Below, piece by piece: positions 1-64,000 of a stretch of DNA of 64,000 bases; within the stretch, counting starts at the first letter, position 1, and each line of letters opens with the position of its first letter. The notes below the pieces were generated by a model that saw only the letters and a list, made by a program, of their open reading frames with translations, was not told where the DNA came from and made no database searches. The stretch covers positions 1,116,001 to 1,180,000 of the forward strand of contig NZ_CP095491.1 in assembly GCF_023028105.1 (NCBI RefSeq), read 5' to 3'. The DNA comes from Halosolutus gelatinilyticus (GTDB taxonomy: Archaea > Halobacteriota > Halobacteria > Halobacteriales > Natrialbaceae). The translations under genes and the position numbers were made by a program.

Positions 1-1
1 C

Positions 2-283
2 ACGGTCGAACAGCTGCCGTTCGCGGACGGGACCTTCGAGGCGGCGTTCTCGATCAACTCGATACACGCCTGGCCCGATCCCGCGGACGGCCTCCGCGAG
101 ATACGCCGCACGTTACGGCCCGGCGGCACGATCGCGATCGCGGTCACGCAGCATTCGACGTGGCCGGCGAACGATCCCGAAGCGCTGCTCCGCGAGGCCG
201 GGTTTACGGCCGTCGAGCGGCGGGAGTGGGACGACGCGACGTGCGTTTTCGGTCGCGTTCCGAACGACGGGAGCGACGAGTAG
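2..283 (+). CDS. SAM-dependent methyltransferase, C-terminal part (5' end outside window)
   Basis: Open frame entering from the left edge, ending in TAG. The visible 93 residues contain LPFADGTFEAAFSINSIHAW, typical of the region after the Asp-binding loop of class I methyltransferases, and then LRPGG, the conserved turn after strand 5. The protein would transfer a methyl group from SAM to an unknown small molecule. It ends in a short acidic tail (NDGSDE). The N-terminal SAM-binding glycine loop lies outside the window, so the substrate cannot be judged. Confidence 0.8.
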   Translation, partial: TVEQLPFADGTFEAAFSINSIHAWPDPADGLREIRRTLRPGGTIAIAVTQHSTWPANDPEALLREAGFTAVERREWDDATCVFGRVPNDGSDE

Positions 284-376
284 CCGGAGCGATCCCGCCG
301 CGCCTCGCCGATTCCTCGGTATTCGATCGCCGGCGACGTCGGTCGAACGGGTTTCGTCGCCGGTTGTCCGCGGCCG

Positions 377-1123
377 TCAGAAGGTGTCCGCGAACTTGTC
401 CCGCCGGTAGAGGTCGAGTTCGCTCACGCCCGAGCCCTCGCGCGAGGCGGCGAAGACGATCGCGTCGGCGATCTCCTCGGGGTCGGTGGCCTCGTCCGCG
501 TCGAAGGCCTCCTCGAACGGCGTCCCGTCGGCCGTCTCGAACTCCGTCCGGACCTCGGAGGGGTTGACGACGGTGACGCCGACGCCGTCGTCGCCCACCT
601 GGGCTGCAACGCTCTTGGCGAAGCCCCGGACCCACCACTTCGAGGCGGCGTAGACAGGGTTGTACGATCGCGGGTAGTGGCCCGCGAAGCTGCCGACGAA
701 GAGCAGGTGGCCCGATCGATCGCGGACGTGGGGGATCGCCGCCCGGGTCGCGTAAAAGACGCCGTCGACGTTCGTCCCCTGCATCGTCTCGTACTCCTCG
801 GTCGTCATCTCCTCGACGTCGCTGCCCCGCGAGAGGCCCGCGTTGTTCACCAACACGTCGATCCCGCCGAAGGTCTCGACCGCCTCGGCGATCAGGTCGT
901 CGATCGCATCCTCGTCGCGTACGTCGGTCGGCGCGACCAGCGTCTCGACGCCGTGGTTCGCCTCGAGATCGTCGGCGAGTTCGGTCAGTCGATCCTCGCT
1001 TCGAGACGCGAGGACGACGGTCGCGCCGTCGGCCGCGAGCGCCCGGCAGGTCGCCGCGCCGATGCCGGAACTCGCGCCGGTGACGATCGCCACCTGCCCC
1101 TCGAGTCGCGCTTCTGGTGCCAT
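377..1123 (-). CDS. Short-chain dehydrogenase/reductase (SDR family)
   Basis: A 248-residue classical SDR. It has the Rossmann motif TGASSGIG near residue 15, the NNAG motif around residue 92, and the catalytic Tyr-Lys pair in YAASK near residue 157, with the upstream Ser in VGSFAG. It should be a soluble NAD(P)H-dependent oxidoreductase acting on an alcohol or ketone; the substrate is unknown. Basic residues after the first strand (ASRSEDR) suggest NADPH, which is inference. It lies downstream of the carboxypeptidase on the same strand, about 100 bases away. Confidence 0.9.
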   Translation of the reverse strand: MAPEARLEGQVAIVTGASSGIGAATCRALAADGATVVLASRSEDRLTELADDLEANHGVETLVAPTDVRDEDAIDDLIAEAVETFGGIDVLVNNAGLSRGSDVEEMTTEEYETMQGTNVDGVFYATRAAIPHVRDRSGHLLFVGSFAGHYPRSYNPVYAASKWWVRGFAKSVAAQVGDDGVGVTVVNPSEVRTEFETADGTPFEEAFDADEATDPEEIADAIVFAASREGSGVSELDLYRRDKFADTF

Positions 1124-1222
1124 GTGACAGCTGTCGACGACGAGGACGTTGGCTGTTTCGAAGGCGGAGATTCCTCGCGGTCCCTCGAGCGGAGACGGGA
1201 AAAACGGCGGGCCTCGTCGGGA

Positions 1223-2752
1223 TCAGTAGTCGTCGAGGTCGTACAGCGCACCGTACTTCGACTCGACGTACGCGAGGAAGTGGTCCGCGGTGAACTCCTC
1301 GCCGGTGGCCCGCTCGATCAGTTCGGGCGTCGTGTACCGCTTGCCGTGTCGGTGGACGTTCTCGCGGAGCCAGCCGTTCAGGTCGTCGAACTCGCCCTCG
1401 CGGATGCGATCGTCGAGGTCGCCGATGTCGTCCTCCGCGGCGGCGTAGAGTTGGGCCGCGAGCACCGACCCGAGCGAGTACGTCGGGAAGTAGCCGAAGC
1501 TGCCGTGGGACCAGTGGATGTCCTGCAGGCAGCCCTCGGCGTCCGTCTCGGGGCGGACGCCCAGGTACTCTTCGTACTTGTCGTTCCAGACCTCGGGGAC
1601 GTCCTCGACCGCAAGATCGCCCGAGATGAGGTCGCGTTCGATCTCGAAGCGGATCACGATGTGGAGGTGGTAGGTGAGTTCGTCCGCCTCGACGCGGATG
1701 AGGTTGTCGTCGTAGACCTGGTTCGCGGCCTCGTAGGCCTCCTCGGGGTTGACGTCCTCGAGCCCCGGAAAGCGCTCGCGGGCGATCGGCAGGAAGTGCT
1801 CCCAGAACGGGCGCGATCGGCCGACGTGGTTCTCCCAGAGGCGCGACTGCGATTCGTGGACGGAGAGATCGCGGGACTCGCCCAGCGGCGTCCCGTAGCC
1901 GTCGTCCGGGAGGCCGAGGGTGTAGTTCGCGTGACCGAACTCGTGGATCGTCGAGGTGATCGAGCCGAGCAGGTCGTCCTCCTCGAAGCGGGTGGTCACG
2001 CGGGCGTCGAACTGCGTTCCGGAGGAGAACGGGTGCGGCGCGGTGTCGAGGCGGCCGCGAGACCAGTCGTAGCCCAGCGAGTCGAGCACGTCGCGGGCGA
2101 GAGCCTCCTGGTCGTCGTCCTCGAACTCGCCGGCGAAGGCGTCGGTCTCGAGGTCGGCGTCGGACTCGTCGATCGCCTCGATCAGCGGGACGAGTTCGTC
2201 GCGCAGGCGTTCGAGCACGCGCTCGGCGGTCTCCAGGTCGAGGTACGGCTCGTAGCCCGCGAAGAGCACCTCGTACGGGTCGGCGTCGGGGTCGATGTGT
2301 TCGGCGTAGTCGCGCTTGAGTTCGACCAGTTTCTCCAGCGTCGGCGCGAACGTCTCGAAGTCGTCGTTCTCCTTCGCCTCCTTCCACGTGGGGTGGGCGT
2401 TCGCGGTCGTCGCGGAGATCTCCTCGACGAGTTCCCCGGGGACGCTCGTCTCGCGATCGTACTGCCGGCGGACCTCGCGGACGACCGCGGCCTGCTCGTC
2501 GGTGAGATCGCTCCCTTCCAGTTCGTCGAGCAGCGCACCGGTCTCGTCGGCGGTCAGGATCTCGTGGTTGATCGACGAGAGCGTCGACAGCTGCTGTGCG
2601 CGGGCTGGCGTCCCCTCGTCGGGCATCACGACCTCCTGATCCCACTGGAGGATGCCGGCGGCGGTGCCGACGTTCGTGATGCGCCTCACTCGGTCCTCGA
2701 ACTCCTCGTAGGTGTCCCCAGTCCCCTCACTCTGGGCCTGATCGGTTGCCAT
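1223..2752 (-). CDS. M32 family metallocarboxypeptidase (thermostable carboxypeptidase 1 type)
   Basis: A 509-residue cytosolic zinc carboxypeptidase, the usual M32 length of about 500. The zinc site HEFGH lies near residue 267, followed by the family hallmark HESQSRLWEN that supplies the third ligand. The N-terminal ILQWDQEVVMP is the conserved M32 start region. It removes C-terminal residues from peptides. The ATG at 2752 (MATDQAQ) was chosen because the open frame upstream of it is low-complexity Arg/Pro sequence with no M32 similarity. The start faces a 376-bp gap before the next gene. Confidence 0.93.
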   Translation of the reverse strand: MATDQAQSEGTGDTYEEFEDRVRRITNVGTAAGILQWDQEVVMPDEGTPARAQQLSTLSSINHEILTADETGALLDELEGSDLTDEQAAVVREVRRQYDRETSVPGELVEEISATTANAHPTWKEAKENDDFETFAPTLEKLVELKRDYAEHIDPDADPYEVLFAGYEPYLDLETAERVLERLRDELVPLIEAIDESDADLETDAFAGEFEDDDQEALARDVLDSLGYDWSRGRLDTAPHPFSSGTQFDARVTTRFEEDDLLGSITSTIHEFGHANYTLGLPDDGYGTPLGESRDLSVHESQSRLWENHVGRSRPFWEHFLPIARERFPGLEDVNPEEAYEAANQVYDDNLIRVEADELTYHLHIVIRFEIERDLISGDLAVEDVPEVWNDKYEEYLGVRPETDAEGCLQDIHWSHGSFGYFPTYSLGSVLAAQLYAAAEDDIGDLDDRIREGEFDDLNGWLRENVHRHGKRYTTPELIERATGEEFTADHFLAYVESKYGALYDLDDY

Positions 2753-3128
2753 GGGCGTGTGGTGTACGAGGAACGGTATCAACCTCGTGGTTTTCGGAGC
2801 GATCGCGGAAGGACTGACGATCGGATCGAATGCAGTCCGTTTCTCGATCGGGGTGGCGGCCGGACGCGAAGTCCCGTGACGGCGGGTCGATCGACGGCCG
2901 AGAGAACGCAGCCGGACGCGAGCCTGGAGGACGCACCCTTCCGCGGACCGTCCGCGACGCCCAGGTGAGGGACGGCGCTGCGATAGCCCCTCGAAGAATG
3001 GGATTTCCGGACGCTCGGCGAACGCGCCGACGAGGCCGAGCGGGTCGTCCGTCGGCATCACCCGGTGATCGTCGTTCACCGGATGACTATATCGTGCTAC
3101 ATGGTGGCATACATCACGGAGTTCACCA
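2753..3128. other. Intergenic region between divergent M32 peptidase and DUF1326 genes
   Basis: This 376-base stretch separates two divergent starts. Open frames run through it on both strands, but they are Arg/Pro/Gly-rich and look like by-products of GC-rich DNA. The only signal seen is an AT-rich CTATATC near 3087-3093, a plausible TATA element for the rightward gene. Confidence 0.5.
3087..3093 (+). promoter_or_regulatory. Putative TATA box for the DUF1326 gene
   Basis: CTATATC stands out in GC-rich surroundings about 36-42 bases before the ATG at 3129. The spacing allows a short leader of about 10 bases. No upstream BRE could be confidently placed. Confidence 0.35.
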
Positions 3129-3740
3129 ATGAAACGAGACTGGTCCATCACGGGCGATTACGTCGAAGCGTGCAACTGTGACGCGGTTTGCCAGTGCCTC
3201 TGGTTCGAACCGCCCGACGACGACCGCTGTGCGGTGTCGATCGTGTGGCGCATCGCGGACGGCCGGTACGGGGACGTCGGTCTGAGTGGCCTCCACGCGG
3301 CGCTGCTCATCCGCAGCGAGGACGGCGTCATGCTGGACCCGGACACCGGGTGGCACGTGGTCCTTCTCGTCGACGAGGCGGCGGACGACGAGCAGCGGGC
3401 CGCGATCGAAGACATCTACCTGGGTCGGGCCGGCGGCGTCTTCGCGGTCGCCGCCGAGACCCACGTCGAACGCGCCGAAGTCGCGACCGCCCCGTTCTCG
3501 TTCACCCGGGACGGCGCGGATTTCGCGGTCGAAATCGGCGACGTCGTCACCATGGACGTGGTCGGGAAACGCGGCTTCAACGAGGAGCTCGGCACGGTCG
3601 CGCCGCATCCGTTCACGAAGAGCCGAGAGATGACGACCGGCAAGTCCACCACCGCCACCGTCTCCTACGACGACGAGTTCGCGTGGGACGTCTCGGAGAA
3701 CAACGCGTTCCTCTGTGACTTCGAACTGGCGAACGCCTGA
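3129..3740 (+). CDS. DUF1326 domain protein
   Basis: A 203-residue protein of the DUF1326 family, recognised from the opening SGDY/TGDYVEACNC and a dense Cys cluster (CNCDAVCQC) with SIVWRI further on. Its function is unproven; the clustered Cys may bind a metal. The gene after it encodes a DUF2182 membrane protein, and DUF1326/DUF2182 genes commonly occur together, so the pair likely act as a soluble Cys-rich partner and a membrane component. The next start (3769) is 28 bases downstream of the TGA. Confidence 0.9.
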   Translation: MKRDWSITGDYVEACNCDAVCQCLWFEPPDDDRCAVSIVWRIADGRYGDVGLSGLHAALLIRSEDGVMLDPDTGWHVVLLVDEAADDEQRAAIEDIYLGRAGGVFAVAAETHVERAEVATAPFSFTRDGADFAVEIGDVVTMDVVGKRGFNEELGTVAPHPFTKSREMTTGKSTTATVSYDDEFAWDVSENNAFLCDFELANA

Positions 3741-3768
3741 CGCCAGCGGGCACTCCGATCGATCGGCC

Positions 3769-4560
3769 ATGGTCACGCGCGACTCGTTCCGGGAGCGACT
3801 CGATCGCCGCCGCCTCCCAGCCGTCGCGCTCGTCGCGTACGTACTCGCGCTGCTCGCGTGGGTGGCGATCGTCGGCCGCTGGCTCCCGATGCCGGACGGA
3901 CCGACGGGTATGCGGATGTCCGACCCCGGCGTTCCGGAGGCGATGGCGCTCTCGAACGGGGCGACCGGCGTCGGGCTCTACCTGCTCGTGTGGGGCGCGA
4001 TGATGGTCGCGATGATGTACCCGTCGTCGGTGCCGTTCTTCCGGCTGTACTACCGGACGCTCGACGGGACGTCGACCGCGGGCAAGGCCGCGCGGATTGG
4101 GGCGGTGATGGGGACGTACGCGATCGTGTGGACGCTCACGGGTCTCGTGCCGCTCCTGGTCAATTCGGTGGTGTCGATCGCGACCCTCGCGCACGCCCAC
4201 GGCGACCTTCTCTGGGGCGGAACCCTACTGCTCCTGTCGGGCTACCAGCTGTCGCCGTACAAGTACCGCTGTCTCCGGTACTGCCGGTCGCCGATCGGGT
4301 TCCTGCTGGGACACCACCGACCGGGGGTCCGCGGGGCCGTCGAGATGACCTGGGCGTACAGCGTCTTCTGCGTCGGGTGCTGCTGGGCGCTGTTCGCGTT
4401 CATGGTGGTCGTGGGGTCGATGAACGTCGTCTGGATGGCGCTCATCGCGGCGGTCCTGTCGCTCGAACGGACCGTCGGCTGGGGCGAACGGCTGGCGCGA
4501 GCGATCGGCCTCGTCGCCGGACTCGGCGGGAGTGTTCTCGTTGCGATCGCGCTGGTGTAA
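3769..4560 (+). CDS. DUF2182 domain integral membrane protein
   Basis: A protein of 263 residues with about five or six hydrophobic segments. The Met-rich helix WGAMMVAMMYPSSVPF is the family signature and resembles a soft-metal path, as does CVGCCWALF further on. It is located in the cell membrane and probably works with the DUF1326 protein just upstream. Start: an ATG at 3715 is in frame but would overlap the upstream gene and adds a polar tail, so the ATG at 3769 (MVTRDSF) is preferred. The metal role is inferred from residue content only. Confidence 0.88.
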   Translation: MVTRDSFRERLDRRRLPAVALVAYVLALLAWVAIVGRWLPMPDGPTGMRMSDPGVPEAMALSNGATGVGLYLLVWGAMMVAMMYPSSVPFFRLYYRTLDGTSTAGKAARIGAVMGTYAIVWTLTGLVPLLVNSVVSIATLAHAHGDLLWGGTLLLLSGYQLSPYKYRCLRYCRSPIGFLLGHHRPGVRGAVEMTWAYSVFCVGCCWALFAFMVVVGSMNVVWMALIAAVLSLERTVGWGERLARAIGLVAGLGGSVLVAIALV

Positions 4561-4699
4561 TATAGTGACACGGCCGCTTCATCCGGCGGTGCGATCGGCG
4601 CGATCGAGGGATACTGGACAGCAGCGCATCCCACGTGGAACGGCGACCATCCACGACCGTTCACAGCGCGCAGTACCACTCCGGCCAGAGATCGACGAT

Positions 4700-5329
4700 C
4701 TAGTCGCCGCGGGTAGTATTGGTACTGTCGGTGGTCACGTTGCCGCCGTTTCCGCCGGTGGCAGCCGCGTCTCGCTGATCTGTCCACCAGGTATCCGCCT
4801 CGAGAAGCTGATTTTCGATTTCCTCTTCGACGGGGCCGAACTCGACCGTGACCAACTTCGGATCGCCCTCGAACAGCGTCCACTCCGGGCTCATCTCGTA
4901 TACCTGGGGCCGGTTCCGGTCGTCATCGTCCACGACGAATCCGAGGTCGTCGTCGTACCGCCCGAGTTCGGCGTCGCTAGCGACGAACAACTGGACGTGT
5001 TCGCCGGTGTTAAACCACCGAATCGTGCGCGTGTTGTAGTCCGTGAACCAGCTACCGTCGATTCCGCCGTAATTGGGGTTCCAGTCGATGACTCCCGAGA
5101 CGAACGAGAACCGCGCCTCCGGTCGGAAGTCGTTCTGGAAGATCGATGCTTTCCGCGTTCCTGCGCCGAGATCTTCGCCGATGTCATCATCGTCATCGTC
5201 GTCCTGTGCGCTCGCGACGCCGGACGCGGCGCTCACGCCGACGGTCGCGATGGCGCTCTTCTCGAGGAACGATCGGCGTGATTCGGTGCTCGCGAGTCTA
5301 TCAATCAGGCGTTCGTTATTATCAGTCAT
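4700..5329 (-). CDS. Tat-exported protein of unknown function
   Basis: A 209-residue protein with a twin-arginine leader: ESRRSFLEKSAIATVGVSAA, then a likely cleavage after ASA-Q near residue 42 and a run of Asp (QDDDDDDD). The mature part is rich in Trp, Asn and Asp (WFTDYNTRTIRWFNTGEH) and ends in a Thr/Asn tail. Folding before export fits haloarchaeal use of Tat. Start ATG 5329 (MTDNNERL) was chosen because the preceding 26 codons do not look like a leader. No catalytic motif was recognised. Confidence 0.8.
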   Translation of the reverse strand: MTDNNERLIDRLASTESRRSFLEKSAIATVGVSAASGVASAQDDDDDDDIGEDLGAGTRKASIFQNDFRPEARFSFVSGVIDWNPNYGGIDGSWFTDYNTRTIRWFNTGEHVQLFVASDAELGRYDDDLGFVVDDDDRNRPQVYEMSPEWTLFEGDPKLVTVEFGPVEEEIENQLLEADTWWTDQRDAAATGGNGGNVTTDSTNTTRGD

Positions 5330-6025
5330 CGTCTTTTCGCCCCGCGGGTGTCTCAAACCGGACCGGAAGCCGAGAAAAGGAGGGTGTTCGTTCACGGCCG
5401 TAATCACCCACTGGCACCGCTATTTTCGATCGCGTCACCGTAGTTCCGGCGGGGAACGCCACTGTCGCTCGCAGGTAACGGTCGGTTCTCATCCACGTAA
5501 CCGACACGGTGAAGAACGTTCGTGTTACGTTCTATTTCGCCTTCAGCACGCTGTGCTCGCCAGCGATCGGTACACTTGACCGTCATCCGTATTCCCTTGC
5601 CCGTTTCCGATCGGTTCGCGGGCCGTCGATCAGCTCCCAACTGGGCCGTTTCTCGACGGGATCGGTGCGATCACCGATCGCTGAACCGGCTCGAACAGTG
5701 ACACCCCGCTCTTCACGCAACCTCGAGCAGCCACCACAGTCATCGACCGGACTCGACGCGCATCCGCTTGTTCCGCTCAATTTGCAGTAGTTATAAGTCA
5801 CGGTACGACAACAACTAGAACGGAAGCCACAACCCGACAACGAGACTGGGCATGAGTGAAATGCCCCGGGTGGAACCAGCACCCGAGACGTGGCTTCCCA
5901 ACCCGCGAAGGGATTGGTTGCCATGATTCGGTTCATTCTACCGGGATATAAACGTCCCGCACGATCGACGTATCGCCACACACGAGTACGATCGCCACCG
6001 CTCGTCTACGCCGCCGGAGGTGACG
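5330..6025. other. 696-bp gene-poor stretch with a branched inverted-repeat element
   Basis: No convincing protein gene was found here. Open frames on both strands lack start context and recognisable domains. The notable content is the nested inverted-repeat structure at 5822-5920. Base composition is somewhat more AT-rich than in the neighbouring genes. Confidence 0.55.
5822..5920 (+). ncRNA. Branched inverted-repeat element, possible IS200/IS605-type omegaRNA-like remnant
   Basis: An outer 9-bp stem GGAAGCCAC (5822-5830) / GTGGCTTCC (5890-5898) encloses two hairpins: GGGCAT/ATGCCC (5848-5853, 5861-5866) and CGGGTG/CACCCG (5867-5872, 5880-5885) with loop GAACCAG. A further CAACC/GGTTG hairpin follows (5899-5903, 5916-5920). 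The CGGGTGGAACCAGCACCCG portion resembles, from memory, the 3' end of haloarchaeal IS1341-type tnpB elements. No tnpB coding remnant was found next to it, so the origin is uncertain. Confidence 0.45.
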
Positions 6026-6196
6026 ATGAGCGATGGCGCTGAGCGACCCGCCGACGAATCGACCCCGTATCCGCCCTGTTCGGAGTGCGGCGGGACGGTA
6101 GTGGCGGCCACGGTCCTCGGACCGATGGCCGCGATCGCCAGCCCCTGCGGTTGCGTCGTCTCACCCGAGATGTTCGACGGCGCCGGCCACGAGTAA
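6026..6196 (+). CDS. Small Cys-rich (zinc-finger-like) protein
   Basis: A 56-residue protein starting at ATG 6026 directly after a strong Shine-Dalgarno GGAGGTGA (6017-6024). It has two Cys pairs, CSECGG and CGC, spaced about 20 residues apart, suggesting one zinc site. The stretch between them (VVAATVLGPMAAIA) is unusually hydrophobic for a zinc finger. Function unknown. A decayed copy of its C-terminal half lies at 8639-8735. The short length, good ribosome site and coherent composition support a real gene. Confidence 0.65.
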   Translation: MSDGAERPADESTPYPPCSECGGTVVAATVLGPMAAIASPCGCVVSPEMFDGAGHE

Positions 6197-6301
6197 GTCG
6201 CCGATCGCGGGGAAGACCCGTCGGCGATCGCGCGGCCGTCGTCCGACCCGCGATCCGCGGGTGGCTCCCGATGACCGCGTGAGAACCCGCGGTCGAACGG
6301 G

Positions 6302-6724
6302 TTAGTCTTCGACCGCGAACTCCGGATTCCAGACGACTTCCCACAGGTGGTCGTCCGGATCGAGGAAGTGACCCGAATAGCCACCCCAGTCCCGATCGCG
6401 GGCCGCGTCGGTGATCTCCGCGCCCGCTTCCTCCGCCGTCCGCAGTACGGCGTCGACCGCGTCTTTCGATGCAACGTTGTGGCCGAGGGTGAACTCCGCG
6501 GGACTCGCCGCGGTTTCGTCGACGTTCGCGTCGTCCGCGATTTGCTGTTTCGGGTAGAGGGCGAGCTGCAAGCCCCCGTCTAACGGGAAGAAGGCGACCG
6601 CGCCGCCCTCGAATTCGGTGCCGACGATGCCGTCCGTCGGCCACCCTAAGCCGTCGCGGTAAAATTCGAGCGATCGTTCGAGGTCGCCGACTCCGAGGGT
6701 AATGACGGTGATGCGTGGTTCCAT
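6302..6724 (-). CDS. VOC (glyoxalase/bleomycin-resistance fold) protein
   Basis: A 140-residue single-domain vicinal-oxygen-chelate protein. Evidence: the N-terminal ITLGVGDLERSLEFYRDGLGW, split here as ITLGVGDLERSLEFY plus RDGLGW, and the C-terminal GHFLDPDDHLWEVVWNP, where the Glu is a usual metal ligand. Such proteins form dimers of beta-alpha-beta-beta-beta modules. The substrate is unknown. Start ATG 6724 (MEPRITV) fits the family; the open frame upstream has no match to the fold. Confidence 0.88.
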   Translation of the reverse strand: MEPRITVITLGVGDLERSLEFYRDGLGWPTDGIVGTEFEGGAVAFFPLDGGLQLALYPKQQIADDANVDETAASPAEFTLGHNVASKDAVDAVLRTAEEAGAEITDAARDRDWGGYSGHFLDPDDHLWEVVWNPEFAVED

Positions 6725-6884
6725 AATCTGAGTGGCCGAGTCAAACTGACGATTTCTCGTGCCTACAGCATCGATCGACCCGTGACGAGATAAACCGATC
6801 CCAGCGCCGTGAACGGTGCGTGTGGCCGAACGCGAACCGCCGGTCGCTCCGAGGGACCGATCGCTTCGCACGTCTATCCCCGTC

Positions 6885-7034
6885 TTATCCGTCGGTGACC
6901 GATCCGGCGAGCCAACCGGCCAGCCCCAGCAGCATTAGTCCCGAGAGACCGGTCACGATGACGGGTCGGTGGTCGGTGTGCGTCGTCCCGTAAAACACGA
7001 CTGCGTTCGCTACCCAGAGGAGAGTTGCTCTCAG
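6885..7034 (-). pseudogene. Possible small two-helix membrane protein or remnant
   Basis: Leftward frame reading ATLLWVANAVVFYG ... GLSGLMLLGLAGWLAGSVTDG, two hydrophobic helices and a polar end. No ATG, GTG or TTG lies at a sensible place; the only upstream ATG (7103) would put 70 bases inside the neighbouring gene. It may be a start-less remnant, or may use CTG at 7034 coupled to the stop of the upstream gene (TGA overlaps CTGA). The hydrophobic pattern is better than chance frames nearby. Confidence 0.3.
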
Positions 7035-7405
7035 ACTCGTTTGAGAGCCTCGTCGACGTCCAGCGGGACGTCCTCGCCGCTCACATCGAACCGCCTGAAC
7101 CAACTGTCCTCCATCTCCCGCTTAAGCGCCGTTTTGATCCCCGCGTGCGGATCGCTCTCCACGAATCGTTGGAGCACTTCATCGCTGTCCCACACGGCAA
7201 CCGCCCAGAACTTCCGCTGGGCTACTTTGGCGCGCAGGGCGTAACCGACCAGCCCGGCCGACTCGGCGAGTTGCGCTTCTATCTCCCGGGTGTGCCAGAG
7301 CACTCTCGGTACGGTCCGGTACCCCGACGGGTGAAGATGCCCGACGACACCCTGGAGTTCAGATTCCGGGTCGGGCTCGTCGACGGATTGCCAGGCAAAC
7401 ACCAC
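7031..7405 (-). CDS. Small dimeric alpha/beta-barrel (antibiotic biosynthesis monooxygenase-like) protein
   Basis: About 124 residues. The sequence VGYALRAKVAQRKFWAVAVW followed by DSDEVLQRFVESDPHAG resembles the dimeric alpha/beta-barrel of monooxygenase-like and stress proteins. No metal or flavin motif is seen. Three in-frame GTG codons could start it (7420, 7405, 7402). 7405 is preferred because the 20-bp palindrome at 7406-7425 then lies just upstream of the gene rather than inside it. TTATCG at 7434-7439 is a candidate TATA-like element. Confidence 0.62.
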   Translation of the reverse strand: MVFAWQSVDEPDPESELQGVVGHLHPSGYRTVPRVLWHTREIEAQLAESAGLVGYALRAKVAQRKFWAVAVWDSDEVLQRFVESDPHAGIKTALKREMEDSWFRRFDVSGEDVPLDVDEALKRV

Positions 7406-7425
7406 GTTGTGTGTTAACACACAAC
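7406..7425. promoter_or_regulatory. Perfect 20-bp palindrome, likely operator
   Basis: GTTGTGTGTTAACACACAAC is perfectly self-complementary and sits across the candidate GTG starts of the leftward gene. Its position between a TATA-like hexamer and the start suits a repressor site blocking transcription. The binding protein is unknown. Confidence 0.55.
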
Positions 7426-7790
7426 TGCCAGCGCGATAACCGTTCCGTCACGCGACGCGCACAGTAACTCCGAGAAACCGAGTTACGTCAGTGATAACGC
7501 CTGCAATTCGCGGGATCGGTCGCTGAAGTCGCCGCCGCTATCCGCCGCGGCTCTTCTGGCAGCAGTGAGGTGGAATGTGACGATCGTGCTGGAAGAAACG
7601 CGAATACGCGCGGTCTATCAGCCCGCTGAGAACGGGACAGAACGCTCAGTACGGGTCGAGCGGATAGACGGCGCGCGGAGCGCAAACGCGCTGGTCCCGT
7701 ACGGCGGCCGATCCGTCCGGTCCAAGCTCCCCTGGTTCCTCTGTCGTGAGCTCCTGAGATCAGAAGCGCCGCCGATCCGTGCCGAGACCG
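7421..7790. other. Gene-poor interval with a short hairpin
   Basis: About 370 bases without a convincing gene. A GTAACTC/GAGTTAC inverted repeat (7464-7470, 7480-7486) with a 9-nt loop is the only structure seen apart from the palindrome at its left edge. Short open frames in the interval lack ribosome sites and known domains. Confidence 0.45.
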
Positions 7791-8447
7791 TTAGAGATGC
7801 AACGTACAGCAAGGGGAGGTGAACGGCGGAATGCAAATGCAGCCCCATTGACGGCCGTCGGAGAGAACGACCCAACCGCCGCTGGCATCGGACTCCTCGT
7901 CAGTTCCGTGCGCCCAGTAGACGCCGGCGATATCGGCGGCGGCGTCCGCTGTGAACGGGTCGGATGACTCTCCGCGGAAGGTCACCGTCCCGGACACGGC
8001 GTCGCTCTCCATAGTAAGCTTCACAGTGGCGTCGAAGTCGCTTTGCTCGACGCTCGAAAGCGTCGCTGCCCCGTTAGCACCGACCTCGCCGATCGCGATC
8101 GCGAGGTTCTCGCGGTCGTACAGCTGAACGACGATCGCGTCGTCGAGATCCCGGGTATCTCCAGCGCCAACGTCGTCGAGAGAGGCGATGCCGATCGCCT
8201 GGCCGTCGTCGATCGGGCCGACGTACGAGTTCTCCGCACGTTCCGCCTGAAGGGTTCCAAACTCCGTGTCCGCCTCCGACGTTTCGAGGTCGAGTTCCGG
8301 AGCGGGAGCGTCCTGCGATGCGTCCGCGCCCGTACAGCCTGCCAGTCCCAGCGCGCTCGTTCCGACTGCACTGGCTTTCAGTAGTGTTCTGCGCGATACG
8401 CCGTCGAGTCGTGTGAGTTCGTCCATTATCGTGGCCTCATCGGTCAT
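7791..8447 (-). CDS. Tat-type lipoprotein of unknown function
   Basis: A 218-residue predicted lipoprotein. The leader SRRTLLKASAVGTSALGLAG ends at a lipobox Cys (LAGC near residue 38), so it is probably exported by Tat and anchored by a lipid outside the cell. The body is acidic, with a short C-terminal Cys-rich end (WGCICIPPFTSPCCTLHL) that is unusual for this class and might form disulfides. An in-frame ATG 21 bases downstream (MDELTRL) is an alternative start. Function not recognised. Confidence 0.75.
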   Translation of the reverse strand: MTDEATIMDELTRLDGVSRRTLLKASAVGTSALGLAGCTGADASQDAPAPELDLETSEADTEFGTLQAERAENSYVGPIDDGQAIGIASLDDVGAGDTRDLDDAIVVQLYDRENLAIAIGEVGANGAATLSSVEQSDFDATVKLTMESDAVSGTVTFRGESSDPFTADAAADIAGVYWAHGTDEESDASGGWVVLSDGRQWGCICIPPFTSPCCTLHL

Positions 8448-8638
8448 CCTGCCCGTGGCGTCCCCGATCGCTTATCGCTGGTTTCGAGGGCTGGTTTCCC
8501 GCACTTGTCAACCAGAGACGATACGACGCGGGAGATAATGGAGGAAACTAGTGGGAATTTCCCGCTCCCTGGCCGAATTGCAGAGGGCGACGACCGATCA
8601 CTGGCTGCAAGCGGGCGGACGATTCGCTCGCGTCGATC

Positions 8639-8735
8639 GGCGGGACGACAGTCTTCGAACCGCTGGCCGCAATCGCCAACCTTTGCGACCGCGCCATCTC
8701 GCCGGTCGTGTTCCACGACGCCGATCGCGGACAAG
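8639..8735 (+). pseudogene. Degenerate copy of the small Cys-rich protein at 6026-6196
   Basis: Translated in one frame this reads GGTTVFEPLAAIANLCDRA then ISPVVFHDADRG, matching the intact gene's GGTVVAATVLGPMAAIASP region and its C-terminus, with a 9-base in-frame deletion and loss of most Cys (CSECGG to ASIGG). Nucleotide similarity is obvious over about 95 bases. There is no start codon or Cys pair upstream, and a TAG precedes the frame, so this copy cannot make the same protein. Confidence 0.55.
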
Positions 8736-8819
8736 ACGCTCGTCGCCCGGCTCGGCGGGAGTGCCCCTCCTCGCGATCACGCGTTAGTCAGCGGGTTCGT
8801 GACGCGGTCGGTCGTCCCC

Positions 8820-8969
8820 TCACCGGGTACCCCGCTCGAGTGGTACGATGTGCACCGGGTTTCGGTAGAAGAACACCCCGACAGCGCCGATCCAGATCAC
8901 GCTCGGCACCAACCCGGTCTGGAAGGCCATTGAGAGGTCGGTGTATCCGCGGGCCTGGACGATCGACAC
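8820..8969 (-). CDS. Small single-helix membrane protein (possible remnant)
   Basis: A 49-residue frame starting at GTG 8969. It has a polar N-terminus (SIVQARGYTDLSMAFQTG), one hydrophobic helix (LVPSVIWIGAVGVFFY) and a polar end (RNPVHIVPLERGTR). The composition looks like real protein, unlike the other frames here. It could also be the C-terminal end of a lost longer gene. No promoter was evident. Confidence 0.4.
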   Translation of the reverse strand: MSIVQARGYTDLSMAFQTGLVPSVIWIGAVGVFFYRNPVHIVPLERGTR

Positions 8970-9211
8970 CAGCCCTCAACCCGCTCGACGAACGGTCGCA
9001 CTGGTTACGCGTTTCGAGCCCAGTTTGGCCGTCAGATATTCACGCCCTGTTGTTAGTGATAACTTGGTGAACCTATAATGTTACAGGGACTCGCGCGGCC
9101 GCCGTGTGGCCCGCGAGCGGGGGTTTCGCGGCCGCGGGCCGCGATCGCAGTGCAATTCGGGCCGAAATTGCAAGCCGTGGGCTATTCGCCTTGGCTGACG
9201 GTTCGTCTGAT

Positions 9212-9568
9212 ATGGTCCTTGCATCGATCATCGTGTTCGTCGTCAGTCTGCTCATCGGCGCGCTCGGCATCTACGTCGGCGCGCGCGCGATCACCGGCGC
9301 CTCGAGCTTCGATCACGCGATCGTCACCGCGTTAATCGGGGCGATCGTCTGGGCCGTCGTCGGCTTCTTCGTCGGGTGGATCCCGCTGCTCGGACCGCTA
9401 CTCGCCCTGCTGGCCTACGTCGCGGTGATCAACTTCCGATACCCCGGCGAATGGACCGCCGCGGCGATGATCGCGCTCGTCGCGTGGGTCACCGTGCTGA
9501 TCGCGCTGTACGTCCTCGCGCTGGTCGGCGTCACCGGCTTCGAGGCCGTCGGCGTGCCGGGCACCTGA
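9212..9568 (+). CDS. Small integral membrane protein
   Basis: 118 residues with about four transmembrane helices (VLASIIVFVVSLLIGALGIY; AIVTALIGAIVWAVVGFFVG; LLGPLLALLAYVAVINF; AAMIALVAWVTVLIALYVLA). No charged or catalytic motif within the membrane. Start ATG 9212 puts the first helix at the N-terminus; the in-frame Met at 9104 adds Arg/Gly-rich sequence without membrane features. A T6 run follows at 9601-9606. Confidence 0.75.
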   Translation: MVLASIIVFVVSLLIGALGIYVGARAITGASSFDHAIVTALIGAIVWAVVGFFVGWIPLLGPLLALLAYVAVINFRYPGEWTAAAMIALVAWVTVLIALYVLALVGVTGFEAVGVPGT

Positions 9569-9917
9569 TCGAGCGGCGCGACGCGGACGCGGCAGTCGGA
9601 TTTTTTGACCCGATCGCGGAGACGGGTGTCGGGAGTGGAGCGATTACGAACGCCACGAACGCTCCTGCCGGCATCCGGTCTTTCGAACGACAGCGAGTCC
9701 CGGCGGTCGAGTGCAGCGAGAGAGCACTGCTCTCTCGAGTATCGCGGGAGCGTAGCTCCCGCCCAAGGCCAGGGGGTTTCGTGGTGTTCTCGATTGATTG
9801 CGTCCCACTTTCGGATACGCTGCACCTACGCTCGGGCCGCCGGCCATCATCGGATAATCTGAACACTACGCTCGATCGCGACGAACGGTTATCCGCGCTC
9901 GCGACCAAGTACGACAG
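9569..9917. other. Intergenic interval with hairpins and a repeat-family end
   Basis: Holds two perfect hairpins with 3-nt loops, CGAGAGAGC/GCTCTCTCG (9717-9725, 9729-9737) and GCGGGAGC/GCTCCCGC (9744-9751, 9755-9762). They are followed by CCAGGGGGTTTCGTGG, similar to the right end of the repeat copies near 13.57 and 46.30 kb. No gene seen. Confidence 0.6.
9601..9606 (+). terminator. T6 run downstream of the membrane protein gene
   Basis: Six T residues on the coding strand 32 bases after the stop of the 9212 gene, in otherwise GC-rich DNA. Archaeal transcription often ends at such oligo-T runs. Confidence 0.35.
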
Positions 9918-10148
9918 ATGAAACTCTTCGAGACCCTCGGCCGATCGGTCGGCAAATTCACCCACGAGGCGAAACGGTCGGCGGCGGCGCCCTATACCTG
10001 TAACGAGTGCGGCAAGGGGTTCTACATCGAACAGAACGTGTGTCCCGAGTGCGGGAGCCAGAACCTCACCGAACGGGAGAAACGAATGGACGCGAACGAG
10101 GCGGAGGGCGACGAGAGCATGATCGACGATCGATCGAACCGCCGGTAA
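9918..10148 (+). CDS. Small zinc-ribbon protein
   Basis: A 76-residue protein with a zinc ribbon: CNECGKGFYIEQNVCPECGS (two CxxC pairs, residues about 28-48). The N-terminus is basic/amphipathic, the tail acidic. It probably binds nucleic acid or a protein partner; the role is unknown. Convergent with the M20 hydrolase gene, which ends 6 bases away. Confidence 0.75.
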   Translation: MKLFETLGRSVGKFTHEAKRSAAAPYTCNECGKGFYIEQNVCPECGSQNLTEREKRMDANEAEGDESMIDDRSNRR

Positions 10149-10154
10149 GGCAGA

Positions 10155-11243
10155 TCACCGAGGCCAGCGTTCGGCCGCTCGCCGGTAGATCGCCTCGCAC
10201 CGTTCGAGGACGTCGATCGAGACGCTCTCGTCGTCGGTGTGGGCCTCGCCGGGTTCCGCGGGGCCGCAGACGACGCACTCGGTTCCGGCGTCGGCGAGCC
10301 ACCCCGCGTCGGTCGCGTGGGGTTTCGTCACCAGCTTGGGCGAACCGGATTGTGCCGCAGCGGCGGTGTCGAGCACCGTCTCGGCGAACGCCTCGTCTCT
10401 GCAGCGCATCGGCGGCAGGTCCTGGTCGACGGTCCACTCGACCCCCGGGATCGCCTCGACGCGATCGATCGGGGCGCGCTCGCCGGGCACCGTCCGCTCG
10501 TCGACGGCGAGTTCACAGCGATCGGGGACGACGTTCCACGCCGTGCCGCCCGCGATCTCGGTGACGACGACGCTCCCTGCGATCGTCTCGCCGGCGACCT
10601 CGATCGACGGCGGGTCGATCTCCCGGACGAGGTCCACGGCGTCCGTCGCGCGATAAATCGCGTTCTCGCCGGCATCGGCCTCGCTCGCGTGGGCGGATTC
10701 GCCGCGAGCGACGATCGTGCTCCCCCGGCGACCCTTGTGGGCGACGGCCACGTCCGTCACGCCTGGCGCGGAGTAGCCCGTCGACCCTTCGCCGACGATG
10801 GCGTAGTCGGGCGCGAACCCCCGATCGATCGCGTGGCGCGCGCCGACGCCGCCGACCTCCTCGCCGACGAAACTGGCGAAGACGAATTCGCCGGCGGAAT
10901 CGGCATCTCGGAACGCGAGCATCGCCGCCGCGACGGCGCCTTTCATATCCGCCGCGCCGCGCCCGTAGAGGCGACCGTCGCGCTCGTCGATCGCGTACTC
11001 CATACCGCCCTCATCGGCGTCGGCCACCTGCGACGTCGCCGGCGCGACCACGTCGTGGTGGCCGACCAGCGCCAGGGACTTCTCGCCGGCTCCCTTGTGC
11101 GCGATTACGTTGCCGACCTCGTCGCGCCGCACGTCGGCGTCGGTCTCGCGGCGGAGCCACGATTCGATGCGATCGCCGGCGGCGGTTTCGTCCTCGTGGC
11201 TCGGGATCGAGACGAGTTCCCGCGTTACCTCGACGACTGTCAT
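10155..11243 (-). CDS. M20 family metallohydrolase (ArgE/DapE-like deacylase)
   Basis: A 362-residue two-domain zinc aminoacylase. Motifs in order: GHHDVV (zinc His with Asp) near residue 62, GRGAADMKG (bridging Asp), and FVGEEVGG (catalytic Glu and zinc Glu). The dimerisation domain in the middle includes the conserved ESAHAS (the H of the SAH motif). It removes an acyl or carrier group from an amino acid or peptide. Absence of arginine or lysine biosynthesis genes nearby leaves ArgE, DapE or LysK specificity open. Confidence 0.88.
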   Translation of the reverse strand: MTVVEVTRELVSIPSHEDETAAGDRIESWLRRETDADVRRDEVGNVIAHKGAGEKSLALVGHHDVVAPATSQVADADEGGMEYAIDERDGRLYGRGAADMKGAVAAAMLAFRDADSAGEFVFASFVGEEVGGVGARHAIDRGFAPDYAIVGEGSTGYSAPGVTDVAVAHKGRRGSTIVARGESAHASEADAGENAIYRATDAVDLVREIDPPSIEVAGETIAGSVVVTEIAGGTAWNVVPDRCELAVDERTVPGERAPIDRVEAIPGVEWTVDQDLPPMRCRDEAFAETVLDTAAAAQSGSPKLVTKPHATDAGWLADAGTECVVCGPAEPGEAHTDDESVSIDVLERCEAIYRRAAERWPR

Positions 11244-11394
11244 ATCACCGCCTTGGCGGGCCAGCGAGTTGATTGCACCGACCGCCGACCCGGAGACGCG
11301 GACGGATCGACGAGCGAGCGATCCCCCGGTCGCCGGGGAATCGACCGGATGCTGACGTGGACACCCTTATGGGCGTACGTACCCGAGTTCGGGT

Positions 11395-13260
11395 ATGCAC
11401 GTCGTGCCGGATACGAGCGTGGTCATCGACGGCCGCGTCTCGGCGACGATCGAAGACGGGCAGTTCGAGGGAGCGACGATTTCGGTACCGGAAGCCGTGG
11501 TCGCGGAACTCGAAGCGCAGGCCAACGACGGGATCGACACCGGGTGGGACGGCCTGGAAGAGCTCCAGCGTCTCGCCGACCTGGCCGACGAGGGCGTCAT
11601 CGAACTCGAGTACGTCGGCGACCGGCCGAGCGCGATCGAGCGCGGCCACGCCTCCGAGGGCGAGATCGACGCGCTCATCCGCGACATCGCCGAGGGCTTA
11701 GATGCCACGTTCCTCACGAGCGACGTCGTCCAGGCCGAAGTCGCCCGGGCCAAGGGACTTGACGTCGAGCACGTCTCCCCCGAGATCCGCGAGGTTGGGA
11801 CGCTCGCGATCGAGGACTTCTTCGACGACCAGACGATGAGCGTCCACCTCAAGACCGATACCGTGCCGATGGCCAAGCGGGGCGAACTCGGCGAGATGCG
11901 CTACGAAGAGATCGCCGACGAACCCACCGACGAGGCGCAGATGGACGAGTGGGCCCGCGAGGTCGTCGACAGCGCCAAGGAGGCCCCCGGTGGCTTCATC
12001 GAGCTCTCGGAACCCGGGATGAAGATCGTCCAGTTCCGCGACTACCGGATCGCGATTGGCCGGCCGCCGTTCGCGGACGGGATCGAGATCACCGCCGTGC
12101 GGCCGATCGCCCAGACGGACATCGAGGACTACGAGCACGCCGACGAACTCAAAGAGCGCCTGCTGGAGCGCCAGCGCGGCGTCCTCGTCTCCGGGTCTCC
12201 CGGCGCCGGGAAGTCGACGCTCGCTCAGGCGATCGCGCGCTACCTCACCGACCACGAGTACGCGGTCAAGACGATGGAAAAGCCCCGGGACCTGCAAGTC
12301 GGCCCCGAGATCACCCAGTACACCGAACTGGGCGGCGAAATGGAGAAGACCGCCGACGCCCTACTGATGGTTCGCCCGGACTACACCGTCTACGACGAGG
12401 TCCGCAAGACCAACGACTTCGAGGTCTTCGCGGACATGCGCCTGGCCGGCGTCGGCATGATCGGCGTCGTCCACGCGACCCGGCCGATCGACGCCCTCCA
12501 GCGACTCATCGGCCGCGTCGAGCTGGGCATGATCCCGCAGATCGTCGACACCGTCGTCTACGTCGAGGCGGGCGAGATCGCCAAGGTGTACGACGTCAAG
12601 ACCGAGGTCAAGGTCCCGGCGGGACTCACCGAGGAGGACCTCGCCCGGCCCGTCATCCTCGTCACCGACTTCCAGACCAGCGAACCAGAGTACGAGATCT
12701 ACACGTTCAACCGCCAGGTCGTCACCGTCCCCCTGAAAGACGAGGAGGGTGGCCCCGCGAACGAGTCCGGCGTCGATCGCATCGCCAAACAGGAGATCGA
12801 ACGCGAGATCCGATCGGTCGCCCGCGGCTACGTCGACGTCCAGCTCAAGAGCCAGGACAAGGCGGTCGTCTACGTCGAGGAAAAGGACATCTCCAGCGTC
12901 ATCGGCAAGGGCGGCGGCCGCATCACGGACATCGAAAACCGGCTGGGGATCGACATCGACGTCCGAACGCACGACGAGAACCCCGACTACGGAGCAGGCG
13001 GCGCCACCGCGGACGGCAGCGGTGGCGGCGCGAGCCAGGCCGGCCAGCTCGTCCAGCCCGAGATCACCTCCCGGCACATCGTCATCCCCGTCGACGGCAA
13101 CCACGGCGAGACCGTCGAGGTGCAGGCCGCCGGCGACTACCTGTTCACCGCGACGGTGAGCCGCGGCGGCGAGATCCAGGTCTCGCGCGGTAGTGCTATT
13201 GCGGACGAACTGGAGCGCGCGATCGATCGGAAGGATCCGATCACGGTCGTCCCGTCGTAG
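11395..13260 (+). CDS. PIN-domain / PilT-type ATPase with C-terminal KH domain
   Basis: 621 residues, the archaeal three-part architecture. It has an N-terminal PIN nuclease-like domain (VVPDTSVVIDGRV with acidic residues, 1 to about 120), a PilT/VirB11-like ATPase with Walker A GSPGAGKST near residue 267, and a KH domain with the GxxG loop VIGKGGG near 501. The combination points to an RNA-linked ATPase in the cytoplasm rather than pilus retraction; the exact task is unknown. A Gly/Ser/Ala linker (about 540-550) precedes the last beta-rich part. Upstream is a divergent M20 gene. Confidence 0.93.
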   Translation: MHVVPDTSVVIDGRVSATIEDGQFEGATISVPEAVVAELEAQANDGIDTGWDGLEELQRLADLADEGVIELEYVGDRPSAIERGHASEGEIDALIRDIAEGLDATFLTSDVVQAEVARAKGLDVEHVSPEIREVGTLAIEDFFDDQTMSVHLKTDTVPMAKRGELGEMRYEEIADEPTDEAQMDEWAREVVDSAKEAPGGFIELSEPGMKIVQFRDYRIAIGRPPFADGIEITAVRPIAQTDIEDYEHADELKERLLERQRGVLVSGSPGAGKSTLAQAIARYLTDHEYAVKTMEKPRDLQVGPEITQYTELGGEMEKTADALLMVRPDYTVYDEVRKTNDFEVFADMRLAGVGMIGVVHATRPIDALQRLIGRVELGMIPQIVDTVVYVEAGEIAKVYDVKTEVKVPAGLTEEDLARPVILVTDFQTSEPEYEIYTFNRQVVTVPLKDEEGGPANESGVDRIAKQEIEREIRSVARGYVDVQLKSQDKAVVYVEEKDISSVIGKGGGRITDIENRLGIDIDVRTHDENPDYGAGGATADGSGGGASQAGQLVQPEITSRHIVIPVDGNHGETVEVQAAGDYLFTATVSRGGEIQVSRGSAIADELERAIDRKDPITVVPS

Positions 13261-13302
13261 GTTGCCGATCGTAGAAGAGCACAACACCGCATTGAGCCGG
13301 TT

Positions 13303-13586
13303 GAGAACACCGCGAAAGCCCCTGCTACGCTCGATGGCTGCGACTCGCTGCGCGCTTCCCTCACCCCGCTCGGTCCAGTGCTTGCTTCGTCTCGCTCATC
13401 GAGTGCAGCAGCCCCTTTCATCCCCACCCGTACCGGCTGATCGGCCAAGCCACCGCGGGCGGGAAGGAAAGGGGCTGACGCTGTCGACGAACCCGGGCGA
13501 CGCAAGGACCGCAACCGAACGAAGTGAGGTGAGGACCACAGCGAGCCCTGGGAGTCGACAGCGCCAGGGGCTTTCGCGGTGTTTTC
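13303..13586. repeat. Inverted-repeat intergenic element, full copy (family A)
   Basis: Bounded by a 22-bp inverted repeat with one mismatch (13303-13324 and 13565-13586; core CGCGAAAGCCCCTG). Inside lies a second pair, CAGCCCCTTTC (13409-13419) and GAAAGGGGCTG (13467-13477), so the element can fold into two large hairpins. Related partial copies lie near 9.76, 24.34 and 46.25 kb. No coding frame belongs to it. It fills most of the gap between the PilT gene and the next leftward gene. Confidence 0.7.
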
Positions 13587-13651
13587 AGTGCCCAAGTACC
13601 CGTCGTAGGAACTGCGATCGAACAGACCTGTCCAAGATTTCCCAGTTCACC

Positions 13652-14296
13652 TCACTCGTCGCGTCGATCCTGGAATCGCCGAGCGACGAGCACGAACAGC
13701 CCAGTCACCGCGAAAAAGAGTTCCCACCCCTGCTCGGCGATCGGGAAGCGCCGATCGACGGGTCCCTCCGGCGTCGGATCGGCGGTCGGTTCGATCGGAT
13801 TGGCGACGTGCGTGTTGGCGGTGGTGCCGCCCGCACCGACGTCGGTCTCGGTGCCGATATCGACGAACGTCTGGAGGAGTCCGTCGGTCGTCGAGAGGAA
13901 GAGTTCTCCCTCGAGGCGGAAGAACCGATCGTAGACCGGGTAGAAGGCGTTGATTCCTTCGAGGTGGGCGTAATCGAGCAGCACGTGGGCGAAGGCGTGG
14001 GTGAACAGGGCGACCCAGGCGATCCTGACGCCTCGGGTACCCCACCGATCGCGCAGCCACGATCGGTCCCGGTAGCAAGTGTCCCACCAGAGCCACGCGC
14101 CGGCGGCGATCGGAATGAGCAGGGTGTGTAACAGCGCCCGGTGGGCGCCGGGGAGCCACGGCCCGGCCAGCGCGTCCACCTCGGGAACGACGCCGACGAC
14201 GAGCACGACAGCGAGCGCCCGGCGATCGTACGCCGTTGCTAACAACCCCGCAGCCAGCACCGCGGCGAGTCCCAGCTGGACGACCGTTGACGGCAT
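13652..14296 (-). CDS. Membrane-bound metal-dependent hydrolase-like protein (YdjM/DUF457-like), copy 1
   Basis: 214 residues with several membrane helices. VVPEVDALAG followed by HRALLHTLLIP and later HAFAHVLLDY give the pattern of acidic residue and His pairs seen in YdjM/DUF457 membrane hydrolases. It closely parallels the next upstream gene (14296-14928), so the two are tandem duplicates. ATG 14296 overlaps the upstream gene's TGA by one base (TGATG), indicating coupled translation. Substrate unknown. Confidence 0.7.
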   Translation of the reverse strand: MPSTVVQLGLAAVLAAGLLATAYDRRALAVVLVVGVVPEVDALAGPWLPGAHRALLHTLLIPIAAGAWLWWDTCYRDRSWLRDRWGTRGVRIAWVALFTHAFAHVLLDYAHLEGINAFYPVYDRFFRLEGELFLSTTDGLLQTFVDIGTETDVGAGGTTANTHVANPIEPTADPTPEGPVDRRFPIAEQGWELFFAVTGLFVLVARRFQDRRDE

Positions 14297-14928
14297 CAGC
14301 GCACCTCCCGCAGTCGAACGGCGGCGGCGATCCCCGCCGCGACGACGACGGGTAGTTGCCAGCCCGCGTCGATCAGGTGCAGTCGCCGTTCGACGCCCGT
14401 CTCGATCCCGGTTCCCGGCGTCGGGTTCAGCCACGTTTCGACGTGGTACGTCTCGGTCGTCCCAGGCGACGAGAGCCACAGGGGCGCCCCGCCGTCGGCG
14501 ATCGTCTGGACGAGCCCGTGCTGCGTCGACACGAGGAGCCGACCCGAGACGGCGTAGAACCGATCGTGCAGCGGATACAGGAGGTTCGCGCCGGTCGTGA
14601 AGCAGTCGAGCCCGATCCCGGCGACGACGAACGCCGCGAGGGCCACCCAGCCGACCCGGACGCCGTACCAGCCGTACCGATCGCCGAGCCGCGAACGATC
14701 GCGATAGCGCGTCTCCCAGTAGAGCGCGACGAACGCGGCCGCCGGAATCAACAGCGTGTGCAGGAGCACGTTCGTCGCCCCGACGACGACCAGCCCGGCG
14801 ACGGCGTCGAGATCCGGCAGCGCGGCCGCGATCGCGACGACGACGAGCGATCGTCGATCGAGCGCCGCCCCCAGTAACGCGAGGCCGAGGAGCACGCCGA
14901 CGGCTGCGTTCACGAGCGTCGGAGCCAT
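14296..14928 (-). CDS. Membrane-bound metal-dependent hydrolase-like protein, copy 2
   Basis: 210 residues, same layout as its downstream neighbour: hydrophobic start, AALPDLDAVAG, TNVLLHTLLIPAAAF, WETRYRDRSRLGDRYG, and a C-terminal loop with LVSTQHGLVQTIADGG. In this copy the second His-rich helix reads FVVAGIGLDCF where copy 1 has THAFAHVLLDY. The two copies have therefore diverged at probable ligand positions, and this one may have lost activity. First gene of the two-gene unit. Confidence 0.7.
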   Translation of the reverse strand: MAPTLVNAAVGVLLGLALLGAALDRRSLVVVAIAAALPDLDAVAGLVVVGATNVLLHTLLIPAAAFVALYWETRYRDRSRLGDRYGWYGVRVGWVALAAFVVAGIGLDCFTTGANLLYPLHDRFYAVSGRLLVSTQHGLVQTIADGGAPLWLSSPGTTETYHVETWLNPTPGTGIETGVERRLHLIDAGWQLPVVVAAGIAAAVRLREVR

Positions 14929-15090
14929 GCCCGGTGGTGTTCGTACGCGAGAATAAGCGTATCGACGATCGCGACGGTCGGGGAGTCCGGTCGGTCGGTC
15001 GCGTTGCGACGGGTCACGAACGCGAGGTCGATCAGTCGGGACGATCGAAACCGTCCGCGAACGCGACCGATCGGGACGATCGCGGCCGCG

Positions 15091-15504
15091 CTACCGGTCC
15101 GATCCGTCGCGATACAGGTCGGGATTGCGCCACCAGAACAGTCCCCACGAGAGCACAAACCCCGTGCCCATCGTGATGACGTCCTGAACGATTTGCCAGA
15201 GGCCGAACTCGACGATCGTCACGAGCGCCACGGACGAGCCGAGCGCCGCGCCGGCGACGACGAACAGCACGTCGCCGACAATGTGTTCGCGGGAGTGCTC
15301 CCAGTACGCCTGACGCTCCTCGTCGTGCCAGATGCCGACGTAGATCAATACCGGCGCCATCGCGGTGATGATCGGAATCACCTGATACTCGTCGGGGAGG
15401 CCGGCCGGACGAAGCACGACGAACGTGACCAGATTCGCGGCGATCGCCGCGATCAACAACCCGATCAGCAACCAGCCCCACCGTGGTAACCGCTCTTTGT
15501 CCAT
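15091..15504 (-). CDS. Integral membrane protein of unknown function
   Basis: 137 residues with four predicted helices (WGWLLIGLLIAAIAANLVTF; VIPIITAMAPVLIYVGIW; VLFVVAGAALGSSVALVTIV; ITMGTGFVLSWGLFWW). A charged segment HDEERQAYWEHSREH sits between helices 2 and 3. No family recognised. Follows the winged-helix gene on the same strand. Confidence 0.7.
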   Translation of the reverse strand: MDKERLPRWGWLLIGLLIAAIAANLVTFVVLRPAGLPDEYQVIPIITAMAPVLIYVGIWHDEERQAYWEHSREHIVGDVLFVVAGAALGSSVALVTIVEFGLWQIVQDVITMGTGFVLSWGLFWWRNPDLYRDGSDR

Positions 15505-15551
15505 GTACGAACGCGGTGACCGCGAGAAAAATAACCTGCCGTTTCCGCGAG

Positions 15552-15845
15552 CTACTCGGCGCAGCAGGCGTCTTTCTTGGGGGACTCCTCGACGCCGTTA
15601 CCGTCGGCCGCGACCGGTTCTTCGATCCGGTAGAGGCTCTGTCGGGCGTCTGCGAAGTAGATATCCTCGTCGACGATGCCGATCTCTTCGAGACGTTCGA
15701 GCGCGTACCGAACGGTTCGAGCGGAAAGCATCGATTCCTCGACGATTTGTTTCTGCGTCAGCGGGCCGTCGTACTCCAGAACCTTGAAGACGAGTTTCGC
15801 GCTCGGTGGCAAGTCCTCGATCTCCTCCCCGTCGGTCTCTACCAT
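15552..15845 (-). CDS. Winged-helix (MarR/TrmB-like) transcriptional regulator
   Basis: 97 residues, nearly all one winged-helix domain: SAKLVFKVLEYDGPLTQKQI, recognition helix LSARTVRYALERLEEIGIV, wing region with DARQSLYRI. It binds DNA in the cytoplasm, likely as a dimer. The C-terminal tail ends KKDACCAE; the two adjacent Cys could sense a metal or redox state (inference). Start ATG 15845 (MVETDGEE) chosen over an in-frame Met six codons upstream. Targets unknown; it lies just upstream of the 15091 membrane protein gene on the same strand. Confidence 0.8.
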   Translation of the reverse strand: MVETDGEEIEDLPPSAKLVFKVLEYDGPLTQKQIVEESMLSARTVRYALERLEEIGIVDEDIYFADARQSLYRIEEPVAADGNGVEESPKKDACCAE

Positions 15846-16006
15846 GTTACGAATCGAAAGCACCCAGCAGTATAAAAGTTGAGCCTTACAGGAAGCACTC
15901 GCGGAGAATATTTCTTACCAATACATCCAGAAAAATCGTTTGTGAGTGCTCGAAATGTAGAGATTCCGTATTTGACTAGCTGGTCAGGATTGGTCGGATT
16001 TCCGAA

Positions 16007-16105
16007 CTATCGATCCGTCTCACTCTCGCCGATCAGCCGCTCCTCTTCGTCCCGTTCCCGTTGGCGCAGCTCGTACTTCTGAATCTTGCCGATCGTCGTC
16101 GATTC
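16007..16105 (-). pseudogene. C-terminal remnant of an AMP-forming acyl-CoA synthetase
   Basis: Leftward frame ending in TAG at 16007-16009 and reading TTIGKIQKYELRQRERDEEE then RLIGESETDR. This matches the C-terminal A10 motif (PKTxTGKIQKxxLR) of acyl-CoA synthetases, with its catalytic Lys. Nothing upstream encodes the other roughly 500 residues; the frame breaks near 16105. It is therefore a gene-end relic left by a deletion or insertion. Confidence 0.7.
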
Positions 16106-16130
16106 CGACGATCGTTTCCTGACGCCGTAT

Positions 16131-16189
16131 TGTAGGTTTGCGCCTGCTCGAGGAAGTCGGTGACGATGAGCGGCGTTTCCAAACCTACA
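16131..16189. repeat. Inverted repeat flanking a short insert
   Basis: TGTAGGTTTG (16131-16140) and CAAACCTACA (16180-16189) form a perfect 10-bp inverted repeat around 39 bases. Outside them TTCCTGA and TCAGGAA extend the symmetry with a spacer. This could be a terminal-inverted-repeat relic of a small mobile element. It directly borders the acyl-CoA synthetase remnant. Confidence 0.45.
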
Positions 16190-16309
16190 GTTCAGGAACG
16201 ACTATGGCAGATATTTCGATCGCTCGACTCCGACCGCGAGGAGGACCACGTGTATTGAGGCTCGGTCCGTCCGAAGATCCGGGGAAATTGTACCGGTGAA
16301 GATAGATTT

Positions 16310-16316
16310 TTTATAC
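16310..16316 (+). promoter_or_regulatory. TATA box for the pilin-like giant protein
   Basis: TTTATAC lies 24-30 bases before the ATG at 16340 in a markedly AT-rich stretch. The spacing fits a leaderless or nearly leaderless haloarchaeal transcript. Confidence 0.55.
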
Positions 16317-16339
16317 TATTAGTTCAAAGTTATAAGTTA

Positions 16340-19300
16340 ATGAATGATCAGGGTGGAGAGGGGTCCGAGAGCGATCGAGGAGTAAGTCCGCTTATCGCGC
16401 TTGTCATACTGTTCGCGATGGTGGGAATTGGCGTCGCGTTGGTATTCACCGCCGGATCCGCGATGATAGACTCCCTCGAATCGGGGGCCAACCACGAACG
16501 GGTGCAACTGTACGTCGACGAGACGGATCATCGGCTCCAGACAGCCGCCTCGACGGGACAGGAACAGGAGCTACCGATCGACGGAATTCCGGAGAGCCAG
16601 GTGAGTATCATCGATGACGGCGAGATAGAAGTCACGTGGTACGGAGGCGACAACAACGCCAGTGCCGGCGGAACCCTCGGCGCGCTCGAGTTCGAACTCG
16701 AGGATCGAACGATCGCCCATCAGGGCGGCGGCATTTGGGAGGATACCGGCGACGAAGTTCTGATCGAATCCGAACCGCAGATCGAGTACGACGGCGACTC
16801 GTTACAGCTAACGATATTGCAGATCAACGAATCGGCGGAGGAGAGCACCGACGATCCGGTTGCACGGGCGGATTACGACGAAGCGAGTAAGCTGACCGAG
16901 CGTATCAACGACGCCGCTAGAAACTCCGACGGCGAGAACGTCTCGGTCCGAATTACGAGTTCGTACCACGAAGGGTGGTATCGATATCTCGAGGACGAGA
17001 TCGGGAGCCACGAGAACGCGACCGTGAGTTACAACGGGCCGAAAACCGTCGTGGTGAATATTACGAATATCAGAGAAGCCACCGATAACCCACAGCTTCT
17101 CATCGAAGAGGATCTCGGTCTGAAAGAGACTGCTGGAACCAGTGACCAACGTGTCGTGTTTGGTGACACACTACAATTTGAAGCAAGGCTGAATAATACG
17201 GGCAGCGGGACTGCTACCTCGCCAACGATGACCGTCTCGATCGATGACGGGGCGGTCGAAGAATCCGGCGGGGGGGCCGTACCCGGCTACAAAACGAAAG
17301 ATCGGAAAGTCGAGATCGAGCGGGCTTCGTACGAAGACAAACTCGAGCCCGGGAATGCGTACGAATACATGATCACGACGAAAAACGGATCGAAACTCGA
17401 TCAGCCGGGCGCGTTTTACATCGGCAGATCTGGGACGCACTTCAACGTAACCGACATCGAAACGGATCACGGCACCGAAAACGCAACGATACGCGCCGTC
17501 GTCCGAAATATCGGCGTTGAGAGCGGAGAGAAGGACGTAACCATCAGCTTCGACGACTTCGAGGCCAACGACACCAAAACGCTGAACCTCGAGTACGGGG
17601 CCACCGGAACGGTCGAGTGGACGGTAAACCGAAGCTCCCTGCCGCCAGGAGAGAACGGCTTCACAGTCGAAGCCGGCGACGATCCGAGCGGTCCCGACAG
17701 TACCGCAGACGGAACCGTCGAAGGGAAACTGAGCGGCGACGGGAACGCGTTCGCCGTCATTCAAGACAGGGGCGTCGGAAGCGGGCAGATCGTCGAAGAC
17801 GACGGAACCACGTTCACCGTCACCGCCGAGGTCGCGAACACCTATCCCCACGAGATCGATCGGCCGCTCACGGTGACGATTCCGGAGGCGAACGTCAATC
17901 ACACCGAATCGGTAACGGTAGCCGGCGACAGCCGTGAAACGGTCGCACTCGAGATCGATCCGGCCAACCACGACTTCGAGCACGGAACGGTCTACGAGTA
18001 CGACATCGTGGCCGAGGGCGAGGGACTGAGCGAACCCGGATCGTTCTACTTCGGCAAGCCTGGAACGGCGTTCGAACTATCGAACGGGACCGCGACGGTC
18101 AACGACACCGTCACGATTAGCGTGGATCTGCACAACGTCGGTGTCGACGACGGTCAGCAGGAAGTCGGCCTCGAACTCGAGTACATGGACGAGATGCCCG
18201 ACGAACTCGAGGACGAGGACCCCTACGGAGACCTCGGCAGCGACACCGTCGTCCGCTCGTTCGGCGAAAACGGGACGGTCTCGTTCGAACTCAATCAGAG
18301 TAATCTCCTCGATGGAGAGTACACGGCGACGATACGGACGGAAGACAACGAGATGACAATCCCGTTCAACGTTACCGCAGGCGTCGATCCCGGACGAGTC
18401 GGACTTGGAGACATCGAAGACGCGGAAGTCTCCGTCGAGGTCCTCGGCACGCAGGTCTCCGGCGACGGGTGGATGGGCAGGTGGTGGGATAGAACACGCG
18501 TTCACAACCTTGCTCCGATGACGCTCGATATCGTGACCAACGGAGAAACGGAACACTCCTTCGATAATCCGGAGAACGGTGACAATATCAATATTGGACC
18601 GACCTGGCAAGACAAAACCGACGACAGCTATACGTACAACTTTACGATAGAGGACGAGACGGAACTCACGCTGCGGAATACGAGATACCGGACGTGTCAG
18701 GCTGAAACGACCGACCCGAACGCGCTCCCTCACTACAACGGTCCGGCTGACCGCGACTTCACGTGGTGTACCGACGCACCCCAATCCATCGAGTTCGGAC
18801 CGATCGACGCTTCGCAGGGTCAGAAACTCCAGAACGTCAGGGTCAGAAGCGCTGAAAACAACACGATTCCAGCGCTTCCCGCGGGGACGGATCAGCAGCT
18901 AAGCGCCACGGAAGTCCTCGAGCGACGAGGGCTCGTCGAAGAGGGGGACGATGAGCTCGATCTCGGTCCCGGCGAGTTCGTCTTCTTGTTCGAGAACACT
19001 GAGTCGACGGACGAGGACGGTATCAACGCGCTCTGGAACGACGCGATCGACGCCTACGATCGAAATCCCGACCGGACTCACGACCCGAACTTCAACGACC
19101 TGATCGTCTACGTCGAGGTCGAACGCGCCGGCGTCGATCCTGGACGGCCGAGTATCACGATCGATCCCGGCGCGGGCAACTCGACCGACGTCGCTTCCGG
19201 CGTGGGGAACGATCCCGGAAGCACCGGCCCCGTCGATCCCAGCTTCGATTCGGGAACCGTCGACGAAGGGGATGCACCGGACCTCGGAACCGGCGAATCC

Positions 19301-19375
19301 GATGCGAACAGCGGGACCAATTGGACCGGAGACACCGGCGTCAACGTGGACAACGATTACATCGTCGTCGGGTGA
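16340..19375 (+). CDS. Large surface protein with type IV pilin-like N-terminus and CARDB-like repeats
   Basis: 1011 residues. The N-terminus SDRGVSPLIALVILFAMVGI is a class III (pilin/archaellin) leader with a hydrophobic helix, resembling haloarchaeal DUF7289-type proteins. A long extracellular part follows with at least two or three CARDB-like beta domains, marked by repeats such as LEPGNAYEYMITTKNGSKLD and FEHGTVYEYDIVAEGEGLSE, each followed by PGxFYxGxxGT. Many N-x-S/T sites suggest glycosylation. The tail is Gly/Asp/Ser-rich. It is far longer than an ordinary pilin and may be an adhesin or pseudopilin. Confidence 0.8.
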   Translation: MNDQGGEGSESDRGVSPLIALVILFAMVGIGVALVFTAGSAMIDSLESGANHERVQLYVDETDHRLQTAASTGQEQELPIDGIPESQVSIIDDGEIEVTWYGGDNNASAGGTLGALEFELEDRTIAHQGGGIWEDTGDEVLIESEPQIEYDGDSLQLTILQINESAEESTDDPVARADYDEASKLTERINDAARNSDGENVSVRITSSYHEGWYRYLEDEIGSHENATVSYNGPKTVVVNITNIREATDNPQLLIEEDLGLKETAGTSDQRVVFGDTLQFEARLNNTGSGTATSPTMTVSIDDGAVEESGGGAVPGYKTKDRKVEIERASYEDKLEPGNAYEYMITTKNGSKLDQPGAFYIGRSGTHFNVTDIETDHGTENATIRAVVRNIGVESGEKDVTISFDDFEANDTKTLNLEYGATGTVEWTVNRSSLPPGENGFTVEAGDDPSGPDSTADGTVEGKLSGDGNAFAVIQDRGVGSGQIVEDDGTTFTVTAEVANTYPHEIDRPLTVTIPEANVNHTESVTVAGDSRETVALEIDPANHDFEHGTVYEYDIVAEGEGLSEPGSFYFGKPGTAFELSNGTATVNDTVTISVDLHNVGVDDGQQEVGLELEYMDEMPDELEDEDPYGDLGSDTVVRSFGENGTVSFELNQSNLLDGEYTATIRTEDNEMTIPFNVTAGVDPGRVGLGDIEDAEVSVEVLGTQVSGDGWMGRWWDRTRVHNLAPMTLDIVTNGETEHSFDNPENGDNINIGPTWQDKTDDSYTYNFTIEDETELTLRNTRYRTCQAETTDPNALPHYNGPADRDFTWCTDAPQSIEFGPIDASQGQKLQNVRVRSAENNTIPALPAGTDQQLSATEVLERRGLVEEGDDELDLGPGEFVFLFENTESTDEDGINALWNDAIDAYDRNPDRTHDPNFNDLIVYVEVERAGVDPGRPSITIDPGAGNSTDVASGVGNDPGSTGPVDPSFDSGTVDEGDAPDLGTGESDANSGTNWTGDTGVNVDNDYIVVG

Positions 19376-19492
19376 CGCCTACCTGACGCCGTCAGATCGT
19401 ATTTACGCGCAGCGGTAGACGGAACCGTGTCGGCGGCGAACGATCGTATCGAACCCGAACCCCTTTTCACCACCGATCTCGGAGTTACGCTC

Positions 19493-19807
19493 ATGTCGAC
19501 CGAAACGATCAGCGACCGACGCGAGCACATTCGCTCGATCAGCGTGACGGCAGTCGCCGCGCTGATCGGCGTCGGCGCGGCCCTCGTCTCCGCGATCTGG
19601 ATCGGGGTCTCCAGCAACGCGGCGGAGGATACGCGGGCGCTGCTGCTCATCGCGGGTGCGATCCTCGTGCAGTTTCCGGTGCTCAGCGCCTCGGGAATCT
19701 ACGACGAAGACGAGATCGGGCCGAAACACTACCTCTTCGTCACGTTCATGACGTTCTCGATGTGGTTCATCACGTGGGGAATCCTGCTCACCGCGGGGGC
19801 CAACTGA
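19493..19807 (+). CDS. EMC6-like small membrane protein
   Basis: 104 residues with three helices (VTAVAALIGVGAALVSAIWI; ALLLIAGAILVQFPVL; YLFVTFMTFSMWFITWGILL). The polar start MSTETISDRREHIRS and the helix pattern match the small haloarchaeal proteins placed directly before RLI and annotated EMC6-like. EMC6 is a core of the membrane-insertase complex in eukaryotes; an insertase role here is inferred. Start ATG 19493 chosen for the domain start. It ends one base before the ABCE1 start, so the two are likely cotranscribed. Confidence 0.78.
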   Translation: MSTETISDRREHIRSISVTAVAALIGVGAALVSAIWIGVSSNAAEDTRALLLIAGAILVQFPVLSASGIYDEDEIGPKHYLFVTFMTFSMWFITWGILLTAGAN

Positions 19808-19808
19808 G

Positions 19809-21623
19809 ATGGCCGACGACAGTATCGCCGTCGTAGACCTCGATCGGTGCCAGCCCGATCGCTGTAGCTACGAGTGTAAGAACTACTGCCCGCCCAACCG
19901 GACGGGCAAGGAGTGTATCACCCTGCGCGGCGAGGAGGCCGACCAGGGCCAACCGGATCAGGTCCACATCTCCGAGGAGATCTGTCTCGGCGAGACCTGC
20001 GGCATCTGCGTCGAGAAGTGTCCGTTCGACGCGATCGAGATCATCAACCTGCCCCAGGAACTGCAGGACGATCCGGCCCACCGCTACGGCGAGAACGCCT
20101 TCTCGCTGTACGGCCTGCCGGCGCCCCAGGAGGGGCAGGTTACCGGCATTCTGGGACCGAACGGGATCGGAAAGACGACCGCCGTCCGCATCCTCGCGGG
20201 CGAACTCGAACCCAACCTCGGCCGGTACGACGAGACCGTCGACTGGGACGACGTGCTCGAGGCCTACCGCGGGACGGAACTGCAGGACTACATCGCCGAC
20301 GTCCGCGACGGCGATGTCACCGTCGCCCGAAAGCCCCAGTACGTCGATCAGATTCCGAACCAGTTCGACGGCAACACCCGCGAACTCCTAGAGCGAACCG
20401 ACGAGCGCGACGTCTTAGACGACCTGGCCGAGCGGCTCTCGATCGAACCCGTCATGGAACAGTCGATCGACGACCTCTCCGGCGGGGAACTCCAGCGGGT
20501 CGCGATCGCGGCGACGCTCGCGCGGGATACGGACTTCTACTTCCTCGACGAGATCACGCCGTACCTGGACATCGGCCAACGAGTGACGGCGGCGCGGCTG
20601 ATCCGCGAACTCGCCGAGGAGGAGGACAGGTCGATGCTCGTCGTCGAGCACGACCTGGCGATCCTCGACCTGCTCGCGGACACGCTTCACGTCGCCTACG
20701 GTGAGCCGGGCGCCTACGGTGTCATCACCGCGCCCAAGTCCGTCCGCAACGGGATCAACGAGTACCTCGCGGGCTACCTCGACAACGAGAACATGCGGAT
20801 CCGCCCGGGCGCGATCGAGTTCCAGGAACACGCCCCGCGGAGCGCCAGCCACGGCGACACCCTCGTCGAGTACCCCGACCTCACCAAGAGCTACGGCGAC
20901 GACGAGTTCGCCCTGGAGGTCGAGGGCGGCGAGATCCGCGAGAACGAGGTCCTCGGAATCGTCGGCCCGAACGGGATCGGGAAGTCGACGTTCGCGAAAC
21001 TGCTGACGGGCAACCTCGAACCCGACGAGGGCGACGCCGATCTGGACCTCGAGATTTCGTACAAACCGCAGTACGTCACGATCGACCAGCACATGCGGGT
21101 CGACGCCTTCCTCTCCTCCATCACCGACCAGTTCGGCTCCTCGTACTGGAACACCGAGATCGCCCAGCCGCTGCAGCTAGAGCGGATCATGGAGCAGAAC
21201 CTCTCCGATCTGTCGGGAGGTGAGCGCCAGCGGGTCGCGATCGCGGCCTGCCTCTCCGACTCGGCCGATCTGTACCTGCTCGACGAGCCCTCGGCCCACC
21301 TCGACGTCGAACAGCGGGTGCAGGCGACCAGCGCGATCCGGCGCTACGCCGAACAGCAGGACGCGACCGTCCTGGTCATCGACCACGACATTTACATGAT
21401 CGACCTGCTCGCCGATCGGCTGATGGTCTTTGACGGCGAACCCGCCGTTCACGGCCGAGCGGGCCAACCCCAGCCCATGCGCGACGGCATGAACGAGTTC
21501 CTCGCGAACCTGAACGTCACCTTCCGCCGGGACGAGCGGACCTCCCGACCGCGGATCAACAAGCCCGACTCGCAACTCGACAAGCGACAGAAGGGCGAGG
21601 GCGAGTACTACTACGCGCCCTGA
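19809..21623 (+). CDS. rli: ABCE1/RLI ribosome-recycling ATPase
   Basis: 604 residues. The N-terminal iron-sulfur domain has Cys at 14, 19, 23, 27 and a second ferredoxin-like set (CLGETCGICVEKCPF, about 59-73). Two ABC domains follow: Walker A GPNGIGKTT near 116 and GPNGIGKST near 385, with signatures LSGGELQRV near 223 and LSGGERQRV near 470. It splits archaeal ribosomes after termination together with aRF1/Pelota. Length and motif order are complete. Immediately follows the EMC6-like gene. Confidence 0.97.
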   Translation: MADDSIAVVDLDRCQPDRCSYECKNYCPPNRTGKECITLRGEEADQGQPDQVHISEEICLGETCGICVEKCPFDAIEIINLPQELQDDPAHRYGENAFSLYGLPAPQEGQVTGILGPNGIGKTTAVRILAGELEPNLGRYDETVDWDDVLEAYRGTELQDYIADVRDGDVTVARKPQYVDQIPNQFDGNTRELLERTDERDVLDDLAERLSIEPVMEQSIDDLSGGELQRVAIAATLARDTDFYFLDEITPYLDIGQRVTAARLIRELAEEEDRSMLVVEHDLAILDLLADTLHVAYGEPGAYGVITAPKSVRNGINEYLAGYLDNENMRIRPGAIEFQEHAPRSASHGDTLVEYPDLTKSYGDDEFALEVEGGEIRENEVLGIVGPNGIGKSTFAKLLTGNLEPDEGDADLDLEISYKPQYVTIDQHMRVDAFLSSITDQFGSSYWNTEIAQPLQLERIMEQNLSDLSGGERQRVAIAACLSDSADLYLLDEPSAHLDVEQRVQATSAIRRYAEQQDATVLVIDHDIYMIDLLADRLMVFDGEPAVHGRAGQPQPMRDGMNEFLANLNVTFRRDERTSRPRINKPDSQLDKRQKGEGEYYYAP

Positions 21624-21665
21624 CGACGGTCGTCTCGGTCTCGAACTGCGCGGATTCTCGACGAG

Positions 21666-22514
21666 TCAGTGCGCATCGTCGAGTCGCGCCAGCTGCTCGT
21701 CGGTCAAGTCGATCGACGCCGCGGCGACGTTCGCTTCGAGGTGCTCGAGGCTCGAGGTGCCCGGAATGGGAATCGTGACGTCCGAGCGTTCGAGTAACCA
21801 CGCGAGCGCGATCTGGTACCGAGAGGCGTCGTGTGCGTCGGCGACTTCGTCGAGGGCCTCGCACCCGTCGAGGGCCGCCTTGTCGATCGGCGAGTAGGGA
21901 ACGAACCCGATTCCGGCGTCCTCGCAGGCGGACAGGACGTCCTCTTGGTCGCGGTTGGCGATGTTGTAGTAGTTCTGGACGGTCGCGATCTCGGCGACGT
22001 CGCGAGCGCGTTCGAGTTGCTCGACGTCGACGTTGCTGAGGCCGACGTGGCGGACGAGCCCCTCGTCTTTCAATTCGGCGAGGGCGGTCACCGAGTCCTC
22101 GATGGGCACGTCGGGATCCGGCGTGTGGAGCTGGTAGAGGTCGATGACCTCGGTCTCGAGCCGAACGCGGCTGCGAAGCGCCGCGTTCTTCAGGTACGCC
22201 GGATCGCCGCTGACGGCGGTGCTCGCGTCCGGTTGTTTGAGGATGCCGCCTTTCGTCGCGACGACGATGTCGTCTCGGTCGACGTTGATCGTCCGACCGA
22301 CGACGCACTCGCTCGAACCGTTACCGTACATGTCCGCGGTATCGACGAAATCGACGCCGAGATCGACCGCGCGTTCGAGGACGCGCTTCGCGCCGTCGAC
22401 GTCGTCGGGCCAGTGCATATTGTTCGATCCACCGAGGCTCATCGCGCCGAACCCGAGTCTGCGGACGGTCAACTCGCCGCCGATTTCGAACGTTTCGCTC
22501 TCGTCGGATTCCAT
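21666..22514 (-). CDS. Aldo/keto reductase
   Basis: 282 residues, a TIM-barrel NADPH oxidoreductase. The catalytic tetrad is visible: Asp and Tyr in DTADMYGNGSSE, Lys in VVATKGG, His in DLYQLHTPDP. IPIPGTSSLEHLEAN near the end is the NADP phosphate-binding region. It probably reduces aldehydes or ketones; substrate unknown. ATG 22514 (MESDESE) is chosen because the longer upstream frame crosses into the archaemetzincin gene. Confidence 0.92.
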   Translation of the reverse strand: MESDESETFEIGGELTVRRLGFGAMSLGGSNNMHWPDDVDGAKRVLERAVDLGVDFVDTADMYGNGSSECVVGRTINVDRDDIVVATKGGILKQPDASTAVSGDPAYLKNAALRSRVRLETEVIDLYQLHTPDPDVPIEDSVTALAELKDEGLVRHVGLSNVDVEQLERARDVAEIATVQNYYNIANRDQEDVLSACEDAGIGFVPYSPIDKAALDGCEALDEVADAHDASRYQIALAWLLERSDVTIPIPGTSSLEHLEANVAAASIDLTDEQLARLDDAH

Positions 22515-22588
22515 ACGTGTTCTAGGTTCCGAAGTATTGCGGCGGTACCGATATATCCCTCCCTCGAAAGACGGCGGCCGGGTTTCCC

Positions 22589-23110
22589 TCAGCCGATCAG
22601 CCGCTGACAGCTTCCACAGAGGTTCTGCTCTTTGATATCGACCTCGCGGACCGTCGGGGAGAAGTTCATCACGCACCGGTTGTTGTCGCAGTGTTCGAGG
22701 CCGTAGGTGTGGCCGATCTCGTGGACGATCTCCTTGCGCACGCGATCCTCGAAGATTTCGCTCGCGCTCTTGGTCGAGAAGCCGCCGTCGCTTGAGGTCT
22801 GGAGTCGGTACGTCGAGACGACGCTGCCGCTGCCGTCGAGGTAGGCGAGCCCGAAGACGTAGTTCCGACGTCGGTAGAAGAGGTCGTGCGGGGTGATCGC
22901 GATGTTTTTCTCGCCGCGGCCGACGCGCTCGGCCAACTGGATGAACGTCTCCGCACAGTACTGATTCCGCCCGGAATCGTACGCGCCGTTCGGGACCGAC
23001 TGCGACTCGTTGATCGTCACGTCGCAGTCGTAGACCGATCGCAACGCCGACGAGGCGGCCCGCTTGACCGCCGCGGGCACGTTGCCGACCGGTACGATAT
23101 CGACGAGCAT
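22589..23110 (-). CDS. amzA: Archaemetzincin
   Basis: 173 residues with the defining HEIGHTYGLEHC, the metzincin HExxHxxGxxH zinc site plus the archaemetzincin Cys, followed by further Cys residues (CDNNRC, NLCGSC) forming the second zinc site. It is a cytosolic metallopeptidase of uncertain natural substrate. No leader or propeptide, as expected. Divergent from the UPF0146 gene 40 bases away, a shared promoter region. Confidence 0.94.
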   Translation of the reverse strand: MLVDIVPVGNVPAAVKRAASSALRSVYDCDVTINESQSVPNGAYDSGRNQYCAETFIQLAERVGRGEKNIAITPHDLFYRRRNYVFGLAYLDGSGSVVSTYRLQTSSDGGFSTKSASEIFEDRVRKEIVHEIGHTYGLEHCDNNRCVMNFSPTVREVDIKEQNLCGSCQRLIG

Positions 23111-23149
23111 AGCAAGGGCTTAGGCCGCGGACAGCATAAACGTCCCGCC

Positions 23150-23554
23150 GTGTCCCACTCTCGCCGGGAATCCGAGACAATGTGCGATTACCTCGCCGAC
23201 TACGATCGCGTCGTCGAGGTCGGCGTCGGCCGCCGGACCGAGCTCGCGGCGGCGCTCGTTCAACGGGGCATTGCCGTCACCGCGACGGACGTTCACGCGT
23301 TCGAGGTACCTGACGGCGTCCGGTTCGTCCGCGACGACGTCGTCGACCCCGACCCGTCGATCTACGCCGACGCCGGCGCGATCTACGCGCGGAACCTTCC
23401 GCCGGAACTCCACCGCCCCGCGCTCGACGTCGCCCGCGAGGCCGACGCCGACTTCCTGTTTACGACGCTCGGCGGCGACCAGCCCGCCGTGCCGGTCGAG
23501 CGGAGGACGATCCGGGACGGAACGCTGTACGTGGCCCGATCGGGGCCGCGCTGA
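23150..23554 (+). CDS. UPF0146 family protein
   Basis: 134 residues from GTG 23150. DRVVEVGVGRRTELAAALV followed by ITATDVH-like VTATDV shows a Rossmann-like fold related to methyltransferases, and GAIYARNLPPELHRPALDVA is typical of UPF0146. Function unknown. An ATG at 23180 would give 124 residues; the GTG is preferred because homologues usually have a short N-terminal helix before the DRVVEVG strand. Confidence 0.82.
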   Translation: MSHSRRESETMCDYLADYDRVVEVGVGRRTELAAALVQRGIAVTATDVHAFEVPDGVRFVRDDVVDPDPSIYADAGAIYARNLPPELHRPALDVAREADADFLFTTLGGDQPAVPVERRTIRDGTLYVARSGPR

Positions 23555-23635
23555 AAGCGGCGCGATCGATCGGGATCGCTCGACGCCGGTCCGCGACGGA
23601 ACGATTTATCGAGTTCCGGGACGGTTCGAGAACCA

Positions 23636-24271
23636 ATGGCGTTCGAGTCCGAGACTGCGGTGTTCGCCGTCGTCGTCGCGTTCGCGATCGTCGCACTCGC
23701 GGTGTTCCTCCGCTGGTCCGGCTACCTGATCTGGCTGGCCGGCCGCCTGTTCGCGCTTCCGGGCGTCGTGATCCACGAGTTCGCCCACAAGTGCGCTTGC
23801 GATCTCGTCGGCGTTCCCGTCGTCGAGGTCGTCTACTTCCGGTTCGGCGATCCAGCGGGCTACGTTCGCCACGCCCGGCCCGAGCGCTACCGCGCGTCGT
23901 TCACAATCAGCGTCGCGCCGTTTCTCGTCAACACCGTCGTGTCGTTCTGGCTCTTTCTCGCCCTCGCCGCCCTCGTCTCGACGGTCGGCGATCTTCGAAC
24001 GGCGCGCCCCTGGGTGCTCACAAGCGCGATCGCGCTGGGCTGGTTCGCCCTCTCGATCGGAATCGCGGCGGTTCCGAGCACGGGCGACGCGAATACCCTC
24101 TGGAACAGATCGCGATCGGAGTGGCGCCGATCGCCGATCGTCCTGCTCGGGATCCCCGTCGTGCTCGTGATCTACGTCGCCAACCTGCTGTCGTGGCTGT
24201 GGGCCGACGTCCTGTACGCGCTCGCGATCGGTTTGATCGCGTTTTATCTTTTCGGCCTCGCGCCAATTTGA
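23636..24271 (+). CDS. Membrane metalloprotease-like protein (HEXXH)
   Basis: 211 residues with about five or six helices. VVIHEFAHKCACD carries a HExxH zinc motif inside a hydrophobic segment, and a second conserved-looking segment FTISVAPFLVNTVVSF follows, the arrangement of DUF3267/M50-like proteases. It may cleave or process membrane proteins; no partner is visible. The downstream gap holds a repeat element. Confidence 0.75.
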   Translation: MAFESETAVFAVVVAFAIVALAVFLRWSGYLIWLAGRLFALPGVVIHEFAHKCACDLVGVPVVEVVYFRFGDPAGYVRHARPERYRASFTISVAPFLVNTVVSFWLFLALAALVSTVGDLRTARPWVLTSAIALGWFALSIGIAAVPSTGDANTLWNRSRSEWRRSPIVLLGIPVVLVIYVANLLSWLWADVLYALAIGLIAFYLFGLAPI

Positions 24272-24584
24272 GCCGCGATCGTTTCGAAAGGTTGGGTTCG
24301 GAAAGGGAGCGGACTCGTCCGCTGAAAGCACTACGAAAGCCCCTGGCGCTATCCGGTCGAGGAGCTCGCTGCGCGCTTCCCTCACTTCGTTCGGTCAGTG
24401 CTTACGTCGCCCGTCTTCCCGGATAGCGCCAGCCCCTTTCAGTCCCACCCACGGTGGCAGCCCGCCCAGCCGACACGGGCGGGACTGAAAGGGGCTGGCA
24501 CGCTCGATGACACCGCGTGATCGAATCCCGCCCTCTCGAATCGAATCCGATCGCCTTTATCCGCGGCGAGCCCAGAGAGCGAGT
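24272..24584. repeat. Inverted-repeat intergenic element, copy B
   Basis: Fills the 313-base gap. GGCGCTATCCGG (24345-24356) pairs with CCGGATAGCGCC (24419-24430). A perfect 19-bp pair follows: GCCAGCCCCTTTCAGTCCC (24428-24446) and 24481-24499. The left edge CGAAAGCCCCTG matches the 13.3 kb copy, as does CTGCGCGCTTCCCTCAC. The element can form two consecutive large hairpins. Confidence 0.7.
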
Positions 24585-25460
24585 ATGAACGCAGACGCCG
24601 TCGTGTTAGACGTCGACGGCGTGCTCGTCGACGTCGCCGACTCCTACCGCCGGGCGATCGTCGACTCGATCGAGCACGTCTACGAGCGGACGATCCGAAA
24701 GCCCGACATCCAGCGGTTCAAGGACGCCGGCGGATTCAACAACGACTGGGAACTCACCTATGCGGCCGCCCTCTACGTCCTCGCGACCGAGGAGGGGTAC
24801 CGCGATTCGATCGCCGGCTTCACCGATCGGATCGCCGCCGAGGGCGGCGGGCTGGAGGCCGCCGAGACCGTCGTTCGCGACGCGATCGGCGCACGGGCGA
24901 CCCAGCGCGTGACCGATCGTTGGGATCCCAATCGACTCCGTGACGTCTTCCAGCAGCTGTACCTCGGCGCGGACCTCTACCGCGGGATCGAGAGCGGCGA
25001 GCCCGACCTCGAAACGCGCGGGTTCATCCACGACGAACCCGTCGTGCTGGAGAGCGAGGCCCGCGATGCGCTCCTCGGGGACTACGACGTCGGCATCCTG
25101 ACCGGCCGCCCGGAGGCCGAAGCGGAGATCGCCCTCGATCGGGTCGGCCTGGACGACGAGATCCCCGTCGAGTACCGGTTCACGATGGACGACTGGGAGG
25201 AGGGCAAACCGCACCCCCGCGCGCTGGTGACCCTCGCGGAGCGCTTCGACGCCGACGCCGTGGCGTTCGTCGGGGATACGCTGGACGATATTCGGACGGC
25301 GGTCAACGCTACCGAGGCGGACCCCGATCGGGACTACCACGGGATCGGCGTGCTCACCGGCGGGCTGACCGGTGAGGAGGGCCGCCGAAAGTACGAGGAC
25401 GAAGGTGCGTCGGCGGTCGTCGACTCGGTCAACGACGTTCCCGGCCTGCTCGAGGAGTGA
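24585..25460 (+). CDS. HAD-superfamily hydrolase (TIGR01548 type)
   Basis: 291 residues. HAD motif I is [11 protein letters not shown] (nucleophile Asp near residue 9), motif [13 protein letters not shown], motif III Lys in [11 protein letters not shown], motif [16 protein letters not shown]. The long helical cap insertion (residues about 20-150) fits this haloarchaeal subfamily, which some annotations link to phosphatase activity. Start ATG 24585 places DVDG close to the N-terminus as usual. Confidence 0.9.
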
Positions 25461-25553
25461 GCGGCGGGGCGCGATCGGCGCACGACGGGCGCTCATCACC
25501 GGGAAAATCGCGTGATCGAAACCCACACGTCAAATCAAGCCAGTAGTGTCCGT

Positions 25554-25832
25554 ATGACACGAACTGTCGACGACCTTCGGAACGACATCCGCGAGGCCGT
25601 GGGGAGATACGAACGGATCGAATCGACCACCTTCACCAAGGAAGCCCTCGCCGCGATCTGTGACGCCGTGAACTACGACATCGAGACGAATCCGTTGCCA
25701 CCCAAATCGCAGATGCGATCGGGTATTCTCCGGAAAATCGACGTACTGGAGGAAGACGACCCGGACCGCGCCGAACGCCCGTTCCGGAAGGCGGACCTCG
25801 AATCGATCGCGGCGGCGCTGGACGCCGAGTAG
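25554..25832 (+). CDS. Small conserved haloarchaeal protein of unknown function
   Basis: 92 residues, soluble, with predicted helices and a possible helix-turn-helix-like middle (TKEALAAICDAVNYDIET). LPPKSQMRSGILRKIDVL is a distinctive segment. No catalytic motif. Start ATG 25554 (MTRTVDD). A T6 run at 25918-25923 precedes the next gene. Function not assigned. Confidence 0.65.
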   Translation: MTRTVDDLRNDIREAVGRYERIESTTFTKEALAAICDAVNYDIETNPLPPKSQMRSGILRKIDVLEEDDPDRAERPFRKADLESIAAALDAE

Positions 25833-25952
25833 CGACTGGTCCCGTGCTCGCCCGTGACCGCCGAGTGACCGGTCCGCGGGAGGTCGCAACGGACATCCGT
25901 CAGTATCGGCCCCCTCGTTTTTTCGCCGTCGCCGGTGTAGCGTGGCGAACCG

Positions 25953-27515
25953 ATGCGCGAGGGCTTCTCCCGCGACGACCTCCCCGGCGAGCCGACCTCG
26001 CCGTGGCTCGCGACCACCCGCGACGACGACCCGCCCGCGAACCGACTCGAAGCCGATCGCACGGTCGACGTCTGCGTGATCGGCGCCGGGATCGCCGGCC
26101 TCTCGACGGCGATCAACCTGCGCGATCGCGGCCGATCGGTCGCGGTGCTCGAGCGCGACCGGGTCGCGACGGGCGTGACGGGTAAATCGACTGCGAAGCT
26201 GACCAGCCAACACGGGCTCATCTACGATCACTTGCGTCGGGAGTTCGGTCGTCGACAGGCCCGACAGTACGCGGCGGTACAGGAGGAGTCGATCGATGAG
26301 GTCGAGCGGCGGATCGCGGCGGCCGAAATCGACTGCGGCTTCGAGCGCCAGCCCTCGTACCTCTACGGCGACAGCCCCGGCGCGATCGAACGCGAGGCCG
26401 ACGCCGCGCGTGGCGCCGGAATCGACGCCAGGTACGTCACTTCGGTGCCGCCGTTCGAGCGGGCGGCCGCGGCCGTCCGGTTCGACGAGCAGGCGTGGTT
26501 CGACCCGCGATCGTACCTGCTTGGAATTGCCGACGAACTCCGAGCGGACGACGACGCCGGACTGTTCGAGGAGACCCGCGTCACGGACGTCGAGCCCGGA
26601 ACGCCACCCCGCGTCAAGACCGAGGCGGCGACGGTGACGGCACGCCGCGTCGTCGTCGCGACCGGCTTCCCGATCCTCGATCGGGCGGGCTACTTCGCCC
26701 GGATGTACCCGAAGCGCTCCTACGTGCTGGGAATCCGCCTCGACGGGAAGCCGCCCGAGGGGATGTACTACCGGCCCGGCGACCCCTACCGATCGGTCCG
26801 GACCCACCGCGGCGAGGAGACGCTCCTGCTGGTCGGCGGCGAGAATCACAAGACCGGCCAGGGTGGATCGACCGCCGATCGCTATCGGCGCCTCGCCCGC
26901 TGGGCGCGCGATCGGTTCCCCGTCGACGAGATCGCCTACCGATGGTCGACCCAGGACTACCGACCGGCCGACAAGGTCCCCTTCGTCGGTCGCGCCGGCG
27001 CGGGCGCCGAGAACGTCCTCGTCGCGACCGGCTTCCGCGGCTGGGGGATGACCAACGGCGTCGCCGCCGGCCGACTGCTCGCCGCCAGGATCGCCGGCGA
27101 GGAGCACCCGGCGCTCGACCTGTTCGATCCGCTCCGGCTGACGCCGAAGGCGTCGTTCCGCGAGGCCGCCGTCGAGAACGCCGACGCCGCGAGCGAGTTC
27201 GTTACCGACTGGGCGCGCACGCTGCTCTCGGCCGATCGATCGACGCTCGACCACGGCGAGGGGCGAATCGTTCGCAGCGGCGGCAAACCGATCGCCTGCG
27301 CCCGCGACGAGGACGGCGACCTCCACGCCGTCTCGGCCGTCTGCACCCACATGTACTGTCTCGTGGAGTGGAACGACGCTGAGGGCAGTTGGGATTGTCC
27401 CTGCCACGGCTCGCGGTTCGATCCCGACGGAACGGTGCTGGAGGGACCGGCGAACGAGGAGCTGCCGAATCGAAGCCGAGCATCGAACCGAGAGTCGAAC
27501 CGGGATTCGGACTGA
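25953..27515 (+). CDS. FAD-dependent oxidoreductase fused to a C-terminal Rieske [2Fe-2S] domain
   Basis: 520 residues. The FAD-binding start is VCVIGAGIAGLSTAINLRDR (about 32-51), then a DAO-type domain ending with FVGRAGAGAENVLVATGF. The Rieske domain at about 430-505 has CTHMYCLVEWND ... WDCPCHGSRFDPDGTVLEGP, giving the C-x-H / C-x-x-H cluster ligands. It likely oxidises an amine or similar donor and passes electrons to the cluster. This fusion is common in haloarchaea; the substrate is unknown. Confidence 0.92.
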   Translation: MREGFSRDDLPGEPTSPWLATTRDDDPPANRLEADRTVDVCVIGAGIAGLSTAINLRDRGRSVAVLERDRVATGVTGKSTAKLTSQHGLIYDHLRREFGRRQARQYAAVQEESIDEVERRIAAAEIDCGFERQPSYLYGDSPGAIEREADAARGAGIDARYVTSVPPFERAAAAVRFDEQAWFDPRSYLLGIADELRADDDAGLFEETRVTDVEPGTPPRVKTEAATVTARRVVVATGFPILDRAGYFARMYPKRSYVLGIRLDGKPPEGMYYRPGDPYRSVRTHRGEETLLLVGGENHKTGQGGSTADRYRRLARWARDRFPVDEIAYRWSTQDYRPADKVPFVGRAGAGAENVLVATGFRGWGMTNGVAAGRLLAARIAGEEHPALDLFDPLRLTPKASFREAAVENADAASEFVTDWARTLLSADRSTLDHGEGRIVRSGGKPIACARDEDGDLHAVSAVCTHMYCLVEWNDAEGSWDCPCHGSRFDPDGTVLEGPANEELPNRSRASNRESNRDSD

Positions 27516-27674
27516 CGGACGGTTCGACCCGGTGATCAACGGATGATCCGAGCCGGCGACTGACGTGCGACCCGAGCCGGAAATTCACGGTGGCCCGAGC
27601 CGGCGACCGACGAGAATTCGATCGCCGAGCGGACAACAGAACGACTATCTGACAGCGGACCGAACGGTGCGTCG

Positions 27675-28280
27675 ATGCCGGAATCCCTCCAGTCGGTCGT
27701 CGGAACGGCCGTCGCCGACCTCTCCCGATCGATCGGCGCGCTCGTCGGGCTCGCGTGGACGTGTTTCGTGGTCGTCGGGATTCTCGGTCGAGTCGCGCCG
27801 CTCCCGGCGGCGGAGGGGCCGCTCCTCGGCGGGCTGTTCGCCGTCGCGCTCCTGCTGGTCGCCGCCATCGGCGCCGAGTGGCTCGTCCACGGCGGCTACG
27901 AGCGACTCGGCGCGGATCCCGCCGGGGGCTGGACGTTCGTGTGGCTGGCCGTTCTCTTCGTGCCGCTCGCGTTCCTGCCGCTGCGGATCGCGGTCGGGTT
28001 CCTCGTCGGCGGCGGATCCGGACTCAACGGCCTCTTTCTCGTCCCGACGACGCTCCTCGCGGGCTGGCTGGCGTTCTACGGCGGCCTCGATCGACTCGGA
28101 CTCGCGGCGGACGACTTCCTTCGCGTGTTCGTCTACGCCGTCGCGATGGGGGCGCTCCCCGTCGCGGCCGCGGTCTTGCTCGACGTCGCCTGGCTGACCG
28201 ACGATCGCGTCGCGGCGGCCGTCGCGACGGGCGTCCAGGTCGCCGCCTGCTGGCTCGGCTTCACGAGGACCGTTCCCTGA
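27675..28280 (+). CDS. Integral membrane protein of unknown function
   Basis: 201 residues with about six helices (for example IGALVGLAWTCFVVVGILG, LLGGLFAVALLLVAAIGAEW, FVWLAVLFVPLAFLPLRIAV). Few charged residues in the membrane and no known motif. Ends 58 bases before the convergent phosphodiesterase gene. Confidence 0.72.
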   Translation: MPESLQSVVGTAVADLSRSIGALVGLAWTCFVVVGILGRVAPLPAAEGPLLGGLFAVALLLVAAIGAEWLVHGGYERLGADPAGGWTFVWLAVLFVPLAFLPLRIAVGFLVGGGSGLNGLFLVPTTLLAGWLAFYGGLDRLGLAADDFLRVFVYAVAMGALPVAAAVLLDVAWLTDDRVAAAVATGVQVAACWLGFTRTVP

Positions 28281-28337
28281 CCGGCGTCGGGGCCGGACGA
28301 CTCGTCCCGGATCGTCCCCCGACTGCACGCGGACCGG

Positions 28338-29171
28338 CTACGACTCGCTCAGGATCGCCCCCAGCCCGGGATGGTCGACGATGATCCCGTCGACGCCCCG
28401 CGCCGCGAGCTGGTCGAACTGCAGCCACGTCTCGATCGTCCAGACGTTCACGGTCCGGCCCTCGTCGCGGGCGTGTTCGACGACATCTATCGCGGGCTCG
28501 TCGGCGGGCATCCCCGCGTAGTCGGTCCGCGCGAGCGGCGTCCCGGCGATCGCGTTTCGCGGCGGGTGGATCGCCTCGCAGTCGTAGCGGCGGGCGATCT
28601 CGAAGCCGGTCTCGAGGTCGTCCCAGACGAGCGCCGCGGCGACGTACTCGGGCGCGACGTCGCGGACGGCCGACAGCGCCCCCTCGTAGAACGACGAGAA
28701 GAGGATCTCGCCGTCGAACGCGTCGCACTCGGCGACGACGCGATCGACGAACGGCGTCCAGACCTCGCGCCGATCGTCGCGCTCGTCGGGGGAGAGCGAC
28801 GTCGCGAATCGCAGATCGTCCGCGCCGGGGTTCTTCAGTTCGACGTTGACGCCGACCGCGTCGGGGACCGCCTCGAGCAGTTCGGCGAGCGTCGGGACGG
28901 TCTCGTCGGTGCCGAGCACCCGCGCGTCCTGTACCGTTTCGATGGCCGTCTCGCGAACCAGTCCTGAGGCGTCGGTGAGCGGGCGCCCGTCGCGAGCCCC
29001 GTCGAGGCGCTCGTCGTGGATCACCACCGGCGTCCCGCAAGCCGCTGGCTGGACGTCGATCTCGATCATCGCGGTCTCGTCGCGTTCCGCGGCGCGAACG
29101 GCCGCGGCGACGGTGTTTTCGGGAGCGGCGCCGGCGTAGCCCCGGTGGGCGATGACGGAGGGACGGGTCAT
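28338..29171 (-). CDS. Glycerophosphodiester phosphodiesterase family protein
   Basis: 277 residues, a GDPD-type TIM barrel. IAHRGYAGAAPENTVAA is the signature with catalytic His and the Glu ligand. IEIDVQPAACGTPVVIHDER holds the metal-binding E-x-D and the second His. Further motifs are NVELKNP and VNVWTIETW near the end. It hydrolyses glycerophosphodiesters, here probably from archaeal phospholipid turnover. No leader, so cytosolic. Confidence 0.92.
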   Translation of the reverse strand: MTRPSVIAHRGYAGAAPENTVAAAVRAAERDETAMIEIDVQPAACGTPVVIHDERLDGARDGRPLTDASGLVRETAIETVQDARVLGTDETVPTLAELLEAVPDAVGVNVELKNPGADDLRFATSLSPDERDDRREVWTPFVDRVVAECDAFDGEILFSSFYEGALSAVRDVAPEYVAAALVWDDLETGFEIARRYDCEAIHPPRNAIAGTPLARTDYAGMPADEPAIDVVEHARDEGRTVNVWTIETWLQFDQLAARGVDGIIVDHPGLGAILSES

Positions 29172-29358
29172 ACCGGGACGACGCGAGCGATCGTAAAGGA
29201 GCCTGCGGCGTCGGCGGTTTGAGCCGGCGATCGACGGGACGAGTCAGGCGAGGCGAGTGAGTCTGGAGTCGCTGATCGGATCACGGAAGCGACCGCCGGT
29301 CGCCCGCGTGGCGACTCCCGGGTCCCGTTTCAACACCCTCCCCGTCCAAGGGACGGAC

Positions 29359-29616
29359 GTGACCAGAACCACGCTCGAAGACGTCGAACGGAGTCTCGAT
29401 CGCGCGGCCGATCTCGACGCCGAGGAGGCGGTGTCCGTGCTGCGGACGGCCCGCGAGGACCTGCGGGCGCTCGGGAACGATCCCGACGTCGACGAAAAGC
29501 GCCGCGAGGAACTCGAAGAGCGCCTCCGACAGCGCATCCGCGAGGTCGAGAATCGTGACGCCTACGACAGCGGGCTCGGCGCGGCGATGAACCCGGACGA
29601 GGACGACGCACCGTAG
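29359..29616 (+). CDS. Small acidic coiled-coil protein
   Basis: 85 residues from GTG 29359. Two helical segments rich in Glu/Arg (VERSLDRAADLDAEEAVSVL; EELEERLRQRIREVENRD) suggest a helical hairpin. Unknown function; a similar small protein family is common in haloarchaea. The upstream in-frame ATG (29257) adds basic sequence that does not fit the rest. Confidence 0.6.
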   Translation: MTRTTLEDVERSLDRAADLDAEEAVSVLRTAREDLRALGNDPDVDEKRREELEERLRQRIREVENRDAYDSGLGAAMNPDEDDAP

Positions 29617-29806
29617 CCCGGGTTCCCGATATCGGCGGTCGCCGCTCAGTTTCACGATCGCCAACAGTTTGATTTCGTAGAACTGTTCGCAGGGAGATCC
29701 TACCGATTTCGGGGCCGAACGAGGGCGAGTCGAGCCGTTCGAAACGGCGAATTTCACGCGTAACAGTGGATTTCCTTTTTGGTATCCACGGGGGAGGAGC
29801 ATCCCG

Positions 29807-30862
29807 ATGTACGGACCAACGCGACGTCGACTGCTGACAAGCGTTCCGATCGCATCCGTCCTCCTGCCGGCGGGAGCCGGCTTCGGAGGAGCGGACCCCG
29901 ATCGAGGCGGGGACGAGGCGGCGCAGATGAAGTCGCGCGAAGACGAGTCCGAACTCGATGTGACGATCGTCGAGACCACCGCTCCCGTCAGCGCGGGGGA
30001 GTACCTCGAGGTGACGGCCACCGTCGAGAACACCGGGACGAGCGACGTCCGGACCGACGTCGAACTGCTCGTCGGGGACGATCGCGAACTCGTCGCGCGA
30101 ATGACGACGACGATCGAGGCGGGAGAGACGAAGCGAATCACCCACGGGTACGACACGTACCCGGTCAGCCGAGACGCCGAGTGCCCGGTGCGGATGGAGG
30201 CGGCGGGCAGCGCCGACGAGCGAACCGTCTCCGTGTCGGGCGCGTCGCCGCTGCCCGACGCGAGTCCCGACGAACGCCTCACCGTGCAGCCGGGGACGGA
30301 ACTGTTGTTCGAAGCCGGCGCCGTCGATCCGAACGGCTCGCAAACCACACACTGGTGGATCGACGGTCAGTACGCCGGCGGGTCGTTCGCCGTTCCGTGG
30401 CAGGCGATCTACTACGCCGAGACGGGCGCACACTACTGGCGGACGGCCTTCGAGTCGCCGGGGACGCACGACGTGGCCGCGGCCGTCGTCCCCGACGGCA
30501 GCGACGATACGTACGGGGCCCATTGGGAGGTCGTCGTCGACGAGGACGGCAGCACGCCGCCGTCGATCGACGGGCGCCGACCCGAACCCGGGTCGGCGAA
30601 ACTCTCGCTCGGCGACGGCGGGAAGACGACGATCGAACTCGACGTAACTGATCCCGACGGCGGACTCGATCGGGTCGTCTGGTGGCTGACGCAGTCGGAT
30701 ACGATCCTCGGCGTGTCCGAGGTGTCGGGGTCGTCGGACACCGCGCGGCTCACCGTCGACGCCGATCGGCTCTGTCACACCTGCGAGATCGTCCCGTGGG
30801 TGATCACCGCCGACGGCACCCTCGCCGAGCCACAGGAGACGTGGCAGGTCGAGCGCGTCTAG
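29807..30862 (+). CDS. Exported CARDB/beta-sandwich protein with Tat-like leader
   Basis: 351 residues. The leader TRRRLLTSVPIASVLLPAGA has the twin Arg. A CARDB-like domain follows (VTIVETTAPVSAGEYLEVTA ... TVENTGTSDVRTDVELLV), then two further beta-domains (THWWIDGQYAGG; TTIELDVTDPDGGLDRVVWW). One Cys pair near the end (LCHTCEIVPW) may form a disulfide or bind a metal. A T-rich stretch (TTTCCTTTTTGG) lies 25-40 bases before the start. Likely a surface protein, partner unknown. Confidence 0.78.
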   Translation: MYGPTRRRLLTSVPIASVLLPAGAGFGGADPDRGGDEAAQMKSREDESELDVTIVETTAPVSAGEYLEVTATVENTGTSDVRTDVELLVGDDRELVARMTTTIEAGETKRITHGYDTYPVSRDAECPVRMEAAGSADERTVSVSGASPLPDASPDERLTVQPGTELLFEAGAVDPNGSQTTHWWIDGQYAGGSFAVPWQAIYYAETGAHYWRTAFESPGTHDVAAAVVPDGSDDTYGAHWEVVVDEDGSTPPSIDGRRPEPGSAKLSLGDGGKTTIELDVTDPDGGLDRVVWWLTQSDTILGVSEVSGSSDTARLTVDADRLCHTCEIVPWVITADGTLAEPQETWQVERV

Positions 30863-31023
30863 AAGCCGATCGGTGCGCGCCGGAGAGCTAACGGGAGCGG
30901 CCGATTCGGTCGCGGCGCCCATCGTCCCGTCGTAGTCGCCTCGATCAACCCCGGAGAGGGAGACGCCGCCTAACTCGACCGAACTAGATGGGCGCGGATC
31001 GATCGGTCCCGGCGAAGGCCGCG

Positions 31024-31508
31024 TCAGCAGCGTTGCTGGCGGAACCGGAGGGAGAGCCCGTCGGAGTCATGTCGCCGGATTTCTGTAAGTAACTGGTCGT
31101 CGGTTTTGCCGTCTCCCTCGCAGTCGGGGAAGAAGTGGTAGTGTTCGACGCCGCCCGTGGCGAAGAGGTCGACGCGGACGAGGTATCGGTTGGTTTCAAC
31201 CGCATCTATCGGTTGGTTTCAACCGCATCGCGCTCCCGTATTGTCGCCGCGCCGTCCTCGTTCCTGGCAGGAACCTCGAACACTCTAGCCAATGCACGTG
31301 CGTCGCTCGACGAGTCGCCGGCCGGCCGGAGCAGTTCGATGTCGAGTTCGTGCGAGTCGTCATCGAAATTTCGGAACCCGAGCGTGAGCTGCGAGGACCT
31401 ATCCGATCGAAACCGTGAACGACCCGAGAGGGCGCCGACAAGCGCCGCACCGCCGGTTCGAAGGATCGACCGCCGGGACCGAATCTGATTCGTAAAGCGT
31501 TGTCCCAT
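31024..31508 (-). pseudogene. Exported protein gene disrupted by a 23-bp tandem duplication
   Basis: From ATG 31508 the frame reads MGQRFTNQIRSRRSILRTGG, a twin-Arg leader, and runs to a TAG at 31206-31208 exactly at the junction of two identical 23-base units (31184-31206, 31207-31229). Removing one unit restores a frame that continues NRYLVRVDLFATGGVEHYHF and ends at TGA 31024-31026 (RFRQQRC). The intact protein would be about 150 residues with a His/Cys-bearing C-terminus (HYHFFPDC). Function unknown. Confidence 0.8.
31184..31229. repeat. Perfect 23-bp tandem duplication
   Basis: Two identical copies, beginning TATCGGTTGGTTTC, abut with no spacer. Because 23 is not a multiple of three it shifts the reading frame of the leftward gene and creates a TAG. 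The perfect identity points to a recent event. Confidence 0.95.
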
Positions 31509-31760
31509 AATTCTCGAGGTAGTACTCTTGGTATTTTTGGTGCGTCAATGAGAATCGCAACGTCGATCGGAGATGGAACACGTTCCCTCGAGCGGCCGAC
31601 GGGATCCGCCGTGGAACGGTCGCCGCGATTGACGTCTGCGTCCACGGACGACCCGGCTCGCGTTCAGCGGCGGCCAACGATGCGACGCCGAACGCGACCT
31701 CGGACGGCAATTCCGGCGAACTTCCAACCCTTTATTCACTCCCCGTCCCGAGGATCGCGT

Positions 31761-32429
31761 ATGCGAATCGCGTTACTCGGCGGAACCGGCGACATCGGCG
31801 AAGGACTCGCGCTGCGCTTCGCGCGCGATACGGACCACGAGGTACTCATCGGCTCGCGCGATCCGGAGAAGGCCCGCGCCGCGGTCGCGGACTACGAGGC
31901 GGACCTCGAGGCGCGGGGCGTCGACGCGAACGTCAAGGGTTTCGCGAACGAGATGGCGGCCGATCGGGCCGACGTGGTCGTGCTCTCTGTCCCGCCGTAC
32001 TACGTCGGCGACACGGTCGAGGCGATCGAAGACGTCCTCGACGAGGAGACGGTCCTCGTCACGCCCGCGGTCGGGATGAAAGGCGACGAGGACGGCCTCC
32101 ACTACCACCCGCCGTCGGCGGGCAGCGTCACCGAACTGGTCGCCCAGCGCGCGCCCGACGCGGTGCCCGTCGTCGGCGCGTTCCACAACCTCGCGGCCGA
32201 CGTCCTGGCGAATCTCGACGCCGAGTTCGACCTCGACACGCTCGTCGTCGCCGACGACGCGGACGCGAAAGCGACCGTTCGCAACCTCGCGAACGAGATC
32301 GAGGGTCTGCGTGTACTCGACGCCGGCCCGCTGGCCAACGCCGCCGAGGTCGAGAGCGTCACCTCGCTGGTCATCAACATCGCGAAGTACAACGACGACA
32401 TGCACGACGTCGGCGTGAAGTGGCTCTAG
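31761..32429 (+). CDS. npdG: NADPH-dependent F420 reductase
   Basis: 222 residues. The N-terminal MRIALLGGTGDIGEGLALRF is the Rossmann motif of F420H2:NADP oxidoreductases, then HEVLIGSRDPEKA binds the NADP phosphate. VVLSVPPYYVGDT and AGPLANAAEVESVTSLVINI match the family's active cleft. It transfers hydride between NADPH and F420. CofE and Mer at 60-62 kb are other F420 enzymes of this window. An oligo-T run follows the gene. Confidence 0.93.
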   Translation: MRIALLGGTGDIGEGLALRFARDTDHEVLIGSRDPEKARAAVADYEADLEARGVDANVKGFANEMAADRADVVVLSVPPYYVGDTVEAIEDVLDEETVLVTPAVGMKGDEDGLHYHPPSAGSVTELVAQRAPDAVPVVGAFHNLAADVLANLDAEFDLDTLVVADDADAKATVRNLANEIEGLRVLDAGPLANAAEVESVTSLVINIAKYNDDMHDVGVKWL

Positions 32430-32452
32430 GACGGGCCGTTGCCGGGCGAACG

Positions 32453-32458
32453 TTTTTT
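32453..32458 (+). terminator. T6 run after npdG
   Basis: Six Ts 24 bases downstream of the npdG stop, typical of archaeal termination sites. Confidence 0.4.
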
Positions 32459-32586
32459 ACGGGCTCGATCGTATCCTCGGTAACCGAGTGCCGCACTCGC
32501 GACGAGACGACCAACGACCGATTCGCTCGGTTGCGCGGGCAGCGAGACCGCGATCGACCGCGAAAAAACAGCGTGATCGGCGACGG

Positions 32587-32760
32587 TTACCGCCATTCGT
32601 CGATGGACATGGCGTCGTCCTCCGGAACCGTCATCCAGACGTCGTCGCACGTGATGTCCGCAAGTACGAAGTGCTGTCGGCCCTCGATCTCGTCGATCGC
32701 TCCAACGACTTCGGCCGCGCCCTCCAGTCCGTCCCCGATCGACTCCAGGTCGGGCTTCAT
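32587..32760 (-). CDS. Small acidic haloarchaeal protein
   Basis: 57 residues from ATG 32760 (MKPDLESIGDGL). The sequence IEGRQHFVLADITCDDVWMT suggests a small beta-sheet with one Cys; it ends SIDEWR. Resembles short haloarchaeal proteins of unknown function (DUF7556-like). CATAACG about 25-30 bases upstream may be the TATA element. Confidence 0.6.
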   Translation of the reverse strand: MKPDLESIGDGLEGAAEVVGAIDEIEGRQHFVLADITCDDVWMTVPEDDAMSIDEWR

Positions 32761-33125
32761 ACTCCAACGGACTATGGGATGCGTTATGAATGTTCTGGAA
32801 TGTCCGCAATTTGTGGTTGAACCTGCAAGGCAATAGTTCAAATCGACGTAAATAGGTCAGATTTGCGCACGTTAAGTGGACAGAACCGGCGCGTGTCAGA
32901 TTCTGGCAATTGTGGCGTGTGTTACCACTGCCGATCGCGAGGAGGGAACGCGCGATTTTCCCGTCCGGCCGCGGCCGATCGTGTCAGTTTGCGGGGTCGT
33001 GTCAGTCTGCGGAATCGATTCGACGGGGGCGGCGTCCCGACGGCCGTACCGGAGGTGGACGACCAGCCGTTGGCATCCCTCGAAGCGTCCGGTACCCGCC
33101 GGCAAAACGAGCGAATCAGTCTCCC
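32761..33125. other. Intergenic interval, no gene seen
   Basis: 365 bases between two leftward genes. It holds a 16-bp direct repeat with one mismatch (TCGTGTCAGTYTGCGG at 32979-32994 and 32997-33012) and the likely promoter of the small gene at 32587. No convincing coding frame. Confidence 0.5.
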
Positions 33126-33395
33126 TTATGCGCCGGCCGATTCGAGCGCGTCTTCGATGTCTTCGCGCTGCGTGACGCCGACGAAGCGCTCGATGATTCC
33201 GTCGTCGTTCTCGATGATGAGCGTCGGCAGCGAGCGCACCTGATACTCGTTCGCGACGTCCTGCTGTTCGTCAACGTTGATCTTCTCGACTTCAAATCGG
33301 CCCTCCCAGTCGTCCTCGAGTTCCTCGAGGATCGGGTCCTGGGTCTTACAGGGGCCACACCAGTCAGCGTAGAAGTCCTTGAGTGTGACAGTCAT
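33126..33395 (-). CDS. Thioredoxin
   Basis: 89 residues, a compact thioredoxin. The redox site WCGPC is near residue 13 (DFYADWCGPCKTQDP), the cis-Pro loop is VRSLPTLIIENDDG, and the final helix EDIEDALES. It reduces protein disulfides in the cytosol. Slightly shorter than the usual 100-110 residues because the first strand is trimmed. ATG 33395 was chosen; an upstream in-frame GTG would add 22 residues with no thioredoxin-like strand. Confidence 0.92.
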   Translation of the reverse strand: MTVTLKDFYADWCGPCKTQDPILEELEDDWEGRFEVEKINVDEQQDVANEYQVRSLPTLIIENDDGIIERFVGVTQREDIEDALESAGA

Positions 33396-33668
33396 GCCGT
33401 TCACGCGTAGTTGCCACGCGCTGCGCATAAGGGTTTCCCACTCGTATCCGGGTGGTACCATCGCGCAGACGGGCCGGTCTACGTATACGGTGGGCCGTCC
33501 GCGTCACCCCGCCGTTCACGCCGATCGAGCCAATCGGCAGGATTCCGTTCGCATCAGTCGTCGTTGCGATAAGCGTCCGCGTACACGTCAGTTCCCGTTG
33601 CGATCGATCGCGTCGACGTGCGTCACTGCGGCGATTCGGTGAGCGCCGCCTTCGGGGATCTCGTCTCG

Positions 33669-34586
33669 TTACTCGGCGTATCGTCCGCCGAACGCACCGT
33701 CGGCCCCGTCTTCAACGGTTTTTCTAACTCGCCGCCGGATCCGACCGGAGAGATTCTTCATCACGATCCGCCCCGAGAATTCCAGTTCCCGTCGCCGGCT
33801 CAACGCGTGATAGTCACCTAACTCCTCGTCGGGAACGGTCTTCGGCTCGAACGACGGATCGTGCAGGTTGTCGATCCCGTCGGCCAAGAGACTAATCTGC
33901 AGCCTGGCGATCCGATCAAAGACGTCCCATAACGTGTAACAATCGCCGACGTACACCTCGTCGTACGCGACGATTTGCCCGCCGTCGATCGTCTCGTTCA
34001 ATCGCTGCAGCGTCGCGCCGGCGGTAGTCCGTTCGTCGTAGAAGATAGGAGGTGGCCCCATCCCGCGGTACGATCGGATGTCGCTCGGGTGGAAACTCAA
34101 CACGCCGTACTCCGGCGCGGTCAGGATGTCGCCCCGGATGAGGCCGAAGCCGAACCGAACCGCGACGTCGCAGCGCTCGGACACCTTCGTAACGACGTCC
34201 TCGGGGAACTCGGTCCAGCCGTTCTCGGTTTGGGGGTCGCAGCGAACGTGTTCGGCACCGTCGAAACACTCGATACTCTCGACGTCGACTCGGCGCCAGA
34301 GTTGCCGATCATCGCCGAGTAACTCGGCGACCGTTCGCTCCGCGAGAACGAGCGCCCACGCTTTCTCGCGCCACGCGGAGTTGCAAATCCGTTTCACGTC
34401 GTCCAAGCCCACGAGTTTCTTCGTCGTCCGGGGTTCGTCGTCGCGATCGGTATCGCGGGACTTACTCACGACCAGCGGAATTTCGATGTCCAGATCGCGC
34501 TGCAATCGTTCGATCGCACGCGCTTGCCAAGAGTAGAGGTGTGAGTCAGTGAGAAACCCGACTCTCGCCGGTTCGGTTATCCCCAT
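33669..34586 (-). CDS. Formyltransferase-family protein with altered catalytic Asn
   Basis: 305 residues. The middle GVLSFHPSDIRSYRGMGPPP and the following ETIDGGQIVAYDEVYVGDCY match the formyl-tetrahydrofolate transferase fold (PurN, Fmt, sugar N-formyltransferases). The usual N-x-H-P-S catalytic triplet here reads S-F-H-P-S, so the Asn is Ser while His and the downstream Asp remain. The long N-terminal part (about 1-110) is unlike Fmt. Substrate unknown; it may act on a nucleotide sugar. The N-to-S change could also mean a different reaction. Confidence 0.7.
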   Translation of the reverse strand: MGITEPARVGFLTDSHLYSWQARAIERLQRDLDIEIPLVVSKSRDTDRDDEPRTTKKLVGLDDVKRICNSAWREKAWALVLAERTVAELLGDDRQLWRRVDVESIECFDGAEHVRCDPQTENGWTEFPEDVVTKVSERCDVAVRFGFGLIRGDILTAPEYGVLSFHPSDIRSYRGMGPPPIFYDERTTAGATLQRLNETIDGGQIVAYDEVYVGDCYTLWDVFDRIARLQISLLADGIDNLHDPSFEPKTVPDEELGDYHALSRRRELEFSGRIVMKNLSGRIRRRVRKTVEDGADGAFGGRYAE

Positions 34587-34816
34587 GGATGCTTCGTCTC
34601 GTCCGTCGGCCCTTTGTTACTGCCACTGTTTGACTCGCGTCGCTTCGTGTAGTGTCGCGTTGATAGCGTTGCGAAGGGGCTATCGTTCGATTTCGTTTCG
34701 ATAACGGGGACTGAGTTGCCGGCAGCAGACTGGCCGTCGGACGATTTTCACGGCGGCGCGAACGTGGGCCGATCGAACGACGAAAGATTTAGTTCGACGG
34801 GTACATATCTCTGAGT

Positions 34817-34978
34817 ATGGACAGAGGACAGAACACCGGTGGGCTGATGTCGAGTGCCGGACTCGTCCGGTACTTCGACTCCGAAGACTCGAACGCGATC
34901 CGCATCGATCCGAAGACGGTCATCGCGTTCGGTGTGATGCTGGGCGTGCTGGTCCAGTTGCTGACGATCGTCTCCTAA
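34817..34978 (+). CDS. secG: Sec61-beta / SecG subunit of the protein translocase
   Basis: 53 residues, the classic archaeal Sec61-beta. The polar start [19 protein letters not shown] contains the conserved GL-SSAGL-RY/FD pattern, then [10 protein letters not shown] and a single C-terminal helix [14 protein letters not shown]. It is the small tail-anchored subunit of the SecYEbeta channel. The length is normal for archaea. Confidence 0.92.
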
Positions 34979-35177
34979 CGACGACCGCCGTTTTCTCGCA
35001 CGTTCACACCGAAGCGCCGCCTCGGGAGCCGGCAGTAGCGATCGATGCGAAAGGATGGCTCGGGCGAACGGCGGTCGGATCGCGCGTTTCAGTCGCGAAA
35101 ACGCCCGAAGGAGCAGCCCGAAGCCAACGGTCGCCGATGACGCGTCCTTTTTGAGCGCGCCATCCCTACCGGGGCGC

Positions 35178-35801
35178 ATGTCACTCGTAGCTGGCGTCGT
35201 CGCCGTCCAGGGCGACGTCGCGGAACACGCGGCCGCGATCGACCGGGCTGTCGCGGCCCGCGGTCGCGAGGTCACCGTCCACGAGATTCGAGACGCCGGA
35301 ACCGTCCCCGACTGCGATCTGCTCGCGATGCCCGGCGGCGAGTCGACCACCATCTCGCGCCTACTCCGCAGCGAGGGGATCGCCCCCGAGATTCGGGACC
35401 ACGTCGCCGCCGACAAGCCCCTCCTCGCGACGTGCGCCGGGCTGATCGTCGCCTCGCGCGACGCGAACGACGATCGAGTGGACGAACTCGGTCTCGTGGA
35501 CGTGCGCGTCGAGCGCAACGCCTTCGGACGCCAGGCGGACAGCTTCGAGGCGCCGCTGTCGGTCGCCGGCCTCGCCGACGACGAGCCGTACCCGGCGGTG
35601 TTCATCCGGGCCCCGGCGATCGACGCGGTCGGCGAGGCGGAGGTGCTTGCCACGTGGGACGATCGGCCGGTCGCGGTCCGCGACGGCCCGGTCGTCGGCA
35701 CCGCTTTCCACCCGGAACTCACGCCCGACAGCCGAATTCACGGCCTCGCGTTCTTCGAGAACGACGAGGCGACGGTGCCGGCGATCGAAGAGACGGACTG
35801 A
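35178..35801 (+). CDS. pdxT: Pyridoxal 5'-phosphate synthase glutaminase subunit
   Basis: 207 residues. Class I glutaminase motifs: MPGGESTTISRLLR (oxyanion strand), the nucleophile Cys in LLATCAGLIV, and His-Glu in GTAFHPELTPD. It makes ammonia from glutamine for the PdxS synthase that builds PLP; pdxS is not in this window. Start ATG 35178 (MSLVAGVVAVQGDVAEH) is the canonical PdxT beginning. Confidence 0.95.
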   Translation: MSLVAGVVAVQGDVAEHAAAIDRAVAARGREVTVHEIRDAGTVPDCDLLAMPGGESTTISRLLRSEGIAPEIRDHVAADKPLLATCAGLIVASRDANDDRVDELGLVDVRVERNAFGRQADSFEAPLSVAGLADDEPYPAVFIRAPAIDAVGEAEVLATWDDRPVAVRDGPVVGTAFHPELTPDSRIHGLAFFENDEATVPAIEETD

Positions 35802-35921
35802 ACCGCGAGTCGGACCCGCCTCCGAACCGATCGATCGACCGGCGCCGACCGTCGATCGGCGTCCAGACACTCGCACTCGCCGGCGGGCACGTTTTTCATC
35901 CCTCCCCACGTCCGTCGAGGT

Positions 35922-36389
35922 ATGAACGCAACCATCGACGCGGTGCGCGTCGCGGGGACGCCGCAGGGTCCGGTGCCGGTCGTCGTGCTCGCGGTCGAGG
36001 GCGAAGACGACGTCGTCCCGATCTTCATCGGCTTCAACGAGGCGACCAGCATCGCTCGAGGGCTCGAGGCCGACGACATCGGCCGTCCGCTGACCCACGA
36101 CCTCCTACTCGACGTGATGGAGGAACTCGGCGGCCGGATCGATCGGGTCGTCGTCAGCGAGATCGAACGCCGCACCGATGGTCGGGGCGGCACCTACATC
36201 GCCGATCTTCACGTGGCGACGCCCCGCGGCGAGGAGGTGATCGACGCCCGACCCAGCGACTCGCTCGCGCTGGCCGCCCGGACGAACGCGTCGATCGAGA
36301 TGACCGAGGACGTCTTCGAGAACGGCCGAGACGACAGCGAGAAGTTCGACGAGTTGCAAGACATCCGCAACGTATCCGGTGAACTGTAA
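35922..36389 (+). CDS. Bifunctional nuclease (BFN/DUF151) domain protein
   Basis: 155 residues, one BFN domain: VVVLAVEGEDDVVPIFIGF, EATSIARGLEADDIGRPLTH, HDLLLDVMEELGGRIDRVVV, DARPSDSLALAARTNASIEM. Some family members have nuclease activity; in archaea the role is unproven. The HisE start follows immediately after its TAA, so the two are almost certainly cotranscribed. Confidence 0.92.
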   Translation: MNATIDAVRVAGTPQGPVPVVVLAVEGEDDVVPIFIGFNEATSIARGLEADDIGRPLTHDLLLDVMEELGGRIDRVVVSEIERRTDGRGGTYIADLHVATPRGEEVIDARPSDSLALAARTNASIEMTEDVFENGRDDSEKFDELQDIRNVSGEL

Positions 36390-36674
36390 ATGGAGGACAC
36401 CCTAGACGAGCTATTCGCCGTCATCGAAGATCGCAAGGAAACGCTGCCGGAGGACTCCTACACCGCGTCGCTTTTCACCCACGCCAAGGGCGAGAACGCA
36501 GTTCTCGAGAAACTCGGCGAGGAGACGACCGAACTCGTCCTCGCGGCGAAAGACGACGATCGCGACGAGATTGCCTACGAGGCCGCCGACATCGTCTACC
36601 ACCTGCTCGTGCTCCTCTCGATGAAGGGACTGGAGCTCGAAGACCTCGAACGCGAACTCGAAGCGCGACGGTGA
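36390..36674 (+). CDS. hisE: Phosphoribosyl-ATP pyrophosphatase
   Basis: 94 residues, all-alpha MazG-like HisE. YTASLFTHAKGENAVLEKLG and EETTELVLAAKDDDRDEIAY, then EAADIVYHLLVLLSMKGLEL, contain the Glu/Asp cluster that binds Mg2+. It catalyses the second step of histidine biosynthesis (PR-ATP to PR-AMP). Directly abuts the BFN gene (no spacer). Confidence 0.96.
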   Translation: MEDTLDELFAVIEDRKETLPEDSYTASLFTHAKGENAVLEKLGEETTELVLAAKDDDRDEIAYEAADIVYHLLVLLSMKGLELEDLERELEARR

Positions 36675-36906
36675 GCGGAGCGGGGCGCCGACGAACGGGC
36701 GCGATCGGAGATCGGTCGATCGCCGACGGCCCGACCGCGAGAGGTGTCGGCAGTTCTGGTCGTTCACAAAACACTTAGGCAGATGCGCCGTAGGATCGAC
36801 GATGAATCGACGGCCGGGAGTAGCTTCTTGGTTCGGGGGAGCCCATATCAGCCCGGTACGCGCGCGACGGGTCGCCGCCCGGGCCAGATCGGCGAGGTGA
36901 GTGTAC

Positions 36907-39198
36907 GTGTCCGACGAGTCCGCACGCGAGGGGTCGGCCGGGAGCAGCGTCGACTACCGGCAGGTCTCGTTCGTGGCCCTCGCGGCGCTCGCGCTGATCG
37001 TCGCGGCCTTCTTCGCGCCGGGAGTGACCGACGAGCGATCGCCGTCTGAGATCGAACCGGGCGAGCCGGACCCCGGCAGCGACGGGGGTGGCGGCGGCAG
37101 TAGCGGCGGCGAGGGCGGCGAGGGCGGCGATTCGATCCCCTCGTTCGACTGGTTCAAGTTCTTCGACTGGTTCGACGGCGGCGGCAGCGGAGAACCCGTC
37201 GACGTGGGCGGCGAATCGGACGAGTGCGTCGTTACGCTGGAGGGCGATCGGATCCCCGGGAGCGAGGTCACGGCGAACGTCTACGGCCGCGGCGAGCCGA
37301 TCACGGACGTCCAGGTCTGGTTCAACGACCGATCGATCGGCCGAACCGACGAGCTGGGTCGGGTGACCGGCGAGGTACCGTACGTCGAGACGCTCGAGAT
37401 CCGGGTCGGCACCGACGGCTGCACGGCGACCGAAGCCACGTCGTGGGCGAGCGACGACTCGACGCTGAACGTCCGCGATCGCGCGCCGACGGCTCCGGCG
37501 GAACTGACGGCGCCCGCGGCGACGACGTCCGCGATCGGCGCTGCGGCGGCGCTCCTGTCGCAACCGGCAACGAGGACCCCCTCGCCATCGACGAGCATCG
37601 TTCCGTTCGCGGACGCGGCGGCGCGACGACCGTCGGCCGCGGCCGCGATCCAGACCGCGACCGAGGCTGACGAGTCGAACAGCACCGTCGAGTACGAGGT
37701 CGAGGGCGACGTCTCGATCGACGTTCGCGGCGAGCCCTACCCCGGCGAGACGGTAGCGATCGACGCCGCCATCGAGGGGGTACCGATGCCGCAGGCGACC
37801 GTCTCGGTCGACGGCGACCCGGTCGCCGAAACCGACGAAACCGGAACGGCGACGATCACCGTCCCGGACGACGGCACCGATCGACTCGACGTCACCGTCG
37901 CCCGCGGGGACTTCGCGGGCAAGGTGACCGTCGACGTCCTGGTGCTCGAAGCGCGGATCGTGCCGGACGGTCTCGCGCCCGTTCCCGGCAGCGACGGCCA
38001 CGTCGCCGCCGTGATCGACGGCGATCCCGTCGGGAACGCCACGGTCGCCGTCGGGGGCGAAGAGCGGGGGCGGACCGACGCCGATGGCCTGTTCGCGATC
38101 GAACTCCCCCGCGATCCGACGGCGACGGTGACCGTCAGCACGGACTCGCAGACCGCCACCGTGACGCTCGTCGGACAGTACGGCGCGCTCGCGCTCGTCA
38201 CCTCGATCGTCACCGGGGCCGCGGCCGCCGTCACCTATCGAACCCACGGACGGCGCGGACCGGTCGTCGTCCTCGGGATCGCGGCTGGACTGCTCGTCGT
38301 CCTCGTCGCCGAGGCGTTCTACGGTCCGATCGGCGGCCTCGTCGCGCTCGGCGCCGCGGTCGCCGTCGGCGCGGCGGCCGTGCTGGTCGGCGGACGTGGA
38401 CCCCAGCCTCGCAAACCCGCAGTGGGCGACGCCGCCGGCGGCGTCGTCGCGTGGCTCGTGGATCGAGTGCTCGCGGCGGTCGGACTGCTCGAGACGCTGG
38501 TCGATCGATGTCAGCGGCTCGCCGGCGCGGTTCGAACGCGGCTCTCGTCGGTCCCGCGGTCGGTTCGGGAGCTCCGCCTCGCGCTGTTCGGCCGGCTTCG
38601 ATCGCTCCCGGAGCGGGCGATCGACCTCGGACGGCGCGGTTTCGCGAGGCTTCGCGCCGTCCCGATTCAGTCCCTCGTCGCCGTCGCCGGAGCCGTCGCG
38701 CTCCTCGCCGCCGGCTTCCTCGTCCGCGGCCCGGTCGGCGTCGCCCTCGTCGCCGCTGCGCTGGCGATCGGCGCCGTCTACGTCGTCCGATCGGGCAGGA
38801 CGGACGAGGCGGTGACGGACGTCGACTCCGGGACGGTCGCGTCGCCGATGGCGAGCGGCGACGGACCCGCCAACGAAGGCGATCGTCCCTCGTTCCGGGA
38901 GTTGTGGCGATCGTTCGCGCGGGAGGTCGCGCCGGGGCGGTGGCGGACGCGAACGCCCGGCGAGATCGAACGCGCGGCGCTCGACGCCGGCTACCCTCGC
39001 GAGTCGGTCCGGGAACTGACGACGCTCTTTCGCGAGGTCGAGTACGGCGATCGACCCCTCTCCGAGGCGGTTCGGGCGCGTGCCGACGAGGCCTACCGGG
39101 AGCTCCAGCGGGAGGGATCGGATTCGGCGGGGCCGGCCAGCGAGGAGCCCGTCTCGACCGGCGCGACCGGCGCAACCGACGGCGGTGATCGACCGTGA
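36907..39198 (+). CDS. DUF4129 domain membrane protein, first gene of the MoxR/DUF58 operon
   Basis: 763 residues. A signal anchor (VSFVALAALALIVAAFFAPG) is followed by a Gly/Ser linker with a repeated FDWF motif and two or three Ig-like/Big domains (VTANVYGRGEPITDVQVWFN; VPMPQATVSVDGDPVAETD). A multi-helix region (about 420-650) and the C-terminal DUF4129 helical domain (RTPGEIERAALDAGYPRESV ... GDRPLSEAV) complete it. DUF4129 often accompanies transglutaminase-like proteins, but no TGase core is present. GTG 36907 is preferred: GGCGAGGTGA ends at 36900, an ideal spacing; GTG 36901 is too close. Confidence 0.82.
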   Translation: MSDESAREGSAGSSVDYRQVSFVALAALALIVAAFFAPGVTDERSPSEIEPGEPDPGSDGGGGGSSGGEGGEGGDSIPSFDWFKFFDWFDGGGSGEPVDVGGESDECVVTLEGDRIPGSEVTANVYGRGEPITDVQVWFNDRSIGRTDELGRVTGEVPYVETLEIRVGTDGCTATEATSWASDDSTLNVRDRAPTAPAELTAPAATTSAIGAAAALLSQPATRTPSPSTSIVPFADAAARRPSAAAAIQTATEADESNSTVEYEVEGDVSIDVRGEPYPGETVAIDAAIEGVPMPQATVSVDGDPVAETDETGTATITVPDDGTDRLDVTVARGDFAGKVTVDVLVLEARIVPDGLAPVPGSDGHVAAVIDGDPVGNATVAVGGEERGRTDADGLFAIELPRDPTATVTVSTDSQTATVTLVGQYGALALVTSIVTGAAAAVTYRTHGRRGPVVVLGIAAGLLVVLVAEAFYGPIGGLVALGAAVAVGAAAVLVGGRGPQPRKPAVGDAAGGVVAWLVDRVLAAVGLLETLVDRCQRLAGAVRTRLSSVPRSVRELRLALFGRLRSLPERAIDLGRRGFARLRAVPIQSLVAVAGAVALLAAGFLVRGPVGVALVAAALAIGAVYVVRSGRTDEAVTDVDSGTVASPMASGDGPANEGDRPSFRELWRSFAREVAPGRWRTRTPGEIERAALDAGYPRESVRELTTLFREVEYGDRPLSEAVRARADEAYRELQREGSDSAGPASEEPVSTGATGATDGGDRP

Positions 39199-40103
39199 GC
39201 CGGTACCGGCACGCGATCATCGCGCTCCTCGGGCTGGCGTTCGTCGCGCTCGGGCTGACGCTCGGCCTCGGGAGTCGGCCGGAGTCGGGGTCGGACGGCC
39301 CCACGGTCGCCCTCGTCCTGCTCGCGCTCGCGGCGATCGCCGTCGGAATCCGGAAGCTGCGGGGCACGCCCGATCCGAACGCGGGCGAGGCAGCCGCCCC
39401 CTGGGCCGACGAGGAGTTCGCGACGCCGGCGCCCGAACGGACCGATCGGGAACCGCCGCTCTCGAGCGACGGCCTGGCGAGGGTGGTCGACGAGGCCGGC
39501 GCGGCCGCCCGGCGGGCGGAAACGGTCGACGAAGGGGTCGCCGTCGTGCGGCCCGTCCTCCGGGAGACGCTGCGCGACGCGCTCGTCCAGGGCGGTCGGT
39601 CGCGGACCGCGGTCGAGGCGGCGATCGACGACGGGAGCTGGACGGACGACCCGGTCGCCGCGAGCGTCCTCTCGCCGACCGTCGACCCGCCGCCGCGGCC
39701 GCTTCGCGATCGGCTTCGGACGTGGCTGTTCCCGGAGCGGACGGTTCGCGGCCGAACCCGACGGACGATGGCCGCCGTCGCCGAGGCGGCCGAGGGGGCC
39801 CTGCCGACGGTGCCGGGGCGGACGGCTCCCCGAACGGTGCCGGTGCTTCAGCCTCGGCTCGAGGAGTTGCGACGCGGCGCCGGCGGCGAGTTACAGCGCG
39901 CCGTCGATCCGAACGCGGTCGCCGGCGGCCCGCCGGTCGGCCGCGACGACGGGGCCGAAACCGACATCGACGAGGCGATCGACGGCGGCGGGACGTCCGG
40001 TCGATCCACGGACGGGACGGACGGAACGGAACCCGAATCGGACGAGGCCATCGACCGTCCGGATCGATCGGACCGCGATCCGGGGGTGACCCCGCGTGAG
40101 TAG
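39195..40103 (+). CDS. DUF7269-like membrane-anchored protein
   Basis: 302 residues. Two N-terminal helices (AIIALLGLAFVALGLTLGLG; TVALVLLALAAIAVGIRKL) are followed by a large acidic cytosolic part with helical repeats (DEAGAAARRAETVDEGVAVV; RPVLRETLRDALVQGGRSRT) and a disordered C-terminus. Its GTG start overlaps the upstream TGA (GTGA), so translation is coupled. The second gene of the DUF58/MoxR operon; probably a scaffold. Function unproven. Confidence 0.75.
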   Translation: MSRYRHAIIALLGLAFVALGLTLGLGSRPESGSDGPTVALVLLALAAIAVGIRKLRGTPDPNAGEAAAPWADEEFATPAPERTDREPPLSSDGLARVVDEAGAAARRAETVDEGVAVVRPVLRETLRDALVQGGRSRTAVEAAIDDGSWTDDPVAASVLSPTVDPPPRPLRDRLRTWLFPERTVRGRTRRTMAAVAEAAEGALPTVPGRTAPRTVPVLQPRLEELRRGAGGELQRAVDPNAVAGGPPVGRDDGAETDIDEAIDGGGTSGRSTDGTDGTEPESDEAIDRPDRSDRDPGVTPRE

Positions 40104-41469
40104 GCAGCGACGGTGGCGCGGGGCGATCGCGGCGACGGTCGCGCTCGTCGTCGTCGGGCTCGTCGAGGGGGACGGCGTTTTGCTGCTCGGCGCCGCGATC
40201 CCGCTCGCGTACGTGGCCTCCGGCTCGCTCTCGCGCGTGCGACCGCCCGAGGCTGACGAACTCGTCGCCACCCGGACGGTGTCGCCGACGCCCGCACCAC
40301 CCGGCCGATCGGTCGCCGTCACGCTCACCGTGCGGAACGAGGGCGATCGGACGTTCCCGGACGTTCGGGTCGTCGACGGCGTCCCGCAGGATCTCGCCGT
40401 CCTCCGGGGGTCGCCCCGAGCGGGGACGACGCTCGAACCGGGTGACTCGATCGCCGTCGAGTACGCGGTCGTGGCCCGGCGCGGCGACTACGCCTTTACT
40501 TCGCCGCAGGTTCGAGTCCGCGGCCTCGGCGCGAGCGCCGTCGAGACGGCGCGGATTCCGGCCGCGGGGGACGAGTCGCTCGCCTGCCGACTCGACGCGG
40601 ACGCGCCGCCGATCGAACGCGCGGGCCGCGGGCACGTCGGTCAGTTGACGACCGATCGGCCCGGCGACGGCATCGCGTTTCACTCCTCGCGCGAGTACCA
40701 CGCGGACGATCCGGCGAGTCGGATCAACTGGCGCCAGTACGCGAAACGCGGCGAACTCGCGACGGTCAACTACGAGCGCCAGGTCGCCGCGACGGTGCTG
40801 TTGGTCGTCGACGCTCGACGTCCGAACCACGCCGTCGCCGGCCGGGGTCGACCGACCGGGGTCGAACTCGCGGCCTACGCGGCGACGCACGCCCTGACCG
40901 ACCTGCTCGCCCACGGTCACGACGTCGGCGTCGCGATCGTCGGCCTCGAGGGCGACGGGCCGGCCGGCCTGTACTGGTTGGCGCCCGGCGGCGGCCGCGA
41001 GCGGCGAACCCGCGCGCTGAACCTGTTCCGGCTGGCGACCGACGTAGTGACGCCGTCGACGGTCCGCGAGCGCAATCCCGGCGAGCGACTGACGCGTGCG
41101 GAGCAACGCGAGGCGGACCGGGCCGGCGAACAGCACCGCAAGCTGATCGAACTCGCGCCGCCGGACGCGCAGGTCGCGCTGTTCAGCCCGCTGCTCGACG
41201 ACGTTCCGACGGCGGGCGTCGAAACGTGGCGCGGCGCCGGATTGCCGGTCGTCGTGCTCTCGCCCGACATCGTTCCCGAGAATACCGTCAGCGGACAGCA
41301 CGCGGCGGTCCGGCGCCGGACCCGGCTCGCCCGGTGTCAGGCGGCCGGCGCCCGCACGTTCGACTGGCGGCGCGGCACGCCGCTGCCGCTGATCATCGAG
41401 CGGGCCTTCGCCGCCGACGCGAAGCTGTCGGGGCGGCTGACGGCGAGCGGATCGGGAGGTGATCGGTAG
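40096..41469 (+). CDS. DUF58 domain protein
   Basis: 457 residues. Two N-terminal helices, a beta-rich stretch (TVSPTPAPPGRSVAVTLTVR), then the DUF58 core (about 205-420) with the signature SREYHADDPASRINWRQYAK and the vWA-like strand VLLVVDARR. DUF58 proteins pair with MoxR AAA ATPases, which are thought to act as chaperones or activators of them. Start overlaps the preceding gene by 8 bases. Confidence 0.9.
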   Translation: MSRQRRWRGAIAATVALVVVGLVEGDGVLLLGAAIPLAYVASGSLSRVRPPEADELVATRTVSPTPAPPGRSVAVTLTVRNEGDRTFPDVRVVDGVPQDLAVLRGSPRAGTTLEPGDSIAVEYAVVARRGDYAFTSPQVRVRGLGASAVETARIPAAGDESLACRLDADAPPIERAGRGHVGQLTTDRPGDGIAFHSSREYHADDPASRINWRQYAKRGELATVNYERQVAATVLLVVDARRPNHAVAGRGRPTGVELAAYAATHALTDLLAHGHDVGVAIVGLEGDGPAGLYWLAPGGGRERRTRALNLFRLATDVVTPSTVRERNPGERLTRAEQREADRAGEQHRKLIELAPPDAQVALFSPLLDDVPTAGVETWRGAGLPVVVLSPDIVPENTVSGQHAAVRRRTRLARCQAAGARTFDWRRGTPLPLIIERAFAADAKLSGRLTASGSGGDR

Positions 41470-42912
41470 ATGGCCCTCTCCGGTCCCCGGCTCGATCGAC
41501 CGTCCGCGATCGGCGACGAGGGACGCCCGCGGGCGGCGAGCCTCTGGATCGCCACGCTCGTCGTCGTGGGACTTACCGTCCTCGCCGGCGTGAGACGCGT
41601 CGGGGTGGCGGACCTGACGACGCTCGCGACCGTCGTCGGGATGACGGTCGCCGGTATCGGCCTGCTCGAACGGGACGATCGCGGATTCGTCGAGCTGTTC
41701 GTCGGGCACGGGTTCGTGATGACGTTCGGCTCGGTGACCGCGCTGTTGCTGGTCGCCGCCCCGCTGATCGAGCGGGAGTGGCTGGCGGTCACCGGATTCG
41801 CGCTCGCCCTGCTCGGAATCGGGTTCGCGTGGGCGGACGTCGGTACCGAGGGGCTGAAACGAAGCGCCGAGGGGACGGCGCTGGCGTACGCGTCGCTGCT
41901 GGCCGCGACCGTCGTCGGGCTGTTGCTCATCGGGATCGGCGTAGTCGTTCGGCGCGGACTGCTGGGACTCGTCGCCGGGACGTCGCCGCTGCTCTCGATC
42001 GGCGGGCTGTTGCTCGTCGCGGCCGGCGCCGCGTGGACGGTGCTGCTCTCGTTTCGCTGGCTTCCGGTTCGCCAGCTCACCCGGCGCGATCGACGGCCGG
42101 CGATGGAGCGGCGGCTGGCGACGCTGCGGCGCGTCCTTCGCGGGACGATTTTCGGCGCCCTCGGCCTGCTCGCGGCGCTGACCGTCCTCGCGCTCGGCGG
42201 CTGGCTCTCGGCGATCCCGCTTCGCGAACCGGCCGTCCGATCGGCGCTCGCGGCCCTCTCGTCGTGGGTCGTGCTCGGACCGATCGTCGGCGTCGCCGTC
42301 GCGAGCCTCCTCGCCGGCTGTACTGCGTTCGGGCTGCGAGCGCTCACCCGCCAGTTCGGCGCCGCCGCGACGCGCCACAGCGCCGCGGTCGCCGTCGGCG
42401 TCGCCCTCGTCGTTCTGGTGCCGCCGGCGCTGCTCACGCTCTTGTTCGCGCTCCCGCCGGCAGTGGGGCCGTTCGCCGTCCTGGTCCTGGCCGTCGGGCC
42501 GATCGTATTCGTCGTCGTGGCCGCCGTCGGCGTCCTCGCGGCCTGGCTCGGCCTGTTACCCGATCGCGCCGCCGGGCCGGCAATCGCCGCCGCCGGCCTG
42601 GTAATCGCGGCCATCGGCTTCGCTCGCGGGGACCCCGTGCTCGTGTTCGCCTGCGTCGCCGGCGCGGCCCTCGTCTGGGACGTCTCCTCGTTCGGACTGG
42701 GCGTAACCGGTGAGCTCGGCCACATTCCGGACACGCGGCGGCTCGAACTGTTCCACGGCGTCCTCGCGACCGGCGTCGCCGCCGTCGCCGTCCTCGTCGC
42801 GATCGGCCTCAATCTGATCAGAACCGGCGTCTTCGCGGACGTCGGTGGGACGGGCGCCGTCGTCGCGGTCGCGATCGGCACCCTCCTCTTGTTGCTTCCG
42901 TTGCGCGGCTAA
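41470..42912 (+). CDS. DUF7519-like multi-helix membrane protein
   Basis: 480 residues and about twelve hydrophobic helices spread over the whole length, with one charged loop (RQLTRRDRRPAMERRLATLR near 197-216). Begins directly after the DUF58 stop (41469/41470). Likely the integral membrane platform of the operon. No known catalytic or transport motif. Confidence 0.78.
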   Translation: MALSGPRLDRPSAIGDEGRPRAASLWIATLVVVGLTVLAGVRRVGVADLTTLATVVGMTVAGIGLLERDDRGFVELFVGHGFVMTFGSVTALLLVAAPLIEREWLAVTGFALALLGIGFAWADVGTEGLKRSAEGTALAYASLLAATVVGLLLIGIGVVVRRGLLGLVAGTSPLLSIGGLLLVAAGAAWTVLLSFRWLPVRQLTRRDRRPAMERRLATLRRVLRGTIFGALGLLAALTVLALGGWLSAIPLREPAVRSALAALSSWVVLGPIVGVAVASLLAGCTAFGLRALTRQFGAAATRHSAAVAVGVALVVLVPPALLTLLFALPPAVGPFAVLVLAVGPIVFVVVAAVGVLAAWLGLLPDRAAGPAIAAAGLVIAAIGFARGDPVLVFACVAGAALVWDVSSFGLGVTGELGHIPDTRRLELFHGVLATGVAAVAVLVAIGLNLIRTGVFADVGGTGAVVAVAIGTLLLLLPLRG

Positions 42913-42948
42913 CAGGAGTTTCATAAACGGGTAGGGCGACTGTCGAGT

Positions 42949-44232
42949 ATGGACGAGACGGCGTCGAACGCCACGCCCGACCGGGCCGCCGAAACGGTCC
43001 GGGCCGTCGTCGAACGAATCGAGGAGGCCGCCGTCGTCGAGCGGCGGGTCCTCCACGCGATGCTGTCGGCCGTCCTCGCCCGCGGCCACGTCTTACTCGA
43101 GGACGTGCCGGGGACGGGGAAGACGGTCACCGCGCGGGTCATCGCCGAGTCGATGGGTCTGGAGTTTACCCGCATCCAATTCACCCCCGATCTGCTCCCG
43201 GCGGACGTGACCGGCTCGACGATCTACGACGAGCACGCCGGCGAGTTCGAGTTCGCGAAGGGCCCGGTGTTCGCGAACGTCGTGCTGGCCGACGAGATCA
43301 ACCGCGCGCCGCCCAAGACGCAGGCCGCGCTGCTCGAAGCCATGGAGGAACGGCAGGTCAGCGCCGACGGGACGACCTACGAGCTGCCGACGCCGTTCGT
43401 CGTCATCGCGACCCAGAACCCGATCGAACAGGAGGGAACCTTCCGGCTCCCCGAAGCCCAACGCGATCGATTCAGCGTCAAGACGTCGCTTGGCTACCCC
43501 GACGTCGAGGGCGAGCTGGGGCTGCTCGAACGGCGCGCGAACCGCCGCTCGCTGGCGCCGAGCGTCGACCCGATCGTCACCCCCGACACCGTTCGCACCC
43601 TGCAGGAACTGACCGAGGACGTGACGGTCGATCGGAAACTCCGCCGGTACATCGTCGACCTCGCGCGTGCGACCCGGGAGGATCCGCGCACCGAAACCGG
43701 CGTCTCCCCGCGGGGCGTCCAGCGCGTCTTCGAGGCGGCGCGGGCGGCTGCGATCATCAGCGGCCGATCGTACGCGGTCCCGGACGACGTCAAGCGCCTC
43801 GCCCAGCCGACGATGGCTCACCGGGTCGTCCTCACGACCGAAGCCACCGTGGAGGGCGTTGGCGGCGGCGATATCATTCGGCGCGCGCGGAACGTCGTCG
43901 ACGTTCCGGCGGTGTCGCCGGGCGCGGACGACGCGGCTGACGAGACGAACGGCGAGCCAGCTGCGCAAGCGCGATCGGCCGCCGAGACGAGCGGGCCGCA
44001 ATCCGAAACCGGCACCGAGTCGGAACCCGCGCCCGGATCGAACCCGGAGGCCGACGGCGATCGATCGGACCGAGACTCGCCCGATCGAACGGACCGGCGA
44101 TCGGACGACCGGACGGGCCAGCGGTCAGGCGATCGATCGAAGTGGGATGCGACCGATCGACCGAGCGGGGACGCGGCCGATCGGTCGGAGCCGCCCGCGT
44201 CGGGCGAACCGGACGGCGAGTCGAGTCGCTGA
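42949..44232 (+). CDS. MoxR family AAA+ ATPase with extended acidic/basic tail
   Basis: 427 residues. Walker A is VPGTGKTVTA near 54-60, Walker B NVVLADEINRAPPKTQAALL, sensor 1 VIATQNPIEQEGTFRLPEAQ, and an Arg finger region AQRDRF. The AAA core ends near 325. The last 100 residues are a disordered Ser/Arg/Asp tail with repeated DR-S pairs, unusual for MoxR. It is expected to remodel the DUF58 partner in the same operon. Confidence 0.93.
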   Translation: MDETASNATPDRAAETVRAVVERIEEAAVVERRVLHAMLSAVLARGHVLLEDVPGTGKTVTARVIAESMGLEFTRIQFTPDLLPADVTGSTIYDEHAGEFEFAKGPVFANVVLADEINRAPPKTQAALLEAMEERQVSADGTTYELPTPFVVIATQNPIEQEGTFRLPEAQRDRFSVKTSLGYPDVEGELGLLERRANRRSLAPSVDPIVTPDTVRTLQELTEDVTVDRKLRRYIVDLARATREDPRTETGVSPRGVQRVFEAARAAAIISGRSYAVPDDVKRLAQPTMAHRVVLTTEATVEGVGGGDIIRRARNVVDVPAVSPGADDAADETNGEPAAQARSAAETSGPQSETGTESEPAPGSNPEADGDRSDRDSPDRTDRRSDDRTGQRSGDRSKWDATDRPSGDAADRSEPPASGEPDGESSR

Positions 44233-44320
44233 GCGGCGGCGACGGCCGGACCACGCAATAGAAAGCTGCTTGCAGGCGACCGTATGGGCTTGATTGTCGT
44301 AGGCGGTGTCGACTGTAGCG

Positions 44321-44668
44321 ATGGCACTACAACAGATCGACCACGCGGACGATCAGATGCAGCGGTGTATCGACAACTGTCTCGAAGCGGCGCAGGTCTG
44401 CGAGTGGTGTGCGGACGCCTGCCTCGACGAGGGCGAGGGGATGGCCCGTTGCATTCGACTCTGCCGGGACGTCGCGGACGCGACGACGCTGCACGCCCGC
44501 TGGATGGCCCGAAACTCCGGGTATCACCGCGAACTGGCGGAACTCTGTGCCGACCTCTGCGAGGAGTGCGCCGAGGAGTGTAAGCAGCACGACCACGACC
44601 ACTGTCAGGCCTGCGCGGAGATCCTGCCCGAGTGCGCCGAGAGCTGTCGCGAGATGGCGTCGGCCTGA
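44321..44668 (+). CDS. Four-helix bundle copper-binding (Cys-rich, DUF326) protein
   Basis: 115 residues with 14 Cys in CxxxC and CxxC patterns (DNCLEAAQVCEWCADACLDE; LCADLCEECAEECKQHDHDH; CQACAEILPECAESCREM). This matches the small cuproproteins that store Cu(I) in a four-helix bundle (Csp/DUF326 family). Cytosolic, no leader. Start ATG 44321; an upstream GTG (44306) is in frame but adds nothing. Confidence 0.92.
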   Translation: MALQQIDHADDQMQRCIDNCLEAAQVCEWCADACLDEGEGMARCIRLCRDVADATTLHARWMARNSGYHRELAELCADLCEECAEECKQHDHDHCQACAEILPECAESCREMASA

Positions 44669-44774
44669 TCGGCGATTCGATCGGTTTCGACTGCGGCGCA
44701 CCCCCGCTCTGGCGACGGCCGCTCGATCGGTCACCGAAACGATTATTTTTCGTACATCATAACGTACAAATTCA

Positions 44775-45644
44775 ATGAACAGACGGGCGTTCGTCTGCGG
44801 AAGCGCAGCGATACTGAGCGGTCTCGCGGCGGGGTGTGTGGACGGCCTGCAGGTCGATCGCGCCACGACTGACGACGAGGGATCGTCGTCTGGCGAGAAC
44901 GACGAGGAATCGACCGCCGACGAGGGTGGTGAACAGGCGACGGTCGAACCGGAGACCGTCTGCGAAACCGTCGACGCGATTCTCGAGTCGATCGTCGCCG
45001 GAGAGTACGACGTCGCCGCGTCGTTCGCACCGACGGAATACGTCGAAGAAGCCGAGAGAGAAGACGTTCGACGGCAGTACGAGGAGCTAGACGTCCCGGA
45101 CGGCACGTTCGACCGCTCCTGTGACGAGATCGGGTCCGACGACGCGGTTGCGGAGTCGATCGCGATGGGTCTCGATGGCGACGTCGCGATCGGCGACGCG
45201 AACAAACTCGAAATCGAAATCGGGTCCGACGAACGCAGGCGCGAAACGACGGTCACCGTATTCGCGGCCGAACTCGACGGCGACTGGTACGGGTGGGTCG
45301 CTGTCAGCCGTACCGTCCGCGCCGAGGCGCAGGCGGGCATCGAGTTCGACTTCGACGAGCGCGACGAGGAACTCACCGTGACGGTCGTCGCGATCGGCAA
45401 CGCCGATTACGTGACGCTCGGCGGTGACGCGGCCGAGTTCGGCGCCGCCGACGGGTACGGCCCCAACGGCGCCGACGACCTCTCCGGCGTCGAACTCGGG
45501 GTCGGCGATTCCGTGACCGTCGACGGGACCGACCTCACCGGCGGGGACGTCGACGGGACTGTGACCGCGATCGCGGTCATCGAGGACGAGGACGTCCGGA
45601 CGACGGTCGGGAGTATCGAGGTCGAGATCGCGGCGACCGCGTAG
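44775..45644 (+). CDS. Haloarchaeal lipoprotein of unknown function
   Basis: 289 residues. The leader MNRRAFVCGSAAILSGLAAG ends at the lipobox Cys (LAAGC near 21), with a twin Arg. A Ser/Glu/Asp-rich linker and two beta-rich domains follow (VCETVDAILESIVAGEYDVA; FDERDEELTVTVVAIGNADY). Likely lipid-anchored on the cell surface. Preceded by an AT-rich promoter-like stretch (TTATTTTTCGTAC). Confidence 0.78.
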   Translation: MNRRAFVCGSAAILSGLAAGCVDGLQVDRATTDDEGSSSGENDEESTADEGGEQATVEPETVCETVDAILESIVAGEYDVAASFAPTEYVEEAEREDVRRQYEELDVPDGTFDRSCDEIGSDDAVAESIAMGLDGDVAIGDANKLEIEIGSDERRRETTVTVFAAELDGDWYGWVAVSRTVRAEAQAGIEFDFDERDEELTVTVVAIGNADYVTLGGDAAEFGAADGYGPNGADDLSGVELGVGDSVTVDGTDLTGGDVDGTVTAIAVIEDEDVRTTVGSIEVEIAATA

Positions 45645-45688
45645 TCGCGACCTCGGAATTCGGCCCGTCGCAATCGGTCGACTCGAGG

Positions 45689-46099
45689 CTAGTACCGCGG
45701 CGCGGACCGATCGGCCCGATCGGGCCGATCGGGGTTGAGCACGCCGCCGACGGCGCCGGCGATCGCGCTCTCGAGGGCCATGATCACCGAGATCACCACG
45801 GCCACGGCGAAGATGCCGAAGCCGGCGAATCCCCCGAGGACGCCGCCGCCAGGGCCGAATCCCCAGCCCGCGATCGCCACGACGATCGCGACGAGGGCGC
45901 CGCCGAGGATGCCGCCGAGCGCGCCCGCTAACAGCCCGTGCCAGAAGCCGCTGCCGAGACCGCCGCCCGCGAGGTAACCGGCGACGAAGCCGCCGATCAG
46001 CCCCGCGGCGAGGTGGCCGATGCCGGGCAGGGCGAGGCCGAATAGTCCGAGCACTGTCGCGACGAGAAAGCCGATGATGACGGCACGCCAGTTGGTCAT
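45689..46099 (-). CDS. DUF5518-like small membrane protein
   Basis: 136 residues, Gly-rich, with three or four helices (WRAVIIGFLVATVLGLFGLA; LAAGLIGGFVAGYLAGGGLG; LAGALGGILGGALVAIVVAI; FGIFAVAVVISVIMALESAI). This glycine-packed pattern is typical of haloarchaeal DUF5518 proteins. Start ATG 46099 (MTNWRAV). Function unknown. Confidence 0.72.
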   Translation of the reverse strand: MTNWRAVIIGFLVATVLGLFGLALPGIGHLAAGLIGGFVAGYLAGGGLGSGFWHGLLAGALGGILGGALVAIVVAIAGWGFGPGGGVLGGFAGFGIFAVAVVISVIMALESAIAGAVGGVLNPDRPDRADRSAPRY

Positions 46100-46417
46100 A
46101 CCTGTATGTAGGTGTTCAGCGGAGATAAACTGCCGGCGGACATACTCCGGATTCGGCGATCGAAGAAGTACGGTCGGCCGGGTGGAGTGGTGGACACGAA
46201 GACGATCGGGCGATCGATTGTTGGTCTCGGTACTGAAACGGCTACGACAACCACGAAAGGGGCTGGCACTGTCCACGAACCCGAGAGCCGACAGCGTCAG
46301 GGGGCTTTCGTGGCGTTCTCGACGCGGTTAGATACCCTTCAGCGGTATCCGCACACGACGAAAAGTGACCGGCGCGTAACGAACGACCTTTTACGAACGC
46401 GTCGTTTAGCTACGGGC
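46100..46417. other. Intergenic region with partial repeat copy C
   Basis: Between 46251 and 46322 there is CCACGAAAG ... CTTTCGTGG (46251-46259, 46305-46313) around GGGGCTG and CTGTCCACGAACCCG, matching the right half of the 13.3 kb element with its middle deleted. Otherwise only the divergent promoters of the DUF5518-like and NOG1 genes are expected here. Confidence 0.6.
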
Positions 46418-47401
46418 ATGATTTTCGAAGACCTTCCGACGACGCCCACGTCGGAAGAGCTGATCGACAAGGCGTTCTCGCGGGCGGCGCGGGCCGGCAG
46501 GGCCAAGCAGGGCCTCGAGGCCCAGCAGTCGATGCTCCAGACGGCGTCGAACATCATCTCGGACAACTTAGAGAACGTAGTGACGGCGTGGCCGGACTTC
46601 GCGTACGAGGACGACGTCCACCCGTTCTACTACGAACTCGCCGACGCGATCGTCGACGTCGACAGGCTGCGTCAGAGCCTCTCGGAGGTGATGTGGGCCA
46701 GTCGCAAGGCCCGCGAGATCAACGGGGAGTACCAGCCGAAGCTGCGGAAGACGGACGTCGACACGGCACGGAAGTTCCGCAAGCAGGCGTTCGCGCGCCT
46801 CGCGGACATCGTCGAGCAGATCGACGACGAACTGCTCTACATCAATAAATCGCGCAACGACCTGCGCGACCTGCCGGAGATCAATCCCGACGAGCCGACG
46901 ATCGTCGTCGCGGGCTACCCGAACGTCGGCAAGTCCTCGTTCGTCAACGACGTCACGCGGGCCCGCGGGGAGACCGCCTCCTACCCCTTCACGACGAAGG
47001 GGATCGGCGTCGGCCACTTCGAGCGCGATCACATCCGGTACCAGATCGTCGACACGCCCGGCCTGCTCGATCGACCGCCGGAGGAGCGCAACGAGATCGA
47101 AGCCCAGGCGGTCAGCGCGATCGAGCACCTCGGCGACTGCATGCTGGTGATGCTCGACCCAAGCGGCGAGTGCGGTTACCCGCTCGACTCCCAACTCGAA
47201 CTTCGCGACTCGATCGCCACCCGGTTCGAGGGCGTGCCCGTCATGACCGTGGCGAACAAGACCGATCGGCGAGAGCGCTGGACGGCCGATCCCGACGCCG
47301 ACTACGAGATGAGCGTCGAAACCGGCGAAAACGTCGAGGCGGTGCTCGACGCGGCCGTCGAGGCGATCGACTACGAACCCGAGTTGCCGTTCGAGGGGTG
47401 A
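46418..47401 (+). CDS. NOG1-type ribosome-biogenesis GTPase
   Basis: 327 residues. A helical N-terminal domain (MIFEDLPTTPTSEELIDKAF) is followed by the GTPase: G1 GYPNVGKSS near 166, G3 DTPG, G4 NKTD, and the Obg/NOG1 phenylalanine-containing switch (ASYPFTTKGIGVG). It helps assemble the large ribosomal subunit. Start ATG 46418 is the conserved NOG1 start; the longer frame upstream crosses a repeat element. Confidence 0.95.
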   Translation: MIFEDLPTTPTSEELIDKAFSRAARAGRAKQGLEAQQSMLQTASNIISDNLENVVTAWPDFAYEDDVHPFYYELADAIVDVDRLRQSLSEVMWASRKAREINGEYQPKLRKTDVDTARKFRKQAFARLADIVEQIDDELLYINKSRNDLRDLPEINPDEPTIVVAGYPNVGKSSFVNDVTRARGETASYPFTTKGIGVGHFERDHIRYQIVDTPGLLDRPPEERNEIEAQAVSAIEHLGDCMLVMLDPSGECGYPLDSQLELRDSIATRFEGVPVMTVANKTDRRERWTADPDADYEMSVETGENVEAVLDAAVEAIDYEPELPFEG

Positions 47402-47438
47402 CGATGAGCCGCGGAGACTTGCCCGGAGCGGCGCGAGG

Positions 47439-47807
47439 ATGAAGGGACCGGGAATCCTCTGGATGCTCCAGACCGCGGCGGGTCTCTCGATGGCCGGCCC
47501 GATGTTCGTCGTCGGCTTCGACCTGTTTCGATCGGGCCAGCGCGTCGCGGGAGCCGGCTTCTTCGCGCTCGGCGCGGTCGCGCTCTACTTCCCGACGTAC
47601 CTGGTCGACCGGATCGGCGGCCCCCGGACGTGGATCCGACGACGACTGGATCGGGGCGACGGAGACGAGGAAGCGACCGCCGACGCTGCCGGCGGTGAGG
47701 GCACCGAGACCGCCGACGGCACCGACGGCGATCGCGACGAGGAATCAAGCGGGACGGCGCTCGATCGCGTGTCGATTCTCGATCGCATTCGCGGCCGGGA
47801 GCGCTGA
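47439..47807 (+). CDS. Small membrane protein with acidic tail
   Basis: 122 residues. Two helices (ILWMLQTAAGLSMAGPMFVV and VAGAGFFALGAVALYFPTYL) are followed by a long acidic/disordered C-terminus. Starts 37 bases after the NOG1 stop, so possibly cotranscribed. Function unknown. Confidence 0.65.
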   Translation: MKGPGILWMLQTAAGLSMAGPMFVVGFDLFRSGQRVAGAGFFALGAVALYFPTYLVDRIGGPRTWIRRRLDRGDGDEEATADAAGGEGTETADGTDGDRDEESSGTALDRVSILDRIRGRER

Positions 47808-47855
47808 CGGACCGCCCGAATCGAACCGGATCGGGCACCGTTTCTCGACGATCGA

Positions 47856-49148
47856 TCAGCGCTCGACCACTTCGACGTACCGGACCTGGAGACTGACGGG
47901 CTCGTCGGCGTGCTGGTTGATGCGATTGTGGAGAGTCTCGGCGAGTTCCGGCGTTCGCTCGCCCGGCGGTCCACCGATCGTGACGACGACCCGTTGCGGT
48001 TCGCGGAACGGGTAGTCGTCGCCCATGACGACGTTGATCTGCAACAACTGGAACTCGTCGTACTCCTCCTGCGCCAGGACGCGTTCGACCTCTTCGCGGG
48101 CGTCCTGCTCGAAGTTTCCGACCGCCCACGAGGAGTAGGTGATCCCCGCGAGGAACACCGAGAACACCAGCACGATGACGACGAGACCGGCGACGCGCCT
48201 GCGAACCCGGCGCTCCGTGTGGTCGAGTTCGAACAGGCTCTCCGGGCGGTAGCCGACGTACCACAGGGTCAACAGCCCCGCGAGGTTGACCGAGAGGACG
48301 TTGACCAGCACGAGCACCGTCGACCCGATCGCGAACGTCGGCTGTCCCCACGCGATGGCGACGCCCGCCGCGGCCGCGGGCGGGATCAACGCCGCCGCGA
48401 TCATCACGCCGACGAGCGCGACCGAGATCCCCGTCGCGATGCTCACGATGCCGGCGACGCCGGCCCCGAGCGCGATAGCGAGCGACAGCAGATCCGGCGT
48501 GAGACGCTCGGAGATCTCGTCGACGGACGTGATGTTGAGCCCAGGCGGGACGATGTTGGTCGTCTTGACGATCCACGCGAAGATCGCCGCCGCGGCGATT
48601 GCGAGCACCACGCCGACGGCCTGGTAGGTGAGGCTCTCGCGGAACAACTCCTCGTCGTCGATCACCGAGCCCACGCTCGCGCCCAGCGCCGGGCCGATCA
48701 GCGGCGCGATCACCATCGAGCCGACGACGACCGCCGGCGAGTCGAGCAACAGCCCGGCGGTCGCGACGACCGCGCTGATGACCGTCATCGTCGCGAAGAT
48801 GCCGAACGTCGGCGTCAGCGACTCGGCCTCGGCCTGGAGTTCCTGTCGCGAGATCCGCTCGGATTCGACGTCCCCCTCCTCGTACTCCTCCTGGAGCTCC
48901 TGGAACCGCCGCGAGACGACCGTCTCCGCGTCCACGACGACCGTGTACGCGTCCTCGTCGATCCCGGCGGCGTGGAGTTCGTCGAGGACTGGTTCGACCG
49001 CCGCCGACGGCAACGGAAAGTAGACGACCGCCGTGTAGTCGCGCCTTCCGTCCTCGTCGGTGACGACGTAGTCGATCCCTCGATCGTCGAGCGCATCGAG
49101 GACCGTCTGTCGCTTCCCCGTCGGAACCGTCAACTGAACGAGCCGCAC
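47856..49148 (-). CDS. DUF389 (TIGR00341) membrane protein
   Basis: 430 residues. An N-terminal ferredoxin-like domain (RLVQLTVPTGKRQTVLDALD) is followed by the DUF389 membrane core. Its motif LDSPAVVVGSMVIAPLIGPA matches the family's SMxIxPLxxP signature and VGVMIAAALIPPAAAAGVAI a second. A C-terminal soluble part follows. The role of DUF389 proteins is unknown. Start GTG 49148 (VRLVQLT) fits the family; the longer frame upstream has no similarity. Confidence 0.88.
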   Translation of the reverse strand: MRLVQLTVPTGKRQTVLDALDDRGIDYVVTDEDGRRDYTAVVYFPLPSAAVEPVLDELHAAGIDEDAYTVVVDAETVVSRRFQELQEEYEEGDVESERISRQELQAEAESLTPTFGIFATMTVISAVVATAGLLLDSPAVVVGSMVIAPLIGPALGASVGSVIDDEELFRESLTYQAVGVVLAIAAAAIFAWIVKTTNIVPPGLNITSVDEISERLTPDLLSLAIALGAGVAGIVSIATGISVALVGVMIAAALIPPAAAAGVAIAWGQPTFAIGSTVLVLVNVLSVNLAGLLTLWYVGYRPESLFELDHTERRVRRRVAGLVVIVLVFSVFLAGITYSSWAVGNFEQDAREEVERVLAQEEYDEFQLLQINVVMGDDYPFREPQRVVVTIGGPPGERTPELAETLHNRINQHADEPVSLQVRYVEVVER

Positions 49149-49325
49149 GTGTACCCCGACGCAGTCCGGGATTATAATTTGCGTGACCGTCGCACGCGGC
49201 CCGATCGAACTCCGCTGCGATCGACGCGGAGCGCCGTACGTGACCCGATCGGGTTCGATCGGGAATCGCTCGAGTTGCGAGACGACGGTAGCTTCTTTGA
49301 GAGAATTGTGGTATCGCGCATCACG

Positions 49326-49793
49326 ATGAGCCGTGCCGCCCCAGCGTTCGGCGCGTTCGTGCTCGCGCTGGACACCACGTTTCTCGCCACGTTCGGCCCG
49401 TCCGCGCTTTCCGAACCGGGCGTGTTCCTGCTCTGTTCCGGGCTGCTCGTCGGCGCTGCGCTGGCGATCGCCAGCGACCTCACCGGCGGATTCGCGATCG
49501 GATCGGTGACGGTCCCGCGGACCGTGCTCCTCGGTTCGTCCCACGTCGCGATCGCGATCGCCGTCGCCGCTCTCGGCGCCTGGATCGCCGTCACGGCCGC
49601 CGCGACGACCACCCGACTCGTCGCGATTGGCACGATCGTCGGCAGCGCACCGCTGGCGCGGCTGGGCGTCCGAACCGCCCGCGACGATCGCCGCGTCCCC
49701 GATCGAACGCCCTCGCTGCGGCGCCGCCTCGGAATCGGCCTGCTCGTCGTCGCGTCGATCGGCGCCGGACTCGTCGTCGCGACGATCATCTGA
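49326..49793 (+). CDS. Small integral membrane protein
   Basis: 155 residues with four helices (FGAFVLALDTTFLATFGP; FLLCSGLLVGAALAIASDL; SHVAIAIAVAALGAWIAVTA; GIGLLVVASIGAGLVVATII). No recognised motif. Divergent from the DUF389 gene with a 177-bp shared upstream region. Confidence 0.65.
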   Translation: MSRAAPAFGAFVLALDTTFLATFGPSALSEPGVFLLCSGLLVGAALAIASDLTGGFAIGSVTVPRTVLLGSSHVAIAIAVAALGAWIAVTAAATTTRLVAIGTIVGSAPLARLGVRTARDDRRVPDRTPSLRRRLGIGLLVVASIGAGLVVATII

Positions 49794-49953
49794 CCGAGTG
49801 AGCACCGATCGTCGATCGCCCGGCGATCGCGAACCTCGATCGAGGGCCGCAGTCCGATCGATCCCACTCGCGCGGACGGCCGGCTCGATCGCGCGGACGA
49901 CCGCCTCCGGCCGGTCACCGAGTTTATAACCACCCCCGACCCTACCGTGACGT

Positions 49954-50571
49954 ATGTTCGACACGCGCCCCGATCGGGACGCCGAAGTCGCCCTCGTCGG
50001 CCGCTCGAACGTGGGCAAGTCCACGCTCATGCGCCGGCTCACCGGCCACACGTTCGACACCGGCGGCAAACCCGGCGTCACCCGCAAACCGAACCACTAC
50101 GACTGGGCGCCCGAGGACTTCGTCATCACCGATCTCCCCGGCTTCGGCTTCATGAGCGGCGTCGACGAGGACTACCGCGAGGAGATCAAGACGAACATCG
50201 TCCACTACCTCGAAGAGTACGCCGAGCACATCCTCGTCGGCATCCTCGTCGTCGACGGCAAGAGCGTGATCGACATCATCGATCGCCACTCCGGCCCCGA
50301 TTCGATCCCCTACGACGTCGAGATGTTCCACTTCCTCCAGGATCTCGGCGCTCCGACCGTCGTCGCCGTCAACAAGATGGACAAGGTCGACGACACCGAC
50401 GAGCGCCTGAACGAGCTCTGCGATCGCCTCGGCCTCTACCCGCCCTGGCAGCAGTGGCGGGAGACGATCGCCCCGATCACCGCCAAGCAGGGGCGGATCG
50501 AACCCCTGAACGAGGCCGTCCGCGAACACCTCCACGAGCAGAACCGGGACGATCTGTTCAAGTTCTTCTAA
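49954..50571 (+). CDS. engB: GTP-binding protein EngB
   Basis: 205 residues. G1 GRSNVGKST near 16, G2 Thr in [13 protein letters not shown]3 DLPGFGF, G4 NKMD. EngB/YsxC GTPases assist ribosome assembly; the archaeal form is slightly extended at the C-terminus. Good length and start. A strong hairpin element follows the stop. Confidence 0.94.
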
Positions 50572-50572
50572 C

Positions 50573-50864
50573 CAACCTTTTACGCTGCGCTCTGTGGCAA
50601 CTGCGTCAGGGAACTGACGCAGTTGCCACGACGCTCGGCAAAAGGTTGATCAAAAGCGCTCCTCCCTCCGTTCTCTCACTCTCGTCGGTCGTTCGCTCAC
50701 ATCGGTCGTCGGCCCGATCGCTCAGCCTGTGGCTTCGCTCGCGGTGATTGAATTGCTGCGTAGCCTGCCCTTCCCCGAGTCGCGCGGCCCTCACATCGTT
50801 CGGGTCGCGCTCCCGGCCGTCTGCGGGTACGTTGGTCGATCGGTTCGATCGCTTGACTCCACAA
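50573..50864. repeat. Hairpin-bearing intergenic element after engB
   Basis: CAACCTTTT (50573-50581) and AAAAGGTTG (50640-50648) flank a perfect 16-bp stem (50594-50609 with 50614-50629) and GGAA loop. The rest (to about 50830) has short CGCTC/GAGCG-like motifs reminiscent of the hairpin arrays elsewhere. Could act as an engB transcription terminator or a REP-like element. No gene seen. Confidence 0.65.
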
Positions 50865-51380
50865 TCACTCCGACGCCAACCGTTTTCGCATCCGGAGCGC
50901 TTCGAGCGAGACCTCGTCGGTCATGTCGAGGGCCACCGTCTCGTCCGCTTCGTATCCCCGTCTCCGGTAGAAGTCGATCGCGTTCTTCGACGCAGCGAGG
51001 ACGAGTTCTTCGAGGCCCTCGTCGCGGGCGACGGCTTCGAGGCGATCGAGAACGGTGCTGCCGACGCCTTCACGGGTGTGCTCGGGATGGACGTAAACGG
51101 CCACGACCTCGCCGGTGGATTCGGGGCGATCGCTCGAATCGCGATCGAGCCAGCCGAAGCCGACGACTCGGTCGTCCGCCTCGCGTTCGGCGACGACGAT
51201 GTGGATGCCGTTCTCTCGATCGTCGATCGGATATCGTTCTGGATGGACGTTCGCGATCCACGCCCGAACCTGCTCCTCGTCGTAGACCTCGCTGCCGAGT
51301 TCGAGAATCGCGGCCTGGTGAACGTCCGCGATGGACGCGACGTCGTCGAGGGTCGCCGATCGGACGCGGACCGCGCTCAC
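50865..51380 (-). CDS. GNAT N-acetyltransferase
   Basis: 171 residues. VRSATLDDVASIADVHQAAI is the N-terminal GNAT helix. The acetyl-CoA motif A is VAVYVHPEHTREGVGSTVLD with the R-x-x-G-x-G loop. NAIDFYRRRGYEAD is motif B. Substrate unknown. Lies one base downstream of the D-2-hydroxyacid dehydrogenase stop on the same strand, so cotranscribed. Confidence 0.92.
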   Translation of the reverse strand: MSAVRVRSATLDDVASIADVHQAAILELGSEVYDEEQVRAWIANVHPERYPIDDRENGIHIVVAEREADDRVVGFGWLDRDSSDRPESTGEVVAVYVHPEHTREGVGSTVLDRLEAVARDEGLEELVLAASKNAIDFYRRRGYEADETVALDMTDEVSLEALRMRKRLASE

Positions 51381-51381
51381 C

Positions 51382-52311
51382 TCAGACCACCCGGTTTCGG
51401 AACCCCTCGTCGTCGGCGAGTCGAGCGACGTTGTCGCGGACGAGGTCCCCGACGTCGCGGAAGTAGTCCCGCGTGAAGGCCGCGCAGTGGGGCGTGACGA
51501 TCACCTCGTCCGCGTCCCACAGCGGCGACTTCTCTGGAAGCGGTTCCTCCTCGAAGACGTCCAGCGCAGCGCCGGCGATCGAGTCCGACTCGAGGGCGTC
51601 GATCAGCGCCGATTCGTCGACGATCGGACCGCGGCCGACGTTGACGAAGTACGCGTCCTCGCGCATCGCGTCGAACTCTTCGGCACCGAAGCGATGGTGG
51701 GTCTCGTCGGTCAGCGGCAGCGTCACGATCACGAAGTCGGCGTCGGCGATCACCTCGTGCAGGTCGCCGCTCGCGTAGATCTCATCGAAACCGGGCACGG
51801 GATCCGGAGTGCGGCGAACCCCCATGATGCGAACGCCGAGACCGCCGAGCGTCTCCGCGACGCCGCTTCCGAGCGTCCCGGTCCCCACGACGCACGCGGA
51901 CGTTCCCGGGAGCGTGAACGCGTCGTTCCACGCCGGCGGCTCCCACCGGCGATCCCGCTGGTTCGCGACGTGCTCGTGGAGTCGCCGGGCGAACATGAGC
52001 AGGTAGCCCGCGACCGTCTCGCCGACCGTCCGATCGTGGATCCCCGTGCTGTTCGTCAGCACCACGCCCTCGGCCTCGAACTCGTCGAACGGGAACCGAT
52101 CGACGCCCGCCTGAACCGAGTGCACCCAGTCGAGATCCAGGAAGGCGTCCCGGTGCTCGAAGGTGACGATACCGTCGCAGGTGTCGATCGCGTCGTCGCC
52201 GACGGCCGCGACCTCAACGGGAAGATCGGACAGGTAATCGACGAGTTCTTCGGGCGGAAACACTTGTGCGACGGAGTCGTGGACGCCGACTCGATCGAGG
52301 TCGAGTGTCAT
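51382..52311 (-). CDS. D-2-hydroxyacid dehydrogenase
   Basis: 309 residues. NAD-binding VVGTGTLGSGVAETLGGLG, the catalytic Arg in FVNVGRGPIVDESALIDAL, Glu in EEEPLPEKSPLW and the catalytic His in VIVTPHCAAF. The order is that of PGDH/GyaR-type enzymes. It likely reduces a 2-keto acid. Start ATG 52311 (MTLDLDRVG). First gene of the unit with the GNAT enzyme. Confidence 0.93.
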   Translation of the reverse strand: MTLDLDRVGVHDSVAQVFPPEELVDYLSDLPVEVAAVGDDAIDTCDGIVTFEHRDAFLDLDWVHSVQAGVDRFPFDEFEAEGVVLTNSTGIHDRTVGETVAGYLLMFARRLHEHVANQRDRRWEPPAWNDAFTLPGTSACVVGTGTLGSGVAETLGGLGVRIMGVRRTPDPVPGFDEIYASGDLHEVIADADFVIVTLPLTDETHHRFGAEEFDAMREDAYFVNVGRGPIVDESALIDALESDSIAGAALDVFEEEPLPEKSPLWDADEVIVTPHCAAFTRDYFRDVGDLVRDNVARLADDEGFRNRVV

Positions 52312-52448
52312 GCTCGGCGGTACGCACGAGTCGAGGTTCAAACTTTACGTTGGGCAGGACGAGACGCGTCGAGAGTGGCGGCTCGGGGAAAACCCTCGTC
52401 ACAAGGGGCTCGGTGGGGGTAACTCGTCGTCACTGCCGCCGCCCGTCC

Positions 52449-53843
52449 TTAGCGGGTCGACGGGTTTGCGTCTGTCGCTTCACCGTTCGACCGCCACGTC
52501 TCGAGTTCCCGCAACTCCTCGGCGACCGCCCCGATCTCCGCGGCGTCGAGCGCGCCGCGTTCGGTCGCGAACTCGGTCACGCAGTCCGCGGGCGTCACGT
52601 CGAACGTCGGGTTCAACACGTCGATCGACGCGTCGCCGTCGTAGACCGCCGATCGATCGCCCGATTCCAGGTTCACCTCCTCGCGGCTCGAGACCTTGTC
52701 CGCGGTGGCGACGATGGAGACCGGAATCCCCTCCCGATTGGCCGCGATCGCCAGCCCTCGGGTGCCCGTCTTGTTCACCACGGAGCCGTCCGGGAGGACG
52801 GTGTCGGCGCCGACGACGACCCGTTCGATCTCCTCGCGCGCGAGGACGTGCGCCGCGGCCGCGTCGGTGTGGAGCGTGACGGAACAGTCGCGCGAGAGTT
52901 CCTCGGCCACGTCGACCCCCTCGCCGGCGGGCCGGGATTCGGCGACGTACACCCGCGATGGCTCGCCCTCCCGGAGCGCGTCGAGGACCGTTCCCGATCG
53001 CGAGAGCGTCGCGACGCTCCCCTCGATCCGATCGGCCGCGGCGCTCGCCGCGTCCTTGTCGGCCGTGAGCGCGCGATCGATGCCCGCAAGCGCCGAGTCG
53101 AGGACGGCGGGCGCGCCGGCGGTATCGTCGCCGGCGCTTCGGTCCGCCTCCGACATCGCGCGGTTCATCCGGTTGCGGAGCACGGCCATAGACGGCCGGG
53201 CTTCGAGCAGCCGGCGGGCGAGTTCCGCGAGCTCGTCCCGTTCGCCCTGGGGATCGGTGCCGAACTCCGATCGCTCGTCGACCAGCAGACCGGCCCGATC
53301 GCGGAGGACTTCGAGCGCCCGGATCGAGAGGTAGGCGGCGCCGTGTTCGTCGTCGGCCGCGATCGACCGAACCGTCGGCGCCACCCGCTCGTAGGCCGTC
53401 CACAGTTCGGGGATCGCCTCCCGATCGTCGTCGGGGTCGAGCATCGCGCTCGGCGGGACCCACTCGAACGTATCGTGCTCGTCGCTGAGATCGACCTCCC
53501 GACGCTCGCAGTCGAACAGGTACGGGTGGACGGCCCACTCCCGATCGAGATCCGGGTCCGCGAACTCGACCGGCCGGCCCGATCGAACGAGCGAGACGTC
53601 GTCGGCCTCGAGGCCCGTCTCCTCTCGAATTTCGATCCAAACCTGTTCGTCGGGGGCGCCCTCCGCGAAGCCGGAGACGCCGCCCCACAGGCCCCGGTAG
53701 GTGCCGACGGCGTCGCTGCGGCGCAACAGGAGCACCTCGCCGCGGTTGCGGAGGAAGGCGGTGACGACGTGGGCCGCACCGCCCTCGTCGTGATCGCCGT
53801 CCGCGTCGTCTTCGTCCGCGTTCGGTCCCGGTTCGTCGCTCAT
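52449..53843 (-). CDS. NUDIX domain fused to an eIF2B alpha/beta/delta-like domain
   Basis: 464 residues. N-terminal NUDIX (about 25-150) with GLWGGVSGFAEGAPDEQVWI then EIREETGLEADDV; the first Arg of the REUxEE box is Ile here while the metal-binding Glu pair remains. The C-terminal half is an eIF2B-like/ribose-1,5-bisphosphate-isomerase fold: VVVGADTVLPDGSVVNKTGT, GLAIAANREGIPVSIVATAD, VLNPTFDVTPADCVTEFATE. A fusion of hydrolase and isomerase-like domains suggests nucleotide or sugar-phosphate metabolism. Start ATG 53843 (MSDEPGP). Confidence 0.88.
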   Translation of the reverse strand: MSDEPGPNADEDDADGDHDEGGAAHVVTAFLRNRGEVLLLRRSDAVGTYRGLWGGVSGFAEGAPDEQVWIEIREETGLEADDVSLVRSGRPVEFADPDLDREWAVHPYLFDCERREVDLSDEHDTFEWVPPSAMLDPDDDREAIPELWTAYERVAPTVRSIAADDEHGAAYLSIRALEVLRDRAGLLVDERSEFGTDPQGERDELAELARRLLEARPSMAVLRNRMNRAMSEADRSAGDDTAGAPAVLDSALAGIDRALTADKDAASAAADRIEGSVATLSRSGTVLDALREGEPSRVYVAESRPAGEGVDVAEELSRDCSVTLHTDAAAAHVLAREEIERVVVGADTVLPDGSVVNKTGTRGLAIAANREGIPVSIVATADKVSSREEVNLESGDRSAVYDGDASIDVLNPTFDVTPADCVTEFATERGALDAAEIGAVAEELRELETWRSNGEATDANPSTR

Positions 53844-53964
53844 ATCCGGAGCAACGAGCGCGGCGATGGAATGGCTTTCGGGACCGGCCGTTCGGGGATC
53901 GCGGCCGTCGACGGCGGCGACATCGTGCCGTGAACTATACCCGTCCCGCGTCCTACGTGGTAGC

Positions 53965-54510
53965 ATGACTCAACGCGTCACGGTTTCGCTCGACGGCGAT
54001 TCCACGGCTGCACTCGAACGGTTACTGGTCGAGACGGACAAGAGCCAAAGCGAGGTCGTTCGCCGTGCACTCACCTTCTACGCGGCGAACTTCGAGGCCG
54101 CGGACGGCCGGCCGAGCGACAACTTAGAACAGTACTACCAGATGCTCACCTCCGGCGAGCACGTCCTCCTCGACGTGGACTTCCTGCACGCCTTTTTGGA
54201 GCACGCCTACGAGGGCGGCGATCCCGATCCGGAATTCGTCGCGGCCGCCGATCGCGTCTCGGATTACCACGCCCGCGAGTACGCGACGCGGTTCGAGGAG
54301 GTGGGCGAACTGCTCGAGTGGCTCTCGTTCTGTGGCTTCCTCGAGGTCCGTTGCGAGGAAACTGACGTCCACCACATCGTCTTCCCCTCGGAGCCGATCC
54401 AGTGGTTCATGACGCGATTCATCGAGCGGAGCACCGTCGACATGCCCACCGACATCGAGATCGATCGGGGCGTCTCGAAGGTCATCGTCACCGAGCGACG
54501 AACCGACTGA
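53965..54510 (+). CDS. Ribbon-helix-helix (CopG-like) DNA-binding protein
   Basis: 181 residues. The N-terminal RHH is RVTVSLDGDSTAALERLLVE then SQSEVVRRALTFYAANFEA, with the beta-strand and two-helix pattern. The remaining 120 residues are helical with a C-terminal beta part (VHHIVFPSEPIQWFM). Probably a dimeric transcription regulator; target unknown. Located upstream of the NRAMP-like operon, which it might control (inference). Confidence 0.82.
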   Translation: MTQRVTVSLDGDSTAALERLLVETDKSQSEVVRRALTFYAANFEAADGRPSDNLEQYYQMLTSGEHVLLDVDFLHAFLEHAYEGGDPDPEFVAAADRVSDYHAREYATRFEEVGELLEWLSFCGFLEVRCEETDVHHIVFPSEPIQWFMTRFIERSTVDMPTDIEIDRGVSKVIVTERRTD

Positions 54511-54667
54511 CGAGCGTCCGCGATCGGCCCGATCGGACGGCCGTTCATACGACTTCACATTCGTTCACACGACGACCACGCCACGGGAGCCGTCGGAACC
54601 GATCGTATGTTCGACTCTCAACAACCTTTTTTACGTCTTCGACGGGCTCTGTGAGTGGATACCAATC

Positions 54668-55873
54668 ATGGGGTTTGCTGACCGACTGAAAGCGATCGGA
54701 CCGGGCGCGCTCGTCGCGGCGGCGTTCATCGGACCGGGAACCGTCACGACGGCGAGCGTCATCGGGGCGGAGTACGCGTACCTGCTCGTGTGGACGATCG
54801 CGTTCTCGATCCTGGCGACGATCGTGCTCCAGGAGATGAGCGCACGACTCGGCCTGATCACGAAGGAGGGACTGGGCGAAGCGTTTCGAAACGAATTCTC
54901 GAACCCGATCGCGAAGGGGGCGACGATCGCCCTCGTCGTGAGCGCGATCGGGATCGGGACGGCGGCGTTCCAGACCGGCAACATCGTCGGCGGCGCCGCC
55001 GGGCTGTCGACGATCACCGGCGTCAGCGAGAACGTGTGGGGGCCGATCATCGGCGTGGTCGCCGCCGGCCTGCTGTGGACTGGCAACTACAAACTGATCG
55101 AACGGGTCTTCATCGGCCTCGTAGTGGTCATGGGGTTGGCGTTCCTCGTCAACGCCGCCGTCGTCCGTCCGGATCTGGCTGCGATCGGCGGCGGTCTCGT
55201 GCCGACGGTTCCCGAGGGGTCGGCGTACCTGATCGCCGGCCTCGTCGGGACCACCGTCGTCGGTTACAACCTGTTCCTACACGCGAGCACCGTCCAGGAG
55301 CGCTGGGACGGGGCGAGCGACCTCGCGGAGTGTCGCACAGACACGATCGTCATGATCGTCGTCGGCGGGGTCATCACGACCTCGATCGTCGTCACCGCAG
55401 CGGCGGTGTTCCCCGAGGGAACCCGGATCGCAAACGTCGGCGAGATGGCCGACCAGTTAGAGCCCGTTTTCGGCGGCTACGCGCTCACATTCTTCGGGAT
55501 CGGCCTCTTTGCGGCCGGCTTCACGAGCGCGATGAGCGCGCCGCTCGCCGGCGCCTACGCGACCGCCGGCGCGCTCGGCTGGGAACGCGACCTGACCTCG
55601 ACGCGCTTTCGGGCGATCTGGGGATCGATCCTCGGCGTCGGTATCGTCTTCTCCGCGCTCGACTACAACCCCGTCGAGGTGATCGTCTTCGCGCAGGTGG
55701 CCAACGGTCTCCTGTTGCCGATCCTCGCCGTCTTCCTCATCTACGCGATGAACAACGACGAGCTGCTGGGTGAATACACCAACACCGCCCTGCAGAACGT
55801 CCTCGGCGGCGCCGTCACGCTCGTCGTGATCGGTATCGGCCTCCGAACGCTCTACGACGTCTTGCTCCTCTGA
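54668..55873 (+). CDS. NRAMP-related transporter with altered metal-site motifs
   Basis: 401 residues, ten or eleven helices of the NRAMP/LeuT fold. In helix 1 the canonical DPGN reads GPGT (AAFIGPGTVTTASVIGAE). In helix 6 the canonical MPH reads VGY (GTTVVGYNLFLHASTVQERW). Loss of both ligand sets argues against ordinary Mn2+/Fe2+ transport. The gene sits 4 bases upstream of hyuA, and B. subtilis ycsG, another NRAMP-related gene, lies in an oxoprolinase operon. A cargo related to hydantoin or 5-oxoproline is therefore plausible but unproven. Confidence 0.82.
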   Translation: MGFADRLKAIGPGALVAAAFIGPGTVTTASVIGAEYAYLLVWTIAFSILATIVLQEMSARLGLITKEGLGEAFRNEFSNPIAKGATIALVVSAIGIGTAAFQTGNIVGGAAGLSTITGVSENVWGPIIGVVAAGLLWTGNYKLIERVFIGLVVVMGLAFLVNAAVVRPDLAAIGGGLVPTVPEGSAYLIAGLVGTTVVGYNLFLHASTVQERWDGASDLAECRTDTIVMIVVGGVITTSIVVTAAAVFPEGTRIANVGEMADQLEPVFGGYALTFFGIGLFAAGFTSAMSAPLAGAYATAGALGWERDLTSTRFRAIWGSILGVGIVFSALDYNPVEVIVFAQVANGLLLPILAVFLIYAMNNDELLGEYTNTALQNVLGGAVTLVVIGIGLRTLYDVLLL

Positions 55874-55877
55874 TCGA

Positions 55878-57944
55878 ATGGACGACACGAACCCAACCGA
55901 CACGACCTCGAACGCATCGACGCACGACGACTCGGCCGACGGCAGCACCCGAATCGGCGTCGACGTCGGCGGCACGTTCACCGACGTCGCCCTCTCGGTC
56001 GACGATCGGCTCGTCACCGCGAAGGTGCCGACCACCGATCCCCAGCACGTCGGCGTCCTCGAAGGCATCCGCAAGGCCTGCGAGACGGCCGACGTCGACC
56101 CGGGCGAGATCGACGACTTCGCCCACGCGATGACCGTCTCGGTCAACGCCCTGCTCGAGCGAAACGGCGCGCGGACGGCGCTCGTCACCACCGAGGGGTT
56201 CCGGGACGTCCTCGAAATCGGTCGCCAGAACCGGCCGGCGCTCTACGACCTCGACGCCGAAAAACCCGATCCGCTGGTCCCCCGCGATCGACGGTTCGAA
56301 GTGGACGAGCGGACGACGACCGACGGCGTCGAACGCCCGGTCGACCGCGACGAGGTCCGCGATCTCGCGGCGACCCTGCGCGATCGGGACGTCGAAGCCG
56401 TCGCGGTCTGCCTGCTCCACGCCTACGCCGACCCCGAAAACGAGCGCGCGGTCGCCGCCGTTCTGCGCGAGGAACTCGACGTCCCCGTCTCGGCCTCCCA
56501 CGAGGTGCTCGCCGAGTTCCGGGAGTTCGAGCGCACCTCGACGACGACCGTCGACGCCTACGTTCGGCCGGCGATCGATCGCTACGTCGGGCGGCTCGTC
56601 GACGAGGCGGCGGACGCGGAGATCCCGGCACCGCGGATCATGCGGGCCAACGGCGGCATCGCCGATCCGGAGACGGTTCGCGAGCGAGCCGTCACGACGA
56701 CGCTGTCCGGCCCCGCCGCGGGAGTCGTCGGCGCCGCGGCGACCGTCGCCGACGACGACGTCGAGGGGCTCGTCACGTTCGACATGGGCGGCACCTCGAG
56801 CGACGTGAGCCTCGTCCGGGACGGTCGGGCCGAGCGGACGACGGACGCGGAGATCGACGGCCTGCCGATCCGAACGCCGATGGTCGACGTGAACACCGTC
56901 GGCGCGGGCGGCGGCTCGGTCGCCTGGGTCGACGCTGGCGGCGCGCTCCGGGTCGGTCCGCGATCGTCGGGCGCCGACCCCGGCCCGGTCTGCTACGGTC
57001 GCGGCGGGACCGAACCCACCGTCACCGACGCGAACGTCGTACTCGGGTACATCGGTCCCGAGACCGCGCTGGGCGGCGAGATGACGCTCGACGTCGAGGC
57101 GGCCCGCGAGGCGCTCGATCGGCTGGCCGCCGAGGCCGACCTCGGCGGCGCGCTCGAAGCGGCCCGAGGAATCTACCGCGTCGCGAACGCGACGATGACG
57201 CGAACGATCCGATCGGTGACGGTCGAACGCGGCCACGACCCGCGGGAGTTCGCGCTCGTCGCGTTCGGCGGCGCGGGCCCGATGCACGCCGCCGCGCTCG
57301 CCGAGGCGCTCGAGGTCGATCGCGTCGTCGTCCCGCGGCCGAGCGGGGTCCTTTCCGCGTACGGGCTGCTCGCGGCCGACGAGAGCTACGACGCGGTCCG
57401 GACCGTCGGAGTCGACCTGGACGCAGCGGATCCGGCCGATCTCGAAGTCGTCTACGACGACCTCGTCGCTGACGTGCTCGCCGACGCCTCCGATCCCGAT
57501 CGAGCGCGGGTCGAGCGCGCGGCCGACTGTCGGTACGCCGGCCAGAGCTTCGAACTCACAGTCCCCGCGGACGAAGCGATCGACGCCGCGGCGATCGCGG
57601 AGCGGTTCCACGCCGCCCACGAGCGGGCCTACGGCTACAAGATGGACGAATCGATCGAGGTCGTCAACCTGCGCGCGACGGCGACCGTCCCCGGAACCGA
57701 ACCGATCGTCCGCCACGACGGCGGAGGCGACGCGCTCGTCGACACCCGAGAGGCGCACTTCCCCGGCGCCGGGCCGCGGGAGGCGACCGTCTACGAGCGC
57801 GATCGGCTCGAATCCGGCGCGACGATCGACGGGCCGGCGATCCTCGAACAGGCGGAGAGCACGACCGTCGTGCCGCCGACCTGGACGGGCGAGGTTCTCG
57901 CGGACGGCACGCTCGCGATGACGCGAGGGGGTGACCAGCGATGA
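55878..57944 (+). CDS. hyuA: Hydantoinase/oxoprolinase subunit A
   Basis: 688 residues, ASKHA fold ATPase subunit. IGVDVGGTFTDVALSVDDR near 31 is the phosphate-1 motif, VTFDMGGTSSDVSLVRDG the phosphate-2 motif, and the conserved VNTVGAGGGSVAWVDAGGAL follows. It pairs with HyuB to hydrolyse hydantoins or 5-oxoproline with ATP. Starts 4 bases after the NRAMP-like stop and overlaps hyuB by 4 bases (ATGA). Confidence 0.95.
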   Translation: MDDTNPTDTTSNASTHDDSADGSTRIGVDVGGTFTDVALSVDDRLVTAKVPTTDPQHVGVLEGIRKACETADVDPGEIDDFAHAMTVSVNALLERNGARTALVTTEGFRDVLEIGRQNRPALYDLDAEKPDPLVPRDRRFEVDERTTTDGVERPVDRDEVRDLAATLRDRDVEAVAVCLLHAYADPENERAVAAVLREELDVPVSASHEVLAEFREFERTSTTTVDAYVRPAIDRYVGRLVDEAADAEIPAPRIMRANGGIADPETVRERAVTTTLSGPAAGVVGAAATVADDDVEGLVTFDMGGTSSDVSLVRDGRAERTTDAEIDGLPIRTPMVDVNTVGAGGGSVAWVDAGGALRVGPRSSGADPGPVCYGRGGTEPTVTDANVVLGYIGPETALGGEMTLDVEAAREALDRLAAEADLGGALEAARGIYRVANATMTRTIRSVTVERGHDPREFALVAFGGAGPMHAAALAEALEVDRVVVPRPSGVLSAYGLLAADESYDAVRTVGVDLDAADPADLEVVYDDLVADVLADASDPDRARVERAADCRYAGQSFELTVPADEAIDAAAIAERFHAAHERAYGYKMDESIEVVNLRATATVPGTEPIVRHDGGGDALVDTREAHFPGAGPREATVYERDRLESGATIDGPAILEQAESTTVVPPTWTGEVLADGTLAMTRGGDQR

Positions 57945-59653
57945 CCGACGAGACTACCGACGGGACGGAACCGGATACCGAGAATCGGGCGGGCGACTCG
58001 GGCATCGACCCGGTGACGCTCGAAGTGCTGCGCAACCAGTTGGAGAGCGTCGCCGAGGAGATGGGCCAGACCCTGATCCGCGGCGCGTACTCGCCGAACA
58101 TCAAGGAGCGACGCGACTGCTCGACGGCGCTGTTCGACGCCGACGGGCGAATGATCGCCCAGGCCGAGCACATCCCGGTCCACCTCGGCGCGATGCCCGC
58201 AGCCGTCGACGCCGTGCGCGAGCGCGATCCGAAACCCGGCGACGTGTTCGTGCTCAACGACCCGTTCACGGGCGGGACGCATCTCCCGGACGTGACGATG
58301 GTCTCGCCGATCGCGCCCGCAGCCGTCGAAAGCGACGGCGACGGACCCGGCGCCGACCCGGACGCGAGAGAGATCGTCGGCTACGCCGTCTCCCGCGCCC
58401 ACCACGCCGACGTCGGGGGGATGACTCCCGGGAGCATGCCGGCCGGGGCGCAGGAGATCTACCAGGAAGGGCTGCGGCTGCCGCCGATCCGACTCGTCGA
58501 GGGCGGCGACGACCGCGAGGACGTCCGATCGCTGCTGCTCGCGAACGTCCGCAACCCGCGAGAGCGTCGGGCCGATCTGCGGGCACAGCAGGCGGCGAAC
58601 GAGCGTGCCGAGTCGCGACTCGCGGCGCTGTTCGACGAGCACGGCCGCGAGACGGTCCGCCGAGGATTCGACGCCGTCATCGACTACTCGCGCGATCGGA
58701 TCGAGAGCGAGATCGAGGAACTGCCCGACGGCACCTACGAGGCGACCGACGTCCTCGAAGGCGACGGCGTCACCGACGAAGACGTCGAGATCACCGCGGC
58801 GGTGACGATCGACGGCGGGGGGATCGAGGTCGACTTCGACGGGACCGCCAGTCAGGTCGCGGGCAACCTCAACGCGCCGCTCGCGGTCGCCGAGAGCGCC
58901 GTCTACTTCGTCGTGCGCTGTATCACGGATCCGGAGATCCCGCCGAACCAGGGCTGCTACGACCCGGTTACCGTCCGCGCTCCCGAGAGAACGCTGCTGA
59001 ACCCGGAGCCCCCCGCGGCGGTCGTCGGCGGCAACGTCGAGACCAGCCAGCGCGTCACGGACGTCGTCTTCGCGGCCCTCGCCGCGGCGGCGCCCGATCG
59101 CGTCCCGGCACAGGGTCAGGGGACGATGAACAACCTGACGATCGGCGCGCGGGACGGCTCGTTCACCTACTACGAGACGATCGGCGGCGGCTTCGGCGCC
59201 CGGCCCGATCGCGACGGGATGGACGGCGTCCAGGTCGGCATGACGAACACGCTCAACACGCCCGTCGAGTCGATCGAATCCGAGTATCCGCTACGCGTCG
59301 AAGGCTACGCCCTGCGGCCCGATAGCGGCGGTCGCGGGGAGTACCGCGGGGGTCTGGGACTGGAGCGATCGGTCACCGTCGAGACCGACGCGACCGTGTC
59401 GCTGCTCACGGAGCGCCGACGGCACGCCCCGAAGGGCGTCGCGGGCGGCGAGGACGGCGCGACCGGCGAAAATCTGATCGACGGCGCCCCGGTTCCGGCG
59501 AAGACGACCGTCGACGTCGAGGCCGGGACGACGGTGACGGTTCGGACGCCCGGCGGGGGCGGGCACGGTGATCCGGCCGATCGGGACGAGGCGGCGATCG
59601 AGGCCGATCGGAATGCCGACAAGGCGCACGACGGCACCAACGGAGCGCGATAA
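57941..59653 (+). CDS. hyuB: Hydantoinase/oxoprolinase subunit B
   Basis: 570 residues. VTLEVLRNQLESVAEEMGQT, LIRGAYSPNIKERRDCSTAL, then GDVFVLNDPFTGGTHLPDVT and HHADVGGMTPGSMP are signatures of HyuB. GQGTMNNLTIGARDGSF and PGGGGHGDPADRDEAA are also typical. Completes the ATP-dependent amidohydrolase with HyuA. Slightly longer than average by an acidic tail. Confidence 0.95.
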   Translation: MTDETTDGTEPDTENRAGDSGIDPVTLEVLRNQLESVAEEMGQTLIRGAYSPNIKERRDCSTALFDADGRMIAQAEHIPVHLGAMPAAVDAVRERDPKPGDVFVLNDPFTGGTHLPDVTMVSPIAPAAVESDGDGPGADPDAREIVGYAVSRAHHADVGGMTPGSMPAGAQEIYQEGLRLPPIRLVEGGDDREDVRSLLLANVRNPRERRADLRAQQAANERAESRLAALFDEHGRETVRRGFDAVIDYSRDRIESEIEELPDGTYEATDVLEGDGVTDEDVEITAAVTIDGGGIEVDFDGTASQVAGNLNAPLAVAESAVYFVVRCITDPEIPPNQGCYDPVTVRAPERTLLNPEPPAAVVGGNVETSQRVTDVVFAALAAAAPDRVPAQGQGTMNNLTIGARDGSFTYYETIGGGFGARPDRDGMDGVQVGMTNTLNTPVESIESEYPLRVEGYALRPDSGGRGEYRGGLGLERSVTVETDATVSLLTERRRHAPKGVAGGEDGATGENLIDGAPVPAKTTVDVEAGTTVTVRTPGGGGHGDPADRDEAAIEADRNADKAHDGTNGAR

Positions 59654-60127
59654 CGTCACACCTCGTGACGGGCGCGCCAACGTCGATGTCCCCCTTTCGT
59701 CATCGGTGTTGACGAAAGGAGGAAGGCCGTGCTCGATCGTACCTACCCGCACTCCACCACCTGCAATCGGTGCAACCGCGAGTGACCGCAGGGAACGAGC
59801 GGGCCGACGACCGATGTGGGGGTCCCGGAGGGACCGGAACGGAGGAAGGAGTGCTTTTCATCAACGCTAAGCGGGAGCTTTGCTCCCGCGAGGTCGTCGG
59901 CGCTACGCGCCGAGCTTGAGGGATCTGCGATCCCTCGCCGTGCAAAAGAGCGCACGTGCTCTTTTGAGGATTTTGCCGAGTGCGGTCGCAAACCGACCGA
60001 GTGTGGTTCGAGACGCCTTTGGCGTCTCGTCATCACGAGAGCTTCGCTCTCTCGAACGACAGCGCAAAAGGTCGGCCCGATTCTCCGGTGACGGAGCGTT
60101 TTTCACGCCGCTGGTCCACCCTCCGGT
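59654..60127. repeat. Array of seven consecutive short hairpins between hyuB and cofE
   Basis: Between 59871 and 60051 there are seven hairpins: GCGGGAGC/GCTCCCGC (59871-59889), CGGCGC/GCGCCG (59898-59912), GAGGGATC/GATCCCTC (59918-59936), CAAAAGAGC/GCTCTTTTG (59943-59966), CGGTCG/CGACCG (59983-59999), CGAGACGCC/GGCGTCTCG (60009-60029) and GAGAGC/GCTCTC (60037-60051). Five have 3-nt loops. The GCGGGAGC stem recurs at 9744-9762. No gene was seen in the interval. Confidence 0.75.
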
Positions 60128-60904
60128 ATGGAACTGGAGCCAGTGACGGACCTGCCCGAGATCCGTCCGGGCGACGACCTCGCCGCGCTCATCGCCGATC
60201 GGGCCGCCCTCGAACCAGGCGACGTGTGCACCGTCGCGAGCACGATCGTCTCGAAGGCCGAAGGGCGGACGACGGATCTCGAGGACTATCCCGTCAGCGG
60301 CCGCGCGAAGGAGATAGCCGACCGGATCGGCGACGTCGCGGGCGAGGAGAAGGACCCGCGGTTCGCCCAGGCGGTCCTGGACGAGAGCACGGAGCTGCTG
60401 ATCGACTGCCCGTTCATGCTCACCGAGACGCGGTTCGGCCACATCTGCGTCAACGCGGGGATCGATCGCTCGAACGTGCCGGACCACGACATCCTCCTGC
60501 TGCCGAAGAACCCCGCGGCGAGCGCCGAGCGGATCCGATCGGGCCTGGCAGAGCGCGGTCACGAAGACGTCGCGGTGATCGTGACGGACACCTGCGGGCG
60601 GCCGTTCCGCCACGGTCAGCGCGGGGTCGCACTCGGCTGGGCGGGGATGCCCGCCAGCCGCGACTGGCGGGGCGAACTCGATCGGGACGGACGCGAACTC
60701 GGGGTCACCGTCCAGTCGGTCGTCGACGAACTCGCCGCGGCGGCGAACCTCGTTACGGGAGAGGGCGACGGCGGGACGCCCGCAGTCGCCGTCCGCGAGT
60801 GGGACTTCGGCGATCACGAGGGGAGCGACGAACTCTTCCGCGACGTCGAGGACGACCTCGTCCGACAGGCGCTTCGCGGGTGGGAATGGAGGGGCGACGA
60901 ATGA
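60128..60904 (+). CDS. cofE: Coenzyme F420-0:L-glutamate ligase
   Basis: 258 residues. The start ELEPVTDLPEIRPGDDLAAL, then VCTVASTIVSKAEGRTTDLE and CPFMLTETRFGHICVNAGID, ILLLPKNPAASAERIRSGL, and VAVIVTDTCGRPFRHGQRGV match the CofE/FbiB ligase. It adds glutamates to F420-0 with GTP. Overlaps mer by 4 bases (ATGA), so the two are cotranslated. Preceded by the hairpin array. Confidence 0.96.
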   Translation: MELEPVTDLPEIRPGDDLAALIADRAALEPGDVCTVASTIVSKAEGRTTDLEDYPVSGRAKEIADRIGDVAGEEKDPRFAQAVLDESTELLIDCPFMLTETRFGHICVNAGIDRSNVPDHDILLLPKNPAASAERIRSGLAERGHEDVAVIVTDTCGRPFRHGQRGVALGWAGMPASRDWRGELDRDGRELGVTVQSVVDELAAAANLVTGEGDGGTPAVAVREWDFGDHEGSDELFRDVEDDLVRQALRGWEWRGDE

Positions 60905-61908
60905 GTCGGGATGGAACATCGACGCCCACCTGGGCGATCGAACTCACCCCCGAGCATCCGCCCGATCGGATCGCCGATCTCGCGGCGCTGGCCGAGGGCA
61001 AGGGGTTCGACGTCGCGTTCGCGAGCAGCCACTACTTCAACCGCGACCCGTTCGTCGCCCTGTCGCGAATGGCCGACGCGACCGACGAGATTCGGCTGGG
61101 GCCGGGTGTCGTCAATCCATACGAATCCCACCCCGTGAAACTCGCCGCGCAGACGGCGACGATCGACGAGGTCAGCGGCGGTCGAGCCGTCTTCGGCGTC
61201 GGCGCCGGCGATCGCTCCTCGCTCGCGACTCTCGGGATCGATCGCGAGCGGCCGCTTCGGCGCGTGCTGGAGACGTTCGATCTCGCGCGGGACCTGTGGG
61301 CGGGCAAAACCGTCACCCACGAAGGAACGTTCACGGCGCGGGACGCGTCGCTCAACCTCGACGCGACGGAGATTCCGGTCTACGTCGGCGCGCAGGGGCC
61401 GCACATGCTCCGGATGAGCGCGAAACACGCCGACGGGGTCCTGATTAACGCCAGCCACCCGCGAGACCTGGAGTGGGCCGCGGGGCAGGTCGAGAAGGGA
61501 TTGGCGGATCGGCCGACCGAACGCGGCGCGTTCGAGTCGCTCGCATTCGCGAGCGTCAGCGTCGCCGGCGAGGAGGACGCAGCCCGCGAGGCGGCCCGGC
61601 CGCCGGTGGCGTTCATCGTCGGCGGCGCCGCCGACCCCGTGCTCGATCGCCACGACATCGATCGGGACGCGGCGAGTGCGGTCAGCGACGCCCTCGAACG
61701 CGGGGCGCTGGGAGAGGCGTTCGGCCGCGTGACGCCGGCCATGATCGACGCCTTCTGTATTGCGGGAACGACCGACCAGATCGCCGACCGGTTCGAAGCC
61801 GCCCTCGAACACGTCGACGGGATCGTCGTCGGTTCGCCGCTCGGACCCGATCTCGACGACGCGATCGAACGGGCGAGCGCGGCGCTCGCGCGCACAGCGC
61901 GGGACTAA
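60901..61908 (+). CDS. mer: F420-dependent 5,10-methylenetetrahydromethanopterin reductase (LLM class)
   Basis: 335 residues, a luciferase-like TIM barrel. WAIELTPEHPPDRIADLAAL, VAFASSHYFNRDPFVALSRM, LGPGVVNPYESHPVKLAAQT and VFGVGAGDRSSLATLGID match Mer. It moves hydride between F420H2 and a methylene-pterin or folate; in haloarchaea it probably serves folate metabolism. Directly coupled to cofE. Confidence 0.92.
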   Translation: MSRDGTSTPTWAIELTPEHPPDRIADLAALAEGKGFDVAFASSHYFNRDPFVALSRMADATDEIRLGPGVVNPYESHPVKLAAQTATIDEVSGGRAVFGVGAGDRSSLATLGIDRERPLRRVLETFDLARDLWAGKTVTHEGTFTARDASLNLDATEIPVYVGAQGPHMLRMSAKHADGVLINASHPRDLEWAAGQVEKGLADRPTERGAFESLAFASVSVAGEEDAAREAARPPVAFIVGGAADPVLDRHDIDRDAASAVSDALERGALGEAFGRVTPAMIDAFCIAGTTDQIADRFEAALEHVDGIVVGSPLGPDLDDAIERASAALARTARD

Positions 61909-61942
61909 AACCGGAGTCGAATTCGATCGCGATCGGATCGAG

Positions 61943-62137
61943 CTAGTTCGTCGTGAAGAGGCTGCCGATCGCGCCGAGGGTCAACACGCCGAAGACGCCG
62001 AGGGAGAAGACGATCAGCAGCGTTCCCATCAGCACGAGCAGCGGCGCCGCCCCCTCGCCCATCGCGACGTCCGAGAAGAGTCTGTTCATCTCGTTGAGGT
62101 TGTCCACGATGACGTTCAGGGGTGTGACGGTGTCCAT
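61943..62137 (-). CDS. Small single-helix membrane protein
   Basis: 64 residues with one strong helix (PLLVLMGTLLIVFSLGVFGV) and a second short hydrophobic part (LTLGAIGSLF). Convergent with mer. Function unknown; composition supports a real gene. Confidence 0.65.
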   Translation of the reverse strand: MDTVTPLNVIVDNLNEMNRLFSDVAMGEGAAPLLVLMGTLLIVFSLGVFGVLTLGAIGSLFTTN

Positions 62138-62245
62138 ATGCGGCGTTTGTCACCGATGATACTTGGCCGTGCCGGTCCGTGCCACCGCGTGCGTTCTCTC
62201 GCCGCCGTCGGTGCCTCTAAGCCGTCGGCGATCGTACGGCCTGCC

Positions 62246-62551
62246 GTGACGGAGGACGCGACGCTCTCGGATTTCGCTTCCGCGTCGGACGACGGCGACG
62301 AGCGCGCGGAGGCCATCGAGACCGACGAATCGGACGGCTCCGACCCGCGGGATCGGCCCGGCGCGAACGACGAGGACGCGGCGGCCGACGAGGATACCGC
62401 GATCGGCGACGAGAACGCGACGGTCGACCGACCGACGTCCCTGTCGACGTACGCGTGGGGCGAGTACTCGTGCGCCCGATGCGAGGACGAAACCGATCGC
62501 GCGTGGCGCGACGAGGGGGCGCTGGTCTGTCCGGATTGTAAAACGTGGTAA
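62246..62551 (+). CDS. Acidic protein with C-terminal zinc ribbon
   Basis: 101 residues from GTG 62246. The first 60 residues are disordered and Asp/Glu-rich. The end YSCARCEDETDRAWRDEGAL then VCPDCKTW contains two CxxC pairs, a zinc ribbon. Likely a small DNA/RNA-associated or transcription-related protein, unassigned. Confidence 0.72.
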   Translation: MTEDATLSDFASASDDGDERAEAIETDESDGSDPRDRPGANDEDAAADEDTAIGDENATVDRPTSLSTYAWGEYSCARCEDETDRAWRDEGALVCPDCKTW

Positions 62552-62613
62552 CCACCGCCTGCCGACGCGTACGATCGGTAATACGGGGTATCCCGGCGCG
62601 GCGCTCCCGAACA

Positions 62614-62620
62614 TTTATAT
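62614..62620 (+). promoter_or_regulatory. TATA box for the cold-shock gene
   Basis: TTTATAT lies 27-33 bases upstream of the ATG at 62647, in an otherwise GC-rich context. Spacing suits a leaderless transcript. Confidence 0.6.
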
Positions 62621-62646
62621 CTTCGACGTGGTTCTATTGACCTGCA

Positions 62647-62841
62647 ATGGCGAAAGGTACGGTCGCATTCTTCAACGACACTGGCGGCTACGGTTTCATC
62701 GAGACTGACGACGCGGACGAGGACGTGTTCTTCCACATGGAGGACGTCGGCGGTCCGGACCTCGAAGAGGGGCAGGAACTCGAGTTCGAAATCGTCGAAG
62801 CCGAGAAGGGGCCACGAGCGACCAACGTCGAGCGGCTCTAG
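62647..62841 (+). CDS. cspA: Cold-shock domain protein
   Basis: 64 residues, one cold-shock OB fold. RNP1 is GGYGFIETDD, RNP2 DVFFHME. KGTVAFFNDTGGYGFI is canonical. It binds single-stranded RNA/DNA. Very acidic second half, as expected for a haloarchaeon. Confidence 0.95.
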   Translation: MAKGTVAFFNDTGGYGFIETDDADEDVFFHMEDVGGPDLEEGQELEFEIVEAEKGPRATNVERL

Positions 62842-63035
62842 GCGAGTTCACAGGAGGTATCGTTTTCCGATCGTCCGCACCGACCAGCGGCGGCACTGAC
62901 CGTCACGAGGCATGCGGTCGGCCCGGCCGAATCGATACTCCGGTCGAACTATCACCCGCTCCGACACAAAGCATATGTTCCGGTATCGATGAGTCCGTAC
63001 TAATAGCGGCGCTTCGTCCCCGCTCGATCTCATCT

Positions 63036-64000
63036 ATGACAGATCCCGACTCGTCAGCGGATACCCCTGGACTGGCAACGCCCGACGACGACGCTCTCCC
63101 GGTGTCGACCGTCGAATCGCTCTGTGCCGACATCGAGGCCAACGTCTCCCGCGTGATCGTCGGGCACGAGGAGGCCGTCGAGCACGTCGTCACCGCGATC
63201 CTCGGCCGCGGACACGTCCTGCTCGACGACGTGCCCGGCGTCGGCAAGACGATGCTCGCCCGATCGATCTCGACGTCGGTCGACTGCACGTTCCGCCGGG
63301 TCCAGTTCACCCCCGACCTCCTGCCGACGGACGTCACGGGCGTCAACGTGTTCAACCAGAAGACTCGCGAGTTCGAGTTCAACGAGGGCCCGGTGTTCGC
63401 CAACATCGTCCTCGGCGACGAGATCAACCGCGCGCCGCCGAAAACCCAGGCGGCGCTGCTCGAGGCAATGGAGGAACAACAGGTCACCGTCGACGGCGAG
63501 ACCCGCGCCCTACCGGAGCCGTTCGTCGTGATCGCGACCCAGAACGCCGTCGAGCCCAACCGGACCTACGAACTCCCCTTCGCCGAGGTCGATCGGTTCA
63601 TGAAGAAGCTCACGCTCGGCTATCCCGACCCCGAGGCCGAGGCCGAACTGCTCGGCCGGACGGTCGGCGATCACCCGATCGAATCGCTCGAACCCGTGAC
63701 GGACACCAGAACGCTCGTTCGCGCCCGCGAGACGGTCTCCCGGGTCACGGTCAGCGAAGCGGTTCGCGAGTACGCGACGCACCTCGTCGGCTACACCCGC
63801 GACCACGCCCACATCGGCGTCAGCCCCCGCGGGACGATCTCGTTGCTGTGCGCGGCCCAGGCCCGCGCCGTCACCGACGGCCGGGAGTTCGTCCACCCCG
63901 ACGACATCCGGCAGGAGGCGCCGTTCGTGCTGAGCCACCGGATCAAAACGAACAGCCGCGATCGAACGGGCGAGAACGTCGTCGCGGACGCGCTCGAACA
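63036..64000 (+). CDS. MoxR family AAA+ ATPase, 3' end outside window
   Basis: At least 321 residues visible. Walker A is VPGVGKTMLARS near 65-76, Walker B IVLGDEINRAPPKTQAALLE, sensor 1 VIATQNAVEPNRTYELPFAE, then VSPRGTISLLCAAQARA. It is distinct from the MoxR at 42949 (different lid, and ELPFAEVDRF in place of RLPEAQRDRF). The two probably serve different partners. It probably heads another DUF58-type cluster, which lies beyond the window. Confidence 0.93.
   Translation, partial: MTDPDSSADTPGLATPDDDALPVSTVESLCADIEANVSRVIVGHEEAVEHVVTAILGRGHVLLDDVPGVGKTMLARSISTSVDCTFRRVQFTPDLLPTDVTGVNVFNQKTREFEFNEGPVFANIVLGDEINRAPPKTQAALLEAMEEQQVTVDGETRALPEPFVVIATQNAVEPNRTYELPFAEVDRFMKKLTLGYPDPEAEAELLGRTVGDHPIESLEPVTDTRTLVRARETVSRVTVSEAVREYATHLVGYTRDHAHIGVSPRGTISLLCAAQARAVTDGREFVHPDDIRQEAPFVLSHRIKTNSRDRTGENVVADALE

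Follow-up and report, generated by a model that had tools for sequence, protein, structure and literature searches.

Organization of the NRAMP-hyuAB locus

We analyzed a 64,000-nucleotide stretch of the Halosolutus gelatinilyticus genome (NZ_CP095491.1, positions 1,116,001 to 1,180,000), which is referred to here as the window and to which all coordinates apply. Its forward strand carries a gene encoding a 401 aa NRAMP-related transporter (54668..55873; PF01566, 324 bits), which is predicted to import a lactam or organic solute. It is followed on the same strand by hyuA (55878..57944; 688 aa; PF01968, 326 bits, and PF05378 [Hydant_A_N], 175 bits) and hyuB (57941..59653; 570 aa; PF02538 [Hydantoinase_B], 689 bits, full length), encoding the ATP-binding subunit and the metal-binding hydrolytic subunit, respectively, of an ATP-dependent lactamase, hydantoinase, or 5-oxoprolinase. 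Only 4 bases (55874-55877) separate the NRAMP-like gene from hyuA, while the start of hyuB lies inside the end of hyuA as an ATGA overlap. The ORF coordinates, the 4-base gap, and the hyuA/hyuB overlap claimed in the original prediction were all borne out when the ORF positions were re-checked.

Upstream on the same strand is a gene for a 180 aa ribbon-helix-helix (RHH, CopG-type) regulator (53968..54510; PF01402, 28.9 bits), for which an alternative in-frame upstream start at 53866 is possible. In 52 of the 60 orthologous loci examined, an RHH homologue precedes the NRAMP gene by <700 bp. The intervening region contains a probable operator (54544..54571, forward strand) composed of three TTCAyAc.. 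repeats at 10-bp spacing (TTCATACGAC, TTCACATTCG, and TTCACACG). TTCATAC repeats with this spacing recur in most of the 27 regions that were aligned from upstream of orthologous NRAMP genes. The triple-repeat pattern has a single match in the 4.76 Mb genome, with none in the reversed control and 0 expected in the window. Judged from these sequence patterns, the TTCATAC repeats look like the operator of the adjacent RHH regulator. A promoter-like box of putative function (CTCAACAACCTTTTTTA; 54617..54633, forward strand) lies ~35 bp before the NRAMP start, and the pattern CT.AACAA...TT.T is kept in at least 80% of the aligned upstream regions. The operator was also considered as a regulon marker, but this was dropped because the sole genomic site leaves no further targets.

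The HyuA and HyuB subunits

Both subunits retain the motifs that characterize this enzyme family, which includes the caprolactamase CapAB, N-methylhydantoinase, the 5-oxoprolinase OPLAH, and the acetone/acetophenone carboxylases. In HyuA, the ATP motifs DVGGTFTD, DMGGTSSD, and GADPGP are intact at positions 29, 302, and 365, while the putative metal ligands of HyuB (D59, H114, D117, and H154) are intact and align with D41/H99/D102/H124 of CapB, the ligands named for that protein in PMC8453981. The window pair thus has the two subunits, ATP motifs, and metal ligands of an ATP-dependent lactamase. Its scores do not reach the cut-off of any named NCBIfam equivalog (501 vs 1000 bits in the case of CapA), so no named substrate of the HyuAB family was assigned to it. 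Hydantoinase, 5-oxoprolinase (EC 3.5.2.9), and caprolactamase are not told apart by sequence, which means that the ring opened by HyuAB cannot be fixed at this level and could be 5-oxoproline, a hydantoin, or another lactam. We also considered a function call from a single CapA lysine (PMC8453981), but set it aside because the residue number did not match the printed chain.

The window's own genome has no PxpA and only one other HyuA, which is distant (27% identity), and the window HyuAB is therefore the main candidate lactamase of this genome. Two-subunit proteins of the HyuAB type have been proposed as the 5-oxoprolinases of Sulfolobaceae, in which ATP-stimulated activity was detected in extracts (PMC6507225).

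Loss of the known metal ligands in the transporter

The window NRAMP-like protein matches the full-length PF01566 profile (residues 26-373; 324 bits, cut-off 29.8) and also exceeds the cut-off of NF037982, the NCBIfam 'Nramp family divalent metal transporter' model (97.5 vs 50 bits), a name that the NCBI equivalog model likewise gives to the bacterial clade members tested. It scores far below the cut-offs of the MntH/Nramp metal models TIGR01197 and NF001923. Alignment with DraNramp, BfraNramp, and EleNRMT confirmed the predicted conversion of DPGN to GPGT in TM1 and of MPH to VGY in TM6. Using DraNramp numbering, TM1 (AAFIGPGTVTTAS) carries D56G and N59T, while TM6 (GTTVVGYNLFLH) carries A227T, M230V, P231G, and H232Y and reads VGYN. 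In TM3, E134 is replaced by N and D131 by Q; the loss of the TM3 glutamate was absent from the original prediction.

These replacements extend across the whole clade to which the window protein belongs. In a residue comparison of 101 clade members, position 56 is always G, position 59 is T or S, position 134 is N (D in one member), position 230 is V, and position 232 is Y, with a TM6 consensus of T..V(P/G)Y. None of the 101 members has the ligands, as a set, that transition-metal or Mg2+ carriers possess. The clade belongs to the same family and has the same fold as canonical Nramp/MntH/SLC11 proteins (DraNramp, BfraNramp, and the E. coleocola DMT), with Foldseek TM values of ~0.8-0.9 to DraNramp and BfraNramp. 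However, canonical Nramps possess the metal ligands (DPGN in TM1, A..MPH in TM6, and the TM3 glutamate) together with the TM3/TM9 proton-path residues, whereas the window's clade lacks all of them. The 'divalent metal transporter' annotation is probably wrong for the entire clade.

The AlphaFold2 model of the window transporter (pLDDT 91.6, pTM 0.90) is closest in fold to DraNramp, EleNRMT, and BfraNramp, and the next matches are to other carriers with the LeuT fold, among them amino-acid carriers and Mhp1, which carries hydantoins. In several LeuT-fold amino-acid carriers, the substrate carboxylate is held at a TM1 break that is rich in glycine and has no acidic residue. The fold search also matched 9a52, a B. 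subtilis YcsG chain.

The Mg2+ transporter EleNRMT resembles the window's clade in fold (TM 0.88), in having T at A227, and in having lost the canonical methionine. Even so, we rejected an NRMT identity, since NRMTs carry the signature DxxG-TxxA/T and keep D56 and E134 (PMC8806188), while the window's clade has G and N at these positions and GxxT in TM1. Uncharacterized Nramp-related outgroups have been described by Cellier (PMC9606685) and by Ray, Berry and Gaudet as 'G-motif' groups, YcsG/MntG excepted (PMC12873925). With GPG in TM1 and no metal motif, the window's clade is probably included among these outgroups. We found no substrate proposal in either paper for outgroups other than NRMT and G-motif 3.

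Conservation of the operon in Halobacteria

Of 391 Halobacteria genomes, 112 encode an orthologue of the window transporter (56-92% identity), and the next matches do not exceed 35%. We examined the 4-8 kb flanks of 60 of these orthologous loci, bearing in mind that the sampled genomes are not independent. In 57/60 loci, the NRAMP gene is followed on its own strand by hyuA and then hyuB, and the NRAMP-hyuA-hyuB order is therefore not due to chance. The hyuA match begins 8-208 bp past the NRAMP match. Nor is it a trait of any NRAMP-like gene, as neither hyuAB nor pxpA was found near the other haloarchaeal NRAMP-like genes (0/20 loci). We also rejected a PxpABC operon accompanying a window-type transporter in Halobacteria, since an NRAMP gene lay near PxpA in 0/20 haloarchaeal PxpA loci and the window's genome lacks PxpA. 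At the level of whole Halobacteria genomes, PxpA co-occurs positively with the orthologue (27/112 vs 24/279, p = 1e-4), possibly as an effect of genome size or lineage. Since the two co-occur above expectation, HyuAB may not simply replace PxpABC, and this weakens a simple replacement scenario.

Three loci deviate from the common arrangement. One has hyuAB nearby on the opposite strand (L069) and one, a diverged orthologue of 62% identity, has no hyuAB (L095). The third (L100, 55-56% identity) has an adjoining racemase-family gene and lies near a creatininase-family gene and an N-carbamoyl-amidase-family gene, the latter encoding an M20 hydantoinase/carbamoylase-family amidase (TIGR01879, 421 bits); this neighborhood suggests a hydantoin-like substrate at L100. 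A gene of the arylmalonate-decarboxylase/racemase family (Asp/Glu/hydantoin-racemase superfamily; PF17645, 131 bits; PF01177, 36 bits) also follows hyuB in 43/60 loci, while none was found in the window.

The racemase-like gene and L100 make hydantoins the main alternative substrate for the archaeal branch. Under this alternative, the transporter would import a hydantoin, for example hydantoin-5-propionate or another 5-substituted one, HyuAB would convert it to an N-carbamoyl amino acid, and the racemase-family protein would supply the required enantiomer. The name N-methylhydantoinase borne by the closest solved homologue of HyuA also fits this scheme. Yet the racemase-family neighbors score best against the arylmalonate decarboxylase (129-134 bits; cut-off, 225) and EutA profiles, in both cases under the cut-off but higher than against hydantoin racemase, an identity that we accordingly rejected. 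Moreover, the conserved archaeal block is without a carbamoylase gene, and in bacteria the related transporters are linked to the 5-oxoprolinase genes pxpABC. We therefore consider a hydantoin substrate unlikely for the archaeal branch.

Bacterial members of the clade

When genome contigs were scanned with the alignment of this group, 589 loci were obtained, and we examined the best-scoring 80, which are not a random sample and of which 78 are bacterial. GPG[TS] in TM1 is common to the members, and GTT[VI]VPYN is found in TM6 of nearly all of the bacterial ones. Among these best 80 of 589, pxpA lies near the transporter in 33/78 bacterial loci, within 100 bp in 28 of the 33, and 32 of the 33 also contain both pxpB and pxpC. 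The pxp-linked loci are distributed over Bacteroidota, Bacillota, Actinomycetota, and Pseudomonadota. Two further loci, L178 and L180 (2/78, both Bacteroidota), have hyuA-hyuB in place of pxpABC. In the remaining 43/78, the flanks contain no pxp or hyu genes; these loci derive mostly from one gammaproteobacterial clade, in which the conserved neighbors are ordinary local synteny and gave no substrate clue.

The original prediction had singled out beforehand the enrichment of this subfamily beside hyuAB or pxp genes as a point on which it could fail. The enrichment is very strong: 57/60 archaeal loci and 33/78 plus 2/78 bacterial loci, vs 0/20 for the haloarchaeal paralogues.

The HyuA proteins of L178 and L180 are 34% identical to the window HyuA, vs 46% for the HyuA of Thermomicrobium, which makes their transfer from haloarchaea unlikely. 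By sequence, these data fit separate recruitment of HyuAB in L178/L180 and in the archaea.

Phylogeny of the clade

A maximum-likelihood tree was built from 44 sequences, including 27 rows of the window's clade, 5 YcsG rows, and canonical Nramps. The window's clade (100/98), the YcsG clade (100/100), and the canonical Nramps (100/100) were each recovered with strong support, and we therefore rejected membership of the window protein in the YcsG/PxpT group. All five YcsG-clade rows adjoin pxp genes. The archaeal rows join those of pxp-linked Bacillota at moderate support (86/73), while L178 and L180 are placed among pxp-linked Bacteroidales. On a larger tree of 124 rows, pxp/hyu linkage requires only 2 changes, as two separate replacements would need. 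The window's clade lies beside the canonical Nramps, although the support of 91/92 falls short of being conclusive. The window's clade and the YcsG clade were not demonstrated to be sisters, but the AU test did not reject this relation either (p = 0.30).

Comparison with YcsG/PxpT and the question of metal transport

As the original prediction had stated, B. subtilis ycsG is located in an oxoprolinase (kip/pxp) operon (PMC13274462, PMC10448178). YcsG and its C. glutamicum homologue PxpT are likewise PF01566 proteins encoded beside 5-oxoprolinase genes, and they share with the window's clade the conversion of DPGN to GPG in TM1, of E134 to N in TM3, and of H232 to Y in TM6. They differ in that YcsG has F rather than T at N59 and G rather than V at M230 and has lost H237 and Q378, and the identity to the window protein is only ~27% (L. 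plantarum homologue). The pxpABC linkage typical of YcsG/PxpT is found in the bacterial clade members (33/78), whereas the archaeal branch has hyuAB instead. The prediction that a ycsG-like branch carries 5-oxoproline or hydantoin rather than metals is thus supported with regard to the oxoprolinase linkage, and the analogy holds, but the window protein falls outside the YcsG branch and common ancestry is only not rejected by the AU test.

It could be argued that the transporter is instead a divalent-metal (Mn2+) importer, co-expressed with a metal-dependent lactamase in order to supply its cofactor. HyuB does keep its metal site, the window protein passes NF037982, a divalent metal transporter model, and Mn phenotypes have been published for two related proteins: B. 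subtilis cells overexpressing YcsG (MntG) contained more Mn (PMC10448178), and A. baumannii lacking mumT contained less, a defect that was complemented (PMC5050338). YcsG and MumT are NRAMP-related proteins outside the window's clade, and both are encoded in operons with carboxylase/oxoprolinase-type genes. Against metal import, the Mn/Fe ligands D56, N59, M230, E134, and H232 are replaced in 101/101 members, including D56 and E134, which are kept even in EleNRMT (PMC8806188). In C. glutamicum, PxpT is required for growth on 5-oxoproline, a phenotype that was complemented (PMC13274462). A generic metal supply would also leave the replacement of pxpABC by hyuAB unexplained; an exchange of enzymes beside one transporter is predicted by transport of their common substrate, not by metal supply. 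We consequently regard metal import as quite improbable.

Discussion

The most informative feature of this clade is its linkage to two types of oxoprolinase. PxpABC is not related to HyuAB (PMC8453981), and thus the property that they share is the ATP-dependent opening of lactams. Because one transporter clade pairs with both, its substrate is expected to be a lactam, and the 5-oxoprolinase activity of PxpABC makes 5-oxoproline the leading candidate. We therefore think it likely that the operon scavenges a cyclic amide for its carbon or nitrogen, most probably 5-oxo-L-proline (pyroglutamate, the cyclized form of glutamate). A LeuT-fold importer related to NRAMP, in which D, N, M, H, and E of the metal site have become G, T, V, Y, and N, would bring the lactam into the cell. 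HyuA would then phosphorylate it at the expense of ATP and HyuB would open the ring, yielding glutamate if the substrate is indeed 5-oxoproline. The RHH protein probably represses the operon via the 10-bp-spaced TTCATAC repeats and may sense the substrate, while the racemase-like enzyme of many relatives perhaps lets the other enantiomer be used. A search of the open-licence literature found no transport, growth, binding, or mutant studies on any clade member.

Import is the predicted direction of transport. Genomic linkage is itself silent on direction and the LeuT/APC fold includes exchangers, so that a lactam exporter serving as an overflow valve, or a carrier of a product such as glutamate, might be envisaged. 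An exporter beside a catabolic enzyme makes little sense, however, and the oxoprolinase-linked PxpT is required for growth on external 5-oxoproline (PMC13274462); we give this possibility very little credence.

YcsG has been presented as an oxoproline transporter in one study and as a Mn importer (MntG) in another, and the present results add weight to the 5-oxoproline side of this conflict. More tentatively, and at slightly less than an even chance in our estimation, a widespread Nramp-related clade, possibly the nearest to the true metal transporters, may consist of importers of 5-oxoproline or other lactams that have paired with two oxoprolinases of unrelated types. In that case, organic-solute carriers would have given rise to Nramp metal transport, and the Mn phenotypes reported for YcsG and MumT would be indirect effects. 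If organic-solute carriers are the nearest relatives of Nramps, a switch from an organic substrate to a metal ion is suggested.

Genomic context of the operon and separate occurrence of its components

Immediately upstream of the RHH regulator gene and on the opposite strand lies a gene (52449-53966, minus strand) whose 505 aa product is, by domain matches, a fusion of NUDIX and IF-2B-type (eIF2B-like) domains. On the 3' side, the operon is followed on the same strand by a gene encoding F420-0:gamma-glutamyl ligase (60128-60904, plus strand), which is a glutamate-using enzyme. Comparison of orthologous neighbourhoods placed this ligase gene 3' of the operon in several of the nearest relatives as well, but not in more distant ones. 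In archaeal loci such as L036 (gene at 12892-13626), the NRAMP-hyuAB block is associated with a gene of the arylmalonate-decarboxylase/racemase family, kin of EutA and maleate isomerase; this gene is absent from the window.

The same genome also carries two divergent NRAMP-like genes that lie side by side, L003 and L004 (contig 1, 45423-47967), with the motifs GAGS in TM1 and VYWPN/VYYPN in TM6. The DPGN motif is missing from all five PF01566 proteins of this genome.

Three haloarchaeal plasmid loci (L159, L160, and L161) carry relatives of the window hyuAB with no adjoining NRAMP gene; thus, the hyuAB enzyme pair can stand without an NRAMP partner. On a Tsukamurella plasmid (L154, 3448-6753), the oxoprolinase subunit gene pxpA lies immediately 3' of an operon for a zinc/metal ABC transporter, a surprising neighbour for such a gene. 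On Lactiplantibacillus plantarum pEM2 (L153), pxpA accompanies a YcsG-type NRAMP gene and a 'putative hydro-lyase' gene, a set common to several lactobacilli on small plasmids.

A diverged orthologue (about 55%) of the window NRAMP gene occurs at the haloarchaeal locus L100 (5034-9194), where hyuAB is absent from the neighbourhood and a creatininase-family gene lies close by, as does a gene of the M20 carbamoylase/allantoate-amidohydrolase family. As judged from these gene families, L100 could possibly serve a hydantoin or creatinine-type pathway.
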